From Nocardioides sp. S-1144 (GTDB taxonomy: Bacteria; Actinomycetota; Actinomycetes; Propionibacteriales; Nocardioidaceae): DNA of 64,000 nt. The stretch spans positions 2,294,001 through 2,358,000 of the forward strand of contig NZ_CP040695.2 in the NCBI RefSeq assembly GCF_005954645.2, given 5' to 3'. The translations under genes and the position numbers were made by a program. This document shows, piece by piece, positions 1 through 64,000 of this stretch (positions are counted from its first letter, which is position 1; every line of letters starts with the position of its first letter). The notes beneath the pieces were generated by a model. It searched no databases. It worked only from the letters and a program-made list of their open reading frames with translations, and was not told where the DNA came from.

Positions 1-576
1 CGCCGGCCAGGCCGAGGCCGAGGATGAAGACCCGCTCCATCGGCCCGAGCAGGCGCCCGCCCTTGAGCGCCGGCGCCGCGCCCGCGGTGGACCGCAACGG
101 GTGGGTGGTGCCGGTGGCGCCGAGCACCAGGCGGACCACGACGTTGCCGGTGGACAGCTGGACGAGCAGGCCGCCGGCGACCAGCACCGCACGCCCCGGG
201 TCGCCGGCGAGGCCGGACAGCACCGGCAGGCCGGAGGCCTCGAGCCAGTCGGCCAGGACTCCGCCCGCCGGCACCGGGGCGGCCGAGGCGAGCACGGCGG
301 CGACCACCGCCACGGCGAGCACGAGCAGCGGGCGGCCGTAGCGCCGCGCACCGAACCCGTGCGTGACGCTCTCGCCCCAGGCCACCGCCGCGACGGCGAC
401 CGCCAGCAGCCCGGCCGCTCCCCCGGCGCCGGCCGGGCCCAGCGACCCGGCCCCGGCGAGCAGGCCGAGGACGACGACCGTCGCGGCCGCGGCCGCCTCG
501 GCCGTCCGCGGACGCCGGGTCCAGGAGTAGACGAGGTCGGTGACGCCGATCCCGACCAGCAGCAGTCCGAGCCACG

Positions 577-580
<4 letters not shown>
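1..580 (-). CDS. Polytopic membrane protein, partner of SatD-family gene (3' end cut by window)
   Basis: Starts at a GTG whose last bases overlap the stop of the SatD-family gene (GTGA), so the two are translationally coupled. About 193 residues are visible before the window edge. The protein is strongly hydrophobic, with about five Ala/Val/Leu-rich membrane segments separated by short Arg-containing loops; a GGRLLGPMERVFILGL stretch lies near the edge. Pairing of a SatD-like protein with a membrane protein is common in bacteria, and the partner is often a DUF3307-type protein, but I cannot assign this one to that family with certainty. Function unknown; it is probably an integral membrane component controlled with satD. 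Confidence 0.7.
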
Positions 581-3368
<2,788 letters not shown>

Positions 3369-3374
<6 letters not shown>

Positions 3375-4448
3375 TGCGTGGGACGGGGTGCAGCCGCACT
3401 CGAGGGCGATCTCGGCGAAGTGCGGGGCGAGGGAGGTGCCGCGCATGATGCCGGAGCCCGGGGTGCCGTGGCCGTAGGTCTCCCCCAGGGCGTCGACGGC
3501 GAGGATCACCGCGGCGGCGGTGTACGTCGTGTGCTCGACCGGCCAGTAGACGTCGGGGTTCTCGCCCTCGTAGACCCAGCCGGTCCAGTAGCCACCGGCG
3601 TCGCCGCGCAGGTGTTGCATGTCGGCGAGCAGCCCGAGCGCGCGGCGGTGGTCGCCGACGGCGTCGAGGGCCATCACCAGCTCGCAGGTCTCGGCCCCGG
3701 TGACCCAGGGGTTGGTGTCGACGCAGCGGATCCCGAGACCGGGCACCACGAAGTCGTCCCAGCGGGGCGCGAGCAGCTCCAGGGCAGCCGGGCCGCGGAC
3801 GGCGCCGCCGAGCACCGGGTAGTACCAGTCCATCGAGTAGGTGGACTTGTCCTCGAACCGGTCGCGGTGGCGGCGGACGGCGTGCCCGAGCCGGCCCCCG
3901 GCCAGCTCCCACCCCGGCTGGGGGTCGTCGAGGAGGTCGGCGAGCGCGACGCCGGCGCGCAGCGACTGGTAGATCGACGACGACCCGGCGAGCAGGGCGA
4001 ACGACTCCGACGGCGTCCACCCGATCCCGCCGAACGGCAGCTGCTGGGACACGACCCAGTCGAGGCCGGCGCGCACCGACGGCCACAGCCGCCGGACGAA
4101 GTCGACGTCGTGGCGCACCAGCCAGTGGTGCCAGACCCCGACCGCGAGGTAGGCGCTCATGTTGACCTCGCCGCGGTCGTCGTCGACCTGGCCGCCGACG
4201 ATCTTCATCGGCCACGAGCCGTCGGGACGCTGCATGGTCGGCACCCAGTCGTAGGCGCGCTCGGCGGCCTCGACCTCGCCGCCGACGAGCAGGGCCATCG
4301 CGGCCTCGACGTGGTTCCAGATGTCGACGTGCTCGCCGGTCGTCCACGGCACGGCGCCGCTGGGCTCCTGCATCGAGGCGATCGACGCGGCCGTCTCGGC
4401 GACCTGGCGCGGGCTCAGCACGTCGGGGACGTGCGGCAGCTGGCCCAC
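3369..4448 (-). CDS. Prenyltransferase/squalene-cyclase-like alpha/alpha-toroid protein
   Basis: 359 residues. Repeated helical units with QxPxGSWP-like sequences (MQEPSGAVPWTT, MQRPDGSWPMKI, GGYWTGWVYEGENPDVYWP) resemble the toroid fold of prenyltransferases, squalene cyclases and some glycosidases. The cyclase DxDD motif is not evident, so enzymatic identity is open. Starts with GTG one base after the methyltransferase stop, and is third in a run glycosyltransferase-methyltransferase-toroid, which implies a joint pathway, perhaps modification of a polyprenyl or glycolipid. The stop codon lies in the palindromic repeat. It could alternatively be a glycan-binding or glycoside-hydrolase-like protein with the same fold. 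Confidence 0.7.
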
Positions 4449-4449
4449 C

Positions 4450-5205
4450 TCAGGCCCGGGGCGCGGCGGGCTTGCGGAAGTACAGCACCATGCTCTTGCC
4501 GATGAGCGGGTCGAGCACCTTGCCGGCGTACTGCAGGGCCTTGGGCTGCTTCATGATCTCCCAGACCAGGAGCTTGTGGTAGGCCCGGGCGGCGGGGTGG
4601 TCGTCGTTGGTGACGCCGACCGCGCACTTGATCCACCAGTACGGCGTGTGCAGCCCGTGGGCGTACTCCTTGCCCTCAAAGAGCATCGCGTCGCCGGGGT
4701 TGCCGTCGTTGGACCGGCCGCCCTTGGTGACCTTGTCGACCAGCTCGTGGTCGGTGTAGATCCGGATGTGGCCGCCCTCGGCGTTGTGGTACTCCTCGGA
4801 CAGCTTCCAGTTGACGACCTCGGGCAGCCACCGCGGCACGGTGACCGCCAGGGTGCCGCCGGGCCGCAGCACCCGCACGAGCTCGCGGACCGCCTGGGTG
4901 TCGTCGGGGATGTGCTCGAGCACCTCGGAGGCAACGACCCGGTCGAACTCGTCGTCGGCGAAGGGCAGCTCGAGCGCGTCGCCCTGCTTGATGTCGGCCT
5001 GGGCGCCCTCGGGCACCTCACCGGCCTCCTTCATCGCCCCGAAGAGGTCGAGGACGCCGGCCAGCTCGTCGGCGTCCATGTCGAAGGCGACCACGTCGGC
5101 ACCGCGGCGGTACATCTCGAAGGCGTGCCGGCCGGCGCCGCACCCCATGTCGAGGACGCGGTCACCGGCGGTGAGGCCGAGGCGGTCGAAGTCAACGGTC
5201 AGCAC
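4450..5205 (-). CDS. Class I SAM-dependent methyltransferase (UbiE/Methyltransf_11 type)
   Basis: 251 residues. Motif I VLDMGCGAGRHAFEM (about residues 17-31), acidic motif VVAFDMD, motif VVASEVLEHIPDD (about 94) and RVLRPGGTLAVTVPR are canonical for Methyltransf_11 enzymes that act on small molecules or lipids. GTG at 5205 is chosen: it has AGGAG about ten bases upstream and overlaps the glycosyltransferase end by 14 bases. A longer frame upstream is antisense-like low-complexity sequence. The next gene begins one base after its stop. Likely methylates the product of, or substrate for, the adjacent GT4 enzyme; the actual substrate is unknown. Confidence 0.85.
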   Translation of the reverse strand: MLTVDFDRLGLTAGDRVLDMGCGAGRHAFEMYRRGADVVAFDMDADELAGVLDLFGAMKEAGEVPEGAQADIKQGDALELPFADDEFDRVVASEVLEHIPDDTQAVRELVRVLRPGGTLAVTVPRWLPEVVNWKLSEEYHNAEGGHIRIYTDHELVDKVTKGGRSNDGNPGDAMLFEGKEYAHGLHTPYWWIKCAVGVTNDDHPAARAYHKLLVWEIMKQPKALQYAGKVLDPLIGKSMVLYFRKPAAPRA

Positions 5206-6457
5206 GGGTGGGGCGCTCCTTCTGGTCGTCGTGGAAGTCGGCGATCGCGTCCTCGTAGGCCTGCGCGACCTTGACGGCGACGGCGCGCCAGCTGAACAGC
5301 TCCTCGACGCGACGCCGTCCGGCCGCGCCCATCCGGGCCCGGCGCTCGGGGTCGTCGAGCAGCGCGGCGACGGCCTGCTTGAGCTCCTCGACGTCGCCGG
5401 GCGTGACCAGGTCGGCGCAGTCGCCGTCGGCACCGACGACCTCGGGGATCGCGCCGGCCCGGGAGACCACGAGCGGGGTGGCGCAGGCCATCAGCTCGGC
5501 GGTGGGCAGCGAGAAGCCCTCGTAGAGCGAGGGCACGCACGCCAGCTCGGCGGAGCCCATCAGCTCGACCAGCTCGGCGTCGCTGACGCCGTGGACGAAC
5601 CGGACCCGGTCACCGATCCCGAGCCGCTCGATCAGCTTCTCGGTGCGGCCGCCGGGCGCCGGCCTGGAGACGAGCACCAGCTCGACGTCGCGCTCGGTGC
5701 GCAGCTTGGCGAAGGCCTCGAGCAGCGTCGAGATGCCCTTCATCGGGGCGTCGGCGCTGGCCATCGCCATGATCCGGCCGGGCACGCGGGGCCGGGTCGG
5801 CGGGACGAACATGTCGTCGACGCCGAGCAGGATCACCCGCATCCGGGCCGGGTCGACGCCGAAGTCCTGGGCGATGTCGCGCTTGGAGGCCTCGGACGGC
5901 GTGATCACCAGCCGCGCCCGGCGCGCGACCCTGCCCTGCATCCGCAGGAAGCCGTACCAGCGCCGCAGGGTGAGCTTGCGCCACGGCGTGCGGGCCTGGT
6001 CCAGGTCGATGCGTCGGTCGAAGGTGATCGGGTGGTGGATCGTGGTGACCAGCGGCAGCCCGTAGCCCTCGATGTCGAGCATCCCGGTGCCGAGCACCTG
6101 GTTGTCGTGGGCGACGTCGAAGTCACCGGCCCGCTCGGCGAGGATCCGGCTGATCCGGCGGCTGAACGTGCGCGGCTCGGGGAACCCGCCGACGCACATC
6201 GTGGCGAACTCCTCGACGTCGACCAGGTCGCGGAACTCCTCGCGGCGCGGCACCCGGAACGGGTCGGGCTCGCGGTACAGGTCGAGGCTCGGCACCTTCG
6301 TCAGCTCGACGCCGGCGTCGAGCTCCGGGTAGGGCTGACCCGAGAGCACCTCGACCTCGTGGCCGAGCGCGACCAGCTCGCGGCTGAGGTGGCGCAGGTA
6401 GACGCCCTGTCCCCCGCAGTGGGGCTTGCTGCGGTACGACAGCATGGCGATGCGCAT
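5192..6457 (-). CDS. Glycosyltransferase family 4 (GT-B, retaining)
   Basis: 421 residues. N-terminal Rossmann domain opens with MRIAMLSYRSKPHCGGQGVY (Gly-rich loop of GT4). The C-terminal nucleotide-sugar domain carries PSLYEGFSLPTAELMACATP, the E-x7-E motif near residues 312-322, followed by GAIPEV. Start chosen at ATG 6457, where GT4 homology begins; an ATG 69 bases upstream sits directly on a CATAAT -10 box and would be too close to be translated normally. First gene of an operon with a methyltransferase and a toroid protein. The acceptor is not deducible; a lipid carrier or cell-envelope glycolipid is plausible. Confidence 0.85.
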   Translation of the reverse strand: MRIAMLSYRSKPHCGGQGVYLRHLSRELVALGHEVEVLSGQPYPELDAGVELTKVPSLDLYREPDPFRVPRREEFRDLVDVEEFATMCVGGFPEPRTFSRRISRILAERAGDFDVAHDNQVLGTGMLDIEGYGLPLVTTIHHPITFDRRIDLDQARTPWRKLTLRRWYGFLRMQGRVARRARLVITPSEASKRDIAQDFGVDPARMRVILLGVDDMFVPPTRPRVPGRIMAMASADAPMKGISTLLEAFAKLRTERDVELVLVSRPAPGGRTEKLIERLGIGDRVRFVHGVSDAELVELMGSAELACVPSLYEGFSLPTAELMACATPLVVSRAGAIPEVVGADGDCADLVTPGDVEELKQAVAALLDDPERRARMGAAGRRRVEELFSWRAVAVKVAQAYEDAIADFHDDQKERPTRADR

Positions 6458-6584
6458 GGGCGGCTCGACTCTCGGTGCCGGGGCGACGACACTCGGCCGC
6501 GCGTACAGGGGTGCTTCCGGTCCCATTATGGGTTACCGGGGAGTCACCGGCACCAGCACCCGGCACCACGGCGGCCGGTCGGCG

Positions 6585-7601
6585 TCAGGGCGCCTCGGAG
6601 GAGTGGCCCGGGAAGACGTGCGCGCTGGGGTCGATGGCGACGGTGGCGTTGTTGACGGCCGTGGCGGCCTCGCCGAACCCCACCGCGATCAGGCGCACCT
6701 TGCCGTCGTACTCGGTGATGTCGCCGGCGGCGAAGACCCGCGGCAGGCTGGTGCGCATCGCGGCGTCGACCACGACGTGCCGCTTCGACACCTCGATCCC
6801 CCAGCCCTGGATCGGCCCGAGGTCGGCGACGAAGCCGAGGGCGGCCACGACGGCCTGGCACGGCCGCGTCGTCGTCACCCCGTCGACGACGAGGTCGACC
6901 TCCTCGACCGTGGTCCGGCCGCGCAGGGCGGCGACCTCGGCCCGGGTGACGATCTCCACGCCCGAGGCACGCACCTGCTCGACGGTGCGCGCGTGGGCGC
7001 GGAAGGCGTCGCGGCGGTGGACCAGCGTCACCGAGCCCGCGATCGGCTCGAGGTGCAGGGCCCAGTCGAAGGCGCTGTCGCCGCCGCCGACGATGACGAC
7101 GTCCTTGCCGGCGTAGGGCGCGAAGCTCGGCACGAAGAACTCGAGACCGCGCCCGACCCACCCGGCGCCGGCCGGCAGCGCGCGGGGCGAGAACTTGCCG
7201 ATGCCGGCGGTGATGAGCAGCGCCCCGGCCCGCACCTCGGTGCCGTCGTCGAGGCCGACGGTGACGCCGGCGTCGTCGCCGGTGCGCTGCGCGAAGGTGG
7301 TGGCGGTGCGCTCGAGCAGGTACTCCGGCTTGGCGGTGTTGGCCTGCGCGACCAGCCCCTCGACGAGGTCGCGGCCCTTGACGCTGGGGAAGCCGGCGAC
7401 GTCGAGGATCTGCTTCTCCGGGTACATCGCGGTCACCTGGCCGCCCAGCTCGGGCAGCGAGTCGACGACGGCGACCCGGTGCCCACGAAACCCGGCGTAG
7501 TAAGCGGCGAACAGCCCGGTGGGCCCGGCCCCGATGATGAGCAGGTCGACGTCGACGGTGGTCACCTCCGGATCCTCCCCCTCGCGGGGTCCGGCGTCCA
7601 T
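6585..7601 (-). CDS. Ferredoxin--NADP(+) reductase, thioredoxin-reductase type
   Basis: 338 residues. FAD-binding LLIIGAGPTGLFAAYYAG near the N-terminus, GGQVTAMYPEKQILDVAGFP, NADP-binding VVIVGGGDSAFDWAL (about 165) and the final FAD motif VFAAGDITEY (about 290). It lacks the CxxC redox pair of thioredoxin reductase, which with the YPEK/DVAGFP signature marks the YumC-type ferredoxin/flavodoxin-NADP reductase. It would transfer electrons between NADPH and ferredoxin in the cytoplasm. ATG 7601 is preceded by GGGAG and by TAGGGA; a GTG 36 bases downstream is an alternative. Divergent from the DUF1707 gene across 69 bp. Confidence 0.85.
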   Translation of the reverse strand: MDAGPREGEDPEVTTVDVDLLIIGAGPTGLFAAYYAGFRGHRVAVVDSLPELGGQVTAMYPEKQILDVAGFPSVKGRDLVEGLVAQANTAKPEYLLERTATTFAQRTGDDAGVTVGLDDGTEVRAGALLITAGIGKFSPRALPAGAGWVGRGLEFFVPSFAPYAGKDVVIVGGGDSAFDWALHLEPIAGSVTLVHRRDAFRAHARTVEQVRASGVEIVTRAEVAALRGRTTVEEVDLVVDGVTTTRPCQAVVAALGFVADLGPIQGWGIEVSKRHVVVDAAMRTSLPRVFAAGDITEYDGKVRLIAVGFGEAATAVNNATVAIDPSAHVFPGHSSEAP

Positions 7602-7670
7602 GGCCCGCTCCCTAGGATGTCGGCAGCCAGCACCCGGTGGCACCGGGACCGACGGAGGGAGGAGCAGAGC

Positions 7671-8219
7671 GTGGTCGACCTGTGGTCGTCGTTCCCCCTC
7701 GACCCGCGCGAGAGGGCCCACGCCGCCCTGCGCGCCTCCGACGAGGACCGGGAGCTGATCCGCGCCGAGCTGAGCAGCGCGTTCGGCGCCGGCAAGCTCG
7801 ACGCCGACGAGCTCGAGGAGCGCCTGGACGCCGTCGGCTCGGCGCGCACGCTCGGCGACCTGCCGCCGATCGTCTCCGACCTGGTGCCGTTGAAGCCGCC
7901 GCCCGCCCGCCCCACGAAGTCCCTCGTGGGCGTCCCCCACGACGAGCTGCAGCGGCGCGCGGTCGCCGAGTGGCAGGACCGGCGCCGCAACGCGGTCTCG
8001 GCGTTCGTCGGCTCCGCCGTCATCTGCTGGGCGATCTGGCTGGCGATCTACCTCGGCACCGACGGCGGCGCGTTCCCGTGGCCGCTGATCGTCAACGCCG
8101 TCACGCTGCTCAACCTGGTCCGCACCTCGACGTCGCGCGAGGTGATGGTCCGCGACGAGCTCGCCCGCCTGGAGAAGAAGCAGGCGCGCCAGCAGCGCTG
8201 GCCCAAGGGCCTGGCGTGA
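7671..8219 (+). CDS. DUF1707 and 2TM domain membrane protein
   Basis: 182 residues. The N-terminal ~55 residues (RASDEDRELIRAELSSAFGAGKLDADELEERLD) are a DUF1707 domain, an actinobacterial SHOCT-like helical module. The C-terminal half has two hydrophobic segments (about 113-135 and 140-155), then a basic Lys/Arg tail, matching the 2TM domain. The GTG start is supported by a strong GGAGGGAGGAG Shine-Dalgarno, making this one of the clearly leadered genes here. The stop overlaps the ATG of the channel-like gene by one base, so they are coexpressed. Molecular role unknown. Confidence 0.8.
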   Translation: MVDLWSSFPLDPRERAHAALRASDEDRELIRAELSSAFGAGKLDADELEERLDAVGSARTLGDLPPIVSDLVPLKPPPARPTKSLVGVPHDELQRRAVAEWQDRRRNAVSAFVGSAVICWAIWLAIYLGTDGGAFPWPLIVNAVTLLNLVRTSTSREVMVRDELARLEKKQARQQRWPKGLA

Positions 8220-8875
8220 TGCTCCGCTCGCTGCGCGCCGTCCAGAGCCACCCCTCGGCGCTGCTGCTGGGCCTGCAGCTGCTCGTGATCCTGGCCTACC
8301 CGTTCCTCGACGCCTCGACCTCCGGGCGGGCGGTGCTCGGTGCGGTCCAGGTCTCCGTCGTGCTCGCCGCCACCTGGGCGGTGCGGCGCACCCCGACCCT
8401 GTCGTGGGTCGCCGTCGTCTTCGGTGCACCGGCCGTCGTCTTCAGCGTGCTGGAGGCCTTCGCCTCGCAGACCAGCTGGGTGGTGCTGGTCTCGGCGCTC
8501 CTGCACGTGCCGTTCTACCTGTTCGTCTCCTACGCCCTGATCCGCTACCTGTTCCACGACGACAAGGTGACCCGCGACGAGCTGTTCGCGACCGGGGCGG
8601 CCTTCACCGTCGTCGCCTGGGCCTTCGCCTACGTCTACGCCGGCGCCCAGGTCGTCTGGCCCGACTCGTTCATCGCCCACGGCGGCGAGGGCCCCCGCCC
8701 GTGGTTCGAGCTGCTCTACCTGTCGTTCACCACCCTCACCTCGGTCGGGCTGTCCGACGTCGCGCCGATCGACGACCACGCCCGCTCGCTGGTGATGCTC
8801 GAGCAGGTCACCGGGGTCTTCTACGTCGCCCTCGTCGTCGCCCGTCTCGTCGGCCTCACCGCCCGCCGCGCCTGA
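8219..8875 (+). CDS. Two-TM/pore potassium-channel-family protein with variant filter
   Basis: 218 residues, with about four to five membrane helices in the first 150 residues, then a pore-helix/filter region YLSFTTLTSVGLSDVAP near residue 170 and a final helix. This fits the Ion_trans_2 (PF07885) pore architecture. The filter reads TSVGLSD rather than the K+ signature T-V-G-Y-G-D, so K+ selectivity is doubtful. Translationally coupled to the DUF1707 gene (TGATG-type overlap). Its last 20 bases overlap the end of the convergent EamA gene. A short hairpin follows. It could be a nonselective cation channel or a degenerate regulatory subunit. Confidence 0.65.
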   Translation: MLRSLRAVQSHPSALLLGLQLLVILAYPFLDASTSGRAVLGAVQVSVVLAATWAVRRTPTLSWVAVVFGAPAVVFSVLEAFASQTSWVVLVSALLHVPFYLFVSYALIRYLFHDDKVTRDELFATGAAFTVVAWAFAYVYAGAQVVWPDSFIAHGGEGPRPWFELLYLSFTTLTSVGLSDVAPIDDHARSLVMLEQVTGVFYVALVVARLVGLTARRA

Positions 8876-9821
8876 CCCGCACCTGACCCGTGCGGGGCGG
8901 ACCCGCCGGCGCCGACCGGACGCGGACGGCCCCCGCCGCGCACGCGACCACGGCGACGCCGCCGAGGACGGTAGCCGTCGTGACCTCCTCCCCGAGGAGC
9001 AGGCCGGCCCACGCGATGGTGAGGACCGGCTGGGCCAGCTGGACCTGGCTGACCGACGCCATCGGCCCGATGGCCAGGCCGCGGTACCAGGCGAGGAAGC
9101 CGAGGAACATGCTGACCACGGCGAGGTAGCCGAAGGCGGCCCACTCGGTCGGCGTGGCCTGCGGCGCCCCGGCCCGGAGGGCGACCAGCGCGAGCACCAG
9201 CATCGGGGGCGCACAGACGACCAGCGCCCAGGAGATCGTCTGCCACGCGCCCAGCTCGCGGGCCAGCAGCCCGCCCTCCGCGTACCCCACGGCCGCGGCC
9301 AGCACGGCGGCCACGAGGAGCAGGTCCGCCCGGTGCAGCCCGCCGAACCCGTCGCCCTGGAACGAGGCGAAGACCAGCGCCGCGACGGCCCCAGCCGCCG
9401 CCGCGACCCAGAACGCGCGCCGCGGCCGCTCACCGGAGCGCACCACCGTGGTCACCGCGGTGGCGGCCGGGAGCATCGCGACGACGACGGCCCCGTGGCT
9501 CGCCGGCGCGGTGGTCAGCGCGTAGGAGGTCAGGAGGGGGAACCCCACGACGACGCCGGCGCCGACGACCGCGAGCCGGGCCCACTGGCGCCCGCGCGGG
9601 AGCCGCTCGCGGGCGAGCCCGAGACACAGGACCGCGAGGCCGGCGGCGACCACGGCCCGTGCCGAGCCGACGAGCAGCGGCGACAGCCCCCCGAGCGCGA
9701 CCCGGGTCATCGGCACCGTGAAGGAGAAGGCCACCACCCCCAGCAGCCCCCACCGGAGCCCGGCACCGGGACCTGGTAGCACCGGGCGGAGCGGACGAGT
9801 AGCGCTATCGTGGTGCGTCAT
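8856..9821 (-). CDS. EamA/DMT-superfamily transporter
   Basis: 321 residues with ten predicted hydrophobic segments arranged as two EamA repeats; typical signatures include GLRWGLLGVVAFSFTVPMTRVAL, PASHGAVVVAMLPAATAV and VSQVQLAQPVLTIAWAGLLLGEEV. DMT members export amino acids or metabolites across the inner membrane. The start ATG at 9821 shares two bases with the ATG of the divergent MocR gene. Adjacent MocR-type regulators commonly control such exporters, so an amino-acid or vitamin B6-related substrate is an inference. The C-terminal Arg-rich tail overlaps the channel gene by 20 bp. Confidence 0.85.
   Translation of the reverse strand: MTHHDSATRPLRPVLPGPGAGLRWGLLGVVAFSFTVPMTRVALGGLSPLLVGSARAVVAAGLAVLCLGLARERLPRGRQWARLAVVGAGVVVGFPLLTSYALTTAPASHGAVVVAMLPAATAVTTVVRSGERPRRAFWVAAAAGAVAALVFASFQGDGFGGLHRADLLLVAAVLAAAVGYAEGGLLARELGAWQTISWALVVCAPPMLVLALVALRAGAPQATPTEWAAFGYLAVVSMFLGFLAWYRGLAIGPMASVSQVQLAQPVLTIAWAGLLLGEEVTTATVLGGVAVVACAAGAVRVRSAPAGPPRTGQVRVRRGGR
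8876..8896. terminator. Hairpin at convergent channel/EamA gene ends
   Basis: CCCGCAC (8876-8882) pairs with GTGCGGG (8890-8896) around the loop CTGACCC. It begins right after the channel gene stop and lies inside the 3' coding end of the opposing gene, so it can serve both. No U-tract follows, as is usual in high-GC actinobacteria. The CTGACCCG element present twice here also edges the 43-bp palindromes elsewhere in the window. Confidence 0.5.
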
Positions 9822-9834
9822 GAACGACGATAGC
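9804..9834. promoter_or_regulatory. Shared divergent promoter/operator with overlapping start codons
   Basis: Perfect inverted repeat GCTATCGT (9804-9811) / ACGATAGC (9827-9834), centre 9819. Each arm holds a TATCGT -10 box: the left for the rightward MocR gene (ATG at 9820), the right for the leftward EamA gene (ATG at 9821). Each -10 box therefore lies inside the other gene's coding sequence, and both messages are predicted leaderless. The arms are a natural dimer site for the MocR protein. Confidence 0.65.
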
Positions 9835-11241
9835 AGCGGCCGGATCGCGGCCAGCCTCCGCGCCTGGCTCGCGACGGCGCCCGCGGGGGCCCGCCTGCCG
9901 TCGACCCGGTCGATCGCCGCCGAGCACCGGGCGAGCCCGGTCACGGTGCAGCGGGCGCTGCGCTCGCTCACCACCCTGGGGCTGGTCGAGACCCGGCCCG
10001 GCGTCGGCACCTTCGCCCGCACCGCCCGCACCGCCCGCACCGCCCTGCCGGTCGACCACGCCTGGCAGACCAACGCCCTCCGGTCCCCGCCGACCAGCGC
10101 CCGCGGGTCGTCGACGGCGCTGCGCACCGTGCCGAACGACGTCCTCGCCCTGCACGCGGGCTACCCCGACCGCGACCTGCTGCCCGAGCGACTGGTGCGC
10201 TCGGCCCTGGCGCGCGCCGCCCGCTCGGACGCCGCGGTGACCCGCACCCCCGCGGCCGGGCTCCCGGCGCTCCAGGCCTGGTTCGCGGCCGAGCTCGCCG
10301 AGCACACGCCGTCCGGGACGACGGCACCCGCGGCGCACGAGGTCGTCGTCGTGCCGGGGAGCCAGAGCGGGCTCGGCTCGGTCTTCCGGGCCCTGGTGGC
10401 GCCCGGCCAGGCGATGCTGACCGAGTCGCCCACCTACTGGGGCGCCATCCAGGCCGCCGGCCAGGCCGGGGTGCGGCTCGTGCCGGTCCCGAGCGGGCCG
10501 GGCGGCCCGGACCCGGACGACGTCGACCGCGCGTTCGCGGAGACCGGCGCCCGGGTCTTCTACGCCCAGCCGCACTACGCCAACCCCACCGGCGCCCAGT
10601 GGAGCCCCGCCGTCGCAGCCCGGATCCTCGACGTCGTCCGGGCGCGCGGCGCGTTCCTGGTCGAGGACGACTGGGCGCACGACTTCGGGATCACCACCTC
10701 CCCGACGCCCCTGGCCGCCCAGGACGACGGCGGCCACGTGGTCTACCTCCGCTCCCTGACCAAGAGCGTCTCGCCCGCCCTGCGGGTGGCGGCGCTGGTC
10801 GTGCGCGGGCCGGCGCGGGCCCGGATCCTCACCGACCAGGCCGCCGAGACGATGTACGTCAGCGGGCTGCTCCAGGCCGCCGCGCTCGACGTCGTCACGC
10901 AGCCCGGCTGGGGCACCCACCGCCGCGGCCTGCGCGAGCGGCTCGGCGCGCGCCGCGACCTGCTCGCCGCGGCGCTGCGGGAGCACGCACCGAGCGTCGA
11001 GGTCGAGCACCTGCCGCCGGGCGGGCTGAACCTCTGGGTCCGGCTGCCCGACCACACCGACCTGGACGCCGTGGTGCTCGGCTGCGAGCGCCGGGGGCTG
11101 GTGGTGGCCCCGGGCGCCGAGTGGTTCCCGGCGGAGCCGCCGGCGCCGCACGTGCGGCTGAGCTACGCGGGACCGAACCCCGCCGCGTTCGCGGACGCCG
11201 CGACCATCCTCGAGCAGGCGGTCGTCGCGGCCCGTCCCTGA
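9820..11241 (+). CDS. MocR-type (GntR/aminotransferase) PLP-dependent regulator
   Basis: 473 residues. N-terminal GntR winged helix (about residues 8-66: GARLPSTRSIAAEHRASPVTVQRALRSL in two halves, GLVETRPGVGTF), a Thr-Ala-Arg-rich linker encoded by a 9-bp repeat, then a fold-type I aminotransferase domain. PLP-site features are present: PGSQSGL, AQPHYANPTG, DDWAHDF and Schiff-base Lys in SLTKSVSP (about 312). MocR proteins sense amino acids or PLP and regulate a neighbouring gene, here most simply the divergent EamA exporter. The start is fixed by a TATCGT box eight bases upstream and by the shared start-codon geometry. Confidence 0.88.
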   Translation: MNDDSSGRIAASLRAWLATAPAGARLPSTRSIAAEHRASPVTVQRALRSLTTLGLVETRPGVGTFARTARTARTALPVDHAWQTNALRSPPTSARGSSTALRTVPNDVLALHAGYPDRDLLPERLVRSALARAARSDAAVTRTPAAGLPALQAWFAAELAEHTPSGTTAPAAHEVVVVPGSQSGLGSVFRALVAPGQAMLTESPTYWGAIQAAGQAGVRLVPVPSGPGGPDPDDVDRAFAETGARVFYAQPHYANPTGAQWSPAVAARILDVVRARGAFLVEDDWAHDFGITTSPTPLAAQDDGGHVVYLRSLTKSVSPALRVAALVVRGPARARILTDQAAETMYVSGLLQAAALDVVTQPGWGTHRRGLRERLGARRDLLAAALREHAPSVEVEHLPPGGLNLWVRLPDHTDLDAVVLGCERRGLVVAPGAEWFPAEPPAPHVRLSYAGPNPAAFADAATILEQAVVAARP

Positions 11242-11269
11242 GCCCCGCGACGTCTCGACGCCGGCGCCG

Positions 11270-11554
11270 TCACGGGCCCTCGACCACGGTCTCCCAGCGG
11301 GCCCGCCGCTCGTCGTCGTCCTGCTCCCACCAGGGGGTGCCCCGCTCACCGAGCGCGACCTTGGCGGCCTGGACGCCGGCGCGGGAGCGGGCCTCCTCGT
11401 CGGTGCCGCGGGTGCGCCGGACGTCGCGGCGCCAGGCCATCAGCACCTTCTGGAGCTCGGCCCGCCGCTCCTTGGGGATGTCGGGGTCGGTCGCGCGCCA
11501 GCGCCGCCCGTCGATGACGACGTGGTGACCGTCCTCGGTGTGCTCCGGGCTCAC
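11270..11554 (-). CDS. Small conserved-looking protein of unknown function
   Basis: 94 residues, charged and Trp/Arg-rich (HHVVIDGRRWRATDPDIPKERR, WWEQDDDERRARWETVVEGP), no membrane segment and no recognised domain. GTG start overlaps the MFS transporter stop by four bases (GTGA), indicating translational coupling. I do not recognise a characterised homologue; the DGRRWRATDP motif and predicted helices suggest a small cytosolic protein. Its frame has normal actinobacterial third-position GC bias and no competing frame, which supports it being real. Confidence 0.65.
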   Translation of the reverse strand: MSPEHTEDGHHVVIDGRRWRATDPDIPKERRAELQKVLMAWRRDVRRTRGTDEEARSRAGVQAAKVALGERGTPWWEQDDDERRARWETVVEGP

Positions 11555-12855
11555 GTCGCCTGCCCGTTCGCCACGCCGGCCTCGAGGGTGGACCGGTCGA
11601 TCACCCGGCGGGCCCGGCGGCGCCAGCGCCAGATCTGCAGGAGGCCGACCGCCCACAGCACGTACTGCGCGCTCATCGCCCAGCGGAACGCCTCGGGCGA
11701 GTAGTCGGTGGAGGCGCCCGGCGTGCGCCAGTCGAGGATCAGCCCGACCGTGACGACCAGGATCAGGCTGGCCACGAACCCGGCCTGGTTGATGATCCCG
11801 GTGGCGCTGGCCAACCGCTCCGCGGGGTTCGAGGTGCGCGCCATGTCGAAGCCGATCATCGAGGCCGGCCCGCCGAGCCCCACGACCTGGGTCAGCAGGA
11901 CCAGCAGCCACAGCGGCGCCTGCCCGGGCCACGCCAGGACGGCGGTCCACACCAGCACGATCGACCAGACGATGACCAGCACCATCGAGGACCGGTGCCA
12001 CGGGTGCCGGCCGACGAGCAGCCCGAGCAGCGGGCCGGCGTACATGATCGCCACGACGATGAGGGTCAGCAGCACCCCGGCCGTCGCCTCCGAGAGCCCC
12101 TCGCCCTGCACGAGGAACGGGTAGCCCCACAGCAGGCTCAGCGTGGTCGCGCTGAACTGCGAGGTGAAGTGCATCCAGAAGCCCAGGCGGGTGCCGGGGT
12201 GCGCCCACGACGCCGCGAGGCTGCTCCGGACGACGCCCAGCGACAGCCGGGCCCCGACCTCGCGCCGCTGGGACGGCGCGTCGCGGACCACCAGCAGGAG
12301 TGCGGCGACCAGCGCGATGCCGACCGACGCGGCCGCGAGGTAGGTCCCGGTCCACCCGAACTCGCGCAGCGCGAACGTCATCGGCACCGCGGCCGCCACC
12401 GCGCCGGCCTGGCCGAGGGTGCCGGTGACCTGGGTGATGAGCGGGACCCGCCTCGGCTCGAACCAGCGGCTGACCAGCCGCAGCACGCAGATGAAGGTGA
12501 GCGCGTCGCCGATGCCGACGACCACCCGCGCCGCCACCGCCGCCGGGTAGGACTCGGCGAGCGCGAAGCCCGCCTGCGCACCGGTGAGCAGCACGGTGCC
12601 GAGCAGCATCACCGCCTTCGGCCCGAACCGGTCGACCAGCAGCCCGACGGGGACCTGCATCGCGGCGTAGACGAGCAGCTGGAGCATCGTGAACGTCGCC
12701 AGCTGGGCCGCCGACAGGTCGAACCGCTCGGTGGCCGCGATCCCGGCGACCGCGAGCGAGCTGCGGTGGAAGACGGCGACGAAGTAGACCGTCAGGGCGA
12801 CCGCCCACACGCTCCAGGCCCGTCGCCCGCCGAGCGGGGACGAGGTGCTGGTCAC
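11551..12855 (-). CDS. MFS transporter (nitrate/glycerol-phosphate-like antiporter group)
   Basis: 434 residues with twelve hydrophobic segments. MFS signature LLVDRFGPKAVMLLG between TM2 and TM3 (about residues 73-87), and a second loop LLVGRHPWHRS in the middle. Long cytoplasmic basic C-terminus ([14 protein letters not shown]). Substrate not deducible. GTG start at 12855 has TACAGT seven bases upstream, suggesting a leaderless message, though GGGGAG just before the GTG could also serve as a ribosome site. Co-transcribed with the small protein downstream through a four-base overlap. Divergence from known drug-efflux families means I leave the function general. Confidence 0.85.
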   Translation of the reverse strand: MTSTSSPLGGRRAWSVWAVALTVYFVAVFHRSSLAVAGIAATERFDLSAAQLATFTMLQLLVYAAMQVPVGLLVDRFGPKAVMLLGTVLLTGAQAGFALAESYPAAVAARVVVGIGDALTFICVLRLVSRWFEPRRVPLITQVTGTLGQAGAVAAAVPMTFALREFGWTGTYLAAASVGIALVAALLLVVRDAPSQRREVGARLSLGVVRSSLAASWAHPGTRLGFWMHFTSQFSATTLSLLWGYPFLVQGEGLSEATAGVLLTLIVVAIMYAGPLLGLLVGRHPWHRSSMVLVIVWSIVLVWTAVLAWPGQAPLWLLVLLTQVVGLGGPASMIGFDMARTSNPAERLASATGIINQAGFVASLILVVTVGLILDWRTPGASTDYSPEAFRWAMSAQYVLWAVGLLQIWRWRRRARRVIDRSTLEAGVANGQAT

Positions 12856-12957
12856 TCCCCGGACTGTACGACCGCGGGAGCGCCGGCCCCCACCCAGGCT
12901 CTGGCGGTGGACGGCCGGGGGTGACGTCGCCCGCCGACGGTCACGAGGCAGTCCTCC

Positions 12958-15084
12958 TCACTTCGTCGCCTCCATCATCTGGCGCAACTCGCGCTTGAGG
13001 TCGTTGATCTCGTCGCGGAGCCGCCCGGCCAGCTCGAACTGCAGCTCGGCGGCGGCCTGCTTCATCTGGTCGGTGAGGTCCTGGATCAGCTGGGCCAGCT
13101 CGGAGCTGGGCAGCCCGGCGAGGTCCTTGGCGTGGTGGCCGCTGGCCTTGTCGCCCAGCACCGGCACCGTCTGGCGGGCCTTGACCCCGCCGGCCCGGCC
13201 CTTGGCCGCGGTGCCGGCCCACGTCTGGAGCAGCGCCTCGGTGTCCTCGCTGTCGCGGTTGAGCATCTCGGTGATGTCGGCGATCTTCTTGCGCAGCGGC
13301 TGCGGGTCGACGCCGGCCGCCTTGTTGTAGGCCACCTGCTTCTCGCGACGCCGGTTGGTCTCCTCGATCGCCGACTCCATCGAGGGGGTGATCTTGTCGG
13401 CGTACATGTGGACCTGGCCGGACACGTTGCGCGCGGCGCGCCCGATCGTCTGGATCAGGGACTTGTCGGAGCGCAGGAAGCCCTCCTTGTCGGCGTCGAG
13501 GATCGCCACCAGCGACACCTCGGGCAGGTCGAGGCCCTCGCGCAGCAGGTTGATGCCGACCAGGACGTCGTACTCGCCCATCCGCAGCTCCCGGAGCAGC
13601 TCGATGCGGCGCAGGGTGTCGACCTCCGAGTGCAGGTAGCGCGTGCGGATGCCGGCGTCGAGGAGGTAGTCGGTGAGGTCCTCGGACATCTTCTTGGTCA
13701 GCGTCGTGACCAGGACCCGCTCGTCCTTCTCGGTGCGGGTGCGGATCTCGTGGATCAGGTCGTCGATCTGGCCCTTGGTCGGCTTGACGACGACCTCGGG
13801 GTCGATCAGGCCGGTCGGCCGGATGATCTGCTCGACGACGTCGCCGCCGACCTTGTCGAGCTCGTAGTTGCCGGGCGTCGCGGAGAGGTAGATGGACTGG
13901 TCGACGCGGTCGAGGAACTCCTCCCAGCGCAGCGGCCGGTTGTCCATCGCGCTGGGGAGCCGGAACCCGTGGTCGACGAGGTTGCGCTTGCGCGACATGT
14001 CGCCCTCGTACATGCCGCCGATCTGCGGGACGGCGACGTGGGACTCGTCGACGACCACGAGGTAGTCCTCGGGGAAGTAGTCGAGCAGGCAGTTGGGCGC
14101 GCTGCCGCGGGTGCGGCCGTCCATGTGCATCGAGTAGTTCTCGATGCCGGCGCACGAGCCGACCTGCCGCATCATCTCCACGTCGTAGGTCGTGCGCATC
14201 CGCAGCCGCTGGGCCTCGAGCAGCTTGCCCTGGCGCTCGAAGGAGGCCAGCTGCTCGACCAGCTCGGCCTCGATGCCGCGGATCGCGCGCTCCATGCGCT
14301 CGGGACCGGCCACGTAGTGGGTGGCGGGGAAGACGTAGAGCTCCTTGTCCTCGGTCAGGACCTCGCCGGTGACGGCGTGCAGCGTCATCAGCCGCTCGAT
14401 CTCGTCGCCGAAGAACTCGATGCGCACCGCGTGCTCCTCGTAGACCGGGAAGATCTCGAGGGTGTCGCCGCGGACCCGGAAGGTGCCGCGGGTGAAGGAC
14501 ATGTCGTTGCGCGTGTACTGGATCTCCACGAGCTGGCGCAGGATCGAGTCGCGGTCGCGCTCCTCACCGACGCGCAGGCGGAGCATCCGGTCGACGTACT
14601 CCTGGGGGGTGCCCAGGCCGTAGATGCACGAGACCGTGGAGACCACGATGACGTCGCGCCGCGTCAGCAGCGAGTTGGTCGCCGAGTGCCGCAGCCGCTC
14701 GACCTCCTCGTTGATCGAGGAGTCCTTCTCGATGTAGGTGTCGGTCTGCGGGACGTAGGCCTCGGGCTGGTAGTAGTCGTAGTAGGAGACGAAGTACTCG
14801 ATCGCGTTCTCCGGGAACAGCTGGCGCAGCTCGTTGGCGAACTGCGCGGCCAGCGTCTTGTTGGGCTGCAGGACGAGCATCGGGCGCTGCACCTGCTCGG
14901 CCACCCAGGCGATCGTGGCCGTCTTGCCGGTGCCGGTCGCGCCGAGGAGGACGACGTCCTTGACGCCGCCCTCGACCCGGCGGGTGATCTCCTTGATGGC
15001 CGCCGGCTGGTCGCCGGACGGGGAGTAGTCGGAGATGACCTTGAACGGGGCCAGGCGGCGCTGGAGGTCGGTGACGGGGCGCAT
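12958..15084 (-). CDS. uvrB: UvrABC excision nuclease subunit B
   Basis: 708 residues, typical UvrB length. Walker A GATGTGKT near residue 45, beta-hairpin region [13 protein letters not shown] (about 98-110) that inserts into damaged DNA, helicase motifs including VVDESHV and SATPGNYE, motif [11 protein letters not shown] (about 515), and a C-terminal UVR motif that pairs with UvrC ([17 protein letters not shown]). UvrB is the damage-verifying helicase of nucleotide excision repair. ATG 15084 has a TAGGCT box six bases upstream (leaderless). No UvrA or UvrC in the window. No LexA-type (SOS) box was recognised in the short upstream stretch. Confidence 0.97.
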
Positions 15085-15151
15085 GTGAGGAGCCTACGAC
15101 CGGCCACCGACAACCTCCGGGCGAGCGGGCGTCCGGGCCCCCGGGCGCCGG

Positions 15152-16402
15152 TCAGAGCAGCGGGCGGAGGGGGGCCAGGAAGGCCTCGGTGAACTTGCGG
15201 TGCAGGTCGCGGGCCTCCCACTCGCCCTGTGTCAGCTCGACGGTGTTCGACTCGTCGGTCCGGAAGATCTCCTCGAGCTGGGCGGCAAGACCGGCGTCGA
15301 TGATCTCCACGTTGATCTCGTAGTTGCCGGTGAGGCTGAGCCGGTCGATGTTGGCGGTGCCGACCGTCGACCAGGTGCCGTCGACCGTGGCGGTCTTCGC
15401 GTGCACCATCGCGCCGCGGAACCGCAGCACCTTGACCCCGGCCTCGAGCAGCTGGGAGAAGTACCCGCGCGAGATCCAGTCGGCGACGATGTGGTTCGAC
15501 TTCAGCGGGATCAGCAGCCGCACGTCGACGCCGCGCCGCGCGGCGTGCTTCATCGCGTCGACGAAGTCCTGGTCGGGGATGAAGTAGGCGGTGGTGATCC
15601 AGACGTTGGTGCTGGCGCGGTTGATCGCCTCGAGGTACATCGAGCGGATCGGGAACATCCACAGCCGGGGCACGTTGCGCTGCACCCGGATCCGCGGCTC
15701 CCAGGTGGAGGCCGTCTCGAGCAGCAGCGGCCGCTCGCTGTGGCGCACGCGGCGCCGGCGGTGCAGGTTCCAGAAGTCCGCGAAGGCCCGCTTCAGGTCC
15801 CAGACGCCGGGGCCGCTGATCCGGACGTGGGTGTCGCGCCACTCGGTCTCGTAGGCGTCGCCGATGTTGTAGCCGCCCACGAAGCCGACCGTGTCGTCGA
15901 CGACGAGGATCTTGCGGTGGTCGCGCCCGTAGCGGCGCAGGTCGAAGAAGCGCCAGCCGGCCGACCAGACCGGGTACTTGAGCACCTTCATGTTGGCGGG
16001 GAAGTGCTTGAAGACCGGCGAGACGACGAGGTTGGCGAAGCCGTCGTAGATGCAGTAGACCTCGACGCCGCGGTCGGCGGCGTCGGCCAGCGCCTTCTTG
16101 AACCGCTCGCCGGTGGCGTCGCCCTTCCAGATGTAGGTCTCGAAGAGCACCTGGCGCTGCGCGCCCTCGATCGCCGCGAGCATGTCGTCGTAGAGGTCGC
16201 GCCCGAAGGTGTAGGTCGTGACCGCGCTCTCCTCGATGTCGACGGTCCGCGGCGGCGTCGTGGGGAACGCCTTCGGCTTCTTGCCCCGACGGCGGTAGGA
16301 GTCGACCAGCGACATCGTCACCGCGATGGCGACCTGCAGGCCGAGGATCGTCAACAGGGTGCGGCGAGCCCGCCTCATCAGCCGCTCCACGTCGATCCGC
16401 AC
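15152..16402 (-). CDS. Phospholipase D-family cardiolipin synthase-like protein
   Basis: 416 residues. Two HxKx4D motifs: GRDHRKILVVDD (about residue 160) and MVHAKTATVDGTWSTVGTANID (about 330), giving the paired active site of PLD-superfamily enzymes. An N-terminal hydrophobic stretch (TLLTILGLQVAIAVTMSL, about 15-32) anchors it in the membrane. ClsA/B-type bacterial cardiolipin synthases share this layout; a non-cardiolipin phosphatidyltransferase is possible since many actinobacteria also use the CDP-alcohol type. The GTG start has TAGGTT six bases upstream. Single gene between uvrB and an MFS gene. Confidence 0.85.
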   Translation of the reverse strand: MRIDVERLMRRARRTLLTILGLQVAIAVTMSLVDSYRRRGKKPKAFPTTPPRTVDIEESAVTTYTFGRDLYDDMLAAIEGAQRQVLFETYIWKGDATGERFKKALADAADRGVEVYCIYDGFANLVVSPVFKHFPANMKVLKYPVWSAGWRFFDLRRYGRDHRKILVVDDTVGFVGGYNIGDAYETEWRDTHVRISGPGVWDLKRAFADFWNLHRRRRVRHSERPLLLETASTWEPRIRVQRNVPRLWMFPIRSMYLEAINRASTNVWITTAYFIPDQDFVDAMKHAARRGVDVRLLIPLKSNHIVADWISRGYFSQLLEAGVKVLRFRGAMVHAKTATVDGTWSTVGTANIDRLSLTGNYEINVEIIDAGLAAQLEEIFRTDESNTVELTQGEWEARDLHRKFTEAFLAPLRPLL

Positions 16403-16527
16403 GGCGTCAACCTAGCCTGCGCGCCCGAACCGCCGCGGGGCGCGCGGCGCACGTCGTGGGCCGCGTCACGGGCCACGGTGCGAGACCGGAGCACCGGGTG
16501 CCCGGTCGGGGCCGTTGAATCTCCCGG

Positions 16528-17724
16528 GTGAGCCTCGCCGTCCGACCTCCCGCCACCGTGGGCACCGCCCGCCGCTGGGCCATGCTCGCGGCGAGCACGC
16601 TCGCGCAGGCCGCGTGCGCGGTGATGGCGCACGGGCCGGCGTTCCTGATCCCCGCGCTGCACGACCAGCGGGGCCTGAGCCTCGCCGAGGCCGGCGTCGT
16701 CGCCGCGGCGCCGACGGTGGGGGTGATGCTCACCCTGGTCGCGTGGGGCCTGCTGACCGACCGCCGCGGCGAGCGCCTGGTGCTGGTCTCCGGACTGGTC
16801 CTGACCACGCTCGCCGGCCTCGCCGCCGTCCTCGTCGACGGGCTGGTGCCGCTGACCCTCGCCCTCTTCCTCGGCGGGGCCGCCTCCGCGTGCAGCGCGG
16901 CGGCGTCCGGCCGGGTCGTGGTGGGCTGGTTCCCGCCGCACCGGCGCGGGCTGGCGATGGGGATCCGGCAGATGGCGCAGCCCGTGGGCGTCGGCGTCGC
17001 CGCCGTCAGCATCGCCACCGTCGCGGACCGGCACGGCGTCGGCGCCGCGCTGTGGGTGCCGACGATCGCGACCGCCGTCGCCGCGCTCGTCGTCGTGCTC
17101 GTCGTCCTCGACCCGCCGCGGCCGCCCGCGAAGGACGGCCCGGCGCCGAGTCCCTACCGCGGGGACGGCTTCCTCGCCCGCGTGCACGGGGTCTCGATGC
17201 TGCTGGTCGTCCCGCAGTTCGTGGTGTGGACCTTCGCGCTGGTCTGGCTGGTGCAGGACCGCGACTGGTCCCCCGCCGCGGCCGGTGCCCTCGTGGCCGT
17301 CGCCCAGGTGGTGGCCGCGCTCGGCCGGATCGCGGCCGGCCAGCTCTCGGACGTCGTCGGCTCGCGCACCCGGCCGCTGCGGTGGGTCGCGGTCGCGGCG
17401 GCGGTGGCGATGGGCCTGCTGGGCCTCGCCGCGGGGCTGGACTCGGCCGTCGCGGTGCCGCTCATGGTCGTCGCGACCGCGCTGACCGTGGCCGACAACG
17501 GACTCGCCTTCACCGCGGTGGCCGAGCGGGCCGGGCCGCACTGGTCGGGTCGGGCACTCGGGCTCCAGAACACCGCGCAGTTCCTCACCGCCGCCCTGGT
17601 GCCGCCGCTGGGCGGGCTCGCGGTGATCCACGCGGGGTACGCCGCGACGTTCGCGCTGGCCGCGGTGTTCCCGGTGGTCGCCGTGGCGCTCGTGCCGGTG
17701 CGCGGCGAACGTCCGCTCGGCTGA
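16528..17724 (+). CDS. MFS transporter
   Basis: 398 residues with about twelve hydrophobic segments. MFS loop LLTDRRGERLVLVSG between TM2 and TM3 (about 80-94), RGLAMGIRQMAQPVGVGVAA (motif C-like region), and a second half beginning near YRGDGFLARVHGV. Substrate unknown. The GTG at 16528 follows TTGAAT/GAATCT a few bases upstream, so it is probably leaderless. Divergent from the phospholipase-D-type gene across 125 bp. Transcription probably ends at the long hairpin 30 bases past the stop. Confidence 0.85.
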   Translation: MSLAVRPPATVGTARRWAMLAASTLAQAACAVMAHGPAFLIPALHDQRGLSLAEAGVVAAAPTVGVMLTLVAWGLLTDRRGERLVLVSGLVLTTLAGLAAVLVDGLVPLTLALFLGGAASACSAAASGRVVVGWFPPHRRGLAMGIRQMAQPVGVGVAAVSIATVADRHGVGAALWVPTIATAVAALVVVLVVLDPPRPPAKDGPAPSPYRGDGFLARVHGVSMLLVVPQFVVWTFALVWLVQDRDWSPAAAGALVAVAQVVAALGRIAAGQLSDVVGSRTRPLRWVAVAAAVAMGLLGLAAGLDSAVAVPLMVVATALTVADNGLAFTAVAERAGPHWSGRALGLQNTAQFLTAALVPPLGGLAVIHAGYAATFALAAVFPVVAVALVPVRGERPLG

Positions 17725-17754
17725 GGACCCCCGCGGGACACGGGGAACAGAAGT

Positions 17755-17802
17755 AGGACGACCCGCTCGGCTCCTCCCCAGGAGCGGTGAGCGGGTCGTC
17801 CT
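17755..17802. terminator. Long perfect hairpin in convergent region
   Basis: AGGACGACCCGCTC (17755-17768) pairs with GAGCGGGTCGTCCT (17789-17802): a 14-bp perfect outer stem. A second inner stem GCTCCT/AGGAGC has a CCCC loop. On the plus strand it is followed by CTGTGCTTCTTC and on the minus strand by ACTTCTGTT, both U-enriched for this genome, so it can terminate the MFS gene on one strand and transcripts from the right on the other. Confidence 0.75.
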
Positions 17803-17819
17803 CTGTGCTTCTTCGGCAC

Positions 17820-17908
17820 GGGCCCGGTGTGCTGCGATCCCCCCAGATCGAGATCAGCACACCCCTGGCCCGGCGTCGTCGCCTCGGCTCCCCCCGGAAC
17901 CTTGCGAC
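17820..17908 (+). ncRNA. Structured RNA resembling 6C RNA (two stem-loops with six-cytosine loops)
   Basis: Hairpin 1 (17820-17871): GGGCC/GGCCC, then GGTGTGCTG/CAGCACACC, tip GATC-CCCCC-A-GATC with a run of exactly six C (17839-17844). Hairpin 2 (17878-17908): GTCGC/GCGAC with inner GG/CC and TCC/GGA pairs and another six-C run (17890-17895). Paired C6 loops define the actinobacterial 6C RNA family. The strand is uncertain: no promoter is clear on the plus strand, while the minus strand has TAGTGT (17921-17916) just before hairpin 2 and the terminator hairpin after hairpin 1. I report plus because of the C-runs. Confidence 0.55.
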
Positions 17909-17989
17909 AGGTAGAACACTACGGCGGTCCCGGCACGCGCGGTCCACACGCAGGTCACGGCTGGTGCAGACCTTGGTAACAACCTGGTC

Positions 17990-18949
17990 TCAGGGGCCGC
18001 CGCGGCGCTGGCCGGGCGACACCGAACCCCCCGGGAGGTGCCCGCGCGGCGCCATCCGGGCCCCGTGTCGCGGGCGGTGCAGCCGGGCCATCGCCACCAG
18101 CGCGGGCACCCGGCCGCGCTGCGGCCGCCACGGCTCGAGGTAGGCCGCGAGCTCCTCGTCGTCGAACGGCGTGCCGGTCAGCGCCCAGCCGACGTCCTTG
18201 GCGACGTGGTAGTCGCCGAACGAGACCGCGTCGGGGTCGCCGAGGACGCGCTGGCGGACCTCCGCGCTGGTCCACACCCCGATGCCGGGCAGCGACCGGA
18301 GCCGCCGGTCGGCGTCGTCGGGCGCGAGGTCGACGAGCCGCTCGAGGGAGTCGGCCACCCGCGCCGCGGTGACGATCGCCCGTGAGCGAGCCGGGTCGAC
18401 GTGCAGGCGCAGCCACTCCCACGACGGGATCGTGCGCAGGACGTCGGCGGCCGGCTGCACCCACAGCCGGTGCTCGGCGCCCGGCCCGGGCGCCCGCTCG
18501 CCGAAGCGGTGCACGAGCATCCGGAACCCCGCGAACGCCTCCTGCCCGGTGACCTTCTGCTCGATGATCGACGGCACGAGCGACTCCATCAGCAACCCCG
18601 TGCGCCCGAGGCGGGCGTGCGGGTGCCGGCGCAGCGCGTCGGCGAGGACCGGGTGCCGCGGCTCGAACTCCTCCCAGCTGTCGAGGGCGCCCAGCAGCGC
18701 GGGCAGCGTCTCGAGGGCCCAGTCGGCGCCCGGGCCCCACGCCTCGGCGTGGACCGTGCCCTCGGCGGGGCGCGGCTCGACGACCAGGGTGGCCGGACCC
18801 AGCGGCGTGCGGGAGCCGCGCCAGGTGCGGCCGGCGTCGTCGCGGCGCATCGTGGGGTCGCCGCCGCCACGGCGCTGCTGGCCGAGGACGGCGGTCACCG
18901 GGCAGGGCCAGTCGGGTCGCCACACCCGCGTCGCTCCGGCCTGCGTCAT
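17990..18949 (-). CDS. DNA-3-methyladenine glycosylase 2 family protein (AlkA-like, HhH-GPD)
   Basis: 319 residues. Helix-hairpin-helix and catalytic region LRSLPGIGVWTSAEVRQRVL followed by DAVSFGDYHVAKDVG, where the Asp after SFG is the expected catalytic residue of HhH-GPD glycosylases (about residue 250). An earlier motif IIEQKVTGQEAF (about 128) is also typical. It would excise alkylated bases such as 3-methyladenine. ATG 18949 has TACCCT seven bases upstream (leaderless). The extreme C-terminus is Arg/Gly-rich and unconserved-looking. Divergent from the ATP-dependent ligase across 92 bp, so two repair genes share a promoter region. Confidence 0.85.
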   Translation of the reverse strand: MTQAGATRVWRPDWPCPVTAVLGQQRRGGGDPTMRRDDAGRTWRGSRTPLGPATLVVEPRPAEGTVHAEAWGPGADWALETLPALLGALDSWEEFEPRHPVLADALRRHPHARLGRTGLLMESLVPSIIEQKVTGQEAFAGFRMLVHRFGERAPGPGAEHRLWVQPAADVLRTIPSWEWLRLHVDPARSRAIVTAARVADSLERLVDLAPDDADRRLRSLPGIGVWTSAEVRQRVLGDPDAVSFGDYHVAKDVGWALTGTPFDDEELAAYLEPWRPQRGRVPALVAMARLHRPRHGARMAPRGHLPGGSVSPGQRRGGP

Positions 18950-19041
18950 GCCCTCGAGGGTAGGGCGCGACGGGGACAGCCCCGCCCGCGCCGCCTCGAC
19001 GGGTGGACGCGCCCGGGGGTGGCGCGGTGTTGGATGACGAG

Positions 19042-20568
19042 ATGCTGCTTCTTGACGTGGTGGAGACCTCGGCGGCCGTCGCCGCCACCCGGTCGCGCAA
19101 GGCCAAGGCCGCCGCGATCGCCGACCTGCTGGCCCGCTGCGGGCGCGACGAGGTCGAGCTGGTCGCCGCCTACGTCGGCGGCGCCCTCCGGCAGCGCCGC
19201 ACCGGCGTGGGCTGGCGCGGGATCGGCACGCTCCCGGCGCCGGCCGCCGCGCCGTCCCTGACCGTGGTCGAGGTCGACGCCGCGTTCGAGGCGCTGGCGG
19301 CGCTGGCCGGCACCGGCTCGCAGGCCGCGCGCCGCGAGGCCGTGGCCCGGCTGTTCGGCGCCGCGACGGCGTCCGAGCAGGCGTGGTTGCGTGCGGTCGT
19401 GACCGGCGCGGTGCGCCAGGGCGCGCTCGACGCCGTCGTCCAGGAGGCGGTCGCGGCCGCGGCCGGGGTGCCGCTGGCGGCGGTGCGCCGGGCGGCGATG
19501 CTGGCCGGCTCCACCACGGCGGTCGTCGCCACGGCGTTCGACGGCGGCGAGGAGGCGCTCGCCGCGGTCGGGCTCGAGGTCGGCCGGCCGGTGCTGCCGA
19601 TGCTGGCGTCGTCGGCGACGTCCGTGGCCGAGGCGCTGGTCAGGGTCGGCGCCACCCCGGCGGCCCCCGCGGCGGTCGACACCAAGCTCGACGGCATCCG
19701 GGTCCAGGTGCACCGCGACGGCGACGACGTCCTGGTGGTGACGCGCAGCCTCGACGACATCACCGCCCGGCTGCCCGAGGTGGTCGCGGCCGTCCGTGCG
19801 CTGCCGGCCCGGCGCCTCGTGCTCGACGGCGAGGTGCTCGCCCTCGACGACGCCGGCCGGCCCCGGCCGTTCCAGGAGACCGCGTCGCGCACCGCCATGG
19901 GCGAGGGCGTGGTGGTGACCCCGTTCTTCTTCGACGTGCTGCACCTCGACGGCCGCGACCTCCTCGACGCTCCCGGAGCCGAGCGGGCCGCCGAGCTGGA
20001 GGCGCTGGTGCCGGCCCGGCACCGGGTGCAGCGGCTGGTCACCGCCGACGCCGCCGAGGCCGACGTCTTCGTGGCCGGGGTGCTGGCCGCCGGTCACGAG
20101 GGTGTCGTCGTCAAGGACCTCGCCGCTCCGTACGCCGCCGGCCGCCGCGGGGCGGCGTGGGTCAAGGTCAAGCCGGTCCACACCCTCGACCTCGTGGTCC
20201 TGGGCGTCGAGTGGGGCTCCGGGCGGCGCGAGGGCTGGCTCTCCAACATCCACCTCGGGGCCCGCGACCCCGACCGGCCGGGCGCGCCCGACGAGTTCGT
20301 GATGCTCGGCAAGACGTTCAAGGGGATGACCGACGAGATCCTCGCCTGGCAGACCGAGCGGTTCCTCGGGCTGGAGACCGCCCGGGAGGGGCACGTCGTC
20401 CGCGTCGCGCCGGTGCAGGTCGTCGAGATCGCCTTCGACGGCGTGCAGCGCTCCTCGCGCTACCCCGGCGGCGTCGCGCTCCGCTTCGCCCGGGTGCTCC
20501 GCTACCGCGACGACAAGGCGGCGTCCGAGGCCGACACGCTCGCGACGGTGCAGGCGTTCCTCGCCTGA
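19042..20568 (+). CDS. ligB: ATP-dependent DNA ligase, LigB type
   Basis: 508 residues. N-terminal all-helical DNA-binding domain (about 1-180), adenylation domain with nucleotidyl-acceptor Lys in DTKLDGIRVQ (about 214), motif III LDGEVLALD, motif IIIa FFFDVLHLDG, motif IV EGVVVKDL and motif V AAWVKVKP, then an OB domain. Architecture and N-terminus MLLLDVVETSAAVAATRSR agree with M. tuberculosis LigB (Rv3062), a nonessential ATP ligase distinct from the replicative NAD ligase. ATG 19042 is preferred over upstream codons because this is where the family begins and TTGGAT lies six bases before it. Confidence 0.9.
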   Translation: MLLLDVVETSAAVAATRSRKAKAAAIADLLARCGRDEVELVAAYVGGALRQRRTGVGWRGIGTLPAPAAAPSLTVVEVDAAFEALAALAGTGSQAARREAVARLFGAATASEQAWLRAVVTGAVRQGALDAVVQEAVAAAAGVPLAAVRRAAMLAGSTTAVVATAFDGGEEALAAVGLEVGRPVLPMLASSATSVAEALVRVGATPAAPAAVDTKLDGIRVQVHRDGDDVLVVTRSLDDITARLPEVVAAVRALPARRLVLDGEVLALDDAGRPRPFQETASRTAMGEGVVVTPFFFDVLHLDGRDLLDAPGAERAAELEALVPARHRVQRLVTADAAEADVFVAGVLAAGHEGVVVKDLAAPYAAGRRGAAWVKVKPVHTLDLVVLGVEWGSGRREGWLSNIHLGARDPDRPGAPDEFVMLGKTFKGMTDEILAWQTERFLGLETAREGHVVRVAPVQVVEIAFDGVQRSSRYPGGVALRFARVLRYRDDKAASEADTLATVQAFLA

Positions 20569-20602
20569 GCCGCCGCTCACCGCCACGGGAGCCGCCGCGA
20601 GC

Positions 20603-20642
20603 GTCACAGACGTGCAACTGGGTGTGACAGCTGTCCTACGAT
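20603..20642 (+). promoter_or_regulatory. Promoter and overlapping inverted repeats of the TetR gene
   Basis: TACGAT (20637-20642) lies six bases before the GTG of the TetR gene. Just upstream are the perfect palindrome GACAGCTGTC (20626-20635) and a wider inverted repeat GTCACA (20603-20608) / TGTGAC (20623-20628). Position over the -10/-35 interval suggests autorepression by the encoded TetR protein. Confidence 0.5.
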
Positions 20643-20648
20643 CGCCCG

Positions 20649-21344
20649 GTGAGCACTGGCCCCCGGCGCGTCCCCGAGTCCGACGGACGCCGGCGGGCAG
20701 CGGCGGCGCGGCGCCGGGTGCGCGAGGCCGAGATCATCGCCGCCACCCGGCAGCACTTCGACACCCGCGGCGCCGGCGAGGCGCAGATCGAGGACGTCGC
20801 CGCGGCCGTCGGCATCAACCGCGCGATCGTCTACCGCGTCTTCACCGGCAAGGAGGAGCTGTTCGCCCTCACCCTGGTCAGCTACCTCGACGAGCTGCGC
20901 GAGGCCCTCGCCGCCGCAGCTGGGGCGGCCACCTCGCCCGCCGGGCGGCTGAGCGGCATCGTCGGCGCCTTCGTCGACTACGGCGTCGCGCACCCGGCGT
21001 TCGTCGACTGCGCGCAGTCGCTGATGCGCCGCCGCGGCGACGAGCTGCTCGACGAGATCTCCGAGGGTGCGCTGTTCCGCCTCGGCCGGGCGATCTCGTC
21101 GTGCCTGACGATCCTGTCCACGACCCTCGAGGACGGCGTCCGCGCCGGTGACTTCGCCGCGTCGGTCGACCCGGTCCTGGTGGCCAACACGCTCTACGCC
21201 TCCGGCCTGGGCGCGCTGCAGCTCGCCCACGTCGGCATCCTCGTCGAGGAGGCCGCACCCGGCATCCCGACGGTCGGCACGATCACCGCCGACCAGGTGC
21301 GCGCGCACCTGGTCGCCTCGGCGCTGGGGCTGACCCGGCCGTAG
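20649..21344 (+). CDS. TetR family transcriptional regulator
   Basis: 231 residues. N-terminal TetR HTH: REAEIIAATRQHFDTRGAGEAQIEDVAAAVGINRAIVYRVFTGKEELF split across residues ~25-75. Long C-terminal ligand domain rich in Ala/Leu helices. It lies next to fadA2-fabG4-htdX as in M. tuberculosis, where Rv0238 (TetR) precedes the Rv0241c-Rv0243 genes, so regulation of this fatty-acid block by an acyl-CoA ligand is likely by synteny. GTG start fixed by the TACGAT box. Its 3' end faces that of fadA2, 12 bases away. Confidence 0.85.
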   Translation: MSTGPRRVPESDGRRRAAAARRRVREAEIIAATRQHFDTRGAGEAQIEDVAAAVGINRAIVYRVFTGKEELFALTLVSYLDELREALAAAAGAATSPAGRLSGIVGAFVDYGVAHPAFVDCAQSLMRRRGDELLDEISEGALFRLGRAISSCLTILSTTLEDGVRAGDFAASVDPVLVANTLYASGLGALQLAHVGILVEEAAPGIPTVGTITADQVRAHLVASALGLTRP

Positions 21345-21356
21345 CGGCCGGGGCGG

Positions 21357-22646
21357 TCAGGCGCGCTCGAGCAGCGCCACCACGCCCTGCCCGCCAGCCG
21401 CGCAGATCGAGATCACGCCGCGGCCGGTGCCGCCCTCGGACGTCGCGAGCAGCTTGGCCAGCACGTTGACGATCCGTCCGCCGGTCGCCGCGAACGGGTG
21501 GCCGGCCGCGAGCGAGGAGCCGTGCACGTTGAGTCGGCTGCGGTCGATCGGGCCGAGCGGGCCGTCGAGCCCGAGCCGCTGCTGGCAGAAGACCGGGTCC
21601 TCCCAGGCGGCGAGCGTGGCGAGCACCTGGGAGGCGAAGGCCTCGTGGATCTCGTAGTAGTCGAAGTCCTGGAGGCTCAGCCCGTTGCGGGCCAGCATCC
21701 GCGGCATCGCGTACGCCGGCGCCATCAGCAGGCCCTCGCCGCCGTTGACGTGGTCGACGGCGGCGGTCTCGAAGTCCGACAGGTAGGCCAGGACCGGCAG
21801 GCCCCGCTCGGCGGCCCACTCCTCCGAGGCCAGCAGCACCACGGAGGCGCCGTCGGTCAGCGGCGTCGAGTTGCCGGCGGTCATCGTGGCCGCCTCGCCC
21901 CGGCCGAAGACCGGCTTGAGCCGCCCGAGCTTCTCGACGGTGGAGTCGCCGCGCAGGTTGGTGTCGCGCTCGACGCCGCGGAACGGCGTCACCTGGTCGT
22001 CGAGGAACCCCGCGTCGTAGGCCGCGGCCAGCTTCTGGTGCGAGGCCGCCGCGAGCTCGTCCTGCGCCTCACGGGTGACCTGCCACTCCAGCGCGGTCAG
22101 CGCGGCGTGCTCCCCCATCGACAGCCCGGTGCGCGGCTCGCCGTTCTGCGGGACCTCCAGGCCGATGTCGCCGGGCCGGATGGCGGCCAGGGCCTTGATC
22201 CGCGAGGCGGTGTCGCGGGCGGCGTTGACCTTCATCAGCTTCCGGCGGAGCCGGTCGCTGATCGCGACCGGCGCGTCGGACGTGGTGTCGGTGCCGCCCG
22301 CGATGCCGACGTCGATCTGCCCGAGGGCGATCTTGTTGGCCACCTGGATCGTCGCCTGCAGCCCGGTGCCGCACGCCTGCTGGATGTCGGTCGCGGGCGT
22401 CTCGGGCGACAGGCGGGACCCGAGGACCGACTCGCGCGCGAGGTTGAAGTCGCGGGCGTGCTTGAGCACCGCGCCGGCCACGACCTCACCGAGGCGCTCG
22501 CCCTCCAGCCCGAACCGGGCGACGAGCCCGTCGATGGCGGCGGTGAGCATCTCCTGGTTGGACGCCTCGGCGTAGACCGAGCTGGACCGGGCGAAGGGTA
22601 TCCGGTTGCCACCGACGACGGCGACCCGGCGGGTACGTTCGTTCAT
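21357..22646 (-). CDS. fadA2: Acetyl-CoA C-acyltransferase (thiolase), FadA2-like
   Basis: 429 residues. Thiolase signatures: acyl-accepting Cys in QQACGTGLQ (about residue 90), GGTDTTSDAPVAI, catalytic His in NVHGSSLAAGHPF (about 380) and second Cys in SICAAGGQG (about 415); EIHEAFASQ replaces the common NEAFA, as in the FadA2/FadI group. It would catalyse thiolytic cleavage or Claisen condensation of 3-ketoacyl-CoA. Divergent from fabG4 over 131 bp. The block thiolase / reductase / hydratase equals Rv0243-Rv0242c-Rv0241c, covering three consecutive beta-oxidation-type reactions. Confidence 0.92.
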   Translation of the reverse strand: MNERTRRVAVVGGNRIPFARSSSVYAEASNQEMLTAAIDGLVARFGLEGERLGEVVAGAVLKHARDFNLARESVLGSRLSPETPATDIQQACGTGLQATIQVANKIALGQIDVGIAGGTDTTSDAPVAISDRLRRKLMKVNAARDTASRIKALAAIRPGDIGLEVPQNGEPRTGLSMGEHAALTALEWQVTREAQDELAAASHQKLAAAYDAGFLDDQVTPFRGVERDTNLRGDSTVEKLGRLKPVFGRGEAATMTAGNSTPLTDGASVVLLASEEWAAERGLPVLAYLSDFETAAVDHVNGGEGLLMAPAYAMPRMLARNGLSLQDFDYYEIHEAFASQVLATLAAWEDPVFCQQRLGLDGPLGPIDRSRLNVHGSSLAAGHPFAATGGRIVNVLAKLLATSEGGTGRGVISICAAGGQGVVALLERA

Positions 22647-22777
22647 GCGACCATACTGGCCGGTAACACCGCGTCGCGAAAGCCGGTGAGGGCCACGTCA
22701 CGAAATGTGGACTCCGAGTTACACCCGTAGTTGCATCACCTGGTCAGACCATCACCGAGAGCGAGGCAGCAGCCGCC

Positions 22778-24130
22778 ATGAGCGACAAGTATCAGGGCTT
22801 CACGTCGACCCCGGTCGGCAGGATCCTGGTGAGGAACCTGGGACTTCCCGACCCCACCCGCCTCGAGCGCTGGACCGAGGGCGCACCGCTGGTCGACGGC
22901 ACCGTGCTGGTCGGTGGCTCCGGCCGCCTGGCCGAGTCGCTGCCCTCCCTGCTCGGCACGCTCGGGGTCACCGTGACCACCGTCGCGCCGGAGGAGGGAC
23001 GCCTCAAGGGTCTCGTCCTCGACGCCACCGGCCTGACGTCGTCGTCCGAGCTGGTCGCGCTGCGCCAGTTCTTCACCCCCGTGCTCCGCCGCCTGGCCAC
23101 GTGCGGCCGCGTCGTCGTGCTCGGGACGCCGCCCGAGCTGGTCCGCGGCGCGGAGCGGGTCGCGCAGCGCGCGCTCGAGGGCTTCACGCGCAGCCTGGGC
23201 AAGGAGGTCGGGCACGGCAGCACCGTCCAGCTCGTGCACGTCGCCGACGGCGCCGAGAGCGGCGTCGCCAGCACGCTGGCGTTCCTGCTGTCGCCGAAGT
23301 CCGCCTACGTGTCCGGCCAGGTGGTCCGCATCGGCGCGCACGGCGTCACCGACGTGCCCGTCGTCGCCACGCCCGAGGACCTGGTCGCCCCGCTGGCCGG
23401 CAGGGTCGCCCTCGTCACCGGCGCCAGCCGCGGCATCGGCGAGCAGATCGCCCGCGTGCTGCACCGCGACGGGGCGAGGGTCGTCGGGGTCGACGTCCCC
23501 CAGGCGGCCAGCGAGCTGCAGGCGCTGATGAAGGAGCTCGACGGCGACTGGCTGACCCTCGACATCACCGGCAAGGACGCCCCGCAGCGCATCGCCCACC
23601 ACCTGCGCAGCAAGCACGGCGGGGTCGACGTCGTCGTCCACAACGCCGGCATCACCCGCGACCGGAAGCTCGCCAACATGGACGACGCCCGCTGGGAGTC
23701 GGTCGTCGCGGTGAACCTGACCGCGCCCGAGCTGATCACGCGCGAGCTGCTCGAGCAGGACCTCGTCCGCGACCACGGCGCCATCGTCGGGGTCGCCTCG
23801 ATCGCCGGCATCGCCGGCAACGTGGGCCAGACCAACTACGCGGCCTCCAAGGCCGGCGTGATCGGCCTGGTCGACTCCCTGGCCGACGAGCTCGCCGAGC
23901 AGGGGCGTGGCATCACCGTCAACGCCGTCGCGCCCGGGTTCATCGTCACCCAGATGACCGCCGCGGTGCCGTTCGCGACCCGCGAGGTGGGCCAGCGGCT
24001 GAACGCGATGGCCCAGGGCGGCCTGCCGGTCGACGTCGCCGAGACGATCGCCTGGTACGCCCACCCCGCCTCGAGCCTGGTCAACGGCAACGTCGTGCGG
24101 GTCTGCGGCCAGATGATGCTGGGGGCCTAG
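22778..24130 (+). CDS. fabG4: High-molecular-weight 3-oxoacyl reductase, FabG4-like
   Basis: 450 residues, far longer than ordinary FabG (~245). Residues 1-200 form a flavodoxin-like nonfunctional Rossmann domain; residues ~205-450 are the SDR catalytic domain with VTGASRGIGEQ (about 213), HNAGITRD, catalytic Ser in GVASIAGIAGN and YAASK (Tyr about 353). This two-domain plan is that of M. tuberculosis FabG4 (Rv0242c), an NADH-dependent ketoacyl-CoA reductase. ATG start; about 130 bp of shared upstream DNA with fadA2 includes AGAGCGAGG-type weak ribosome sites. The hydratase gene follows two bases after its stop. Confidence 0.92.
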   Translation: MSDKYQGFTSTPVGRILVRNLGLPDPTRLERWTEGAPLVDGTVLVGGSGRLAESLPSLLGTLGVTVTTVAPEEGRLKGLVLDATGLTSSSELVALRQFFTPVLRRLATCGRVVVLGTPPELVRGAERVAQRALEGFTRSLGKEVGHGSTVQLVHVADGAESGVASTLAFLLSPKSAYVSGQVVRIGAHGVTDVPVVATPEDLVAPLAGRVALVTGASRGIGEQIARVLHRDGARVVGVDVPQAASELQALMKELDGDWLTLDITGKDAPQRIAHHLRSKHGGVDVVVHNAGITRDRKLANMDDARWESVVAVNLTAPELITRELLEQDLVRDHGAIVGVASIAGIAGNVGQTNYAASKAGVIGLVDSLADELAEQGRGITVNAVAPGFIVTQMTAAVPFATREVGQRLNAMAQGGLPVDVAETIAWYAHPASSLVNGNVVRVCGQMMLGA

Positions 24131-24132
24131 CC

Positions 24133-25020
24133 GTGAGCACCCCGCGCACGAGCCCGGTCACCGTCCTGCTGCGCGCCGCCCTCCCGTCGGTCCCCGTCGT
24201 CAACCGGCTGCCCGGCGTCCGCAAGGCCCCGGCGTCCCGCTTCACCGGCCTCGTGCGGACCGCGCCGCCGGTCACGATCGACCGCGCGCACGTCGAGCGG
24301 TACGCCCGCGTCTGCGGCTTTCCGGCCAAGGACGTCGTCCCGCTCCCCTACCCGCACCTGCTCGCCTTCGGCATGCAGATGGCGATGATGAGCGACCAGG
24401 CCTTCCCGGCCCCGGCGATCGGCATGGTGCACGTGGCGAACTCGATCACCCAGCACCGGCCGGTCGCGGTCGGCGAGTCGGTGAGCGTCACCGCGCGGGT
24501 CGGGGCGCCGCTCCCGCACCCGCGGGGCACGGTGTACGAGTTCGTCACCGAGGTCCGCGCCGACGACGAGCTGGTGTGGCAGGAGGTCTCGGCCTACCTG
24601 CGTCGCGGTCGCGGCGACGCCGCCGCGGTGTACGGCACGGTTCCGCCCGCGGTCGAGCCCGGCGGGATCCCCTGGCGGCTGCCCGCCGACCTCGGGCGCC
24701 GGTACGCCGCGGTGTCCGGCGACCGCAACCCGATCCACCTGCACCCGCTGACCGCGCGGGCGCTCGGCTTCCCGCGCCAGATCGCCCACGGCATGTGGAC
24801 CCTGGCCCGGTGCGTCGCCGCCCTCGAGAACCGGCTCCCGGACGCCGTGCGCGTCGACGTCGCCTTCAAGCGGCCGGTGCTGCTGCCCGGCACCGTCGTC
24901 CTCGGCACCGCGCGCGTCGAGGGTGACGGCGACACCGTTCCGGGCTGGGGCTTCGGCCTGACCAGCCCCACCGGCACCACGCACCTCACCGGTCGGACCG
25001 CCCACCCCGGTCTCGGCTGA
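24133..25020 (+). CDS. htdX: MaoC-like (R)-specific enoyl/3-hydroxyacyl dehydratase, HtdX-like
   Basis: 295 residues forming two hot-dog halves. The C-terminal half holds the hydratase-2 motif YAAVSGDRNPIHLHPLTA with downstream FPRQIAHGMW (about 192-220); the Asp and His are the catalytic pair. It follows fabG4 after two bases with a GTG start, so the pair is cotranscribed. Synteny with Rv0241c (HtdX) supports 3-hydroxyacyl-thioester dehydration. Together with FadA2 and FabG4 it can run acyl-CoA chain shortening or elongation. Confidence 0.88.
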   Translation: MSTPRTSPVTVLLRAALPSVPVVNRLPGVRKAPASRFTGLVRTAPPVTIDRAHVERYARVCGFPAKDVVPLPYPHLLAFGMQMAMMSDQAFPAPAIGMVHVANSITQHRPVAVGESVSVTARVGAPLPHPRGTVYEFVTEVRADDELVWQEVSAYLRRGRGDAAAVYGTVPPAVEPGGIPWRLPADLGRRYAAVSGDRNPIHLHPLTARALGFPRQIAHGMWTLARCVAALENRLPDAVRVDVAFKRPVLLPGTVVLGTARVEGDGDTVPGWGFGLTSPTGTTHLTGRTAHPGLG

Positions 25021-25050
25021 CCCCTCCCGGCGTCGGCGTCGTCGGCGGCG

Positions 25051-25944
25051 TCAGCGGGTCTTGGGGCGGATCAGGCCCTCCTGGGCGACGGTGGCGACCA
25101 GGACGCCGTCCTGGCGGAAGACGCGACCGATCGAGAGGCCGCGGGCGCCGCCGGCGGAGGGCGACCACTGGTCGTAGAGCCACCACTCGTCGACGCGGAA
25201 GGGCCGGTGGAACCACACCGTGTGGTCGAGCGAGGCCATCTGCACCGTCGTCGGGTCGGCGCCGTCGTGGGCGGCCAGCGAGGCCCCCAGCAGCGAGACG
25301 TCGCTGGCGAAGGTGAACGCCGCGAGGTGCTCGAGGGGGTCGTCGCCCATCTCGCCGCGGATCCGGATCCACATCCGCGACTGCGACGGGTGGTCGGGGT
25401 CGGGGTCGAGGCCGCGCCGCGAGCTGCCGAGCCACCGGGCGTCGAGCGCCGCCCACTCCTTGCCGAGCGCGTCGGACTCCTCGTTGCCGCGCCGTCGCAT
25501 CAGCTCCATCAGGTCCACGCCCTCCTCGGGGGGCTTGACCCGGGGCATCACGTCCTGGTGCTCGAGACCTTCCTCGAGCCGCTGGAAGCTGAGCGTCTGG
25601 TAGTAGATCGCGCGGCCGTGCTGGCGGGCGACGACCCGGCGGGTGACGAACGAGCGTCCGTCGCGGATCCGCTCGACGTCGTAGATGATCGGCACCGAGT
25701 AGTCACCGGGGAGCAGGAAGTAGGAGTGCAGGGAGTGCACGTGGAGGTCGGGCTCCACGGTCCGGGCCGCCGCGATGAGCGACTGCGCGGCCACCTGGCC
25801 GCCGTAGACCCGCTGGCGGGTCGTGTCGGGCTGCTTGCCGCGGAACAGGTCGACGTCGAGGTACTCGAGGTCGAGCAGCGCGACGAGGTCACGGGCCGGG
25901 TCCGGGGCGGCGTCCTGGGCGGCGTCCGGGGCGGGGTCGGTCAC
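25051..25944 (-). CDS. tesB: Acyl-CoA thioesterase II, TesB type
   Basis: 297 residues. Double hot-dog thioesterase: N-terminal half has RVYGGQVAAQSLIAA and LHSYFLLPGDYSVPI, C-terminal half MASLDHTVWFHRPFRVDEWWLYDQ with the catalytic Asp of the D-Q/T network and a final FRQDGVLVATVAQEGLIR, which is the family signature. Hydrolyses acyl-CoA in the cytoplasm. GTG start overlaps the PAC2 gene stop by four bases (GTGA). The first 18 residues are an Ala/Pro/Asp repeat of low complexity. Convergent with htdX, 30 bp apart. Confidence 0.92.
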   Translation of the reverse strand: MTDPAPDAAQDAAPDPARDLVALLDLEYLDVDLFRGKQPDTTRQRVYGGQVAAQSLIAAARTVEPDLHVHSLHSYFLLPGDYSVPIIYDVERIRDGRSFVTRRVVARQHGRAIYYQTLSFQRLEEGLEHQDVMPRVKPPEEGVDLMELMRRRGNEESDALGKEWAALDARWLGSSRRGLDPDPDHPSQSRMWIRIRGEMGDDPLEHLAAFTFASDVSLLGASLAAHDGADPTTVQMASLDHTVWFHRPFRVDEWWLYDQWSPSAGGARGLSIGRVFRQDGVLVATVAQEGLIRPKTR

Positions 25945-26870
25945 TGCTCGTCCTTCGGGTCGGGATCCTCCAGGTCGGCGAGGAACTGCTCGAACTGCAG
26001 GCCGATCTCGTCGCCGGTCGGCAGCGGCTCGTCGTCGGCGAGCAGGTTCGCGCCGCTCTCCTCGGCGCGGGCGAACGAGTCGTACTGCCGCTCCAGGGAG
26101 GCGACCACCTCGCCGACCTCCTCGTTGGCCGACAGGTAGCGGGCGATCTCGGCCTCGCGGTCGCTGGCGGCGACGTGCAGCGCCGACAGGTCCAGCGTCA
26201 GCCGTCCGGCTCGCTCCACCTGCTCGAGCAGGACCGCGGCGGCCTGCGGGTACTCCAGCTGCGCGAGGTAGTGCGGGATGTGGGCGACGAAGCCGAGGGC
26301 GTCGCGTCCCCACTCCCCCAGCCGCAGCTCGAGCAGACCCTGCGCGCTGCTGGGCACCCGCAGCTCGCCGGCCCACGGGTTCTCGGAGGTGACGAGGTCC
26401 GGGTTGTTGGCGTGGTGGGTCACCGCGATCGGGCGGGTGTGCGGCACCGCCATCGGCACCGAGCCCATGCTGACCACCAGGGTCACCCCCAGCCGGTCGA
26501 CGACCTCGAGCACGGCCCGGGCGAAGGCCTCCCACCGGTTGTCGGGCTCCGGTCCCTGCAGCAGGAGGTACGGCGTCCCGCCGGCGTCCTGCAGCAGCCG
26601 GACGACGAGCCGCGGCGCGTCGTACTGCTCGTAGTGGTCGCGGACGAACGAGACCGCCGGGCGCCGGGCGCGGTAGTCGTGGAACTGGTCGACGTCGAAG
26701 GTCGCCACGACGGTGCCGCCGTCGGAGAGCGCCGTCAGGTGCTGCGCGGCCAGCGCGGCCGAGGTGCCGGCGTCCAGGAAGCCGTCGAGCGCGACAACCA
26801 TGGTCACCTCGCTGACCGACTCGAGGCCGGGGACCTCGTCGACGATGTGGACCAACCGCTCGGAGCTCAC
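25941..26870 (-). CDS. PAC2 family protein (proteasome assembly chaperone 2-like)
   Basis: 309 residues. Matches the actinobacterial PAC2 family (PF09754; M. tuberculosis Rv2714 is a structurally studied member): VVALDGFLDAG near residue 26, FDVDQFHDYRARRP, GPEPDNRWEAFARAV, GSVPMAVPHTRP and a helical C-terminal acidic tail (LADLEDPDPKDEQ). In eukaryotes PAC2 helps assemble the 20S proteasome; the bacterial role is unproven. GTG start six bases after TAGGGT (leaderless); this -10 box overlaps the upstream gene's stop codon. Coupled to tesB by a four-base overlap. Confidence 0.8.
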   Translation of the reverse strand: MSSERLVHIVDEVPGLESVSEVTMVVALDGFLDAGTSAALAAQHLTALSDGGTVVATFDVDQFHDYRARRPAVSFVRDHYEQYDAPRLVVRLLQDAGGTPYLLLQGPEPDNRWEAFARAVLEVVDRLGVTLVVSMGSVPMAVPHTRPIAVTHHANNPDLVTSENPWAGELRVPSSAQGLLELRLGEWGRDALGFVAHIPHYLAQLEYPQAAAVLLEQVERAGRLTLDLSALHVAASDREAEIARYLSANEEVGEVVASLERQYDSFARAEESGANLLADDEPLPTGDEIGLQFEQFLADLEDPDPKDEQ

Positions 26871-26879
26871 GGGGCAACC

Positions 26880-28346
26880 CTAGGGGCCGGTGGGCGGCGG
26901 GGACGTCGCCGGGCCGGTGGGCGGGGCGCCGTCGGTGGGCTCGGTCACCACGGGCGCGTAGGTGCGGGCCATCAGGTCGGCGCCCCGCCGGGCGACCTCG
27001 GCCAGCGGGACCCGGAGGACCTGGCGCACCACCCGCGCGTCGTCCTGGCCGGGCTCGGCGGTGAAGGCGTCCAGGAGGGCCCAGACACCCTGCTCGCCGC
27101 GGGCGCGTGCCACCCACTCGACCATCCACCACGCGAGGGCGTAGTGCTCGGCGGCGTCCTCGTCGTTGAAGGCGTCCTCGGCGGGCAGGCGCAGCGTCCC
27201 GGCGCGGGCGGCGGCCAGGGTGCGGGCCGGGACCCGGCGCTCCCCGGGGGCGAGGGCCTGGACCGACAGCCACTCGGCCACGCCCTCGCTCAGCCAGACC
27301 GGGGCCTCGTCGTCGTGGGTGCCGACGGCGACGTGGGTGAGCTCGTGCCGCACCAGCCGGGCCAGGTCGGCCGACCGGCGCGGTCCGAGCCGGTCGAGGG
27401 CGCTGCCGTTGAGGGCGAACCGGGTCGAGGCGATGGCGTCGTCGCCCGCCTCCGGGCCCACCGGCACGGTGATGGCCACGGCGTCGAGGGCCTGCGGATC
27501 ACCACCGGGGACCTCCTCGAGCCCCGCGAGGAACGCCGGGTCGGACAGGGCGTAGAAGACGACGGTCCGCGGCCACGCGTAGGGGACCCGGGCGGCGACG
27601 TCGTCGACGCCGGCCGCGACCGTGGCCACGAGCTCGGGGCCGCGCCCGGCGGTGCCGGCGTCGAGCACCCCGAGGACGTTGCCCGTGCGCACCGCGGTGA
27701 CCGCGCCGGTCTCCCACGGCTCGCGCAGGCCGAGGTGGGCGTCCTCCCAGGCCGGGTCGGTGGTCGAGTCGACGACGAACCGGGCACCGTCCGGGGCGAA
27801 CCGGAAGCGGTCGAGGGTGCGCACGGCGTGCTGGTCGAACGCGCCGAGCCGGGTGGTGACCTCGACGACCCCCCAGTAGCCGTCCCCGGTGCGGACCAGG
27901 CTCTCGGGGGCCAGCCGGTAGGAGAACCGGGAGAGGGGCAGCTGGGTGATGCTGGCGAAGTACCGGTCCTCGGAGGCGCGGAGGTCGGCGTCGGCGCCGA
28001 GACCGGCGTCGAACCCGGCGCGGTCACGGGTCAGGACGGCGGTCGCGCGCGCGTCCAGGACGCCCTGGAGGGTGGTGGCGACGTCGGCCGGCACCACCCC
28101 GGTCACCCCGCTCGGACCGCTCGGTCCGGGGCTGCCCGGCGGGACCGGTGCGGCGGTGGAGGTCGCCGGGGCGGCCGGGGCGACCACCGGGTCGGCCGGC
28201 GGCGGGGGCGTGGTGCGGCCGGGGCTTCCGCAGGCGGCGACGCCCAGCGCGAGCAGCGCCAGGCCCGCGGCACGCCCGGTGCTCAGGGCAGTGGTGCGGG
28301 CGGTGGTGGCGACCCGGGACCGGACGTCAGCGCGTGCGGTCGGCAT
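26880..28346 (-). CDS. Lipoprotein with gluzincin-type metallopeptidase motif
   Basis: 488 residues. Signal peptide with lipobox LGVAACGS (Cys about residue 37), Pro/Ala-rich linker, then a ~400-residue outer domain containing [29 protein letters not shown] (about 332-360): HExxH followed by Glu 18-20 residues later, the zinc site of peptidase MA/gluzincin-like proteins. It would face the outside of the membrane. ATG lies inside the dxs 3' end (20-bp overlap). No direct metabolic link to dxs is evident. Substrate unknown; the N-terminal half resembles NTF2-like domains, a weak impression. Confidence 0.75.
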
Positions 28347-30252
28347 CGACGTCGGGTCGGATGCCGCCCGTCCCCCCGGCGGGATCGCCGAGGGCCGACA
28401 TCGCCTCGACGATGCCGAGGGCCAGGGCCTGGGGCGTGAGACCGATCCGCTCGAGGATCGCGGCCCGCTTGGCGTGGTCGAGGAACTCCTGCGGGATGCC
28501 GTGGAGGCGGAACGGCGTGTGCACGCCGGCGGCGTTGAGGGTCTGCAGCAGGACCGCGCCGCAGCCACCGACCTCGCCGTTGTCCTCGATGCTCACGACC
28601 AGGCGGTGGTCGCGGGCCAGCTCGACGACGGCGGGGTCGACCGGCTTGACCCAGCGCGGGTCGACGACCGTGACCCCGATGCCCTGGGCCACGAGGCGGT
28701 CGGCGACGTCGACGGCCACCTCGGCCATCGAGCCGACCGCGACCACGAGGACGTCCTGGTCGCCGGTGCGCACCAGCACGTCGGCCCCGCCGGCCCGGCC
28801 GACCGCCTCGATGTCGGCGGGCGGCGGGCCCTTCGGGAAGCGGACCACGGTGGGGGCGTCGTCGACGTCGACGGCCTCGCCGAGCAGCTCGCGCATCCGG
28901 GTGACGTCGCGCGGAGCGGCGAGCCGCAGGCCCGGCACCACCTGGAGGATCGACATGTCCCACATGCCGTTGTGGCTGGCCCCGTCGTCGCCGGTGACGC
29001 CGGAGCGGTCGAGGACGAAGGTGACGCCGAGGCGGTGCAGGGCGACGTCCATCAGCACCTGGTCGAAGGCCCGGTTGAGGAAGGTCGCGTAGACCGCGAA
29101 CACGGGGTGCAGCCCGCCGAGCGCGAGGCCGGCCGCCGACGTGGCGGCGTGCTGCTCGGCGATGCCGACGTCGAAGGAGCGCTCGGGGAACTGCCGCTGG
29201 AACGCGTCGAGCCCGACGGGGTGGGTCATGGCCGCGGTGATCGCGACGACGTCCTCGCGACGCTGCCCGATCTCCACGATCGCGTCGGAGAAGTGGTCGG
29301 TCCAGATCCGACCCTTGGGCTTCTCGGCGCCGGTCTGCACGTCGAAGGGCCCGGGCGCGTGGAACTGGTCGGCCTCGTGGCGCTCGGCGGGGTCGTAGCC
29401 GTAGCCCTTGCGGGTGATCGCGTGCACGATCACCGGTCCGTTGAACTTCTTGGCCTGGGCCAGCACCTGCTCCATCGCGGCGCGGTCGTGGCCGTCGACG
29501 GGGCCCACGTACTTGAGGCCGAGGTCCTCGAAGAGCCCCTGGGGCGCCAGCGCGTCCTTGAGGCCCTTCTTCATCGCGTGCAGCGCGTCGTAGGCGGCGG
29601 GGCCGACCCCGGGCACCGCGGTGAGGCGCCGCTTGACCAGGTCGAGGACGTTCTCGTAGCGCGGGCTGGTGCGCAGCGAGGTGAGCGCCGTCGCCAGCCC
29701 GCCGATGGTCGGGGTGTAGGAGCGGCCGTTGTCGTTGACGACGATGACCAGCCGGCTGTCCTTGGCGATCGCGATGTTGTTGAGCGCCTCCCAGGCCATG
29801 CCGCCGGTGAGGGCGCCGTCACCGATGACGGCGACGGTGTGCCGGTCCTCGCCGCGGATCCGGTAGGCCTTGGCCAGGCCGTCGGCGTAGCTGAGCGCGG
29901 TTGAGGCGTGGGAGTTCTCGACGATGTCGTGCGGCGACTCCGCCTGGCTGGGGTAGCCGCTCATGCCGCCCTCGCGGCGCAGCGTGCCGAACGTCGCGAC
30001 GCGGCCGGTGACGAGCTTGTGCACGTAGGACTGGTGGCCGGTGTCGAAGACCACGCGGTCGAGCGGGGAGTCGAAGACCCGGTGGATGGCCAGGGTCAGC
30101 TCCACCACGCCGAGGTTGGGGCCGAGGTGGCCGGTGTTGGTCGCGACGGTCCTGATGAGGAGGTCGCGGATCTCGGCAGCCAGCACCTCCAGCTGGTCGT
30201 CGTCGAGGGCGCGCAGGTCGCGCGGCCCGGTGATGGACTCCAGCAGTGACAT
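28327..30252 (-). CDS. dxs: 1-deoxy-D-xylulose-5-phosphate synthase
   Basis: 641 residues, normal DXS length. TPP-binding [16 protein letters not shown] (about residues 142-157), HGP-type GHQSYVHKL near 60, catalytic Glu region [17 protein letters not shown] (about 365), and transketolase C-terminal domain with [17 protein letters not shown]. It makes DXP from pyruvate and glyceraldehyde 3-phosphate, the first step of the MEP isoprenoid pathway, feeding products such as the uppS substrate. ATG 30252 is seven bases after TAACCT, predicted leaderless. Followed by a lipoprotein peptidase gene overlapping 20 bp. Confidence 0.97.
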
Positions 30253-30331
30253 GCCCTCGAGGTTACCTGCTCGTAGCGCCTCCCCCGGGATCGGCAGGAC
30301 CCCCTCCCGCGGCGGCGCCGTGTCGTTCGCC

Positions 30332-31285
30332 TCAGAGGTCCACGACGGCGATCGCGGGCTCGTGCAGGCTGCCGAGCCACACCCGGCCGTCGTGCTCCCG
30401 GACGCCGGTGACCATGTGGTAGCCCGTGCGCTGGGTGGTCGGGTCGACGTCGACGTCGTGCACCAGCCGGCCGTCGTCGTCGTAGGCCTGGACCCGCACG
30501 GTCCGCCGCGGCGCCGGCTGGAGCCGCTCGGGCAGCCGGGTCGCGAGGCGGCGCAGCGCCATCGGGGCGGTCTGCAGGCGCTCGACGGTGGCGTCGCGGG
30601 GGCTGGCGATGGTGACCCAGATGAGGCCGTCGCTGCCGCGGGCGATGTTGTCGGGGTAGCCGGGCAGGTTGCTGCACAGGAGGTCGCGCATGCCGGCGTT
30701 CGGGCCGGTGAGCCAGCGGCGCACGACGGTGCGGGCGCCGGTCTCGGCCACCGCGACGTAGTCCTCGGCCCGCGACAGCGCGACGCCGTTGGCGAAGGCG
30801 AGCCCGTCGAGGACGACGGTGACGGTGCCGTCGGTGTCGAGGCGCAGCAGCCGCCCGGTCCGGGTGTTCTGGACGAGGTCGGCCTTCCAGTCCTCGATGC
30901 CGAAGCGGGTGGAGGAGTCGGAGAACCAGACCGTCCCGTCGGCGGCGATCGCGGCGTTGTTGCAGAACCGCATCGGCCGGCCGTCGACCTCGCCGGTGAC
31001 CGCCTCGACGGCACCGTTGCGGGTGTCGACGCGCAGCAGGCCGCGGTGCGCGTCGCAGACCAGGAGCCGCCCGTCGAGGTCGATCTCGAGGCCGAGCGGG
31101 CGTCCCCGGGTCTGGGCCACCCGGTCGACCTGGGAGCCGTCGGGGCTGACGCGGAAGACCGAGCCGTCCTCGGTGCCGGTGAAGACGGCGCCCTCGTCGG
31201 CGCCGGAGCGGCCCACGACGACGTCCTCGGCGCCCGGACCGGGGACGGGGTGGACGGTGAGGGTGCGGTTCGTGCCGGTCGTCAT
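30332..31285 (-). CDS. SMP-30/strictosidine synthase-like six-bladed beta-propeller
   Basis: 317 residues. The strictosidine-synthase-like signature is clear: [52 protein letters not shown] and [18 protein letters not shown]. Bacterial members are generally lactonases or arylesterases of the SMP-30/gluconolactonase family and coordinate Ca2+ through Asn/Asp in these loops. No signal peptide, so cytosolic. ATG overlaps the Nudix stop (ATGA). True substrate unknown; alkaloid synthesis is not implied. Confidence 0.8.
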
Positions 31286-31701
31286 GGCAGCAGCTCTCGG
31301 TAGAGGTCGGAGGCGAGGAAGTCGTCCAGGACGAGGGCGCAGGAGGTCGTGAGCGGCAGGGTGCGGAGCCGGGCGGGCTCGACGAAGACCATCTGCCGGC
31401 CCTCGTGGCACTCGACCTCGGTCAGCTCGGTGCGGGCGGCGTAGAGGCGGAAGGTGTCGTCGCCGCCGCACGGCTCGCTGAAGAACGTGCGCTCGCCCCA
31501 CAGCACCAGCCCGCCGTCGAGGACGACGCCGGTCTCCTCGGCCAGCTCCCGGTAGGCGGCCTGCTCGTAGCTCTCGCCCTCCTCGACCCCGCCGCCGGGG
31601 AAGCCCCACCGCTCGGGATCGATCCGCGGGTGCTCGTCGCGCTCCTGCACCAGCAGCCGGCCGTGCGGGTCGACGAGGGTGGTGGAGGCGAAGCGGTGCA
31701 C
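31282..31701 (-). CDS. Nudix hydrolase
   Basis: 139 residues. Complete Nudix box GGVEEGESYEQAAYRELAEE then TGV (about residues 36-59), matching Gx5Ex7REUxEExGU, with metal-binding Glu residues present. Substrate class cannot be told; an NDP or damaged nucleotide is possible. GTG start six bases after TAGGTT (leaderless). Its TGA overlaps the ATG of the propeller protein by four bases, so the two may act on linked substrates or merely share a message. Confidence 0.88.
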   Translation of the reverse strand: MHRFASTTLVDPHGRLLVQERDEHPRIDPERWGFPGGGVEEGESYEQAAYRELAEETGVVLDGGLVLWGERTFFSEPCGGDDTFRLYAARTELTEVECHEGRQMVFVEPARLRTLPLTTSCALVLDDFLASDLYRELLP

Positions 31702-31741
31702 CCGACCAACCTAGTGGCCCCGGTGGTGCGACCCTGGGGCC

Positions 31742-32776
31742 ATGACCGGTCGTCGACCCACCGCCCTGGCCCTCGGGACGCTCCCCCTGCTGCTGGCCCT
31801 GGTGCTGGCCCTGGCGCTCGCCGCGCCGGCCCCGCCGGCGTCCGCCCGCGCCGAGGAGCCGGAGGTCACCGGGTACGCGCTGGGCAGCCTGGCGGCCCGG
31901 GTGCTCGCCCGCGACGCCGGCGCGCTGACCACGGTCACCGTCGCGGCCGCCCCGCTGTCCGCCGACGGCCGGCGGGCGCTGCGCCCGGCCGCCGACGTCC
32001 TGCGGGTGGGGCGGGTGGCGCGACGTCAGGGGCTGCGCACCGAGCTGCTGCTCTCGAACTACAGCAACCGCCTCGGCGCCTTCGACCCGCGCGCCGCGCA
32101 CCGGCTGCTCTCCGACCCGCGGTCGGTCCGCCGGGTGGCCCGCCAGCTCGCGCGTCACGTCGCCGACGGCCGCTGGGACGGCGTCAACGTGGACCTCGAG
32201 CTGGTCCGGCGCGACGACGCGGGCGGGCTCGTCGCCCTGGTCGAGGCGCTCCAGGACGCGATGCCCGCCGAGCGGACCGTCACCATCGACATCAGCGCCT
32301 CGACCTCGCTGCGCTCCTACCGCGACCGCGGCTACGCCCTGGCCCGGATCGGGCGCGCCGTGGACGCCGTCCAGCTGATGGCCTACGACCAGCACGGGCC
32401 GACGTGGTCGGGTCCCGGGCCGGTCGGCGACCTGCGCTGGCAGCGGGCCGCCGTCGAGACCGTCCTGCGCCGGGTCCCGGCGAGCCGCCTGGACCTCGGC
32501 GTCGCGGGCTACGGTTACACCTGGCCGCCGGCGTCCTCGGGCCGCACCGGGCGCACGGTGACGCCGGCCCGGGCCCGGCTGCTGGTCGAGCGGGCCGGCG
32601 TCCGCGCGGTCTGGCACGCCCGGTCCGGCGAGTGGTCGGCCCGCCTGCCCGACGGCACGGCGCTCTGGTGGTCCGACGCCCGCTCCTACGACCGCCGCGT
32701 CGACCTCGCCGAGGAGCTCGGCCTGCGCGGACTCGCCGTCTGGCGCCTTGGCTCCGCCGACCCCCTCCCCCGCTGA
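31742..32776 (+). CDS. Secreted glycoside hydrolase family 18-like protein
   Basis: 344 residues. Leu/Ala-rich signal peptide (about 1-36, cleavage near ASA-RAEE). GH18 catalytic signature WDGVNVDLELV (DxxDxE type, about residues 144-154, Glu as acid), preceded by a strand-3 SxGG-like region LLLSNYSNRLGAF, and QLMAYDQHGPTWSGPG plus a final strand with LRGLAVWRLGSAD. Such YaaH/chitinase-like enzymes cleave GlcNAc-containing polymers including peptidoglycan. No LysM or carbohydrate-binding module. The last Arg codon and TGA come from the first 6 bp of the palindromic array downstream. Confidence 0.82.
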   Translation: MTGRRPTALALGTLPLLLALVLALALAAPAPPASARAEEPEVTGYALGSLAARVLARDAGALTTVTVAAAPLSADGRRALRPAADVLRVGRVARRQGLRTELLLSNYSNRLGAFDPRAAHRLLSDPRSVRRVARQLARHVADGRWDGVNVDLELVRRDDAGGLVALVEALQDAMPAERTVTIDISASTSLRSYRDRGYALARIGRAVDAVQLMAYDQHGPTWSGPGPVGDLRWQRAAVETVLRRVPASRLDLGVAGYGYTWPPASSGRTGRTVTPARARLLVERAGVRAVWHARSGEWSARLPDGTALWWSDARSYDRRVDLAEELGLRGLAVWRLGSADPLPR

Positions 32777-32976
32777 CCCGTCGCTGATCACTGACGGGTC
32801 ACCCACCCCTCCGCGCTGACCCGTCGCTGATCACTGACGGGTCACCCACCCCTCGACGCTGACCCGTCGCTGATCACTGACGGGTCACCCACCCCTCCGC
32901 GCTGACCCGTCGCTGATCACTGACGGGTCACCCACCCCTCGGCGCTGACCCGTCGCTGATCAGCGACGGGTCAGCG
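32771..32976. repeat. Five-unit, strictly 43-bp-period palindromic array between convergent genes
   Basis: Units start at 32771, 32814, 32857, 32900 and 32943. Units 1-4 carry GACCCGTC-GC-TGATCA-CT-GACGGGTC, an imperfect palindrome, and a spacer GGTCACCCACCCCTC plus three variable bases. Unit 5 has the perfect form identical to the two units at 3298-3374. The left edge gives the CGC-TGA end of the GH18 gene; the right edge gives the same for the patatin gene on the minus strand. No spacer diversity, so not a CRISPR. Likely a REP-like or terminator element. Confidence 0.93.
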
Positions 32977-35187
32977 GGGGTGGTGGTCGTCGTCGGTGGC
33001 GCGGTCGACGACGCGGTCGAGGTAGAGGCGGACGGGGGTGGCGACGACCCGGACGAGGCGGAGCTTGAGGCGCTCGGCGAGGCCGGCGTCCGGCGGGACG
33101 TCGGTGTCGTCGACCCGGCGCGCGAGCACCCACTCCAGGGCCGGACCGGCCCCCCGGACCTCGCCGAGCACCTCCGGGACGGTGTCGATGAGGAGGTCGA
33201 GCGAGTCGTCCTCGGCCACCATCTCGCGCAGCAGCTGTCCCGGTTGCTGGTGGTAGGCCCGCAGCGCGCCCACCTCGAGCCGGTCCGGGCTCGTGCCGTC
33301 GGCCGCGAGGATGGCGTCCGCGAGCGCCCGGCACGCGGGATCGTCGGCGAACCCGCGTCCGACGAGGTACTCGCAGAGCGCGCTGGCGCCGTCGAGGCGG
33401 CCCCACAGCCAGTCGTGCGCGCGCCCCTCGCGCGAGCCGAACGCCCCGAAGTGGTTCCACCGCTCGCCGTGGAGCTTCCGGGCCGGCCAGTCGCCGTAGC
33501 CGCTCGCCTCCACCGGCACCAGGGGCGGGGCGGCCGGGGTGACCTGGCGGTAGCGAAACGCCGGCCGGTCCCCCGACTCCGGCGACAGCGCCGAGGACAC
33601 CACCTCCAGGTCGAGCGAGTGCTGGGCCAGGTCGGCGGCGCTCGGCGCGCCGGGCCAGGCGACGCCGACCGCCTCGACGACGTCCGCGAGCAGCACCCCG
33701 ACCTCCGCGCGCGCCCCCAGGTCGTCGTGGACGGCGGTCAGCGCGGCCAGCCGCGCCGACGGCGACGACGTCGGGGCGACGGCGGCCAGCAGCGCCTCCT
33801 CCTCGGCGCGGCGCAGCGTGCGGACCCGGCGCTGGGCCCGGTCGACCGCGCGGAAGGCCTGGGTGCGGGTGGCGTCGTCGGCCGCGGTGAGGACGAGCGC
33901 GCGTCCCCACCAGCGCAGGATCCGCGCCGCGGCCGGCAACCCCCAGGACCAGGCGGTCGGGTCGAACGCCGGCCCGTCGGGCACCACCGGCCAGGCCTCC
34001 CCGGCGAGCTCGAGGGGGGCCGGGGGCACCAGCTGGGCGGGCCGCCCGAGCGCGAGCAGCCACCGCTCGGCCTCCTCCAGGCGCCGCGCCCGGTAGGCGG
34101 GGAACAGCGCCGCGGCCGCCGCCCGCCCCGCGACCGGGTCGAGCACGGGCACCGAGGACGGCGACAGCAGGTCGGCCAGCACGTGGTGCGGCCCGGACCG
34201 GCTGGACGACGCCCGGGCGAAGGACTCACCCAGGGTCTCCATGTCGGCGCGCTGGTCGGGCTCGCGCACGGCGCCGACCACCGCCCCGACCACCCGGGCG
34301 ACGTCGGGTGCGTCCCCGCTGGTCCAGGGCTGTCCGGCGGCGGCGGTGCTCGGCGTGACGTAGAGGACGACGCGCTCGAACGGCGCCGCCACCGACCGGT
34401 CGCGCAGCTCGTCGAGGAGCGGCTCGAAGGGGGCGTTGTCGAGCACGCCCCCGTCGATCAGCCACGTCTGCGGGTCGTCGTCGCGCCGGTCGCGGCGGCG
34501 CTCGCGCAGGGCGGCGCCCTCCCACACGGGCGCGAAGGCGACCGGGAGCCCCGCCGAGGCCCGCCCCGCCAGGGCGACCACGGTGTCGGGGCCGAAGTCG
34601 TCGTCCTCGAGGACGCCGTCGGCGCCGTGGCGCAGGCGGAACCGGTAGACCCGGCGGCTGTCGACCGCCCAGGCGGCGAGCCCGTGCTCGAGGTCGTAGC
34701 GACGCGGCTGCGGCCGCAGCGCCGTCGCGGTGACCAGCAGCGTGCACTCGGCCGGCTCGAGGCCCGGGCGCGGCGCGATGCCGGCGACGACGTCGGCGAC
34801 CGAGCGGACGAAGAAGTCGCCGTCGAGCACCGACGGCGCGGCCTCCTTGTCCTCGCGGAGCAGCGCGCCGCGCTGGAGCGCGGCGAGGTCGCCCCAGACG
34901 GCCTTCATGTGCGGCAGCTCCGCGCCGCGGGCGACCGCCGTGGCGAGCAGCGTGCCGTTGATGCCGCCGGCGCTGGTGCCGGCGACGGCGTCGACCACCA
35001 CGCGCCGGTCGGTGCGCCCGAGGATCGCGCGCCAGGCGTCGTGCACCGCCTGCTCCCCCGGCTCGGCGGGACCGACGCCGACCGAGGCCAGGCGCAGCCG
35101 GTCGAGCTCGTGGACGACGCCGCCCATCCACACCGCCAGGCTGACGCCGCCGTTCAGGACGAGCGCGAAGCGGGTCTCGGTGGTCAT
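32971..35187 (-). CDS. Patatin-like phospholipase, DUF3376-containing
   Basis: 738 residues. Patatin catalytic dyad: LNGGVSLAVWMGG oxyanion loop (about 11-23), nucleophile Ser in AGTSAGGINGTLLA (about 67) and Asp in WLIDGGVLDNAP (about 244). The large C-terminal region (about 330-738) matches the DUF3376 patatin-related proteins of actinobacteria. No signal peptide or clear membrane span. Likely a lipid acyl hydrolase; the native lipid is unknown. Start chosen at ATG 35187, where the family begins and GGTGGGGG precedes, rather than 36 bases upstream. The stop lies in the palindromic array. CapV-type CBASS effectors are also patatins, but no cyclase neighbour is present. Confidence 0.85.
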   Translation of the reverse strand: MTTETRFALVLNGGVSLAVWMGGVVHELDRLRLASVGVGPAEPGEQAVHDAWRAILGRTDRRVVVDAVAGTSAGGINGTLLATAVARGAELPHMKAVWGDLAALQRGALLREDKEAAPSVLDGDFFVRSVADVVAGIAPRPGLEPAECTLLVTATALRPQPRRYDLEHGLAAWAVDSRRVYRFRLRHGADGVLEDDDFGPDTVVALAGRASAGLPVAFAPVWEGAALRERRRDRRDDDPQTWLIDGGVLDNAPFEPLLDELRDRSVAAPFERVVLYVTPSTAAAGQPWTSGDAPDVARVVGAVVGAVREPDQRADMETLGESFARASSSRSGPHHVLADLLSPSSVPVLDPVAGRAAAAALFPAYRARRLEEAERWLLALGRPAQLVPPAPLELAGEAWPVVPDGPAFDPTAWSWGLPAAARILRWWGRALVLTAADDATRTQAFRAVDRAQRRVRTLRRAEEEALLAAVAPTSSPSARLAALTAVHDDLGARAEVGVLLADVVEAVGVAWPGAPSAADLAQHSLDLEVVSSALSPESGDRPAFRYRQVTPAAPPLVPVEASGYGDWPARKLHGERWNHFGAFGSREGRAHDWLWGRLDGASALCEYLVGRGFADDPACRALADAILAADGTSPDRLEVGALRAYHQQPGQLLREMVAEDDSLDLLIDTVPEVLGEVRGAGPALEWVLARRVDDTDVPPDAGLAERLKLRLVRVVATPVRLYLDRVVDRATDDDHHPR

Positions 35188-35265
35188 GCCCCCACCTGAC
35201 ACCCGCCACCGACCCGACCGCATGACCCGTTCGGGTCACCACCACGGGGACCGGTCACGGGCGGC

Positions 35266-35637
35266 TCAGAGCCGGGGCCGGTGCCGGGTGCCGCGCAGGG
35301 CGTCCTCGACCAGCCCGACCTCGCGGCGCACGGCGGACAGGCGGGCGTCCTCGGTCAGCCAGGTGTCGACGGCGGCGTCGACGACGTCGGGGCTCGCGAC
35401 GTCGCGCAGCTCGGCACGCGCCTCGCTCAGGCCGCGGCGGCAGGCGGCCTGCATCGCCTCGACGTGCAGCACCGCGAACCGGGCGAGCACCAGGACGTGG
35501 CGCCGCAGGGTCGGGTAGGTGCGGTACTCGGGTGGGCAGACGTCGAGGAGCCACGACTCCGCCGTGCCCTCCCAGCGCTCGGTGTCGGGGGGTCGGACCG
35601 GGCTCGGCCAGCCGGGCGGGGCGTACGGGCGGGACAT
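35266..35637 (-). CDS. Small protein of unknown function
   Basis: 123 residues, no membrane segment. Two regions are visible: a Pro/Trp-rich start (MSRPYAPPGWPSPVRPPDTERWEG) and a helical body with many Arg/Glu/Ala (RRHVLVLARFAVLHVEAMQAACRRGL). I recognise no domain. Codon usage and a single open frame support a real gene. It stands alone between the patatin gene and the YjbQ gene, all on the minus strand, 33 bp after the latter's stop. Confidence 0.6.
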   Translation of the reverse strand: MSRPYAPPGWPSPVRPPDTERWEGTAESWLLDVCPPEYRTYPTLRRHVLVLARFAVLHVEAMQAACRRGLSEARAELRDVASPDVVDAAVDTWLTEDARLSAVRREVGLVEDALRGTRHRPRL

Positions 35638-35670
35638 GGCGCCAGGCTACTCGAACGCCTGTTCGAACGG

Positions 35671-36084
35671 CTAGCCCGCCAGGAAGGAGAACCGGACCTC
35701 GCGGACGTCGTTGTCGACGTTGAGGTCGACCAGGCAGATGCTCTGCCACGTCCCGAGCGCGAGGCTGCCGTCGAGGACCGGAACCGTGGCGTGCGGCGGC
35801 ACGATGGCCGGCATCACGTGGGACCGACCGTGACCGGGGCTCCCGTGCCGGTGCCGCCAGCGGTCGTCGGCCGGCAGCAGGTCGCCGAGCGCGGTCAGCA
35901 GGTCGTCGTCGCTGCCGGCGCCGGTCTCGATGACGGCGATCCCGGCGGTGGCGTGCGGCACGAAGACCTGCAGCAGCCCGTCGTCGGCGCTGGCGACGTC
36001 GGCCAGGAACGCCTCGGCGTCCGCGGTCAGGTCGAGCACCCGCTCGGTGCCGCCGGTGCGGTACGAGCGGACCTCGCTACGCAC
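35671..36084 (-). CDS. YjbQ/UPF0047 family protein (secondary thiamine-phosphate synthase-like)
   Basis: 137 residues. Family motifs: VFVPHATAGIAVIETGAGSD, GHGRSHVMPAIVPPHATVPV, LGTWQSICLVDLNVDNDVREV; the His/Asp/Glu positions form a metal site. E. coli YjbQ has weak thiamine phosphate synthase activity and rescues thiE mutants. GTG start overlaps the thiamine-binding-protein gene by eight bases, so the pair is coupled, giving genomic support for a thiamine link. The canonical thiamine biosynthesis genes are not in the window. Confidence 0.85.
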   Translation of the reverse strand: MRSEVRSYRTGGTERVLDLTADAEAFLADVASADDGLLQVFVPHATAGIAVIETGAGSDDDLLTALGDLLPADDRWRHRHGSPGHGRSHVMPAIVPPHATVPVLDGSLALGTWQSICLVDLNVDNDVREVRFSFLAG

Positions 36085-36385
36085 CGCCGCGCTCCAGCGC
36101 CGACTCGAGCCGGTCGAGCTTCGCCGTCATCTCGCCGGACCGACCGGCGCGGATGTCGGCCTTGAGCACCAGACCGACCCGCGGGGAGACCTCGGCGACG
36201 ACGTCGACGGCGCGCTTGACGACCGCCATCACCTCGTCCCACTCGCCCTCGATGTTGGTGAACATCGAGTTTGTCTCGTGCGGCAGCCCGGACTCCCGGA
36301 CGACGCGCACCGCGGCCGCGACGGCCTCGGCGACTCCCCCGTCGGCGTCGCCGGAGCTGGGACTGATGCTGAAGGCCACGATCAT
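36077..36385 (-). CDS. MTH1187/YkoF-type thiamine-binding protein (DUF77)
   Basis: 102 residues. The ferredoxin-like fold of the DUF77 family is recognisable: MIVAFSISPSSGD at the start, SGLPHETNSMFTNIEGEWDEVM in the middle (about 38-58) and RVGLVLKADIRAG later. Members bind thiamine or its hydroxymethylpyrimidine part. ATG lies seven bases after TACCGT, predicted leaderless, and its end overlaps the YjbQ-like gene. The pair may scavenge or salvage thiamine; a TPP riboswitch is absent here, consistent with the leaderless start. Confidence 0.82.
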   Translation of the reverse strand: MIVAFSISPSSGDADGGVAEAVAAAVRVVRESGLPHETNSMFTNIEGEWDEVMAVVKRAVDVVAEVSPRVGLVLKADIRAGRSGEMTAKLDRLESALERGGA

Positions 36386-36443
36386 GCCCGCCACGGTAGC
36401 GACCCGGTCGGAGGCTGGGTCGGCGGCCGGGTCGGCGGCCGGG

Positions 36444-37145
36444 TCAGCCGGTGAAGACCGCGTAGCTGCTGCCGAGGAAGAAGCCGCTGCCGGCGACCGT
36501 GTCGACGCAGGTGACGCCCGAGGCCTCGAGCAGGCATTGGACCGCACCGGACGGCGAGGCGACCACCGAGCCGTCGGCGACGCTCGCGGCGCCGGGCTCG
36601 CGGATGGTGTCGCTGTTGCACTCCGCGGTCGGGGCGCCGCCCTCACCGAAGACCACCCGGCCCACGCTCTGGACCGGCCCGTCGGTCCCGCAGTAGTCGG
36701 GGTCGGGGATGCCGCCGGAGGGCAGCTCGCACCCGACGGCGAAGCGGGACTGGGTCAGGCAGTAGATCCCCGAGGCGGTCTGGAACCGTTTCGCCGTCTG
36801 CGGCTCCTGGCCGGCGGCGTCGAGCTTGGCCAGCGCGTCGGCGTAGGTCGTCGGCACCGGGTCGGGGCCCGGCGCCGGGGGCGGCGTCGTGGTCTGCGAC
36901 GGCTCGACCGTCTCGCTGGGGGTCGGGTCCGGCGTCGGCGTGAAGGACGGCGTCTCGGACGGCGTCTCGGACGGCGTCTCGCTCGGCGTCTCGGAGGGCG
37001 TCTCGGTGGGCGTCTCGGACGGGGTGGTCGGGCCCGAGGTCGGCGTGTCGCTGGGGGTCGGGTCGGCGCTCGGCTCGTCGTCACCGCAGGCGGACAGGCC
37101 CAGCGCGAGGACGGCGACCAGGGCCACGAGGGGAAGTCGGCTCAC
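36444..37145 (-). CDS. Ser/Thr/Pro-repeat lipoprotein of unknown function
   Basis: 233 residues. Signal peptide with lipobox LGLSACGDD (Cys about residue 20), then a 60-residue linker rich in T-P-S-E built on 12-bp in-frame repeats (SETP units, about 36925-37040), then a ~130-residue globular part with four to six cysteines (GIYCLTQSRFAVGCE, DYCGTDG, ECNSDT, VQCLLEASGVTCVDT) that suggest disulfides outside the cell. The linker resembles cell-wall-spanning stalks. GTG start close to a GACGAT box. No known domain recognised. The repeat tract is a possible length-polymorphic site. Confidence 0.7.
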   Translation of the reverse strand: MSRLPLVALVAVLALGLSACGDDEPSADPTPSDTPTSGPTTPSETPTETPSETPSETPSETPSETPSFTPTPDPTPSETVEPSQTTTPPPAPGPDPVPTTYADALAKLDAAGQEPQTAKRFQTASGIYCLTQSRFAVGCELPSGGIPDPDYCGTDGPVQSVGRVVFGEGGAPTAECNSDTIREPGAASVADGSVVASPSGAVQCLLEASGVTCVDTVAGSGFFLGSSYAVFTG

Positions 37146-37256
37146 GCCGACATCGTCGCGCGTCGAGCCGCCGCCGGGGTGGAACCGGCCCCGCCCGGGC
37201 GCGCCGCGACGTCCGGTGCCCTCGACGCCGGCCGGCGCAGGGGTGATCCTGGTCCG

Positions 37257-37562
37257 ATGACCCCCGAGGAGCTCGCCGAGCACTGCGCCTCGCTGCCGGG
37301 CTGCCGCCGCAAGGGCACGACCGCCCGCCCGGCCTGGTACGTCGCCGACCGGCTCGTGGTCCGCCTCGAGGACCCCACGACCGTGACCATCCGCTGCACG
37401 CTCGCCCAGCGCGAGAGCCTGCTCGCCGCCCATCCCGAGACGTTCGGCGTCCCGCCGTCGATGGAGCGGCACGAGAAGGTCCAGGCCGTCCTCGACCGGG
37501 GCGACGACGACGCCGTCCGCGACGCCGTGAGCGCGGCCCACCGCCTCCAGCGCGACCGCTAG
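37257..37562 (+). CDS. MmcQ/YjbR family protein
   Basis: 101 residues, the normal size of the MmcQ/YjbR fold (PF04237). Start MTPEELAEHCASLPGC resembles the family N-terminus, followed by a beta-rich core ARPAWYVADRLVVRLEDPTTVTIR and a helical end. The fold resembles CyaY-like proteins; members are annotated as putative DNA-binding but the biochemical role is unproven. Short distance to aconitase end (convergent, 116 bp). ATG start; no strong ribosome site, GGTCCG before it. Confidence 0.7.
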   Translation: MTPEELAEHCASLPGCRRKGTTARPAWYVADRLVVRLEDPTTVTIRCTLAQRESLLAAHPETFGVPPSMERHEKVQAVLDRGDDDAVRDAVSAAHRLQRDR

Positions 37563-37620
37563 CCCCGGCCCGGCAGCAGGGCGACGAGCGCGTCGCGGGC
37601 CTGGACGACGTCCGGACGCA

Positions 37621-37657
37621 CCACCGCCCCGGCACCACGGGGGTGTCGGGGCGGTGG
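37621..37657. terminator. Hairpin terminator downstream of acnA
   Basis: CCACCGCCCCG (37621-37631) pairs with CGGGGCGGTGG (37647-37657); the stem continues with CACC/GGTG around ACGGG after one mismatch. It lies between the convergent acnA and MmcQ genes and can stop transcription from either side. No U-tract. Confidence 0.65.
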
Positions 37658-37678
37658 GGTGCCGGTGCGGGCGGGGCG

Positions 37679-40363
<2,685 letters not shown>

Positions 40364-40401
40364 CAGCCGTCTCCTCTGGGTGCTCGTGTGGCCTCCGCCC
40401 A

Positions 40402-40428
40402 TCTTGCCGCCGCCGGCAAGACCGGCGG
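40402..40428 (-). promoter_or_regulatory. Alternative hairpins in the acnA 5' leader
   Basis: Two overlapping inverted repeats that cannot form together: TCTTGCCG/CGGCAAGA with loop CCGC (40402-40421, plus-strand order) and CCGCCGG/CCGGCGG with loop CAAGA (40410-40428). They lie 39 to 65 bases upstream of the acnA ATG, in the transcribed leader. Mutually exclusive stems of this kind can act as an attenuator or affect mRNA access; no known riboswitch class is recognised. Confidence 0.4.
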
Positions 40429-40461
40429 TAGTAAGGCGGGCCTAACCGGCCTCGTCATGTC

Positions 40462-40500
40462 TCTTGATATCAAGATACACGGGATCGAGGAAGTTTTCAC
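40462..40500 (-). promoter_or_regulatory. acnA promoter with perfect 14-bp operator TCTTGATATCAAGA
   Basis: The palindrome TCTTGATATCAAGA (40462-40475) is the most AT-rich patch in the neighbourhood. A candidate promoter on the minus strand is GTGAAA (40500-40495), 17 bp, TATCTT (40477-40472), so the palindrome overlaps the -10 box and the predicted start. MarR-family regulators such as Streptomyces TamR control aconitase genes; the site resembles such dyads, but no MarR gene is in the window. Confidence 0.65.
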
Positions 40501-40514
40501 GTCGCGCCCGCGGA

Positions 40515-40545
40515 CGCGACGGTCCCGGCGGCCGGGACCGTCGCG
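40515..40545. terminator. 14-bp perfect hairpin downstream of VWA gene
   Basis: CGCGACGGTCCCGG (40515-40528) and CCGGGACCGTCGCG (40532-40545) with loop CGG. It follows the VWA gene (minus strand) by ten bases and precedes the acnA promoter, so it insulates the two. No U-tract. Confidence 0.7.
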
Positions 40546-40554
40546 CGGGCCGGC

Positions 40555-41352
40555 TCAGGCCAGGAGGCCGAGCCGCTTGGCCTCGGTGACGTACTCGGCG
40601 TACTCGTCGAGCAGGGCGTCGATGAGCGCCTCGTCGGAGAGCGCGTCGATCGAGCCGATCGGCTTGTAGTCGGCGTTGTCGATCACCCGCTGCTCGAGGT
40701 CGTCGAGCTTCTGGAGGAAGTCGAAGGACTCCGCGCCGATCGAGAGGAACTTCCAGAAGATCGGGGCCGTGGAGACCTCGATGAGCGCCTGGACCGCCTG
40801 CGGCTTGGAGTTCGGGGCGCCGTCGGTGAGGAAGATGGCGAACACCGGCTCGGACGCCGGCCGCAGGTTGTCGGGCAGCGCCACGTCGACGGCACCCTCG
40901 ACCTTCTTCTTGCGGCCGAACAGGCCCTTCTTCTCCCCGCCGCCCTGCTGCACGAGCTTGGGCGGGGCGAACCCGAAGTGGTCGCGCACGGTGCGGAAGG
41001 CGCCGGCGTAGTCGGTGGTACCCATCCGGCGGCCCTCGGTGAGCCGGTTGACGGCGCCGGTGTAGTTGTCGAGCGGCACCTCGCCGAGGTGGGCGGCGGT
41101 CGAGTCGAAGACGAAGAAGTCGATGGCGCCGTCGTCGTCGAGCTGGGTGGCGAGGGCCAGGATCCGCTCGGTCAGGTTCTGGACCCGGCCGGAGCTGTAC
41201 TCCCGTGACATCGACCCGCTGTAGTCCATGACGAGCGCCACCTTGGCGCGGGTGCCGAACAGGTTCCGCTTCTCGAGGCTGATCTTGGCGGTCTTGGCGA
41301 GGCTGACCAGGCCGGGAGCGGTGGACTCGACCTTGTCGAGGGAGATGGGCAT
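40555..41352 (-). CDS. VWA-domain protein, TerY/tellurium-resistance-like
   Basis: 265 residues. VWA domain with MIDAS motif VMDYSGSMS (DxSxS, about residues 40-48), second MIDAS Thr in RMGTTDYAGA (about 112) and Asp in FLTDGAPN (about 177). The N-terminal MPISLDKVESTAPGLVSLAKTAKISLEKRNL resembles the ends of TerD/CABP-family stress proteins, so membership of the Ter-associated VWA group (TerF/TerY-like) is likely. A Lys/Gly insert (GGGEKKGLFGRKKK) lies before the third strand. Cytosolic. No other ter genes nearby, so function is not fixed. Confidence 0.78.
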   Translation of the reverse strand: MPISLDKVESTAPGLVSLAKTAKISLEKRNLFGTRAKVALVMDYSGSMSREYSSGRVQNLTERILALATQLDDDGAIDFFVFDSTAAHLGEVPLDNYTGAVNRLTEGRRMGTTDYAGAFRTVRDHFGFAPPKLVQQGGGEKKGLFGRKKKVEGAVDVALPDNLRPASEPVFAIFLTDGAPNSKPQAVQALIEVSTAPIFWKFLSIGAESFDFLQKLDDLEQRVIDNADYKPIGSIDALSDEALIDALLDEYAEYVTEAKRLGLLA

Positions 41353-41501
41353 GCGGGAGGACCCTTTCGTGGCGGGTGGTGCGGACCCTCCCATCCTGCG
41401 GGGCGGCTGGTGACCTGAAACCTCGCGAGAGGTGTCGTACCGCGCGACCCCCGTTCGTGGAGAGGATGTCCGCACCAGATCCCGAGCCAGGAGACACCAC
41501 C

Positions 41502-42074
41502 ATGCGCACCCTCGTCGCCACCGCCTTCATGTCCCTCGACGGCGTCGTCGAAGCACCGGGCGGGGAGCCCGGCCACCGCAGCAGCGGCTGGACCTTCAGG
41601 GCCGTCCAGCACGACGACGCCGCCTACGAGATCAAGGGCCGCGAGCAGGAGGAGGCGACCGCCCTGCTCCTCGGCCGCGTCAGCTACCAGGCGTTCGCGC
41701 CGGTCTGGCCCGACATGACCGACGTCTTCCCCCGCTACAACGACATGCCGAGGTACGTCGTGTCGACGACGCTCGACGAGTCGGCCCTGGAGCCGCGCTG
41801 GCCCGCGACCGTCCTGCGCACCCTCGACGACGTCGCGGCGCTCAAGGAGACCGAGGGCGGGCCGATCTCGGTGCACGGCAGCGCGACCCTGGTCCGCAAC
41901 CTCACCGACGCCGGCCTCGTCGACCGCTTCCACCTGCTCGTCTTCCCCGTCCTGCTCGGGGCCGGCAAGCGCTACTTCAGCGACACCGACAAGGACCTGC
42001 AGGCGCTGCGGGTCCTCGAGAGCGAGACCTACGCCAACGGCGTCCAGAAGCTGGTCTACGCCGTCGAGCGCTGA
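41502..42074 (+). CDS. Dihydrofolate reductase family protein (RibD C-terminal-like)
   Basis: 190 residues. RibD_C/DHFR-like fold: FMSLDGVVEAPGG near the start, LLLGRVSYQAFAPVWP, ISVHGSATLVRNL and DRFHLLVFPVLLGAGKRYF with NADPH-loop features. Members of this stand-alone family are mostly uncharacterised NAD(P)H oxidoreductases, not true FolA. ATG has AGGAG nine bases upstream, a normal ribosome site. Divergent from the VWA gene across 149 bp and convergent with the uridine-methyltransferase gene. Confidence 0.82.
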   Translation: MRTLVATAFMSLDGVVEAPGGEPGHRSSGWTFRAVQHDDAAYEIKGREQEEATALLLGRVSYQAFAPVWPDMTDVFPRYNDMPRYVVSTTLDESALEPRWPATVLRTLDDVAALKETEGGPISVHGSATLVRNLTDAGLVDRFHLLVFPVLLGAGKRYFSDTDKDLQALRVLESETYANGVQKLVYAVER

Positions 42075-42090
42075 CCGGCTCGACGCGGGC

Positions 42091-43215
42091 TCAGTCGTCC
42101 CCGGGCAGCAGCAGGGCCACGCACTCGACGTGGTGGGTCATCGGGAACAGGTCGAAGGCGCGCAGCGACGCCAGGCGGTAGCCGTGCTCGGCGAAGATCG
42201 CGACGTCACGGGCCAGGGCGGCGGGGTCGCAGGCGACGTGGGCGACGGCGCGTGGCGTGCGCGCCACGACCTGCTCGACGACGGCCCGCTTCGCGCCCTC
42301 GCGCGGCGGGTCGAGGACGACGAGGTCCCAGTGCCCGGCCAGCGACTCGGCGAGCACGCGGGCGACGTCGCCGGCCGTCGCCTCGGCGCCGGGGACGTTG
42401 TCGAGCGAGAGCGCCGAGGCGGTGGTGTCGCCCTCGACCATCGCGACCCGGCCCGTGCCACCCACGCGGTCGGCCAGGAACCGGCTGAACAGCCCGACGC
42501 CGGCGTACAGGTCGAGCGCCGACTCCCCCGGCTGCGGCGCGAGCGCCTCGAGGACGGCGTCCACGAGGGTCTCGGGCGCGCCCGGGTGCACCTGCCAGAA
42601 CCCGCCGTCGGCGACCGCGAACGCGACGCCGTGCACGACGTGGGTCGCGGGGTCGGGCGACTCCAGCAGGCACTGGTCGACGGCGACCAGCTCGTGCGAG
42701 CGGTGCTTGCGCATCGCCCGGCCACCGCCGGGCAGCGAGGCGTAGCGCTGGCGGGTCCGCCAGCCGAGCCCGCCGACGTCGCCGGGCACCGCCTCGACCT
42801 CCACCGCGACGTCCAGGCCCGCGAGCCGGCGCAGCTGCTCGGCGACGACGGTCGCCTTGAGGTCGCGCTGGTGGGCGACCTCGACGTGCTGGAAGTCGCA
42901 GCCGCCACAGGCGTCGGGGCCGGCGTACGGGCAGGGCGCGGGCACCCGGTGCTCCGAGGCCGACAGCACCTCCACGGCGTCCGCACGCCAGAAGCGGTCG
43001 CCGTCGGTGCCCTCGGTGACGGCGACGACGACCCGCTCGCCGGGCAGCGCGTGCCGCACGAACACCGCGCGGCCCTCGTGCCGGGCGACGCAGAAGCCGC
43101 CGTGCCCGACCGGGCCGACCTCGACCTCGAAGCGCTCGCCGACCCGGGACTCGCCGCGGGCCTTCCTCGGCCGTGCCCGGCGGGCGCCGCCCGGACGGCG
43201 AGCTGCGGGGCTCAC
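42091..43215 (-). CDS. RNA (uracil-5-)-methyltransferase, TrmA/RlmCD family
   Basis: 374 residues. TRAM-like N-terminal domain (about 25-85), an iron-sulphur-type Cys cluster CPYAGPDACGGCDFQ (about 92-106), SAM domain with LDLYAGVGLFSRFLA (about 240), VVLDPPREGAKRAV, nucleophile Cys in VACDPAALARD (about 330) and C-terminal FPMTHHVECVALL with the catalytic Glu. Methylates C5 of a uridine in rRNA or tRNA; which one cannot be read. Homologue of mycobacterial Rv2689c in the same order. GTG start overlaps the APC transporter stop by four bases. Confidence 0.88.
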   Translation of the reverse strand: MSPAARRPGGARRARPRKARGESRVGERFEVEVGPVGHGGFCVARHEGRAVFVRHALPGERVVVAVTEGTDGDRFWRADAVEVLSASEHRVPAPCPYAGPDACGGCDFQHVEVAHQRDLKATVVAEQLRRLAGLDVAVEVEAVPGDVGGLGWRTRQRYASLPGGGRAMRKHRSHELVAVDQCLLESPDPATHVVHGVAFAVADGGFWQVHPGAPETLVDAVLEALAPQPGESALDLYAGVGLFSRFLADRVGGTGRVAMVEGDTTASALSLDNVPGAEATAGDVARVLAESLAGHWDLVVLDPPREGAKRAVVEQVVARTPRAVAHVACDPAALARDVAIFAEHGYRLASLRAFDLFPMTHHVECVALLLPGDD

Positions 43216-45269
43216 CGGTTGATCTGCCCGGAGGAGCGCGGGTCGGACCGGTCGTCGGCCTGGCCGCGGCGCAGGTCGCCGGCGCGGACGCGCTGCTGGT
43301 CGCGCTCCCCGCGCTCGACGGCGAGCTGGGAGGAGCGCAGCTGGTAGGGCACCGAGGTCACCATCACGCCGGGGGTGAACAGCAGCCGCCCCTTGAGCCG
43401 CAGGGCGGTCTGGTTGTGCAGCAGCTGCTCCCACCAGCGGCCGACGACGTACTCGGGGATGTAGACCGCGACGACGCCGCGCGGGTTGGCCCGCCGGATC
43501 TCGGTCGCGTAGGCCACGATCGGGTTCACCAGCTCGCGGTACGGCGAGTGCAGCAGCTTGAGCGGCACGCCGAGGTTGCGGCGCTCCCAGTTCTCGACCA
43601 GCAGGTTGGTCTCGACCGGGTCGGTGGCGACGTAGACGGCCTCGAGGACGTTCGGGCGCGACGCCTTCGCGAACGCCAGCGCCCGCAGGGTCGGCTTGTG
43701 CAGCTTGGAGACGAGCACGATCGCGTGCACCCGGGTCGGCAGCAGGTTGTCGCTCTCGTCGGCCTCGAGCTCGAGCGAGACCTTGTCGTAGTGGCCACGG
43801 ATCGCGCGCATGAGGGCGTAGAAGAACACCATCGCCAGGATCGTGATCCAGGCGCCCTCCAGGAACTTGGTGAGCAGCACGACCACCAGCACGACCGCGG
43901 TGAACGACAGGCCGACGGCGTTGATGACCCGCGAGCGCTGCATCCGACGGCGGGAGGCCGGGTCGCGCTCGGTCGTCAGGTGGCGCGTCCAGTGCCGGAT
44001 CATGCCGAGCTGGCTGAGGTTGAAGGAGACGAAGACGCCGACGATGTAGAGCTGGATCAGCCGCGTCGTCTCGGCGTTGAAGACGACGATCAGGATGATC
44101 GCCATGATCGCCAGGAACACGATGCCGTTGGAGTAGGCCAGCCGGTCGCCGCGCGAGCCCAGGGCCCGGGGCGCCAGCCCGTCCTTGGCGAGGATCGAGC
44201 CGAGCACGGGGAAGCCGTTGAACGCCGTGTTGGCGGCGAGCACCAGGATGATCCCGGTGACGATGACGACGGCGTAGAAGCCCGGCGGGAACTCGTTGAA
44301 CACGGCCTTGGCGATCTGGGCGATGACGGCGTTCTGCTCGTAGTCGTCGCCGACCGCGCTGCCGTCGGGGTAGGTGAGCCGCTCGAGCTGGGCGGGGTCG
44401 ACGAACCGCAGGCCCATCTGCTTGGCCAGCACGATGACGCTGACCATCATCGTGATCGCGATCAGCCCGAGCAGCAGCAGCGTGGTGGCCGCGTTGCGGC
44501 TCTTGGGCCGCTTGAACGCCGGGACGCCGTTCGAGATCGCCTCGACGCCCGTCAGCGCCGCACAGCCCGACGAGAAGGCCCGGGCCAGCAGGAACAGCAG
44601 CCCGAACGTCGTCAGCGAGCCGTCGAAGCTCGGGTCGGGCGTGATGCCCAGGTCCGCGCTCTCGACGTCGGGCAGTGTGCCCTGGGCCAGGCGCAGGAAG
44701 CCGTAGGCGCACATGCCGAGCACCGCGACCATGTAGGCGTAGGTGGGGACGGCGAAGAACGTGCCCGACTCCCGGATCCCGCGCAGGTTCACCGCGGTCA
44801 GCAGGACCACCATCACCGAGGCGAACGTCGCCTCGTGGTTGTGCAGCACCGGGATGGCGGCGCCGGCGTACTGCGCCGCGGCCGAGATCGACACCGCGAC
44901 CGTGAGCACGTAGTCGACGAGCAGCGCGCTGGCCACCGTCGTCCCCGCCGTCTTGCCGAGGTTCACCGTCGCGACCTCGTAGTCGCCGCCGCCGCTCGGG
45001 TAGGCGTGCACGGTCTGGCGGTACGACGCGATCACGGCGGCCATCACGAGGGCGACGGCGATCGCGACCTTCCACGACCAGACGTAGGCCGAGGCGCCCG
45101 CGAGCGACAGCATGATGAAGACCTCGTCGGGCGCGTAGGCCACCGAGGACAGCGCGTCGCTGGCGAAGACGGGGAGGGCGATGCGCTTGGGGAGGAGCGT
45201 CTCCCCCAGCTGTGCGCTCCTGAGCTTGCGCCCCAGCAGAATCCGCTTGGAGACGTCACCGACACCCAC
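43212..45269 (-). CDS. APC-superfamily permease, KimA-like potassium transporter
   Basis: 685 residues. About 12 membrane segments in the first 480 residues beginning FASDALSSVAYAPDEVFIM, the KUP/KimA-type start, then a ~190-residue cytosolic domain (RVHAIVLVSKLHKPTLRALAFA) like a universal-stress/USP fold. B. subtilis KimA is a high-affinity K+/H+ symporter of this plan, and divergent TrkA genes strengthen a K+ role; the M. tuberculosis counterpart is Rv2690c. GTG 45269 chosen because TACTGT lies seven bases upstream (leaderless); GTG 45278 is an alternative but overlaps that box. Confidence 0.85.
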   Translation of the reverse strand: MGVGDVSKRILLGRKLRSAQLGETLLPKRIALPVFASDALSSVAYAPDEVFIMLSLAGASAYVWSWKVAIAVALVMAAVIASYRQTVHAYPSGGGDYEVATVNLGKTAGTTVASALLVDYVLTVAVSISAAAQYAGAAIPVLHNHEATFASVMVVLLTAVNLRGIRESGTFFAVPTYAYMVAVLGMCAYGFLRLAQGTLPDVESADLGITPDPSFDGSLTTFGLLFLLARAFSSGCAALTGVEAISNGVPAFKRPKSRNAATTLLLLGLIAITMMVSVIVLAKQMGLRFVDPAQLERLTYPDGSAVGDDYEQNAVIAQIAKAVFNEFPPGFYAVVIVTGIILVLAANTAFNGFPVLGSILAKDGLAPRALGSRGDRLAYSNGIVFLAIMAIILIVVFNAETTRLIQLYIVGVFVSFNLSQLGMIRHWTRHLTTERDPASRRRMQRSRVINAVGLSFTAVVLVVVLLTKFLEGAWITILAMVFFYALMRAIRGHYDKVSLELEADESDNLLPTRVHAIVLVSKLHKPTLRALAFAKASRPNVLEAVYVATDPVETNLLVENWERRNLGVPLKLLHSPYRELVNPIVAYATEIRRANPRGVVAVYIPEYVVGRWWEQLLHNQTALRLKGRLLFTPGVMVTSVPYQLRSSQLAVERGERDQQRVRAGDLRRGQADDRSDPRSSGQINR

Positions 45270-45334
45270 GAGCGGCACAGTACTGGTGCGCGGTCCTTTC
45301 GCGTGCTTCGCGCGGCCGGGGCTACGGTGAGCGC

Positions 45335-46000
45335 GTGCACGTCGTGATCATGGGCTGCGGCCGCGTCGGTTCGACGCTGGCGCGCTCCCTCGAGGACCGG
45401 AACCACACCGTCGCCGTCATCGACAGCGAGCCGGACGCGTTCCGACGCCTCGGGCCGGCGTTCAACGGCGAGAAGGTCACCGGCTACGGATTCGACCAGC
45501 AGGTGCTGGAGAAGGCCGGGATCCGCCGGGCCGACGCCTTCGCCGCGGTCTCCAGCGGTGACAACTCCAACATCATCGCCGCGCGTGTCGCCCGCGAGCA
45601 GTTCGGCATCCAGCAGGTCGTCGCCCGGATCTACGACCCGGGCCGCGCCGAGGTCTACCAGCGCCTCGGCATCACGACGGTCGCCACGGTCAAGTGGACC
45701 GCCGACCAGGTGCTGCGCCGGATCCTGCCCGCCGGTGCCGAGCCCGACTTCCGCGACCCCAGCGGCACCGTCCGGGTCGACCAGGTGCCGGTGCCCGAGG
45801 TCTGGGTCGGGCAGCGCACGATCGACTTCCAGGAGCAGACCAGCTGCCGGATCGCCTGGATCGACCGGCTCGGCGAGGGAATGCTCCCGACCCGCGACAC
45901 CGTGATCCAGGAGAACGACCTGATCCACCTCGTGATGCGCGAGGAGAACGCCGGACGGGCCATGGCCGTCATCAAGAAGGGCCCGGAGGTCCACTCATGA
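45335..46000 (+). CDS. ceoB: TrkA-family potassium uptake regulatory protein (RCK), CeoB-like
   Basis: 221 residues. RCK_N Rossmann fold MHVVIMGCGRVGSTLARSL (GxGxxG), then FDQQVLEKAGIRRADAF and RCK_C domain (about 140-215, RTIDFQEQTSCRIAWI). Cytosolic regulator that binds NAD(H)/ATP and gates potassium transport. GTG start six bases after TACGGT (leaderless). Overlaps the second TrkA gene by four bases. In mycobacteria the orthologous pair is CeoB/CeoC (Rv2691-Rv2692). No TrkH/KtrB subunit adjoins, so the likely partner is the divergent APC transporter. Confidence 0.9.
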   Translation: MHVVIMGCGRVGSTLARSLEDRNHTVAVIDSEPDAFRRLGPAFNGEKVTGYGFDQQVLEKAGIRRADAFAAVSSGDNSNIIAARVAREQFGIQQVVARIYDPGRAEVYQRLGITTVATVKWTADQVLRRILPAGAEPDFRDPSGTVRVDQVPVPEVWVGQRTIDFQEQTSCRIAWIDRLGEGMLPTRDTVIQENDLIHLVMREENAGRAMAVIKKGPEVHS

Positions 46001-46671
46001 GGGTCGCCATCGCCGGAGCCGGTGCCGTGGGCCGCTCGATCGCGCGCGAGCTGATCGGCAACGGGCACGAGGTCCTGCTCATCGACAAGAGCCCGCGGTC
46101 GGTGATGCCCGAGCGGGTGCCGGACGCCGAGTGGCTGCTCGCCGACTCCTGCGAGCTCTCCTCGCTCGAGGAGGCGCGCCTCGACAAGTGCGACGTCGTC
46201 ATCGCCGCCACCGGCGACGACAAGGTCAACCTGGTCACGTCGCTGCTGGCCAAGACCGAGTTCGGGGTCCCGCGCACGGTCGCCCGGGTCAACCACCCCA
46301 ACAACGAGTGGCTCTTCACCGAGGCGTGGGGCGTCGACGTCAACGTCTCGACCCCGCGGATCATGTCGGCCCTCGTCGAGGAGGCCGTCACCGTCGGCGA
46401 CCTCGTGCGGCTGTTCACCTTCCGCCAGGGCAACGCCAACCTCGTCGAGATGACCCTGCCCGCCGACTCGCCCTACGTCGGCAAGCCGGCCGGGCTCATC
46501 CCGTTCCCGGAGAACTGCGCGCTGGTCACCATCCTGCGCGACGGCCAGGTCTACGTGCCCGACGTCGAGCAGCCGGTCGAGGCCGGCGACGAGCTGCTGT
46601 TCGTCGTCCCGGCCGAGGGTGAGGACGAGCTCGAGCGCCTCCTGGCCCCCCTCGCCCACCCGAGGACGTAG
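45997..46671 (+). CDS. ceoC: TrkA-family potassium uptake regulatory protein (RCK), CeoC-like
   Basis: 224 residues. RCK_N GAGAVGRSIARELIGNGHEV (GxGxxG) with acidic LLIDKSP, then ATGDDKVNLVTSLLAKTEFGV and an RCK_C domain (about 140-218, YVGKPAGLIPFPENC). ATGA overlap with ceoB makes it the second gene of the pair. The two proteins probably form a hetero-oligomeric gating ring. Followed by a repeat-rich intergenic stretch with palindromes that may serve as terminator. Confidence 0.9.
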   Translation: MRVAIAGAGAVGRSIARELIGNGHEVLLIDKSPRSVMPERVPDAEWLLADSCELSSLEEARLDKCDVVIAATGDDKVNLVTSLLAKTEFGVPRTVARVNHPNNEWLFTEAWGVDVNVSTPRIMSALVEEAVTVGDLVRLFTFRQGNANLVEMTLPADSPYVGKPAGLIPFPENCALVTILRDGQVYVPDVEQPVEAGDELLFVVPAEGEDELERLLAPLAHPRT

Positions 46672-46711
46672 CGGGAGCGCGAGGAACGAGCGCACCCGCG
46701 TCACGTCCGAA

Positions 46712-46765
46712 GGTCGAGCAAGGCCTCCGGCCGAGGAACGAGGCCGGAACGGCCGGGTCGAGACC
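46712..46765 (+). repeat. Dispersed intergenic repeat, copy 1
   Basis: Begins GGTCGAGCAAGG, contains CCGAGGAACGAGG and ends GGGTCGAGACC. The same skeleton recurs at 50188-50244 (minus strand) and 63190-63245. A neighbouring GCGAGGAACGAGCGC (about 46678) repeats the core. It lies in untranslated DNA after the ceoC gene. Confidence 0.65.
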
Positions 46766-46862
46766 ACCGCAGCCGGTCAACCCAGCCGGACCACGGAGCC
46801 GGACCACCACAGCCGGACCACCGAGCCAGACCACCGACCCGGACCACCACAGCCGGCTGTGG
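46765..46862. repeat. Degenerate ~13-bp tandem repeat with terminal palindrome
   Basis: About seven imperfect units of GCCGGACCACCR(C)A run from 46765 to 46850. It ends in a perfect 16-bp palindrome CCACAGCCGGCTGTGG (46847-46862). Lies between convergent ceoC and the DUF3159 gene and may terminate both. Confidence 0.6.
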
Positions 46863-46889
46863 AGACAGCCAGCCCACAGCCGACGAGCC

Positions 46890-47660
46890 TCAGCTCGTGC
46901 CCGGCTGAGCCTCGGGCTGCTCCAGCGGCGTCGCGTTGCGGGCCAGCAGCCACACCATCGCCGACCAGGAGCCGATCCGCAGCGGCCAGCCGAGTCCGTA
47001 GCGGAGCCCGGCGATGATCGCGACGGCGGTGTCGGCCTCGATCACGTCGCGCGAGCCGAGCAGCCACACCGGCCCCTGCAGCAGGACGCCGATCGCGCCG
47101 GGCGCACCGAGCAGCAGGGTGAGCCTCGAGCACAGGCGCACCACCTGGCGGTCGGCGTGCCACGCCGTGGGGTCGCCGGTGACGCTGCCGAGCATGAACC
47201 CGACGGCCGGCCACCGCGCGAGGACGGAGCCGAAGAGCAGGATCGTGTACCCCAGGCTGTAGAGGATCCCCGGCAGGAAGAAGGCCAGCGCCTGGTCGGA
47301 CTCCGACCCGCCGCTGCTCGCGGCGATCCGCACGAAGACCCAGCCGATGCCGATCGAGAACACGGCGTTGAGGACGAACTGGAGGGTGCTGCGCTGCAGC
47401 AGCCGCAGCACCAGCGCGACCCCGGCGGCGGCCAGGCTGACGACCAGCGCCAGGGTCAGGTCCTTGGTGGGCAGCCACACGGCCGTGAACAGGATCCCGG
47501 GCACGCCGGCCTCGAGCATGCCGCGCCGCCCGCCCAGCGCCCTGGACATCTGCTGGCGCACCATCGCCTCGACGGTCGCGACCGTGGGGGCCGGCGGTGC
47601 GTCGGCGCCCGCGAGGGCCTCCGGGCGGTGGTCGGCGCCCGGCTCGTCGGTGGCGCTCAC
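46890..47660 (-). CDS. DUF3159 membrane protein
   Basis: 256 residues with five to six hydrophobic segments (ILFTAVWLPTKDLTLALVVSLAAAGVAL, TLQFVLNAVFSIGIGWVFV, FFLPGILYSLGYTILLFGSVL). The MVRQQMSRALGGRRGMLEAGVPG start and mid-protein GSVTGDPTAWHADRQVVRLCSRLT fit the actinobacterial DUF3159 family, homologue of Rv2693c. Function unknown. GTG start overlaps the OB-fold gene by four bases, so both are coexpressed. Confidence 0.82.
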   Translation of the reverse strand: MSATDEPGADHRPEALAGADAPPAPTVATVEAMVRQQMSRALGGRRGMLEAGVPGILFTAVWLPTKDLTLALVVSLAAAGVALVLRLLQRSTLQFVLNAVFSIGIGWVFVRIAASSGGSESDQALAFFLPGILYSLGYTILLFGSVLARWPAVGFMLGSVTGDPTAWHADRQVVRLCSRLTLLLGAPGAIGVLLQGPVWLLGSRDVIEADTAVAIIAGLRYGLGWPLRIGSWSAMVWLLARNATPLEQPEAQPGTS

Positions 47661-48019
47661 GGCATCAGCTCGTAGCGCGGGTTGTACATGAGCCGGACGC
47701 CGTCGTGGACGCCGATGCGGCCCCGGACCGTCAGCGAGCGGCCGGGGTCGACGCCGGCGATCCGGCGACGACCCAGCCAGAGGATCGTGACGACCCCGGA
47801 GCCGTCGTACAGCTCGGCCTCGAGCGCCGGGACCCCGCCGCGCGGACGAACCAGGATGCTGCGGACCGTGCCGCGCAGCTCGATCAGCTCGCGGTCGGGC
47901 GCCTCGCCGATCGCGACGTGACCGCCGCCGACGTAGGTGGCGCGCATCTCGCGGGCGTAGTCCTCGTCGGCGTTGGCCCACCGGCTGATGGTGCGCCGCA
48001 GTCGGCTCTTGTGACCCAT
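47657..48019 (-). CDS. OB-fold nucleic-acid-binding protein
   Basis: 120 residues. OB-fold core ELRGTVRSILVRPRGGVPALEAELYDGSGVVTILWLGRRRIAGVDPGRSLTVRGRI read across residues ~48-105, as in the tRNA-anticodon/RecG-wedge OB family; homologue of Rv2694c by order. Basic N-terminus (MGHKSRLRRTISRW). A nucleic-acid role is inferred from the fold. ATG 48019 chosen where the family begins; the upstream frame is low complexity. Ends overlapping the DUF3159 start. Confidence 0.78.
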   Translation of the reverse strand: MGHKSRLRRTISRWANADEDYAREMRATYVGGGHVAIGEAPDRELIELRGTVRSILVRPRGGVPALEAELYDGSGVVTILWLGRRRIAGVDPGRSLTVRGRIGVHDGVRLMYNPRYELMP

Positions 48020-48036
48020 GGCGCCGGTCCCGTCGC

Positions 48037-48690
48037 TCAGGCCTCGGTGGGCGCGGGGGCCGTGCCGCCGGCGGGCGGCGTCACGCGGCGGGCGCCCTCG
48101 GGCAGGGTGATCGGGAGCGGCTCGCCGACCGGCATCGGGCCGTCGCCGCGGCGGACGGCGATCTGGGTCAGCACGTCCTCCCACGGGGCGGCGGCCTCGG
48201 CGTCGCGGGCGGGCTTGCCGAGGAAGGTGGCGCGCAGGAGCCAGCGCGAGCCGTTGATCCCCACGATGCGCGAGTGCTGCAGCGTGGTGCCCTCGGTGCG
48301 GCGCACCTGGATCTCGCAGATGAGCTCGGTGCCGAAGCGACCCTCCCGCTCGGTGGCGGTGCCCCCGCGCTGGGCCATGTCGGCCGCGATCTGCGGGCGG
48401 ACGTCGCTCCAGAGGTCGCCGTGGCGGGGGGCCGCGAAGGCACGGACCTCGATGGCACCCTCGGGGCCGGCCAGCAGCACCGACTTGACCTCGTTGGTCG
48501 ACTCGTCGACCTGGAGCCGCAGCTCGAGGCCGGCCGACGGCGGCACCATCAGGGAGCCGAGGTCGACGCGGTCGATCCCGTCGGCGGGGACGTGCTCGGC
48601 GTCGTGCGGTCCGACGACGGGCTCCGACGTCGAGCCATCCTCGGCGCCCACCTCGGACACGTCGGCTGCGGACTTGCGGCGGAACTTCAC
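48037..48690 (-). CDS. DUF3710 family protein
   Basis: 217 residues. N-terminal charged linker (KFRRKSAADVSEVGAEDG), then the DUF3710 core: GIDRVDLGSLMVPP, VKSVLLAGPEGAIEVRAFAAPRHGDLW, INGSRWLLRATFLGKPA and a Pro-rich tail. Homologue of Rv2696c, always near dut in actinobacteria; no known activity. GTG start has GAGGAG seven bases upstream, the Shine-Dalgarno being formed by the last two Glu codons of dut. That places it in a dut-DUF3710-OB-DUF3159 operon. Confidence 0.82.
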   Translation of the reverse strand: MKFRRKSAADVSEVGAEDGSTSEPVVGPHDAEHVPADGIDRVDLGSLMVPPSAGLELRLQVDESTNEVKSVLLAGPEGAIEVRAFAAPRHGDLWSDVRPQIAADMAQRGGTATEREGRFGTELICEIQVRRTEGTTLQHSRIVGINGSRWLLRATFLGKPARDAEAAAPWEDVLTQIAVRRGDGPMPVGEPLPITLPEGARRVTPPAGGTAPAPTEA

Positions 48691-48694
48691 TGCG

Positions 48695-49165
48695 TCACTC
48701 CTCGGAGGGTCTGGTGTCGGGGCCGAAGCCACCGGTAGAACCGTAGCCCCCGGCGCCACGGGCGCTCCCGGGGAGGCGGTCGACCTCCACGAACGCCGCC
48801 CGCTCGACCCGTTGCACCACCAGCTGGGCGATCCGGTCGCCGCGGCGCAGGGTGATCGGCTCGCGCGGGTCGAGGTTGACCAGGAGCACCTTGATCTCGC
48901 CGCGGTAGCCGGCGTCGACGGTGCCCGGCGTGTTGAGGACCGACAACCCGTGGCGGGCCGCGAGACCCGAGCGCGGGTGCACGAGCGCGACGTACCCCTC
49001 GGGCAGCGCGACGGCCAGCCCGGTCGGCACCAGGACCCGCTCCCCCGGCGCCAGGGTCACGTCGACCGCGGTCAGCAGGTCGGCGCCGGCGTCACCGGGG
49101 TGGGCGTAGGCCGGGAGCGGGAGGCCGGGGTCGAGGCGGAGCACCTGGATGTCGAGGTCGCGCAC
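48695..49165 (-). CDS. dut: dUTP diphosphatase
   Basis: 156 residues, trimeric dUTPase size. Motifs 1-5 all visible: [42 protein letters not shown] and the C-terminal [10 protein letters not shown]-loop-like motif. Hydrolyses dUTP to dUMP and PPi, keeping uracil out of DNA and feeding thymidylate synthesis. GTG 49165 is preferred over GTG 49174: TAGGGT lies seven bases before 49165, overlapping the upstream codon, and family proteins begin near [17 protein letters not shown]. Its last codons serve as ribosome site for DUF3710. Confidence 0.96.
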
Positions 49166-49218
49166 CTGCGGCACCCTAGTGGGGCCGTGCGGCCCGGGAA
49201 CGCCGTACCCTGGGTCGC

Positions 49219-49737
49219 GTGGATGCCGACCTGGGTGCGACGCTTCTCCCCGTGGAAGCCGCGGTCGGGGACCCCGTCTACAGCGAGCGGCTGCACGTGC
49301 CGCTGCGCTGGTGGGTCCAGGCGACCATGTTCATCGCCACCCTCTGGCTGGCCCTCGTCGTCGCCGCGCCGGCCGTGGTGGCCTTCGGCGCCACCGCCGT
49401 GCTCCTGGGGGTGATGACCCTCGCGCTGCGCTCCTACGGTGCGCCGCAGGTCCTCGTGCACGCCGGGGTGCTCCGCGTCGGACGGGCCCACATCGAGGCC
49501 CGCCACCTGGGCGCGGCGGTCGCGCTGGACGCCGAGCAGACCCGTCGCACCGCCGGCGTCGAGGCCGACGCCCGGGCGTGGCTGGTGCTGCGCCCGTACC
49601 TGTCGCGAGCGGTCCGGATCCAGGTCACCGACCCGGCCGACCCGGTGCCCTACTGGCTGGTCTGCACCCGGCACCCCGAGGCCCTCGCGGACGCCGTCAA
49701 CGGGCTCGCTGGTCGGGCCGGCACCCGGCGACAGTAG
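49219..49737 (+). CDS. DUF3093 membrane protein
   Basis: 172 residues. Two membrane helices (about 30-50 and 52-68) after [19 protein letters not shown], then a cytosolic part with [33 protein letters not shown], typical of DUF3093 (Rv2698 homologue). Function unknown. GTG start seven bases after TACCCT (leaderless). Divergent from dut, so they share a 53-bp promoter region with back-to-back TANNNT boxes. Confidence 0.83.
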
Positions 49738-49746
49738 GGTCGGGGC

Positions 49747-50064
49747 ATGGCAAAGAAGGGCGCTTCCGGCGCCAAGGACAGCTCGAAGGTCTGGTCGGTC
49801 TTCTCGTTGGTCGCAGCCCTCGGGGCCGCGACCGTCGCCAAGAAGGCCCTGAACAGCTCGTGGAAGGCCGCGACGAGTCGCCAGCCTCCCGAGAACCCGG
49901 CCGACCCCGACGTCGAGCTGCGCGAGGCCGTGGCCTGGGCGCTCGTCAGCGGCGCTTTCGTCGGCCTGGCTCGGATGCTGGCCCAGCGCCGGGCGGCGTC
50001 GTACTACCACCGCTCGACCGGCCACCTGCCGCCCGACCTGCGCAAGGACGGTCAGAAGGCCTGA
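49747..50064 (+). CDS. DUF4235 membrane protein
   Basis: 105 residues. Lys-rich start (MAKKGASGAKDSSK), one helix VWSVFSLVAALGAATVAKKAL and a second AVAWALVSGAFVGLARML, then RRAASYYHRSTGHLPPDL, matching DUF4235 small actinobacterial membrane proteins. ATG starts ten bases after DUF3093 stop and is preceded by GTCGGGG. It probably shares the DUF3093 transcript, which ends at the strong hairpin at 50129-50161. Confidence 0.75.
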   Translation: MAKKGASGAKDSSKVWSVFSLVAALGAATVAKKALNSSWKAATSRQPPENPADPDVELREAVAWALVSGAFVGLARMLAQRRAASYYHRSTGHLPPDLRKDGQKA

Positions 50065-50128
50065 CTGGTCCGACCGGTCCGCCGGTCCGCCGGTCCGGCC
50101 TGGGCTGACTGCGAGCCCTGGACGCACG

Positions 50129-50161
50129 AAGGCCGCTGCCCCGGGTTGGGGCAGCGGCCTT
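50129..50161. terminator. Strong intrinsic terminator after DUF4235
   Basis: AAGGCCGCTGCCCC (50129-50142) and GGGGCAGCGGCCTT (50148-50161) form a perfect 14-bp stem with loop GGGTT. Followed on the plus strand by GGTTGCGTCTTCGTT, moderately U-rich. It is the clearest textbook terminator in the window. Confidence 0.85.
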
Positions 50162-50187
50162 GGTTGCGTCTTCGTTGACCTCGCGAG

Positions 50188-50244
50188 GGTCTCGACACGC
50201 GGGCCGCGACCTCGTTCCTCGGTCGCGCCGCTTGCTCGACCACC
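50188..50244 (-). repeat. Dispersed intergenic repeat, copy 2
   Basis: On the minus strand it runs GGTGGTCGAGCAAGCGGCGCG, CGAGGAACGAGG, then GCGGCCCGCGTGTCGAGACC, aligning to 63190-63245 over the whole length. It separates DUF4235 from the convergent DUF4193 gene. Ends carry complementary GTCGAG/CTCGAC words. Confidence 0.75.
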
Positions 50245-50284
50245 ATCGACGTCGGTGCGCGCTCGCAAGCTCGCGCGCCCGTCG

Positions 50285-50575
50285 TCAGGCGCAGTCGCGG
50301 CAGATCATCTTCTTCTCGTCGGCCAGCTGGCTGCGGTGGTGCACGAGGAAGCAGCTCATGCAGGTGAACTCGTCCTCCTGCTTCGGCTTCACCTCGATGG
50401 CGAGCTCTTCGTTCGAGAGGTCCGCACCGGGCAGCTCGAACGACTCAGCGGCCTCGGTCTCGTCCTCGTCGACCTTGCCCGAGTTCTTGTCGTGGCGCCG
50501 AGCCTTGAGCTCCTCGATGCTCTCCTCGGACTGGTCTTCCTCGTTCTTGCGCGGTGCGTCGTAGTCGGTCGCCAT
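50285..50575 (-). CDS. DUF4193 family protein with zinc-ribbon-like C-terminus
   Basis: 96 residues. Acidic, low-complexity N-terminus (RKNEEDQSEESIEELKARR) and a C-terminal CMSC-x13-CRDC pattern (about residues 74-95), a zinc-ribbon layout typical of DUF4193 (Rv2699c homologue). A DNA- or RNAP-binding role is suspected for such small acidic ribbon proteins but unproven. A candidate promoter upstream on the minus strand has TTCCAC, 17 bp, CATGAT around 50640-50670, indicating a leader of about 60 bases. Notably lower GC than its neighbours. Confidence 0.85.
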   Translation of the reverse strand: MATDYDAPRKNEEDQSEESIEELKARRHDKNSGKVDEDETEAAESFELPGADLSNEELAIEVKPKQEDEFTCMSCFLVHHRSQLADEKKMICRDCA

Positions 50576-50715
50576 CGCGTCGCTCACTCCCCTCCAACAG
50601 TCGTGTCGCCCTCGGTGGGCTTCCCCCCTACCGGCGCGGCAGATCATGCACCATGTATCCAAACAGTGGAACACCGGTCCGGGGGACGTCGCGCTCAACG
50701 CCGCGCCCCGACGGG

Positions 50716-51549
50716 CTATTCCACCCAGAAACCCGCCTCACGGGTGAGGTCGGCGAGGTCGTCGAAGCCGTGTGACGGGGCGCACAGGAGCAGGTCGAGA
50801 CCGCCGGCGCCGCGCCTGATCTGCGTGCGTGCGCCGGCCGCGCGCGCGATCAGCCCGCCCGCGGCGTGGTCCCACAGGTTGACGCCCTCCTCGACGTAGC
50901 CGTCGAGCCTGCCCTCGGCCACGTGGCACAGGTCGAGGGCGCACGAGCCGAGCCGCCGGACGTCGCGCACGCGCGGCAGCAGGTGGACCAGCGCGGCGGC
51001 CTGCACCTCCCTGACCTCGCTGAGGTAGGAGAAGCCGGTGCCGATCAACCGCTGCGCCAGCGGGGCCGGGCCGCGGACGGCGATCGGGACGCCGTCGCGC
51101 AGGGCGATGGTCGCGCCGCCGGGACCGGGGCGGCCGACGTACTCGACCCGCTTGGCGACGTCGACCACGACGCCGGCCACGACGACGCCGTCGACCTCTG
51201 CGGCGATCGAGACGGCGTACTGCGGGATGCCGTAGAGGAAGTTCACGGTGCCGTCGATCGGGTCGACGACCCACCGCACGCCGGACGTGCCGGGCAGGTC
51301 GTCGCCCTCCTCCCCCAGCACCGCGTCGTCGGGACGTCGCTCGGCCAGGCGGGCGCGCACCAGCCGCTCGGTGGCCCGGTCGGCCTCGGTGACGACGTCG
51401 ATGTCGCTGGTCTTGGTGGCCGCGACGGCCACGCCACGGGCCGCGTGCTCACGCACGAGGTCCGCCGCCTCGCGGGCGACGTCGACGGCGACGTCGGCCA
51501 GGTGGTCGGCCAGGTGGTCGGCCAGGAGGTGGGGGTCGGTGCCGCTCAC
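50716..51549 (-). CDS. suhB: Inositol-1-monophosphatase family protein (SuhB-like)
   Basis: 277 residues. IMPase signatures: VLGEEG (metal-binding Glu), [15 protein letters not shown] (about 93-107) and [16 protein letters not shown] (about 222). Hydrolyses inositol monophosphate or related sugar phosphates; in actinobacteria it supports phosphatidylinositol synthesis. Homologue of Rv2701c in the same block. GTG start overlaps the ferrochelatase stop by four bases. N-terminus carries a short in-frame repeat ([12 protein letters not shown]). Confidence 0.92.
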
Positions 51550-52676
51550 TCACCCACCCCGGTCAGGGCCGGGCGCGGGGCGCGGGCGTTCGCGCAGCAG
51601 CCGACGGGGCAGCGGTCCCACCGGGGACCGAGGGCACCGACCGCGGCCCGCGAGACCTCGAGGCCGCGCTCGACGGCCGACCGCTCCACGAGCAGGTCGC
51701 GCACGACCGCGACGAAGCGCGGGTCCTCGCCGGCGGTCGCGACGCGACGGAACGGCAGGCCGAGGCGCTCGGCGGTCTCCTTCGCCTCGGTGTCGAGGTC
51801 GTAGATGACCTCCATGTGGTCGGAGACGAAGCCGATCGGCACCACCGCGACGCCGGGCACACCGTCGGCGGCCAGTGCCTCGAGGTGGTCGTTCACGTCC
51901 GGCTCGAGCCACGGGACGTGGGGGGCGCCGGAGCGGGAGCAGAAGACGAGGTCGTGCTCGGGACGGGTGCCGCTCTGCTCGGCGACCGCGTCGACGACGA
52001 CCTGGGCGACGTCGAGGTGCTGGGCGACGTAGGCGCCGCCCCCGGCCTCGGGCGGGCCGCTGCTGTCGTTCATCGCGGTCGGGATCGAGTGGGTCACGAA
52101 CACCAGCCGGGCACCGTCCGGCAGCTCGGCCAGCGCGGCGAGGGTCGCCTCGACGACCGGCGCGACGAAGCCCGGGTGGTTGGCGTAGTGGCGCAGCTTG
52201 TCGAGCACCGGCGCCTGCACACCCTCGGGGACGGCGGCGACGGCGTCGTAGAGGTTCTCGCGGTACTGGCGGCAGCTCGACCACGACGAGTAGGCACTGG
52301 TCACGAAGCAGGCGGCCCGGCGGACGCCGTCGGCGGCCATCTGGGCGATCGTGTCGGTCAGGTAGGGGTCCCAGTTGCGGTTGCCCCAGTAGACCGGCAG
52401 GTCGATCCCGTGCTCGTCGAGGTCGGCCCGCAGCGCGGTGATGAAGCTGCGGTTCTGGTCGTTGATCGGCGAGCGGCCGCCGAAGAGGTAGTAGTGCTGG
52501 CCGACCTCCTCGAGACGCTCGCGCGGGATGCCGCGACCGCGGGTGACGTTCTCGAGGAACGGGACGACGTCGTCGGGGCCCTCGGGGCCCCCGAACGAGA
52601 CGAGCAGCAGGGCGTCGTACGGCGAGACGTCGGGGAGCTGGCCCTGGACGTCGTCGGGAGCCTGAGGATTGGTCAC
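51546..52676 (-). CDS. cpfC: Coproporphyrin/protoporphyrin ferrochelatase
   Basis: 376 residues. [22 protein letters not shown] at the N-terminus, catalytic His region [12 protein letters not shown] (about 195), [18 protein letters not shown] with the conserved Glu (about 290) and a C-terminal CPVGCC Cys trio (about 357-361) plus an internal Cys (SSCRQYREN), the [2Fe-2S] ligand set known for actinobacterial enzymes. In actinobacteria the metal is inserted into coproporphyrin III (CpfC/HemH). GTG start six bases after TACGAT. Coupled to suhB by a four-base overlap. Confidence 0.94.
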
Positions 52677-52708
52677 CTCGCCATCGTAGGGAGCAGCATG
52701 TCGTCGCC

Positions 52709-53911
52709 ATGTTGAGGACCTACGGACGCATCCTGAACCGACCCGGGACGGCGCTCTTCTCCGGCACCGGCCTGGTCGCCCGGCTCCCCATCTCGATGGT
52801 CGGCCTCGGCACGGTGCTCCTGGTCGAGGACGCCTCCGGCTCCTACGGGCTGGCCGGCGCCGTCTCGGCCGCCGGGCTCGTCGCGAACGCCGCCTTCGCG
52901 ATCCTCCAGGGCCGGCTCATCGACCGCTTCGGGCAGTCACGGGTGCTGCCGCTGGCGATCACCGTCTGGGGCGTGGCCCTCTCGCTGGCCGTGCTGTCGG
53001 TCGAGGCCGACTGGCCGATCTGGACGACGTTCGTGCTGGCGGCGGTCGCCGGCGCCAGCCTGCCCTCGGTCGGCTCCTGCGTGCGGGCCCGCTGGGCCCA
53101 CGTGCTCGACGACGACCGCGAGCGGGAGACGGCGTTCGCGCTGGAGGCGGTGGCCGACGAGACGGTCTACATCGCCGGGCCGATCATCGTCACGGTGCTG
53201 GCCACCGCGGTCGACCCGGTCGCCGGCCTCGCGACGGCGCTGGTCGCCGGACTGGCCGGCACCTACGGCTTCAGCGCCCAGCGCGGCACCGAGCCGCCGG
53301 CGAACCCGCGCCCCGACCACCACACCGCGCGGGCGCCGATGCCGTGGGGCACGGTCGTGTCGCTCTCGGTCGTCTCGCTCGCGCTCGGGAGCCTCTTCGG
53401 GTCCGCGGAGGTGACCACGGTCGCCTTCGCCGAGGAGCAGGGCGCCAAGGGCGTGGCCGGCGTGCTGCTGGCGCTGTGGGCGGCGGGCAGCCTGATCGCG
53501 GGCTTCCTCACCGGGGGCATCACCTGGCGCAGCGGCCTGCTGGTGCGCCTGCGCGTCGGGGCCGCGGCGATGGCGCTGGCCATGGTGCCGCTCGCCCTGA
53601 TCGACTCGCTGCTGCTCATGGGCGTGGTGCTGTTCGTGGCCGGCTTCGCGATCGCCCCGACCCTGATCGCCACGATGTCGCTGACCGAGCAGTCCGTGCC
53701 GCCCTCGCGGCTCACCGAGGGCATGGCGTTCGTGCAGACCGGCATCGTCTTCGGGGTCGCGCCGGGGGCCACCGTCGCGGGCGTCGTCATCGACGCCGCG
53801 GGGGCCTCGCCGGCCTACCTGGTGTCGGTGGCCGGCGGCGCGATCGGCCTGGCCGCGGCCCTGGCGACCCGGCCGGTCACGACCCGACGGGGTGTGCGGA
53901 CGCCGGCCTGA
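52709..53911 (+). CDS. MFS transporter
   Basis: 400 residues with about twelve hydrophobic segments. The loop [19 protein letters not shown] (about 70-88) is an MFS motif A variant, and [26 protein letters not shown] in the C-half is typical of the YfcJ/arabinose-type efflux subgroup. Substrate unknown. ATG start; divergent from the ferrochelatase gene with 32 bp between the start codons. The Fpg/Nei gene follows 18 bases after its stop. Confidence 0.85.
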
Positions 53912-53929
53912 GCCGGTCACGATGGGGCG

Positions 53930-54730
53930 GTGCCCGAGCTGCCCGAGGTCGAGTCCGCGCGTGCCGCCATCGAGCGGGCCGCGCTGGGCCGCCGCGTCGT
54001 CGAGGTCGACGACGCCGACACCTACGTCTGCCGCCCCCACTCCCCCGGCGAGATCCGCGACGCCCTGGTCGGTCGCTCCCTGGGCGGCGCCCACCGGCGC
54101 GGCAAGACGCTGTGGTGCACGACGTCCGGCTCCGGCCCGCTGCTGGGCCTGCACCTGGGGATGGCCGGCCGGATCCTGGTCACCGGCCCGGACGGCGACG
54201 TCGTCGAGGGCGGCGACCCGGCGCGTCGGCACCGGCACGGCCTCAAGCCGGAGTGGGACCGCTTCACCCTCGTCTTCGAGGACGGCGCCAGCCTGCGCCT
54301 GTTCGACACCCGCCGGCTCGGCCGGGTGCGGCTCGACCCCGACCTCGACGCCCTCGGCCCGGACGCCGGCGAGGTCGGGGTGGCGGCCTTCCGCGAGCGG
54401 GTCGGTCGGGGCACGGCGCCGGTCAAGGCGCGGCTGCTCGACCAGTCCGTCATCGCCGGCGTCGGCAACCTGCTGGCCGACGAGACCCTCTGGCAGGCGC
54501 GCATCGACCCGCGGCGCCGCGTCTCCGAGCTCGACGACGACGACCTCACCGCCCTGCACCGGGCCCTGCGGCTGGCCACCAGGGCCGCCATCCGCGGCGG
54601 TGGCGTCCACACCGGCGAGGTGATCGGGCACCGTCGCGCCGGCGGGCTCTGTCCGCGCTGCGGCGCCCCCATGAGCCGGGGCACCGTCGGCGGGCGGACG
54701 ACGTGGTGGTGCTCGGAGGAACAGGGCTGA
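53930..54730 (+). CDS. DNA-formamidopyrimidine glycosylase family protein (Fpg/Nei) with altered zinc finger
   Basis: 266 residues. Catalytic N-terminus PELPEVESARAAIE (Pro nucleophile, Glu), essential Lys in HRRGKTLW (about 57), LHLGMAGR, H2TH region DQSVIAGVGNLLADETLW (about 168-185) and a C-terminal finger CPRC...GRTTWWCSEEQG (about 242-266). The finger keeps three Cys; the fourth expected Cys position is Glu. The damage-binding Arg (GRTTWW) is retained. Likely an AP-lyase/glycosylase for oxidised bases (Nei-like). GTG at 53930 fits the requirement for Pro at position 2. Confidence 0.88.
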   Translation: MPELPEVESARAAIERAALGRRVVEVDDADTYVCRPHSPGEIRDALVGRSLGGAHRRGKTLWCTTSGSGPLLGLHLGMAGRILVTGPDGDVVEGGDPARRHRHGLKPEWDRFTLVFEDGASLRLFDTRRLGRVRLDPDLDALGPDAGEVGVAAFRERVGRGTAPVKARLLDQSVIAGVGNLLADETLWQARIDPRRRVSELDDDDLTALHRALRLATRAAIRGGGVHTGEVIGHRRAGGLCPRCGAPMSRGTVGGRTTWWCSEEQG

Positions 54731-54775
54731 GCCCGGCTCCGAACCATTCCGGGGCGACGTAGCGTCTGGGTGGTC

Positions 54776-55327
54776 ATGAGACGACAGCAGCGGGACCGGG
54801 CGGAGTTCGCGGAGTTCGTGGCCGCCCGCTCGAGCGCCCTGCACCGCGCGGCGTACCTGATGGTGGGCGACGTGGGCCTCGCCCAGGACCTGGTGCAGGA
54901 GGCCCTGACCAAGACCTACGTCGCCTGGCCCCGGCTGCGCGACCCGCGCAACGCCGAGGCCTACACGCGGCGGGCGATCACCACCACCGCCATCTCGTGG
55001 TTCCGGCGCAAGGGCTGGAACAACGAGCGGGCCACCGAGCGGCTGCCCGAGGAACCGGTCGGCGACCACAGCGGCCAGGTCGACCAGCGCCACGTCCTCT
55101 GGTCGGCGCTGCAGGAGCTGCCCGTGCGCCAGCGCACCGCCATCGTGCTGCGCTACTACGAGGACCTCACCGAGGCCCAGACCGCGGCGGCGATGGACTG
55201 CGCCGTCGGCACCGTCAAGAGCCAGGTGTCGGCCGGCTTCGCCAAGCTGCGCGACCGGCTCGCCGAGCAGGTCGGCGACGACGCCGCCCGGACCTTCGAC
55301 CTCCAGACCCAGGCGGTGACCCGATGA
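54776..55327 (+). CDS. SigE-family ECF RNA polymerase sigma factor
   Basis: 183 residues. Region 2 (LHRAAYLMVGDVGLAQDLVQEALTKTYVAW, about 22-51, then AYTRRAITTTAISWFRR) and region 4 (LPVRQRTAIVLRYYEDLTEAQTAAAMDCAVGTVKSQVSAGFAKL, about 112-155), matching the SigE-type (actinobacterial, SCO-like) ECF subgroup. Upstream is CGAACC-N17-CGTC (54740-54766), close to an ECF promoter GGAAC-N16/17-GTT, suggesting autoregulation. Start ATG 54776 is preferred over the overlapping GTG at 54770. Coupled to the next membrane protein gene (ATGA overlap). Confidence 0.9.
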   Translation: MRRQQRDRAEFAEFVAARSSALHRAAYLMVGDVGLAQDLVQEALTKTYVAWPRLRDPRNAEAYTRRAITTTAISWFRRKGWNNERATERLPEEPVGDHSGQVDQRHVLWSALQELPVRQRTAIVLRYYEDLTEAQTAAAMDCAVGTVKSQVSAGFAKLRDRLAEQVGDDAARTFDLQTQAVTR

Positions 55328-56427
55328 CCCACGACCTGACCGACGTCCTGCACCAGCGCGCGGCGGCCGAGACCTTCCAGCGCCCCGACCTCGACGCGAT
55401 CATCGCCGTCGGCGACCGCCGGGTGCGCCGGCGGCGGCTGGGCGCCACCGCGGGCGTCGCCGCCCTCGCCGTCGCGCTCGGCGCCGGCCTGGCCACCCTG
55501 CCCACCGCCGAGGACGACGTCGCGCCGGCCCCGGCCGACCCGTTCCCGACGACGACGCGGGCGTTCGAGCCGGTGGCCACCGTCGGACCCCGGGTCTTCG
55601 TCGGCGACCGGATGATCCGGGTGACGGGCTGGGTCGACGACCTCGAACGGACCCAGGCGGGCTTCGTCTACCGCAGCGACGACGTGCTGCGCTCCTACGT
55701 CGACGGCACCGAGTCGGTCGTCGGCACCACGACCGGGTCGCTCGTCGGTGACGAGGACGGCTTCCTGGTCGCGTGGACCGACGAGGCCCGTGGCCAGGTC
55801 CTCGTGCTCGACCAGCGCACGGGTGGCACCCGGCGGCTCGACGTCCCGGACAGCGTGGGCACCGGCGCGGGCGTGGAGGCCGTGGACGGCGGCACCGTGT
55901 ACGTCACCGGGTCCGACGGCAGCGCCCGGGTCGACGTCGCCAGCGGCGATTCCGGCGACCTGGGCGACGTCGACCTGCTCGACGTCGAGAACGGCGTCCT
56001 GGCGGCGTGGAACGAGACCGGCACGGTCCTCGGGCCGGTCGGGGACTCCTCGCGCCGGGTCGAGATCGACGCCGGCGACCGCGGCGCGCTCTCGCCCGAC
56101 GGCCGGTGGTACGCCGCTGCCGACGTGTTCGAGCCCAGCCAGGAGTACCTCGGTGTCGGCGTGGTCGACACCACCACCGGCGGCGAGGTGCGCCTCGACG
56201 TCGAGGCGGAGCAGCGCGACCTCGTCGACGCGACCGGGTGGGTCGACGCCGACACCGTCACGGTCGCCGTCGTCCCCTGGAACGAGCACCGCGCGGGGGG
56301 CCGCCCCGAGCAGCTGTTCTCCTGCGACGTCCCGAGCGGCGCCTGCACGCTCGTCATCGCGGACCACGGCGCCCTCCCCGGCAACCGCGAGACGGGCAAG
56401 ACCTACCCCGGTGGCGGCTGGGACTGA
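55324..56427 (+). CDS. Single-pass membrane protein with extracytoplasmic beta-propeller-like domain, putative sigma partner
   Basis: 367 residues. Cytosolic N-terminus (about 1-38, AAETFQRPDLDAIIAVGDRRVRRRR), one membrane helix LGATAGVAALAVALGAGLATL (about 40-60), then an outer ~300-residue domain of repeated beta motifs (GFLVAWTDEARGQVLVLDQRTGGTRRLD) like a WD40/TolB-type propeller, two late Cys. Membrane partners of SigE-family ECF factors often act as sensors, and ATGA coupling supports anti-sigma function, but a zinc-binding anti-sigma motif (HxxxCxxC) is absent, so this remains inference. Confidence 0.75.
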   Translation: MTHDLTDVLHQRAAAETFQRPDLDAIIAVGDRRVRRRRLGATAGVAALAVALGAGLATLPTAEDDVAPAPADPFPTTTRAFEPVATVGPRVFVGDRMIRVTGWVDDLERTQAGFVYRSDDVLRSYVDGTESVVGTTTGSLVGDEDGFLVAWTDEARGQVLVLDQRTGGTRRLDVPDSVGTGAGVEAVDGGTVYVTGSDGSARVDVASGDSGDLGDVDLLDVENGVLAAWNETGTVLGPVGDSSRRVEIDAGDRGALSPDGRWYAAADVFEPSQEYLGVGVVDTTTGGEVRLDVEAEQRDLVDATGWVDADTVTVAVVPWNEHRAGGRPEQLFSCDVPSGACTLVIADHGALPGNRETGKTYPGGGWD

Positions 56428-56434
56428 GCCGCCG

Positions 56435-57055
56435 TCAGACGCTGGCGGGCCCCGAGGGCATCGGGGCCCGCCAGCCGCGCCAGATCGCCAGCAGCCGCCA
56501 GGTCAGGCACACCCCGGCCCCGGCGAACGCGACGGCGACGGGGGTCAGGTCCGCCCGCTCGCCGAGCACCGTGACGACGGCGCCCGCGAGGGCGGGGGTG
56601 GCGTAGAGGTCGCCGGTGAAGACGACCGGCACCCGCCCGACGAGGAGGTCGCGGAGCATGCCGCCCCCGATCGCGGTCACCATCCCCAGCAGCGCCGCCG
56701 GCACGGGCCCGAGGCCGTGGTCGAGGGCCTTCAGGGTGCCGGCGACGCAGAACAGCGACAGCCCGAAGGCGTCGAAGACCTCCACCTGCCGCTCGATCCG
56801 GCCCAGCGTGGCGTGGAAGACGAAGGTGAGCAGCCCGGCCGTCACCGGCACCAGCAGGTAGCGCCAGTCGGCCAGCGCGGCCGGCGGCGTGGCGCCGATG
56901 AGGACGTCGCGCAGGAACCCGCCACCGAGGCCCGTGGTGCCGGCCAGCACCAGCACGCCGAACACGTCGAGGTCCTTGCGGACCGCCACCAGGGCACCCG
57001 CGATCGCGAACACGAAGATGCCGACGAGGTCGAGCGTGATGAGGGTGCCGGCCAC
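56435..57055 (-). CDS. TRIC cation channel family protein (UPF0126)
   Basis: 206 residues with seven hydrophobic segments in two repeated halves. The family repeat GTTGLGGGFLRDVLIGATPP (about 38-57) and GMVTAIGGGMLRDLLVGRVPVVF (about 122-144) contains the Gly-Gly-Gly/RD motif that binds lipid or lines the ion path. Bacterial TRIC homologues form trimeric K+/Na+ channels. GTG start six bases after TACCCT (leaderless). The 3' end carries a terminator hairpin in its coding sequence. Confidence 0.9.
   Translation of the reverse strand: MAGTLITLDLVGIFVFAIAGALVAVRKDLDVFGVLVLAGTTGLGGGFLRDVLIGATPPAALADWRYLLVPVTAGLLTFVFHATLGRIERQVEVFDAFGLSLFCVAGTLKALDHGLGPVPAALLGMVTAIGGGMLRDLLVGRVPVVFTGDLYATPALAGAVVTVLGERADLTPVAVAFAGAGVCLTWRLLAIWRGWRAPMPSGPASV
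56442..56474. terminator. 14-bp perfect hairpin within the 3' coding end of the TRIC gene
   Basis: CTGGCGGGCCCCGA (56442-56455) and TCGGGGCCCGCCAG (56461-56474), loop GGGCA. It begins 14 bases after the sigma-operon stop and lies inside the last ~13 codons of the opposing TRIC gene, so one structure could terminate both convergent transcripts. Confidence 0.75.
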
Positions 57056-57141
57056 GGGCCCAGGGTAGGCCCGGCCGCCGCCACCGAGTCGGGCGCGCCG
57101 TCCCGGATGCCGTCCGGCGCTGGCGTAGGGTCAGCAGGAAG

Positions 57142-58254
57142 ATGACGACTGCCGGGCACGAGTACGAGAAGACAGCGCCTGCCGTGGAGCCCACGGCGGT
57201 CGAGACCCCCGCGCGCGGGCTCGCCCTGACGCTCGCCGGGGTCAGCAGCGACCAGGCCCGCCTGCTGCTCGCGGCCGACGACGGCGCCACGTTCACCCTC
57301 GACATCACGCCCAGCCTGCGTGCCGCCCTCCGCAGCGAGGGCACCCACCACAGCCACCCCACCCGACCCGGCCAGCCCGGTCAGGAGAAGAAGATGGACA
57401 GCGTCCTCCGGCCCCGCGACATCCAGGCCCGGATCCGGGCCGGCGAGACGCCCGAGGCGGTCGCCGAGGCGGCCCAGACCAGCGTCGACAAGATCATGTC
57501 CTTCGTGGCACCGGTCCTCGCCGAGCGCCAGCACGTCGCCGAGCGCGCCCAGCGCTCGAACGTGCGCCGTCCGGCCGGGGAGTCGGGCCACAGCCGCACC
57601 CTCGGCGACGCCGTCGCCGCCCACCTCCGCTCGCTCAACGTCGACCCCGACGTCGTCGCGTGGGACGCCTCGCGCCGCGAGGACGGCCGCTGGGCCGTCA
57701 CCGCCGGCATCGCGCTCCCCGTCCGCACCGGGACCGCCCACTTCGTCTTCGACGGCCCCGGCAACTACGTCGTCCTCGACGGCGAGGACGCCCGCTGGCT
57801 CATCGGCGAGGACGTCGTGGCGCCGGCTCCGGCCCGCGACGACCTGCGCTCGGTGCGCGAGCGCCGGATGTCCTCACCGCGCCACGACGAGGAGCTCCCG
57901 CTCGGCGACGACGCCATCGAGCTCGTCTCCGACAGCCCGCTCGAGGCCTTCCTCGACGAGTCGCCCGACTCCGACGACCCCGAGCTGCGCCACGAGGCCG
58001 AGGACGCCGCCGCCGACGAGCCCGACCCGGTCGTCGCGGCGCCGCCGGCGAGCACCCACGCACCGGTCGAGCAGCCGATGCTCGAGGAGCCCGTCGTCGA
58101 CGAGCCGGTCGCCGAGCAGCCCGTCGTCGACGAGCCCGTCGTCGAGGAGCCCGCCGTCGAGGAGCCGCGCACCCGCCGGTCGGTGCAGAAGAAGCGCGGC
58201 CGCGCGTCGGTCCCGAGCTGGGACGAGATCATGTTCGGCGGCGGCGACCAGTAG
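57142..58254 (+). CDS. sepH: Septation protein SepH
   Basis: 370 residues. N-terminal DUF3071 domain with an HTH-like stretch RPRDIQARIRAGETPEAVAEAAQTSVDKIMSFVAPV (about 90-125). Low-complexity acidic-Pro linker with E-P-V-V-D repeats, and a conserved C-terminal tail SVPSWDEIMFGG. This layout is that of SepH in Streptomyces venezuelae and mycobacteria, which binds FtsZ and promotes Z-ring assembly. ATG start with AGGAAG just before it. Order suhB-hemH-...-sepH resembles the Streptomyces SCO5855-5860 region. Confidence 0.9.
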   Translation: MTTAGHEYEKTAPAVEPTAVETPARGLALTLAGVSSDQARLLLAADDGATFTLDITPSLRAALRSEGTHHSHPTRPGQPGQEKKMDSVLRPRDIQARIRAGETPEAVAEAAQTSVDKIMSFVAPVLAERQHVAERAQRSNVRRPAGESGHSRTLGDAVAAHLRSLNVDPDVVAWDASRREDGRWAVTAGIALPVRTGTAHFVFDGPGNYVVLDGEDARWLIGEDVVAPAPARDDLRSVRERRMSSPRHDEELPLGDDAIELVSDSPLEAFLDESPDSDDPELRHEAEDAAADEPDPVVAAPPASTHAPVEQPMLEEPVVDEPVAEQPVVDEPVVEEPAVEEPRTRRSVQKKRGRASVPSWDEIMFGGGDQ

Positions 58255-58265
58255 GTCCCGGCGCC

Positions 58266-58289
58266 GGGCGGCCGTGACGGCGGCCGCCC
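58266..58289 (+). terminator. GC hairpin downstream of sepH
   Basis: GGGCGGCCG (58266-58274) pairs with CGGCCGCCC (58281-58289), loop TGACGG, followed by ACCTCTTCGGG. It lies in the 83-bp gap before the fatty acyl-CoA reductase gene and probably ends the sepH message. Confidence 0.6.
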
Positions 58290-58337
58290 ACCTCTTCGGG
58301 CCCCGCCGGCGGGGTGGTGCGGCAGTACGCTCCGCCC

Positions 58338-60332
58338 ATGGCGTACTTCGTGACCGGGGCCACGGGCTTCATCGGTCGACACCTCGTCCAGGAGCTGGTC
58401 GACCACCGCGAGGGTGAGATCTTCGTGCTCTGCCGCGCGGGGTCGCTCGGGCGGCTCGAGCTGCTGCGGCGGCGCTGGGGCTCGGACCGGGTCGTGCCGG
58501 TGCCCGGCGACCTCGCCGAGGAGGGCCTCGGTGTCGACCCCACCTGGGTGGCCGAGCACGACGGCGCGATCGAGCACTTCTTCCACCTCGCCGCCCTCTA
58601 CGACATGACGGCCGACGACGCCACCAACGAGGTGATGAACGTCGGCGGCACCCGCGGCGCCGTCGACCTGGCCGGGCGCCTGCACGCCGGGACCTTCCAC
58701 CAGGTCTCCTCGGTCGCCGCGGCGGGCGAGCACCGGGGCCGGTTCGACGAGTCGATGTTCGACGAGGGACAGAGCCTGCCCTCGCCGTACCACCGCACGA
58801 AGTTCGAGTCCGAGCGGATCGTGCGCGAGGAGTGCCCGGCGCTCGGCCTCCCGTGGCGGGTCTACCGTCCCTCGATCGTGGTCGGCCACTCGCAGACCGG
58901 CGCGATGGACAAGGTCGACGGGCCCTACTACTTCTTCCCGCTGCTCAAGGCGCTGCGCGACCGGCTCCCCTCGTGGCTGCCGCTGGTCGGCGTCGACCTC
59001 GGCGACACCAACGTCGTCCCGGTCGACTACGTCGCCAAGGCGATGGACCACCTCGCGCACCTGCCCGACCGCGACGGCGAGGCCTTCCACCTGGTCAACC
59101 CGGAGCCGCAGTCCACCGTCGAGACGCTCAACCTGTTCTGCCGGGCCGCCGGTGCGCCGCAGCTGGCCACCCCGGCCTCCCGCATCCCGGTGCCGGCCCG
59201 GCTGCGTCCCTCGTCCCTGATCGGCGCACTGGTGCGCAACGGCCTGGTCCAGGGCGCGCTCGACCAGACGGTGGGCCGGCTCGGCATCCCCGCCGAGGTG
59301 CTCGCCCACACCGGTTTCACCGCCGTCTTCGACTCCACGCGCACCGAGCAGGCGCTGGCCGGCTCCGGGATCGCGGTGCCCGACCTGGAGTCCTGTGCCC
59401 GCACGCTGTGGGGCTACTGGGAGGAGCACCTCGACACCTCGACCGGTCGCGACGCCCGCATCCGCGGCGCGCTCGCCGGCAAGCACGTCGTCATCACCGG
59501 CGCGTCGTCGGGCATCGGCCAGGTGACCGCGCTCAAGGTGGCCCAGGCCGGCGGCATCCCGGTCCTGGTCGCGCGCGGCAAGGAGAAGCTCGAGGAGACC
59601 CGCGCCACCATCGAGCTGCGCGGGGGCACCGCCCACGTCTACCCGTGCGACCTCTCCGACCTCGAGGCCATCGACCGGCTCTGCGAGCAGCTGAACGCCG
59701 ACCTCCCGTCGGTCGACTTCGTGGTCAACAACGCCGGCCGCTCCATCCGGCGCTCGCTGCGGCTGAGCACCGACCGGTTCCACGACTTCGAGCGCACCAT
59801 GCAGCTGAACTACTTCGGCGCGATCCGGCTCGTGATGGGGCTGATGCCGTCGATGCAGCGCCAGCAGCGCGGGCACGTCGTCAACGTCTCCTCGATCGGG
59901 GTGCAGACCAACCCGCCGCGGTTCTCGGCCTACGTCGCCTCCAAGGCCGCCCTCGACGCCTGGAGCAACGTGGTGGCCTCGGAGGTCGTCGGCAACGGCA
60001 TCACCTTCACCAGCATCCACATGCCGCTGGTGCGCACGCCGATGATCGCGCCGACCAAGCTCTACGACAAGTTCCCCACCATCTCCCCCGCGCAGGCCGC
60101 CGACACGGTCGTCGAGGCGATGGTGGGGCGCCCGCACGAGATCAACACGCTGCTCGGCAACGTCGGGGCGGTCGCGCACACGGTGGCGCCGAAGCTGGCC
60201 TTCCGGCTGCTCAACCTGGCCTACCACGTGTTCCCGGACTCGGCCGCCGCCCAGGGGCAGGTCCCCGAGGCGGGCACCCGCGAGTCCGAGCAGGTCATGC
60301 TGGCCCGGGTCTTCCGGGGGGTGCACTGGTGA
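58338..60332 (+). CDS. Two-domain fatty acyl-CoA reductase (AcrA1/FAR-like)
   Basis: 664 residues, equal in plan to the bacterial wax-forming fatty acyl-CoA reductases. Residues ~1-370 form a NAD(P)-binding thioester-reductase domain (TGATGFIGRHL, HLAALYD, PYHRTKFESERIV, YRPSIVVGHS). Residues ~380-610 form an SDR domain (ITGASSGIGQVTA, VVNNAGRSIRR, FSAYVASKAALDAW with Tyr-Lys). Reduces long-chain acyl-CoA to alcohol in two steps; M. tuberculosis AcrA1 (Rv3391) is the nearest named type. ATG 58338 six bases after TACGCT (leaderless). No wax synthase nearby. Confidence 0.85.
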   Translation: MAYFVTGATGFIGRHLVQELVDHREGEIFVLCRAGSLGRLELLRRRWGSDRVVPVPGDLAEEGLGVDPTWVAEHDGAIEHFFHLAALYDMTADDATNEVMNVGGTRGAVDLAGRLHAGTFHQVSSVAAAGEHRGRFDESMFDEGQSLPSPYHRTKFESERIVREECPALGLPWRVYRPSIVVGHSQTGAMDKVDGPYYFFPLLKALRDRLPSWLPLVGVDLGDTNVVPVDYVAKAMDHLAHLPDRDGEAFHLVNPEPQSTVETLNLFCRAAGAPQLATPASRIPVPARLRPSSLIGALVRNGLVQGALDQTVGRLGIPAEVLAHTGFTAVFDSTRTEQALAGSGIAVPDLESCARTLWGYWEEHLDTSTGRDARIRGALAGKHVVITGASSGIGQVTALKVAQAGGIPVLVARGKEKLEETRATIELRGGTAHVYPCDLSDLEAIDRLCEQLNADLPSVDFVVNNAGRSIRRSLRLSTDRFHDFERTMQLNYFGAIRLVMGLMPSMQRQQRGHVVNVSSIGVQTNPPRFSAYVASKAALDAWSNVVASEVVGNGITFTSIHMPLVRTPMIAPTKLYDKFPTISPAQAADTVVEAMVGRPHEINTLLGNVGAVAHTVAPKLAFRLLNLAYHVFPDSAAAQGQVPEAGTRESEQVMLARVFRGVHW

Positions 60333-60362
60333 CCGGCCGCGACGTCGCCCGGCGCCCACGAG

Positions 60363-60400
60363 TTGACAACGGTTCTCAACAAGATTGAGAATCGTTCTCA
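60363..60400 (+). promoter_or_regulatory. Zur-type promoter/operator of the znu operon
   Basis: TTGACA (60363-60368), 18-bp spacer, GAGAAT (60387-60392), with the ATG at 60400 near the start point (leaderless). Over it lie two overlapping dyads: TTCTCAA-N5-TTGAGAA (60373-60391) and TGAGAATCGTTCTCA (60386-60400), the latter close to the actinobacterial Zur box. Zinc-bound Zur would block the -10 box and the start. The zur gene is not in the window. Confidence 0.8.
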
Positions 60401-61356
60401 TGCGACGCCTCCTCCTCCCCTGCGCACTCCTCCTCGCCGCGACCGGTTGCTCGGCCCTCGCCGACGACGGGGCGGGCGACGGCGGCACGCCGTCGGTCGT
60501 GACGGCGTTCTACCCGCTCCAGTACGTCGCCGACCGGGTCGCCGGTGAGCACGCCGACGTCGAGAACCTCACGACGGCGGGCAAGGAGCCGCACGACCTG
60601 GAGACCACGGTCAAGGAGACGGCGATGATCGCCGAGGCCGCGCTCGTCGTCCACGAGAAGGACTTCCAGCCCGCGGTCGACGACGCCGTGGCGCAGAACG
60701 CGACCGGCGAGGTCCTCGACGCCGCCGAGGTCGTCGGTCTCCAGCCGTTCTCCGAGGAGGGCCACGAGGAGGAGGGCCACGAGGAGCACGCGGACGAGGA
60801 GGGCCACACCGAGGACGACGGCCACGACCACGAGGGCGGCCTCGACCCCCACTTTTGGCTCGACCCGACCAGGATGGCCGACCTCGGTGACGCGGTCGCC
60901 GACGCCCTGGCCGACATCGACCCCGACCACGCCGACGACTTCGCCGCCAACGCCGCCGCGCTGCGCACCGACCTCGAGGAGGTCGACCGGGCCTACACCG
61001 ACGGGCTCGCCACCTGCGAGCGCTCGACGATCGTCGTCTCGCACGACGCGTTCGGCTACCTCGGCAAGTACGGTGTCGACGTGGCACCCGTGGCCGGCCT
61101 CTCCCCCGATGCCGAACCGACCCCCGCCGTCCTCGCGCAGCTCCAGGAGCTCATCGACGAGGACGGCGTCACCACCGTCTTCAACGAACGGCTCGCGAGC
61201 CCCCGGTTCGTCGAGAGCCTGGCGAACGACACCGGTGTCGAGACGGCCGTGCTCGACCCGATCGAGGGCCTCACCGACGAGACCTCCGACGACGACTACC
61301 TCTCGCTGATGACCTCCAACCTCGCGGCCCTCCGAGAGGCGAACGCGTGCCGGTAG
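60400..61356 (+). CDS. znuA: Zinc ABC transporter substrate-binding lipoprotein
   Basis: 318 residues. Lipobox LLAATGCSA (Cys about 17); cluster A-1 fold with YPLQYVADRVAG, zinc ligands expected at His in GKEPHDLE (about 67), His in LDPHFWLDP (about 150) and later His/Asp (VSHDAFGY). A His/Glu-rich loop (GHEEEGHEEH.. HDHEGG, about 120-147) typical of ZnuA catches zinc. Outside the membrane, it delivers Zn2+ to ZnuB. First gene of znuA-znuC-znuB under the Zur box; overlaps znuC by ten bases. Confidence 0.93.
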   Translation: MRRLLLPCALLLAATGCSALADDGAGDGGTPSVVTAFYPLQYVADRVAGEHADVENLTTAGKEPHDLETTVKETAMIAEAALVVHEKDFQPAVDDAVAQNATGEVLDAAEVVGLQPFSEEGHEEEGHEEHADEEGHTEDDGHDHEGGLDPHFWLDPTRMADLGDAVADALADIDPDHADDFAANAAALRTDLEEVDRAYTDGLATCERSTIVVSHDAFGYLGKYGVDVAPVAGLSPDAEPTPAVLAQLQELIDEDGVTTVFNERLASPRFVESLANDTGVETAVLDPIEGLTDETSDDDYLSLMTSNLAALREANACR

Positions 61357-62150
61357 ACCCAGTGCAGCTGCGGGACGGGGCGGCCGCGATCGGCGGCCGC
61401 CCCGTCCTGCGCGGCATCGACCTGACCGTCCCGGCCGGGCAGTTCCTGGCACTCCTGGGTCCCAACGGCTCCGGCAAGTCCACCCTCGTGCGGGCGCTCA
61501 CCGGCCTCCGGCCGCTGGCCCGCGGCGAGCTCACCCTGTTCGGGACGCCGTTCGAGCGGTTCGGTGAGTGGCACCGCATCGGCTTCGTGCCCCAGCGCAG
61601 CGGCGCGGCCTCCGGCGTGCCGGCGTCGGTGCGCGAGGTGGTGTCGTCGGGGCGGCTGACCCGGCGGCGCCTGCTGCGCCCGCTCGGGGCGGCCGACCGC
61701 CGGGCCATCGACGACGCCATCGAGCTCGTCGGCCTGACCGACCGGGCCCGGGACGGCGTCAGCACCCTCTCCGGCGGCCAGCAGCAACGGGTGCTCATCG
61801 CCCGGGCGCTGGCCGGCGACCCCGAGCTGTTCTTCCTCGACGAGCCGACCGCCGGGGTCGACCTCCCGCAGCAACAGGTCCTGGCCGACACCCTGCGCGC
61901 CCTCAAGGACCGCGGCTCCACCATCGTCCTGGTCGCCCACGAGCTCGGCCCGCTCGCGCCCCTCGTCGAGCGGTCGATCGTGATGCGCGACGGCCGGGTC
62001 GTCCACGACGGCGCCCCGCCGGCCGAGGACGCCGTCCCCGGCCACCACCACGACGGCCACCACCACGACGACCACGACCACCCCTCCGCCGGACGGCGGC
62101 ACGACCACGCGCCGCTGGTGCGCTCACCCCTGGAAGGCGGCGAGCGGTGA
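61347..62150 (+). CDS. znuC: Zinc ABC transporter ATPase
   Basis: 267 residues. Walker A GPNGSGKST (about 38-46), Q-loop VPQRSGAAS, signature LSGGQQQRVLIARAL (about 141), Walker B LFFLDEP and H-loop LVAHELG. The C-terminal tail carries a His-rich run (GHHHDGHHHDDHDH, about 232-245), an unusual but known zinc-binding addition. GTG start inside znuA; a 15-bp perfect hairpin begins 27 bases after it. Stop overlaps the znuB GTG by four bases. Confidence 0.93.
   Translation: MPVDPVQLRDGAAAIGGRPVLRGIDLTVPAGQFLALLGPNGSGKSTLVRALTGLRPLARGELTLFGTPFERFGEWHRIGFVPQRSGAASGVPASVREVVSSGRLTRRRLLRPLGAADRRAIDDAIELVGLTDRARDGVSTLSGGQQQRVLIARALAGDPELFFLDEPTAGVDLPQQQVLADTLRALKDRGSTIVLVAHELGPLAPLVERSIVMRDGRVVHDGAPPAEDAVPGHHHDGHHHDDHDHPSAGRRHDHAPLVRSPLEGGER
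61373..61407 (+). other. 15-bp perfect hairpin at the znuA/znuC junction, inside znuC
   Basis: GGACGGGGCGGCCGC (61373-61387) and GCGGCCGCCCCGTCC (61393-61407), loop GATCG. It is coding (DGAAAIGGRPVL). Its place just after the znuA stop could slow or end part of the transcripts, or protect the znuA message 3' end, giving more binding protein than transporter. Confidence 0.6.
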
Positions 62151-63148
62151 ACGCGGCCGAGCTGTTCAGCTACCCGTTCATGCAGCGCGCGCTGCTCGCC
62201 GCGCTGTTCACCGGCCTCGCGGCGCCGGCGATCGGCACCTACCTCGTGCAGCGCCGGCTCGCGCTGATGGGCGACGGGATCGGTCACGTCGCGGTCACCG
62301 GCGTCGCGCTGGGGCTGGTGACCGGGTGGTCGCCCACCTGGACGGCGGTGGTCATCGCCGTGCTCGGCGCGGTCCTCATCGAGGTGATCCGCGAGCGCGG
62401 GCACACCAACGGCGACGTCGCGCTCGCGCTGCTGTTCTACGGCGGGCTCGCCGGCGGCGTCCTGGTCACCGGGCTGGGCGGGCAGAGCGCCGCCCAGCTG
62501 CAGCAGTACCTCTTCGGCTCGATCACCACGATCTCGGCCGGCGACGTCATCGTCACGATGGTCCTCGCCGCGCTGGTGATCCTGGTGTGCGTCGGGCTCG
62601 CTCCCCAGCTGTTCGCCGTCGCCCAGGACCCCGAGTTCGCGCGGGTCGCGGGACTGCGGGTGCGGGTCTACAACGTGCTGGTCGCGGTGCTGGCGGCGGT
62701 CAGCGTGACGGTTGCGATGCGCACCGTCGGCCTGCTCCTCGTCTCGGCGCTGATGGTGGTGCCGGTCGCGACGTCGCAGCAGCTCTCGCGCACCTTCCGC
62801 GCCACGCTGGTCTCCGCGATGGCGCTCGGCTGCCTGGCGTCGGTCGGCGGGCTGACCATCTCGGCGTTCGCGTCCTACCACGCCACCGTCGCCCCGGGCC
62901 CGACGATCGTGCTGCTCTCCCTGGCCGGCTTCGTCGTCACCTGGCCGATCGGCGCCTGGCTGCGCCACCGCGCCCGGCTGCGCGCGCCGTTCGCCGACGA
63001 GCCGGTCGGCCACGACGTCACCGACACCCACCCGCACGACCACGGGCCGACCTGCGGCCACGTCGCCGTCCCGCACGACGACCACGTCGACTACGTGCAC
63101 GACGGCCACCGGCACGCCCCGCACGGCGCCCACTACGACGAGCACTGA
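62147..63148 (+). CDS. znuB: Zinc ABC transporter permease
   Basis: 333 residues. ABC-3 family with eight to nine membrane helices (FTGLAAPAIGTYLVQRRLALMGDGIGHVAVTGVALG, then ALLFYGGLAGGVLVTGLGG, SALMVVPVATSQQLSRTF). The final ~45 residues are His/Asp-rich (HPHDHGPTCGHVAVPHDDH, HDGHRHAPHGAHYDEH), a zinc-binding tail. With ZnuA and ZnuC it imports Zn2+. GTG start overlaps znuC stop (GTGA). All three Znu proteins carry His-rich segments. Confidence 0.93.
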   Translation: MNAAELFSYPFMQRALLAALFTGLAAPAIGTYLVQRRLALMGDGIGHVAVTGVALGLVTGWSPTWTAVVIAVLGAVLIEVIRERGHTNGDVALALLFYGGLAGGVLVTGLGGQSAAQLQQYLFGSITTISAGDVIVTMVLAALVILVCVGLAPQLFAVAQDPEFARVAGLRVRVYNVLVAVLAAVSVTVAMRTVGLLLVSALMVVPVATSQQLSRTFRATLVSAMALGCLASVGGLTISAFASYHATVAPGPTIVLLSLAGFVVTWPIGAWLRHRARLRAPFADEPVGHDVTDTHPHDHGPTCGHVAVPHDDHVDYVHDGHRHAPHGAHYDEH

Positions 63149-63189
63149 GCGAGGGGCCGGCGACCCTGCGAGCCGGTGCCCTCGCTGCT

Positions 63190-63352
63190 GGTGGTCGAGC
63201 GAGCGGCGCGGCTGAGGAACGACGCCGCGACCCGCGTGTCGAGCCCCCTGGAGCCGATCCCGGGAACGCACCTGGGGCCATGGAGCGCGGCCGGGATCTC
63301 GACTCGCGGTGACGACGTCCCCGCGGCTCGATCACCGGGTGTCGAGACCCCT
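63190..63352 (+). repeat. Dispersed intergenic repeat, copy 3 and a partial
   Basis: 63190-63245 runs GGTGGTCGAGCGAGCGGCGCG, TGAGGAACGACG, then CCGCGACCCGCGTGTCGAG, matching the minus strand of 50188-50244. A second partial follows at 63325-63352 (GCTCGATCACCGGGTGTCGAGACC). The 238-bp gap between znuB and the small protein holds only this material and no recognised gene. Confidence 0.75.
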
Positions 63353-63386
63353 GGCCGACGGTCCGTCACCGGCGTAGCGTCAGTCC

Positions 63387-63524
63387 ATGGCCCAGCCCAG
63401 GTTCACCCACCTCCCGGAACCGGTCCGGCTCGAGGACACCGTCACCTCCGAGGACGAGCCGATCAGCGAGCCCGCGATGGTGCTGGTCGAGGACGGCTGG
63501 ATCGTGCGCAACGCCGGAGGCTGA
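63387..63524 (+). CDS. Small 45-residue protein of unknown function
   Basis: 45 residues, starting MAQPRFTHLPEPVRLEDTV and ending VEDGWIVRNAGG; acidic, no membrane segment. ATG is six bases after TAGCGT (63375-63380), a typical leaderless promoter here, and the frame shows strong third-position GC. I know no function. It sits between znuB and uppS, the interval where Streptomyces carries zur, but is much too short and lacks Cys/His to be Zur. Confidence 0.65.
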   Translation: MAQPRFTHLPEPVRLEDTVTSEDEPISEPAMVLVEDGWIVRNAGG

Positions 63525-63589
63525 GGTCTCGAGGCCGGTTCCCGAGGTCGCTCACGCGGGCATCCGCTCGCCGGCTCGTGGATCCCGCG

Positions 63590-64000
63590 TCAGGCCTTCC
63601 CGTAGCGCCGGTCGCGCTCGGCGTAGATCTCGATGGCCCGCCACAGCGCGAGCCGGTCGACGTCGGGCCAGAGGACGTCGGTGAAGACCATCTCGGCGTA
63701 CGCGGCCTGCCAGAGCATGTAGTTCGACAGCCGCTGCTCCCCCGAGGTGCGCCAGATCATGTCGGCGTCGGAGACCTCGGGGACGTAGAGGTGCTTGGCG
63801 AAGGTCTTCTCGTCGACCTTGTCGGGGTTGAGCCGGCCGGCGGCGACCTCGCGGGCGATGGAGCGGGCGGCGTCGGCGAGCTCGGCGCGGCCGCCGTAGT
63901 TGACGCACATGGTGAGGGTGAGGACGTCGTTGTCGCGGGTCAGCTCCTCGGCGACCTGGAGCTCCGTGATGACCGACTTCCACAGGCGCGGGGCGCGGCC
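63590..64000 (-). CDS. uppS: Isoprenyl diphosphate synthase (cis-prenyltransferase), 3' part
   Basis: The last ~136 residues are present; the start lies beyond the window. Cis-prenyltransferase motifs: VNYGGRAELADAARSIA (region III), WRTSGEQRLSNYMLWQAAYAE (region V, RTSGExRLSNF) and FTDVLWPD. UppS-type enzymes condense isopentenyl units in Z configuration to undecaprenyl or decaprenyl diphosphate, the lipid carrier for cell-wall synthesis. The C-terminal DRRYGKA is usual. Isoprenoid precursors come from the MEP pathway whose dxs is also in this window. Confidence 0.93.
   Translation of the reverse strand, partial: GRAPRLWKSVITELQVAEELTRDNDVLTLTMCVNYGGRAELADAARSIAREVAAGRLNPDKVDEKTFAKHLYVPEVSDADMIWRTSGEQRLSNYMLWQAAYAEMVFTDVLWPDVDRLALWRAIEIYAERDRRYGKA

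Follow-up and report, generated by a model that had tools for sequence, protein, structure and literature searches.

The genes mocR and eamA of Nocardioides sp. S-1144 start on opposite strands from ATG codons that overlap by two bases. We propose that a MocR operator lies over two face-to-face leaderless promoters and would keep both genes repressed until a PLP-reactive ligand arrives; from comparative sequence evidence, we put this reading at about two chances in three. The features concerned, numbered within the window (the whole 64,000-nucleotide stretch of DNA that was analysed), are as follows.

8856..9821, minus strand: eamA, EamA/DMT-family transporter of 321 aa, assigned from its domain
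9775..9782, plus strand: box A (GGTAGCAC; GRTAnCRS, -45 to -38), putative MocR half-site in eamA codons
9798..9809, no strand: box B/B' (AGTAGCGCTATC in the window, usually the palindromic AGTAGCGCTACT), putative MocR half-sites in eamA codons
9806..9811, plus strand: predicted mocR -10 box TATCGT (TANNNT), 8 nt before the mocR ATG
9819..9822, no strand: CATG, the overlapping start codons and predicted leaderless transcription starts of both genes
9820..11241, plus strand: mocR, regulator of 473 aa with a GntR-type winged helix and an aminotransferase-like domain, assigned from its domains and conserved start
9827..9835, minus strand: predicted eamA extended -10 element, TATCGT (9832-9827) preceded by TG and one further base, with a 5-nt spacer to the eamA ATG
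9827..9836, plus strand: box C (ACGATAGCAG, +8 to +17), putative MocR half-site within mocR codons 3-6

The regulator and the transporter

Regulators of the MocR/GabR subfamily are PLP-binding dimers arranged head to tail. MocR carries an N-terminal winged helix at residues 7-65 (PF00392, 42.4 bits, cut-off 27) and a C-terminal class I/II aminotransferase-like domain (PF00155, 76.5 bits, cut-off 19.7). An SxTK motif, which we take to be that of the PLP lysine in the aminotransferase-like domain of MocR proteins, is present in 124/127 loci. Against the PdxR equivalog model (NF052282), MocR scored 184.9 bits, below the cut-off of 320. Among solved structures, the top matches to MocR were aminotransferases, GabR was a weak match (E 1.5e-4), and no match to EamA was found. 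The partner beside the regulator is an EamA (DMT) transporter in most loci. At its other end, eamA overlaps by 20 bp (8856-8875) the 3' end of a plus-strand ORF that ends at 8875.

Overlapping start codons and their flanking repeat

The mocR ATG occupies 9820-9822 on the plus strand and the eamA ATG 9821-9819 on the minus strand, so that bases 9820-9821 within the CATG belong to both. An inverted repeat, GCTATCGT at 9804-9811 and ACGATAGC at 9827-9834, matches at 8/8 positions on either side. The window has a single copy of the spaced repeat, and 0/100 shuffles have one; the bare 8-mer is found only at these two places in the window, a count of two that 4/100 shuffles also reach. Across the 4.43-Mb genome, the pattern TANNNT-N7-CATG-N4-ANNNTA has a single match, which is the mocR/eamA start region, and the reversed control has none.

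The sequence-only reading had described the overlapping divergent starts and a repeat that gives each gene a TATCGT box. The overlap agrees with the coordinates and recurs in homologous loci (see below). The repeat is exact in the window, and perfect 8/8 arms were found in only 5/126 distinct start regions (the window, L052, L092, L103 and L119). The commonest arm match is 5/8, seen in 82/126 start regions against about 2 at control offsets, and the two facing TANNNT boxes supply three of these arm matches for free.

Conservation among Actinomycetota

The transporter frame runs for at least 250 codons from the ATG overlapping the mocR start in 81/81 loci, namely the window and the best 80 of 419 relatives. 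A search at E <= 1e-60 found the regulator in 28/396 further Actinomycetota genomes and in 22/98 genomes of the same genus. Taken together, 129 loci were surveyed for the same geometry, the named ones bearing the labels of ten actinobacterial families; a Gloeocapsa genus label, presumably a name-matching error, was excluded from the family count. The partial matches L101 and L114, L071 (see below) and L116 (a duplicate of L001 that is included in the early counts) were left out of the counts.

The CATG is kept in 126 of the 129 loci, and in 122 of them the frame that it opens contains an EamA match; the layout is therefore not a local accident. This frame rule holds for 122/124 CATG loci with an EamA match. 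Four CATG loci fail it: L107, for which the rule was too strict and which is in frame on inspection; L027, whose best EamA match segment lies in another frame within the gene; and L113 and L115, where no EamA match was found beside the CATG. L115 is a second regulator copy in one genome (G352), with the CATG kept and box B weakened. In Pseudarthrobacter enclensis (L071:2501), ATA replaces the mocR ATG and the eamA ATG is intact.

The eamA linker has about 18 different lengths (measured in 120/123 loci, a set preselected by the frame rule in which 3/123 lacked the motif). The EamA frame is open in 122/129 loci across linkers of so many lengths that we regard the two start codons as very probably real. 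An internal eamA start, which the sequence-only reading had named as a finding that would overturn it, is improbable. The C at -1 is fixed in 37/37 representatives. For mocR, an in-frame stop no more than 15 codons upstream of the ATG, with no start between, was found in 15 loci.

We considered whether the geometry is a general actinobacterial habit and rejected this for the own class. Of 296 Actinomycetota searched, 26 listed genomes belong to the own class or are closer still; in these, the geometry pattern had 15 hits among the matches listed against 6 for the reversed control, and by coordinates 13 of these 15 are the mocR locus itself.

Predicted promoters and leaderless starts

We divided the loci into a core of 105, including the window and sampled by 56 representatives, and an outer set of 21. 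The mocR TANNNT is present at its spacing in 105/105 core and 17/21 outer loci, being absent in the other 4/21. Its usual form in relatives is TACTAT, TACTCT or TACTGT, not the TATCGT of the window. The eamA TANNNT keeps a fixed spacing in 105/105 core and 21/21 outer loci, preceded by TG in 99/105 and 19/21. Each box stands at its spacing in 56/56 core representatives, within the codons of the partner gene, as the sequence-only reading had proposed. Only one other TANNNT was found on the eamA strand within 60 nt across the 56 representatives; extra ones are more frequent on the mocR strand, where 14/56 representatives also have one at spacer 5. A scan of 9600-10000 for the sigma-70 consensus (TTGACA/TATAAT), which suits this genome poorly, gave no match.

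In the available text of a study of Mycobacterium tuberculosis, TANNNT has its centre 7-12 bp upstream of the start, and 22-26% of genes are leaderless (PMC3898074); the figure given for Streptomyces coelicolor is 21% (PMC4895711, likewise seen in part). The TANNNT centres here lie 11.5 bp before the mocR start and 8.5 bp before the eamA start, and neither gene has a Shine-Dalgarno sequence, so that both fit the pattern of leaderless genes. A Shine-Dalgarno-like sequence precedes mocR in 1/56 and eamA in 2/56 representatives. Because this is rarer at both starts than the background of 9%, leaderless starts are the best prediction for both genes, and the leaderless transcripts suggested earlier stand as such a prediction, with the TANNNT spacing fixed.

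Three conserved boxes

Conserved bases were mapped in 37 representatives of less than 85% identity. Three boxes resembling GRTAGCRS are conserved near -45, -22 and +10, and little is conserved between them other than the start codons. Box B, from -22, reads AGTAGCGCTAC across the 37 representatives and is palindromic. Its half B' overlaps the mocR -10 box, and C covers that of eamA. The repeat first noticed thus corresponds to B' and C, and box A falls outside the interval 9804-9834 that was described with it. The earlier proposal of a MocR dimer site coinciding with both -10 boxes was partly borne out: the overlapping sites are there and appear conserved as DNA, and there are three putative boxes in place of one dimer site.

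Box A is a direct copy in 103/105 core loci, and is inverted and 4 bp nearer in 17/21 outer loci. In both orientations, it is 23 bp from the like-directed half of box B; its orientation flips between the two main clades with this distance unchanged. The box spacings of 23, 31 and 27 bp correspond to 2.2, 3.0 and 2.6 helical turns (A-B 2.2, B'-C 2.6). Published MocR sites consist of 2-4 boxes, as far as the accessible part of the source shows (PMC5320631). The full box B pattern, searched as an exact pattern only, has one match in the genome, which suggests that MocR has few targets.

B' and C match each other in 123/126 loci, a match explained in part by the T, A and T of the two facing TANNNT boxes. 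Both are of a TAAC type in some outer groups. A tree of 65 rows (every second of the 56 core representatives, named exceptions, outer loci and 13 plasmid loci) was used to look for joint change of B' and C. It held only two independent pairs, in one of which the second box follows, and these are too few events.

Codon choice under the boxes is unusual. Codon 4 of mocR ends in A or T in 56/56 core representatives against 7.5 expected from the codon usage of each locus, and eamA codons 5, 7 and 15 do so in 56/56 each against 6.2, 8.0 and 4.1 expected. Codon 3 of mocR encodes N, D, E, H or Y, yet its middle A (+8), which is the last T of the eamA -10 box, is fixed in 126/126 loci. Such rare A/T-ending codons point to selection on the DNA itself; judged by codon choice, the boxes are kept for their DNA sequence and not for the residues that they encode, and conservation as protein only was rejected.

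Loci on plasmids and in other phyla

Other phyla were reached via plasmids only. We examined 20 stretches from plasmid records, of which 15 (L139-L151, L156 and L157) hold a regulator of the family with its start region; L152 and L158 are broken or partial. No such start overlap was found in L153-L155, whose regulators are about 30-32% identical to the L145 protein. Among the 15 loci, the CATG is present in 13, and in 11 it opens a frame of 299-429 codons. Eight of these frames encode EamA transporters and three encode MFS transporters, the latter in Rhizobium and Mesorhizobium (L141, L144 and L151). L142 has CACG instead of CATG. In L150, AGTG takes its place and no divergent partner is annotated.

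Both genes are annotated by NCBI in 11 of the plasmid loci. The annotation shows exactly the 2-bp overlap in four of these (L139, L144, L146 and L156), with an MFS transporter in L144 (Rhizobium sp. CB3090), and puts the eamA or mocR start elsewhere in the remaining seven. In L143 (Deinococcus sp. QL22), the DMT gene is annotated from the overlapping ATG and mocR from a later start. The layout thus reappears outside Actinomycetota, beside an MFS transporter in Rhizobium and in a Deinococcus.

The BenE-type loci L145 and L149 keep the CATG and the boxes, and the frame on their transporter side stops after 28-29 codons. The start of BenE comes about 85 nt later (L145:1995, L149:2001), so a leader peptide is possible. 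In the Microbacterium plasmid locus L156 (1-2002), an FMN-binding regulator, a quinol monooxygenase and a PhzF-family protein are encoded after the DMT gene on the same strand; these neighbours may hint at the pathway served.

Proposed mechanism and alternatives

In the mechanism that we propose, both mRNAs would be leaderless and begin at their ATGs. With leaderless mRNAs from overlapping ATGs, the two promoters would face each other, and polymerases could not occupy both together. MocR itself would bind boxes A, B/B' and C; as C covers the eamA -10 box and B' overlaps that of mocR, this binding should shut both promoters, so that MocR would repress its own gene as well as eamA. The ligand, an amine or amino acid that reacts with PLP in the aminotransferase-like domain, would alter the grip of MocR and free eamA, whose product probably moves that PLP-reactive compound across the membrane. 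As a possible refinement, MocR on the direct repeat A-B (23 bp) might block mocR only, and on the inverted B'-C both genes.

We infer MocR binding to the boxes from their position, from the published patterns of MocR sites and from the match of B' with C. The MocR-type protein EnuR acts as a repressor, and its operators are predicted to overlap the promoter core, according to the part of the source available (PMC8739950). Several observations count against the model: neither -10 spacer (5 and 8 nt) has the optimal length, the A-B and B'-C distances are 2.2 and 2.6 turns, the mocR TANNNT is absent in 4/21 outer loci, and the CATG persists beside a short frame in L145 and L149 and with no EamA match in L115. 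The sequence-only reading saw in the locus a compact regulator/target switch. The geometry fits repression of both genes better than a switch with one gene on and the other off.

An account that we consider rather unlikely holds that the layout arose by chance and became irreversible, because each start codon and -10 box sits in the other gene; there would be no regulatory gain, and MocR would bind as at any divergent pair. The persistence of the CATG next to a short partner frame (L145, L149) or without an EamA match (L113, L115) agrees with such a frozen accident, as does the lack of any excess of the geometry at other places in the 26 genomes listed from the own class or closer. However, the layout was kept despite the change to MFS in L141, L144 and L151, boxes A and B hold a fixed distance although they are away from the start codons, and the CATG can be lost, as L142 and L150 show. 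We also think it unlikely that MocR on A and B represses mocR and turns eamA on with the ligand. GabR and PdxR act as activators and self-repressors in this way, and the plan is common in the MocR subfamily. The direct and inverted repeat boxes also resemble MocR sites described in the portion of PMC5320631 available to us. GabR-like activation of eamA would nevertheless fit less well: seen from the predicted eamA start, A and B are 24-47 bp downstream, and C lies over the -10 box, a placement unusual for an activator.

It is improbable that the starts are mis-assigned, with eamA beginning at an internal codon or with leadered mRNAs coming from other promoters. An in-frame GTG does occur at codon 14 in 45/127 loci, and the NCBI starts differ in 7/11 annotated plasmid loci; against this stand the frame kept in 122/124 CATG loci (with L107 likewise in frame), the many linker lengths with the C at -1 fixed, and the near absence of another TANNNT on the eamA strand. 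Very improbable, finally, is the view that only the N-terminal peptides, DSS in MocR and SSAT in EamA, are conserved. The residues are indeed alike across loci, but A/T-ending codons in 56/56 representatives against 4-8 expected at four positions, and the residue that varies where its common base stays fixed, speak against it. Compared with these alternatives, repression of both genes from an operator over two face-to-face leaderless promoters remains our preferred reading. We suggest, more tentatively, that a regulator operator, two leaderless promoters and two start codons merged in about 60 bp, within the codons of both proteins, could form a distinct class of element with an age spanning Actinomycetota, Deinococcota and Alphaproteobacteria, its transporter exchanged from EamA to MFS, and to BenE with a short frame.

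Comparison with known systems

E. coli bidirectional promoters carry their -10 elements between the two starts. As predicted for mocR/eamA, one DNA stretch gives two opposite transcripts and the binding of one polymerase blocks the other, and the commonest distance between the starts is 18 bp, in the available part of the description (PMC12825309). The mocR/eamA locus is unlike this type, as its predicted starts fall within 2 bp of each other and have the -10 boxes on their outer sides; assignment to an E. coli-type promoter, with -10 elements between starts about 10-23 bp apart, was thus rejected. LysG/lysE of M. tuberculosis likewise pairs a divergent regulator and exporter, with an inverted repeat over overlapping promoters and one leaderless lysE transcript, whereas its regulator is of the LysR type and its distant start codons are separated by a 108-bp intergenic region, as given in the accessible text (PMC5648196).

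GabR, PdxR and EnuR are like two-domain proteins with a transporter as divergent neighbour and repeated boxes at fixed spacing (PMC5320631, seen in part). The same source, in its available part, describes PdxQ groups, MocR regulators whose regulons hold DMT or LysE transporters and PLP genes (PMC5320631); here L156 alone was noted with a DMT gene, an FMN-binding regulator and PhzF-family genes. In contrast to known MocR systems, the mocR/eamA locus has boxes A and B on the downstream side of the predicted target-gene start, and the accessible portion of PMC5320631 describes no operator within both coding sequences around shared start codons. No paper on MocR and EamA together was found in the collection searched. 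Overlapping divergent start codons with a common operator were not described in the parts of the literature searched, and others may exist.

Divergent overlapping genes of prokaryotes also have overlapping 5' ends, as mocR and eamA do; in the available text of two surveys, they make up about 1% of overlaps, are under-represented, and the long ones are all misannotations (PMC2174442, PMC2478687). Their rarity is put down to the space that regulatory DNA takes up ahead of a gene, according to the part of the first survey available (PMC2174442). The mocR/eamA overlap differs in being 2 bp long, conserved and the carrier of both predicted promoters. It appears to need no upstream room: the predicted promoters and operator are contained in the codons of the two genes, and this arrangement has survived in different phyla, even where the transporter belongs to another family. 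Should it be confirmed, the locus would offer a clean natural case to measure exclusion between face-to-face promoters, and to ask how the same bases can serve a leaderless start codon, a -10 box and a repressor site. The CATG and box pattern would also help to correct start codons misplaced by annotation pipelines. A MocR protein, a divergent transporter and repeated boxes are known (PMC5320631, in the part available); relative to the portions of the literature searched, the overlapping start codons, the predicted face-to-face promoters and the putative operator inside both genes appear to be new.
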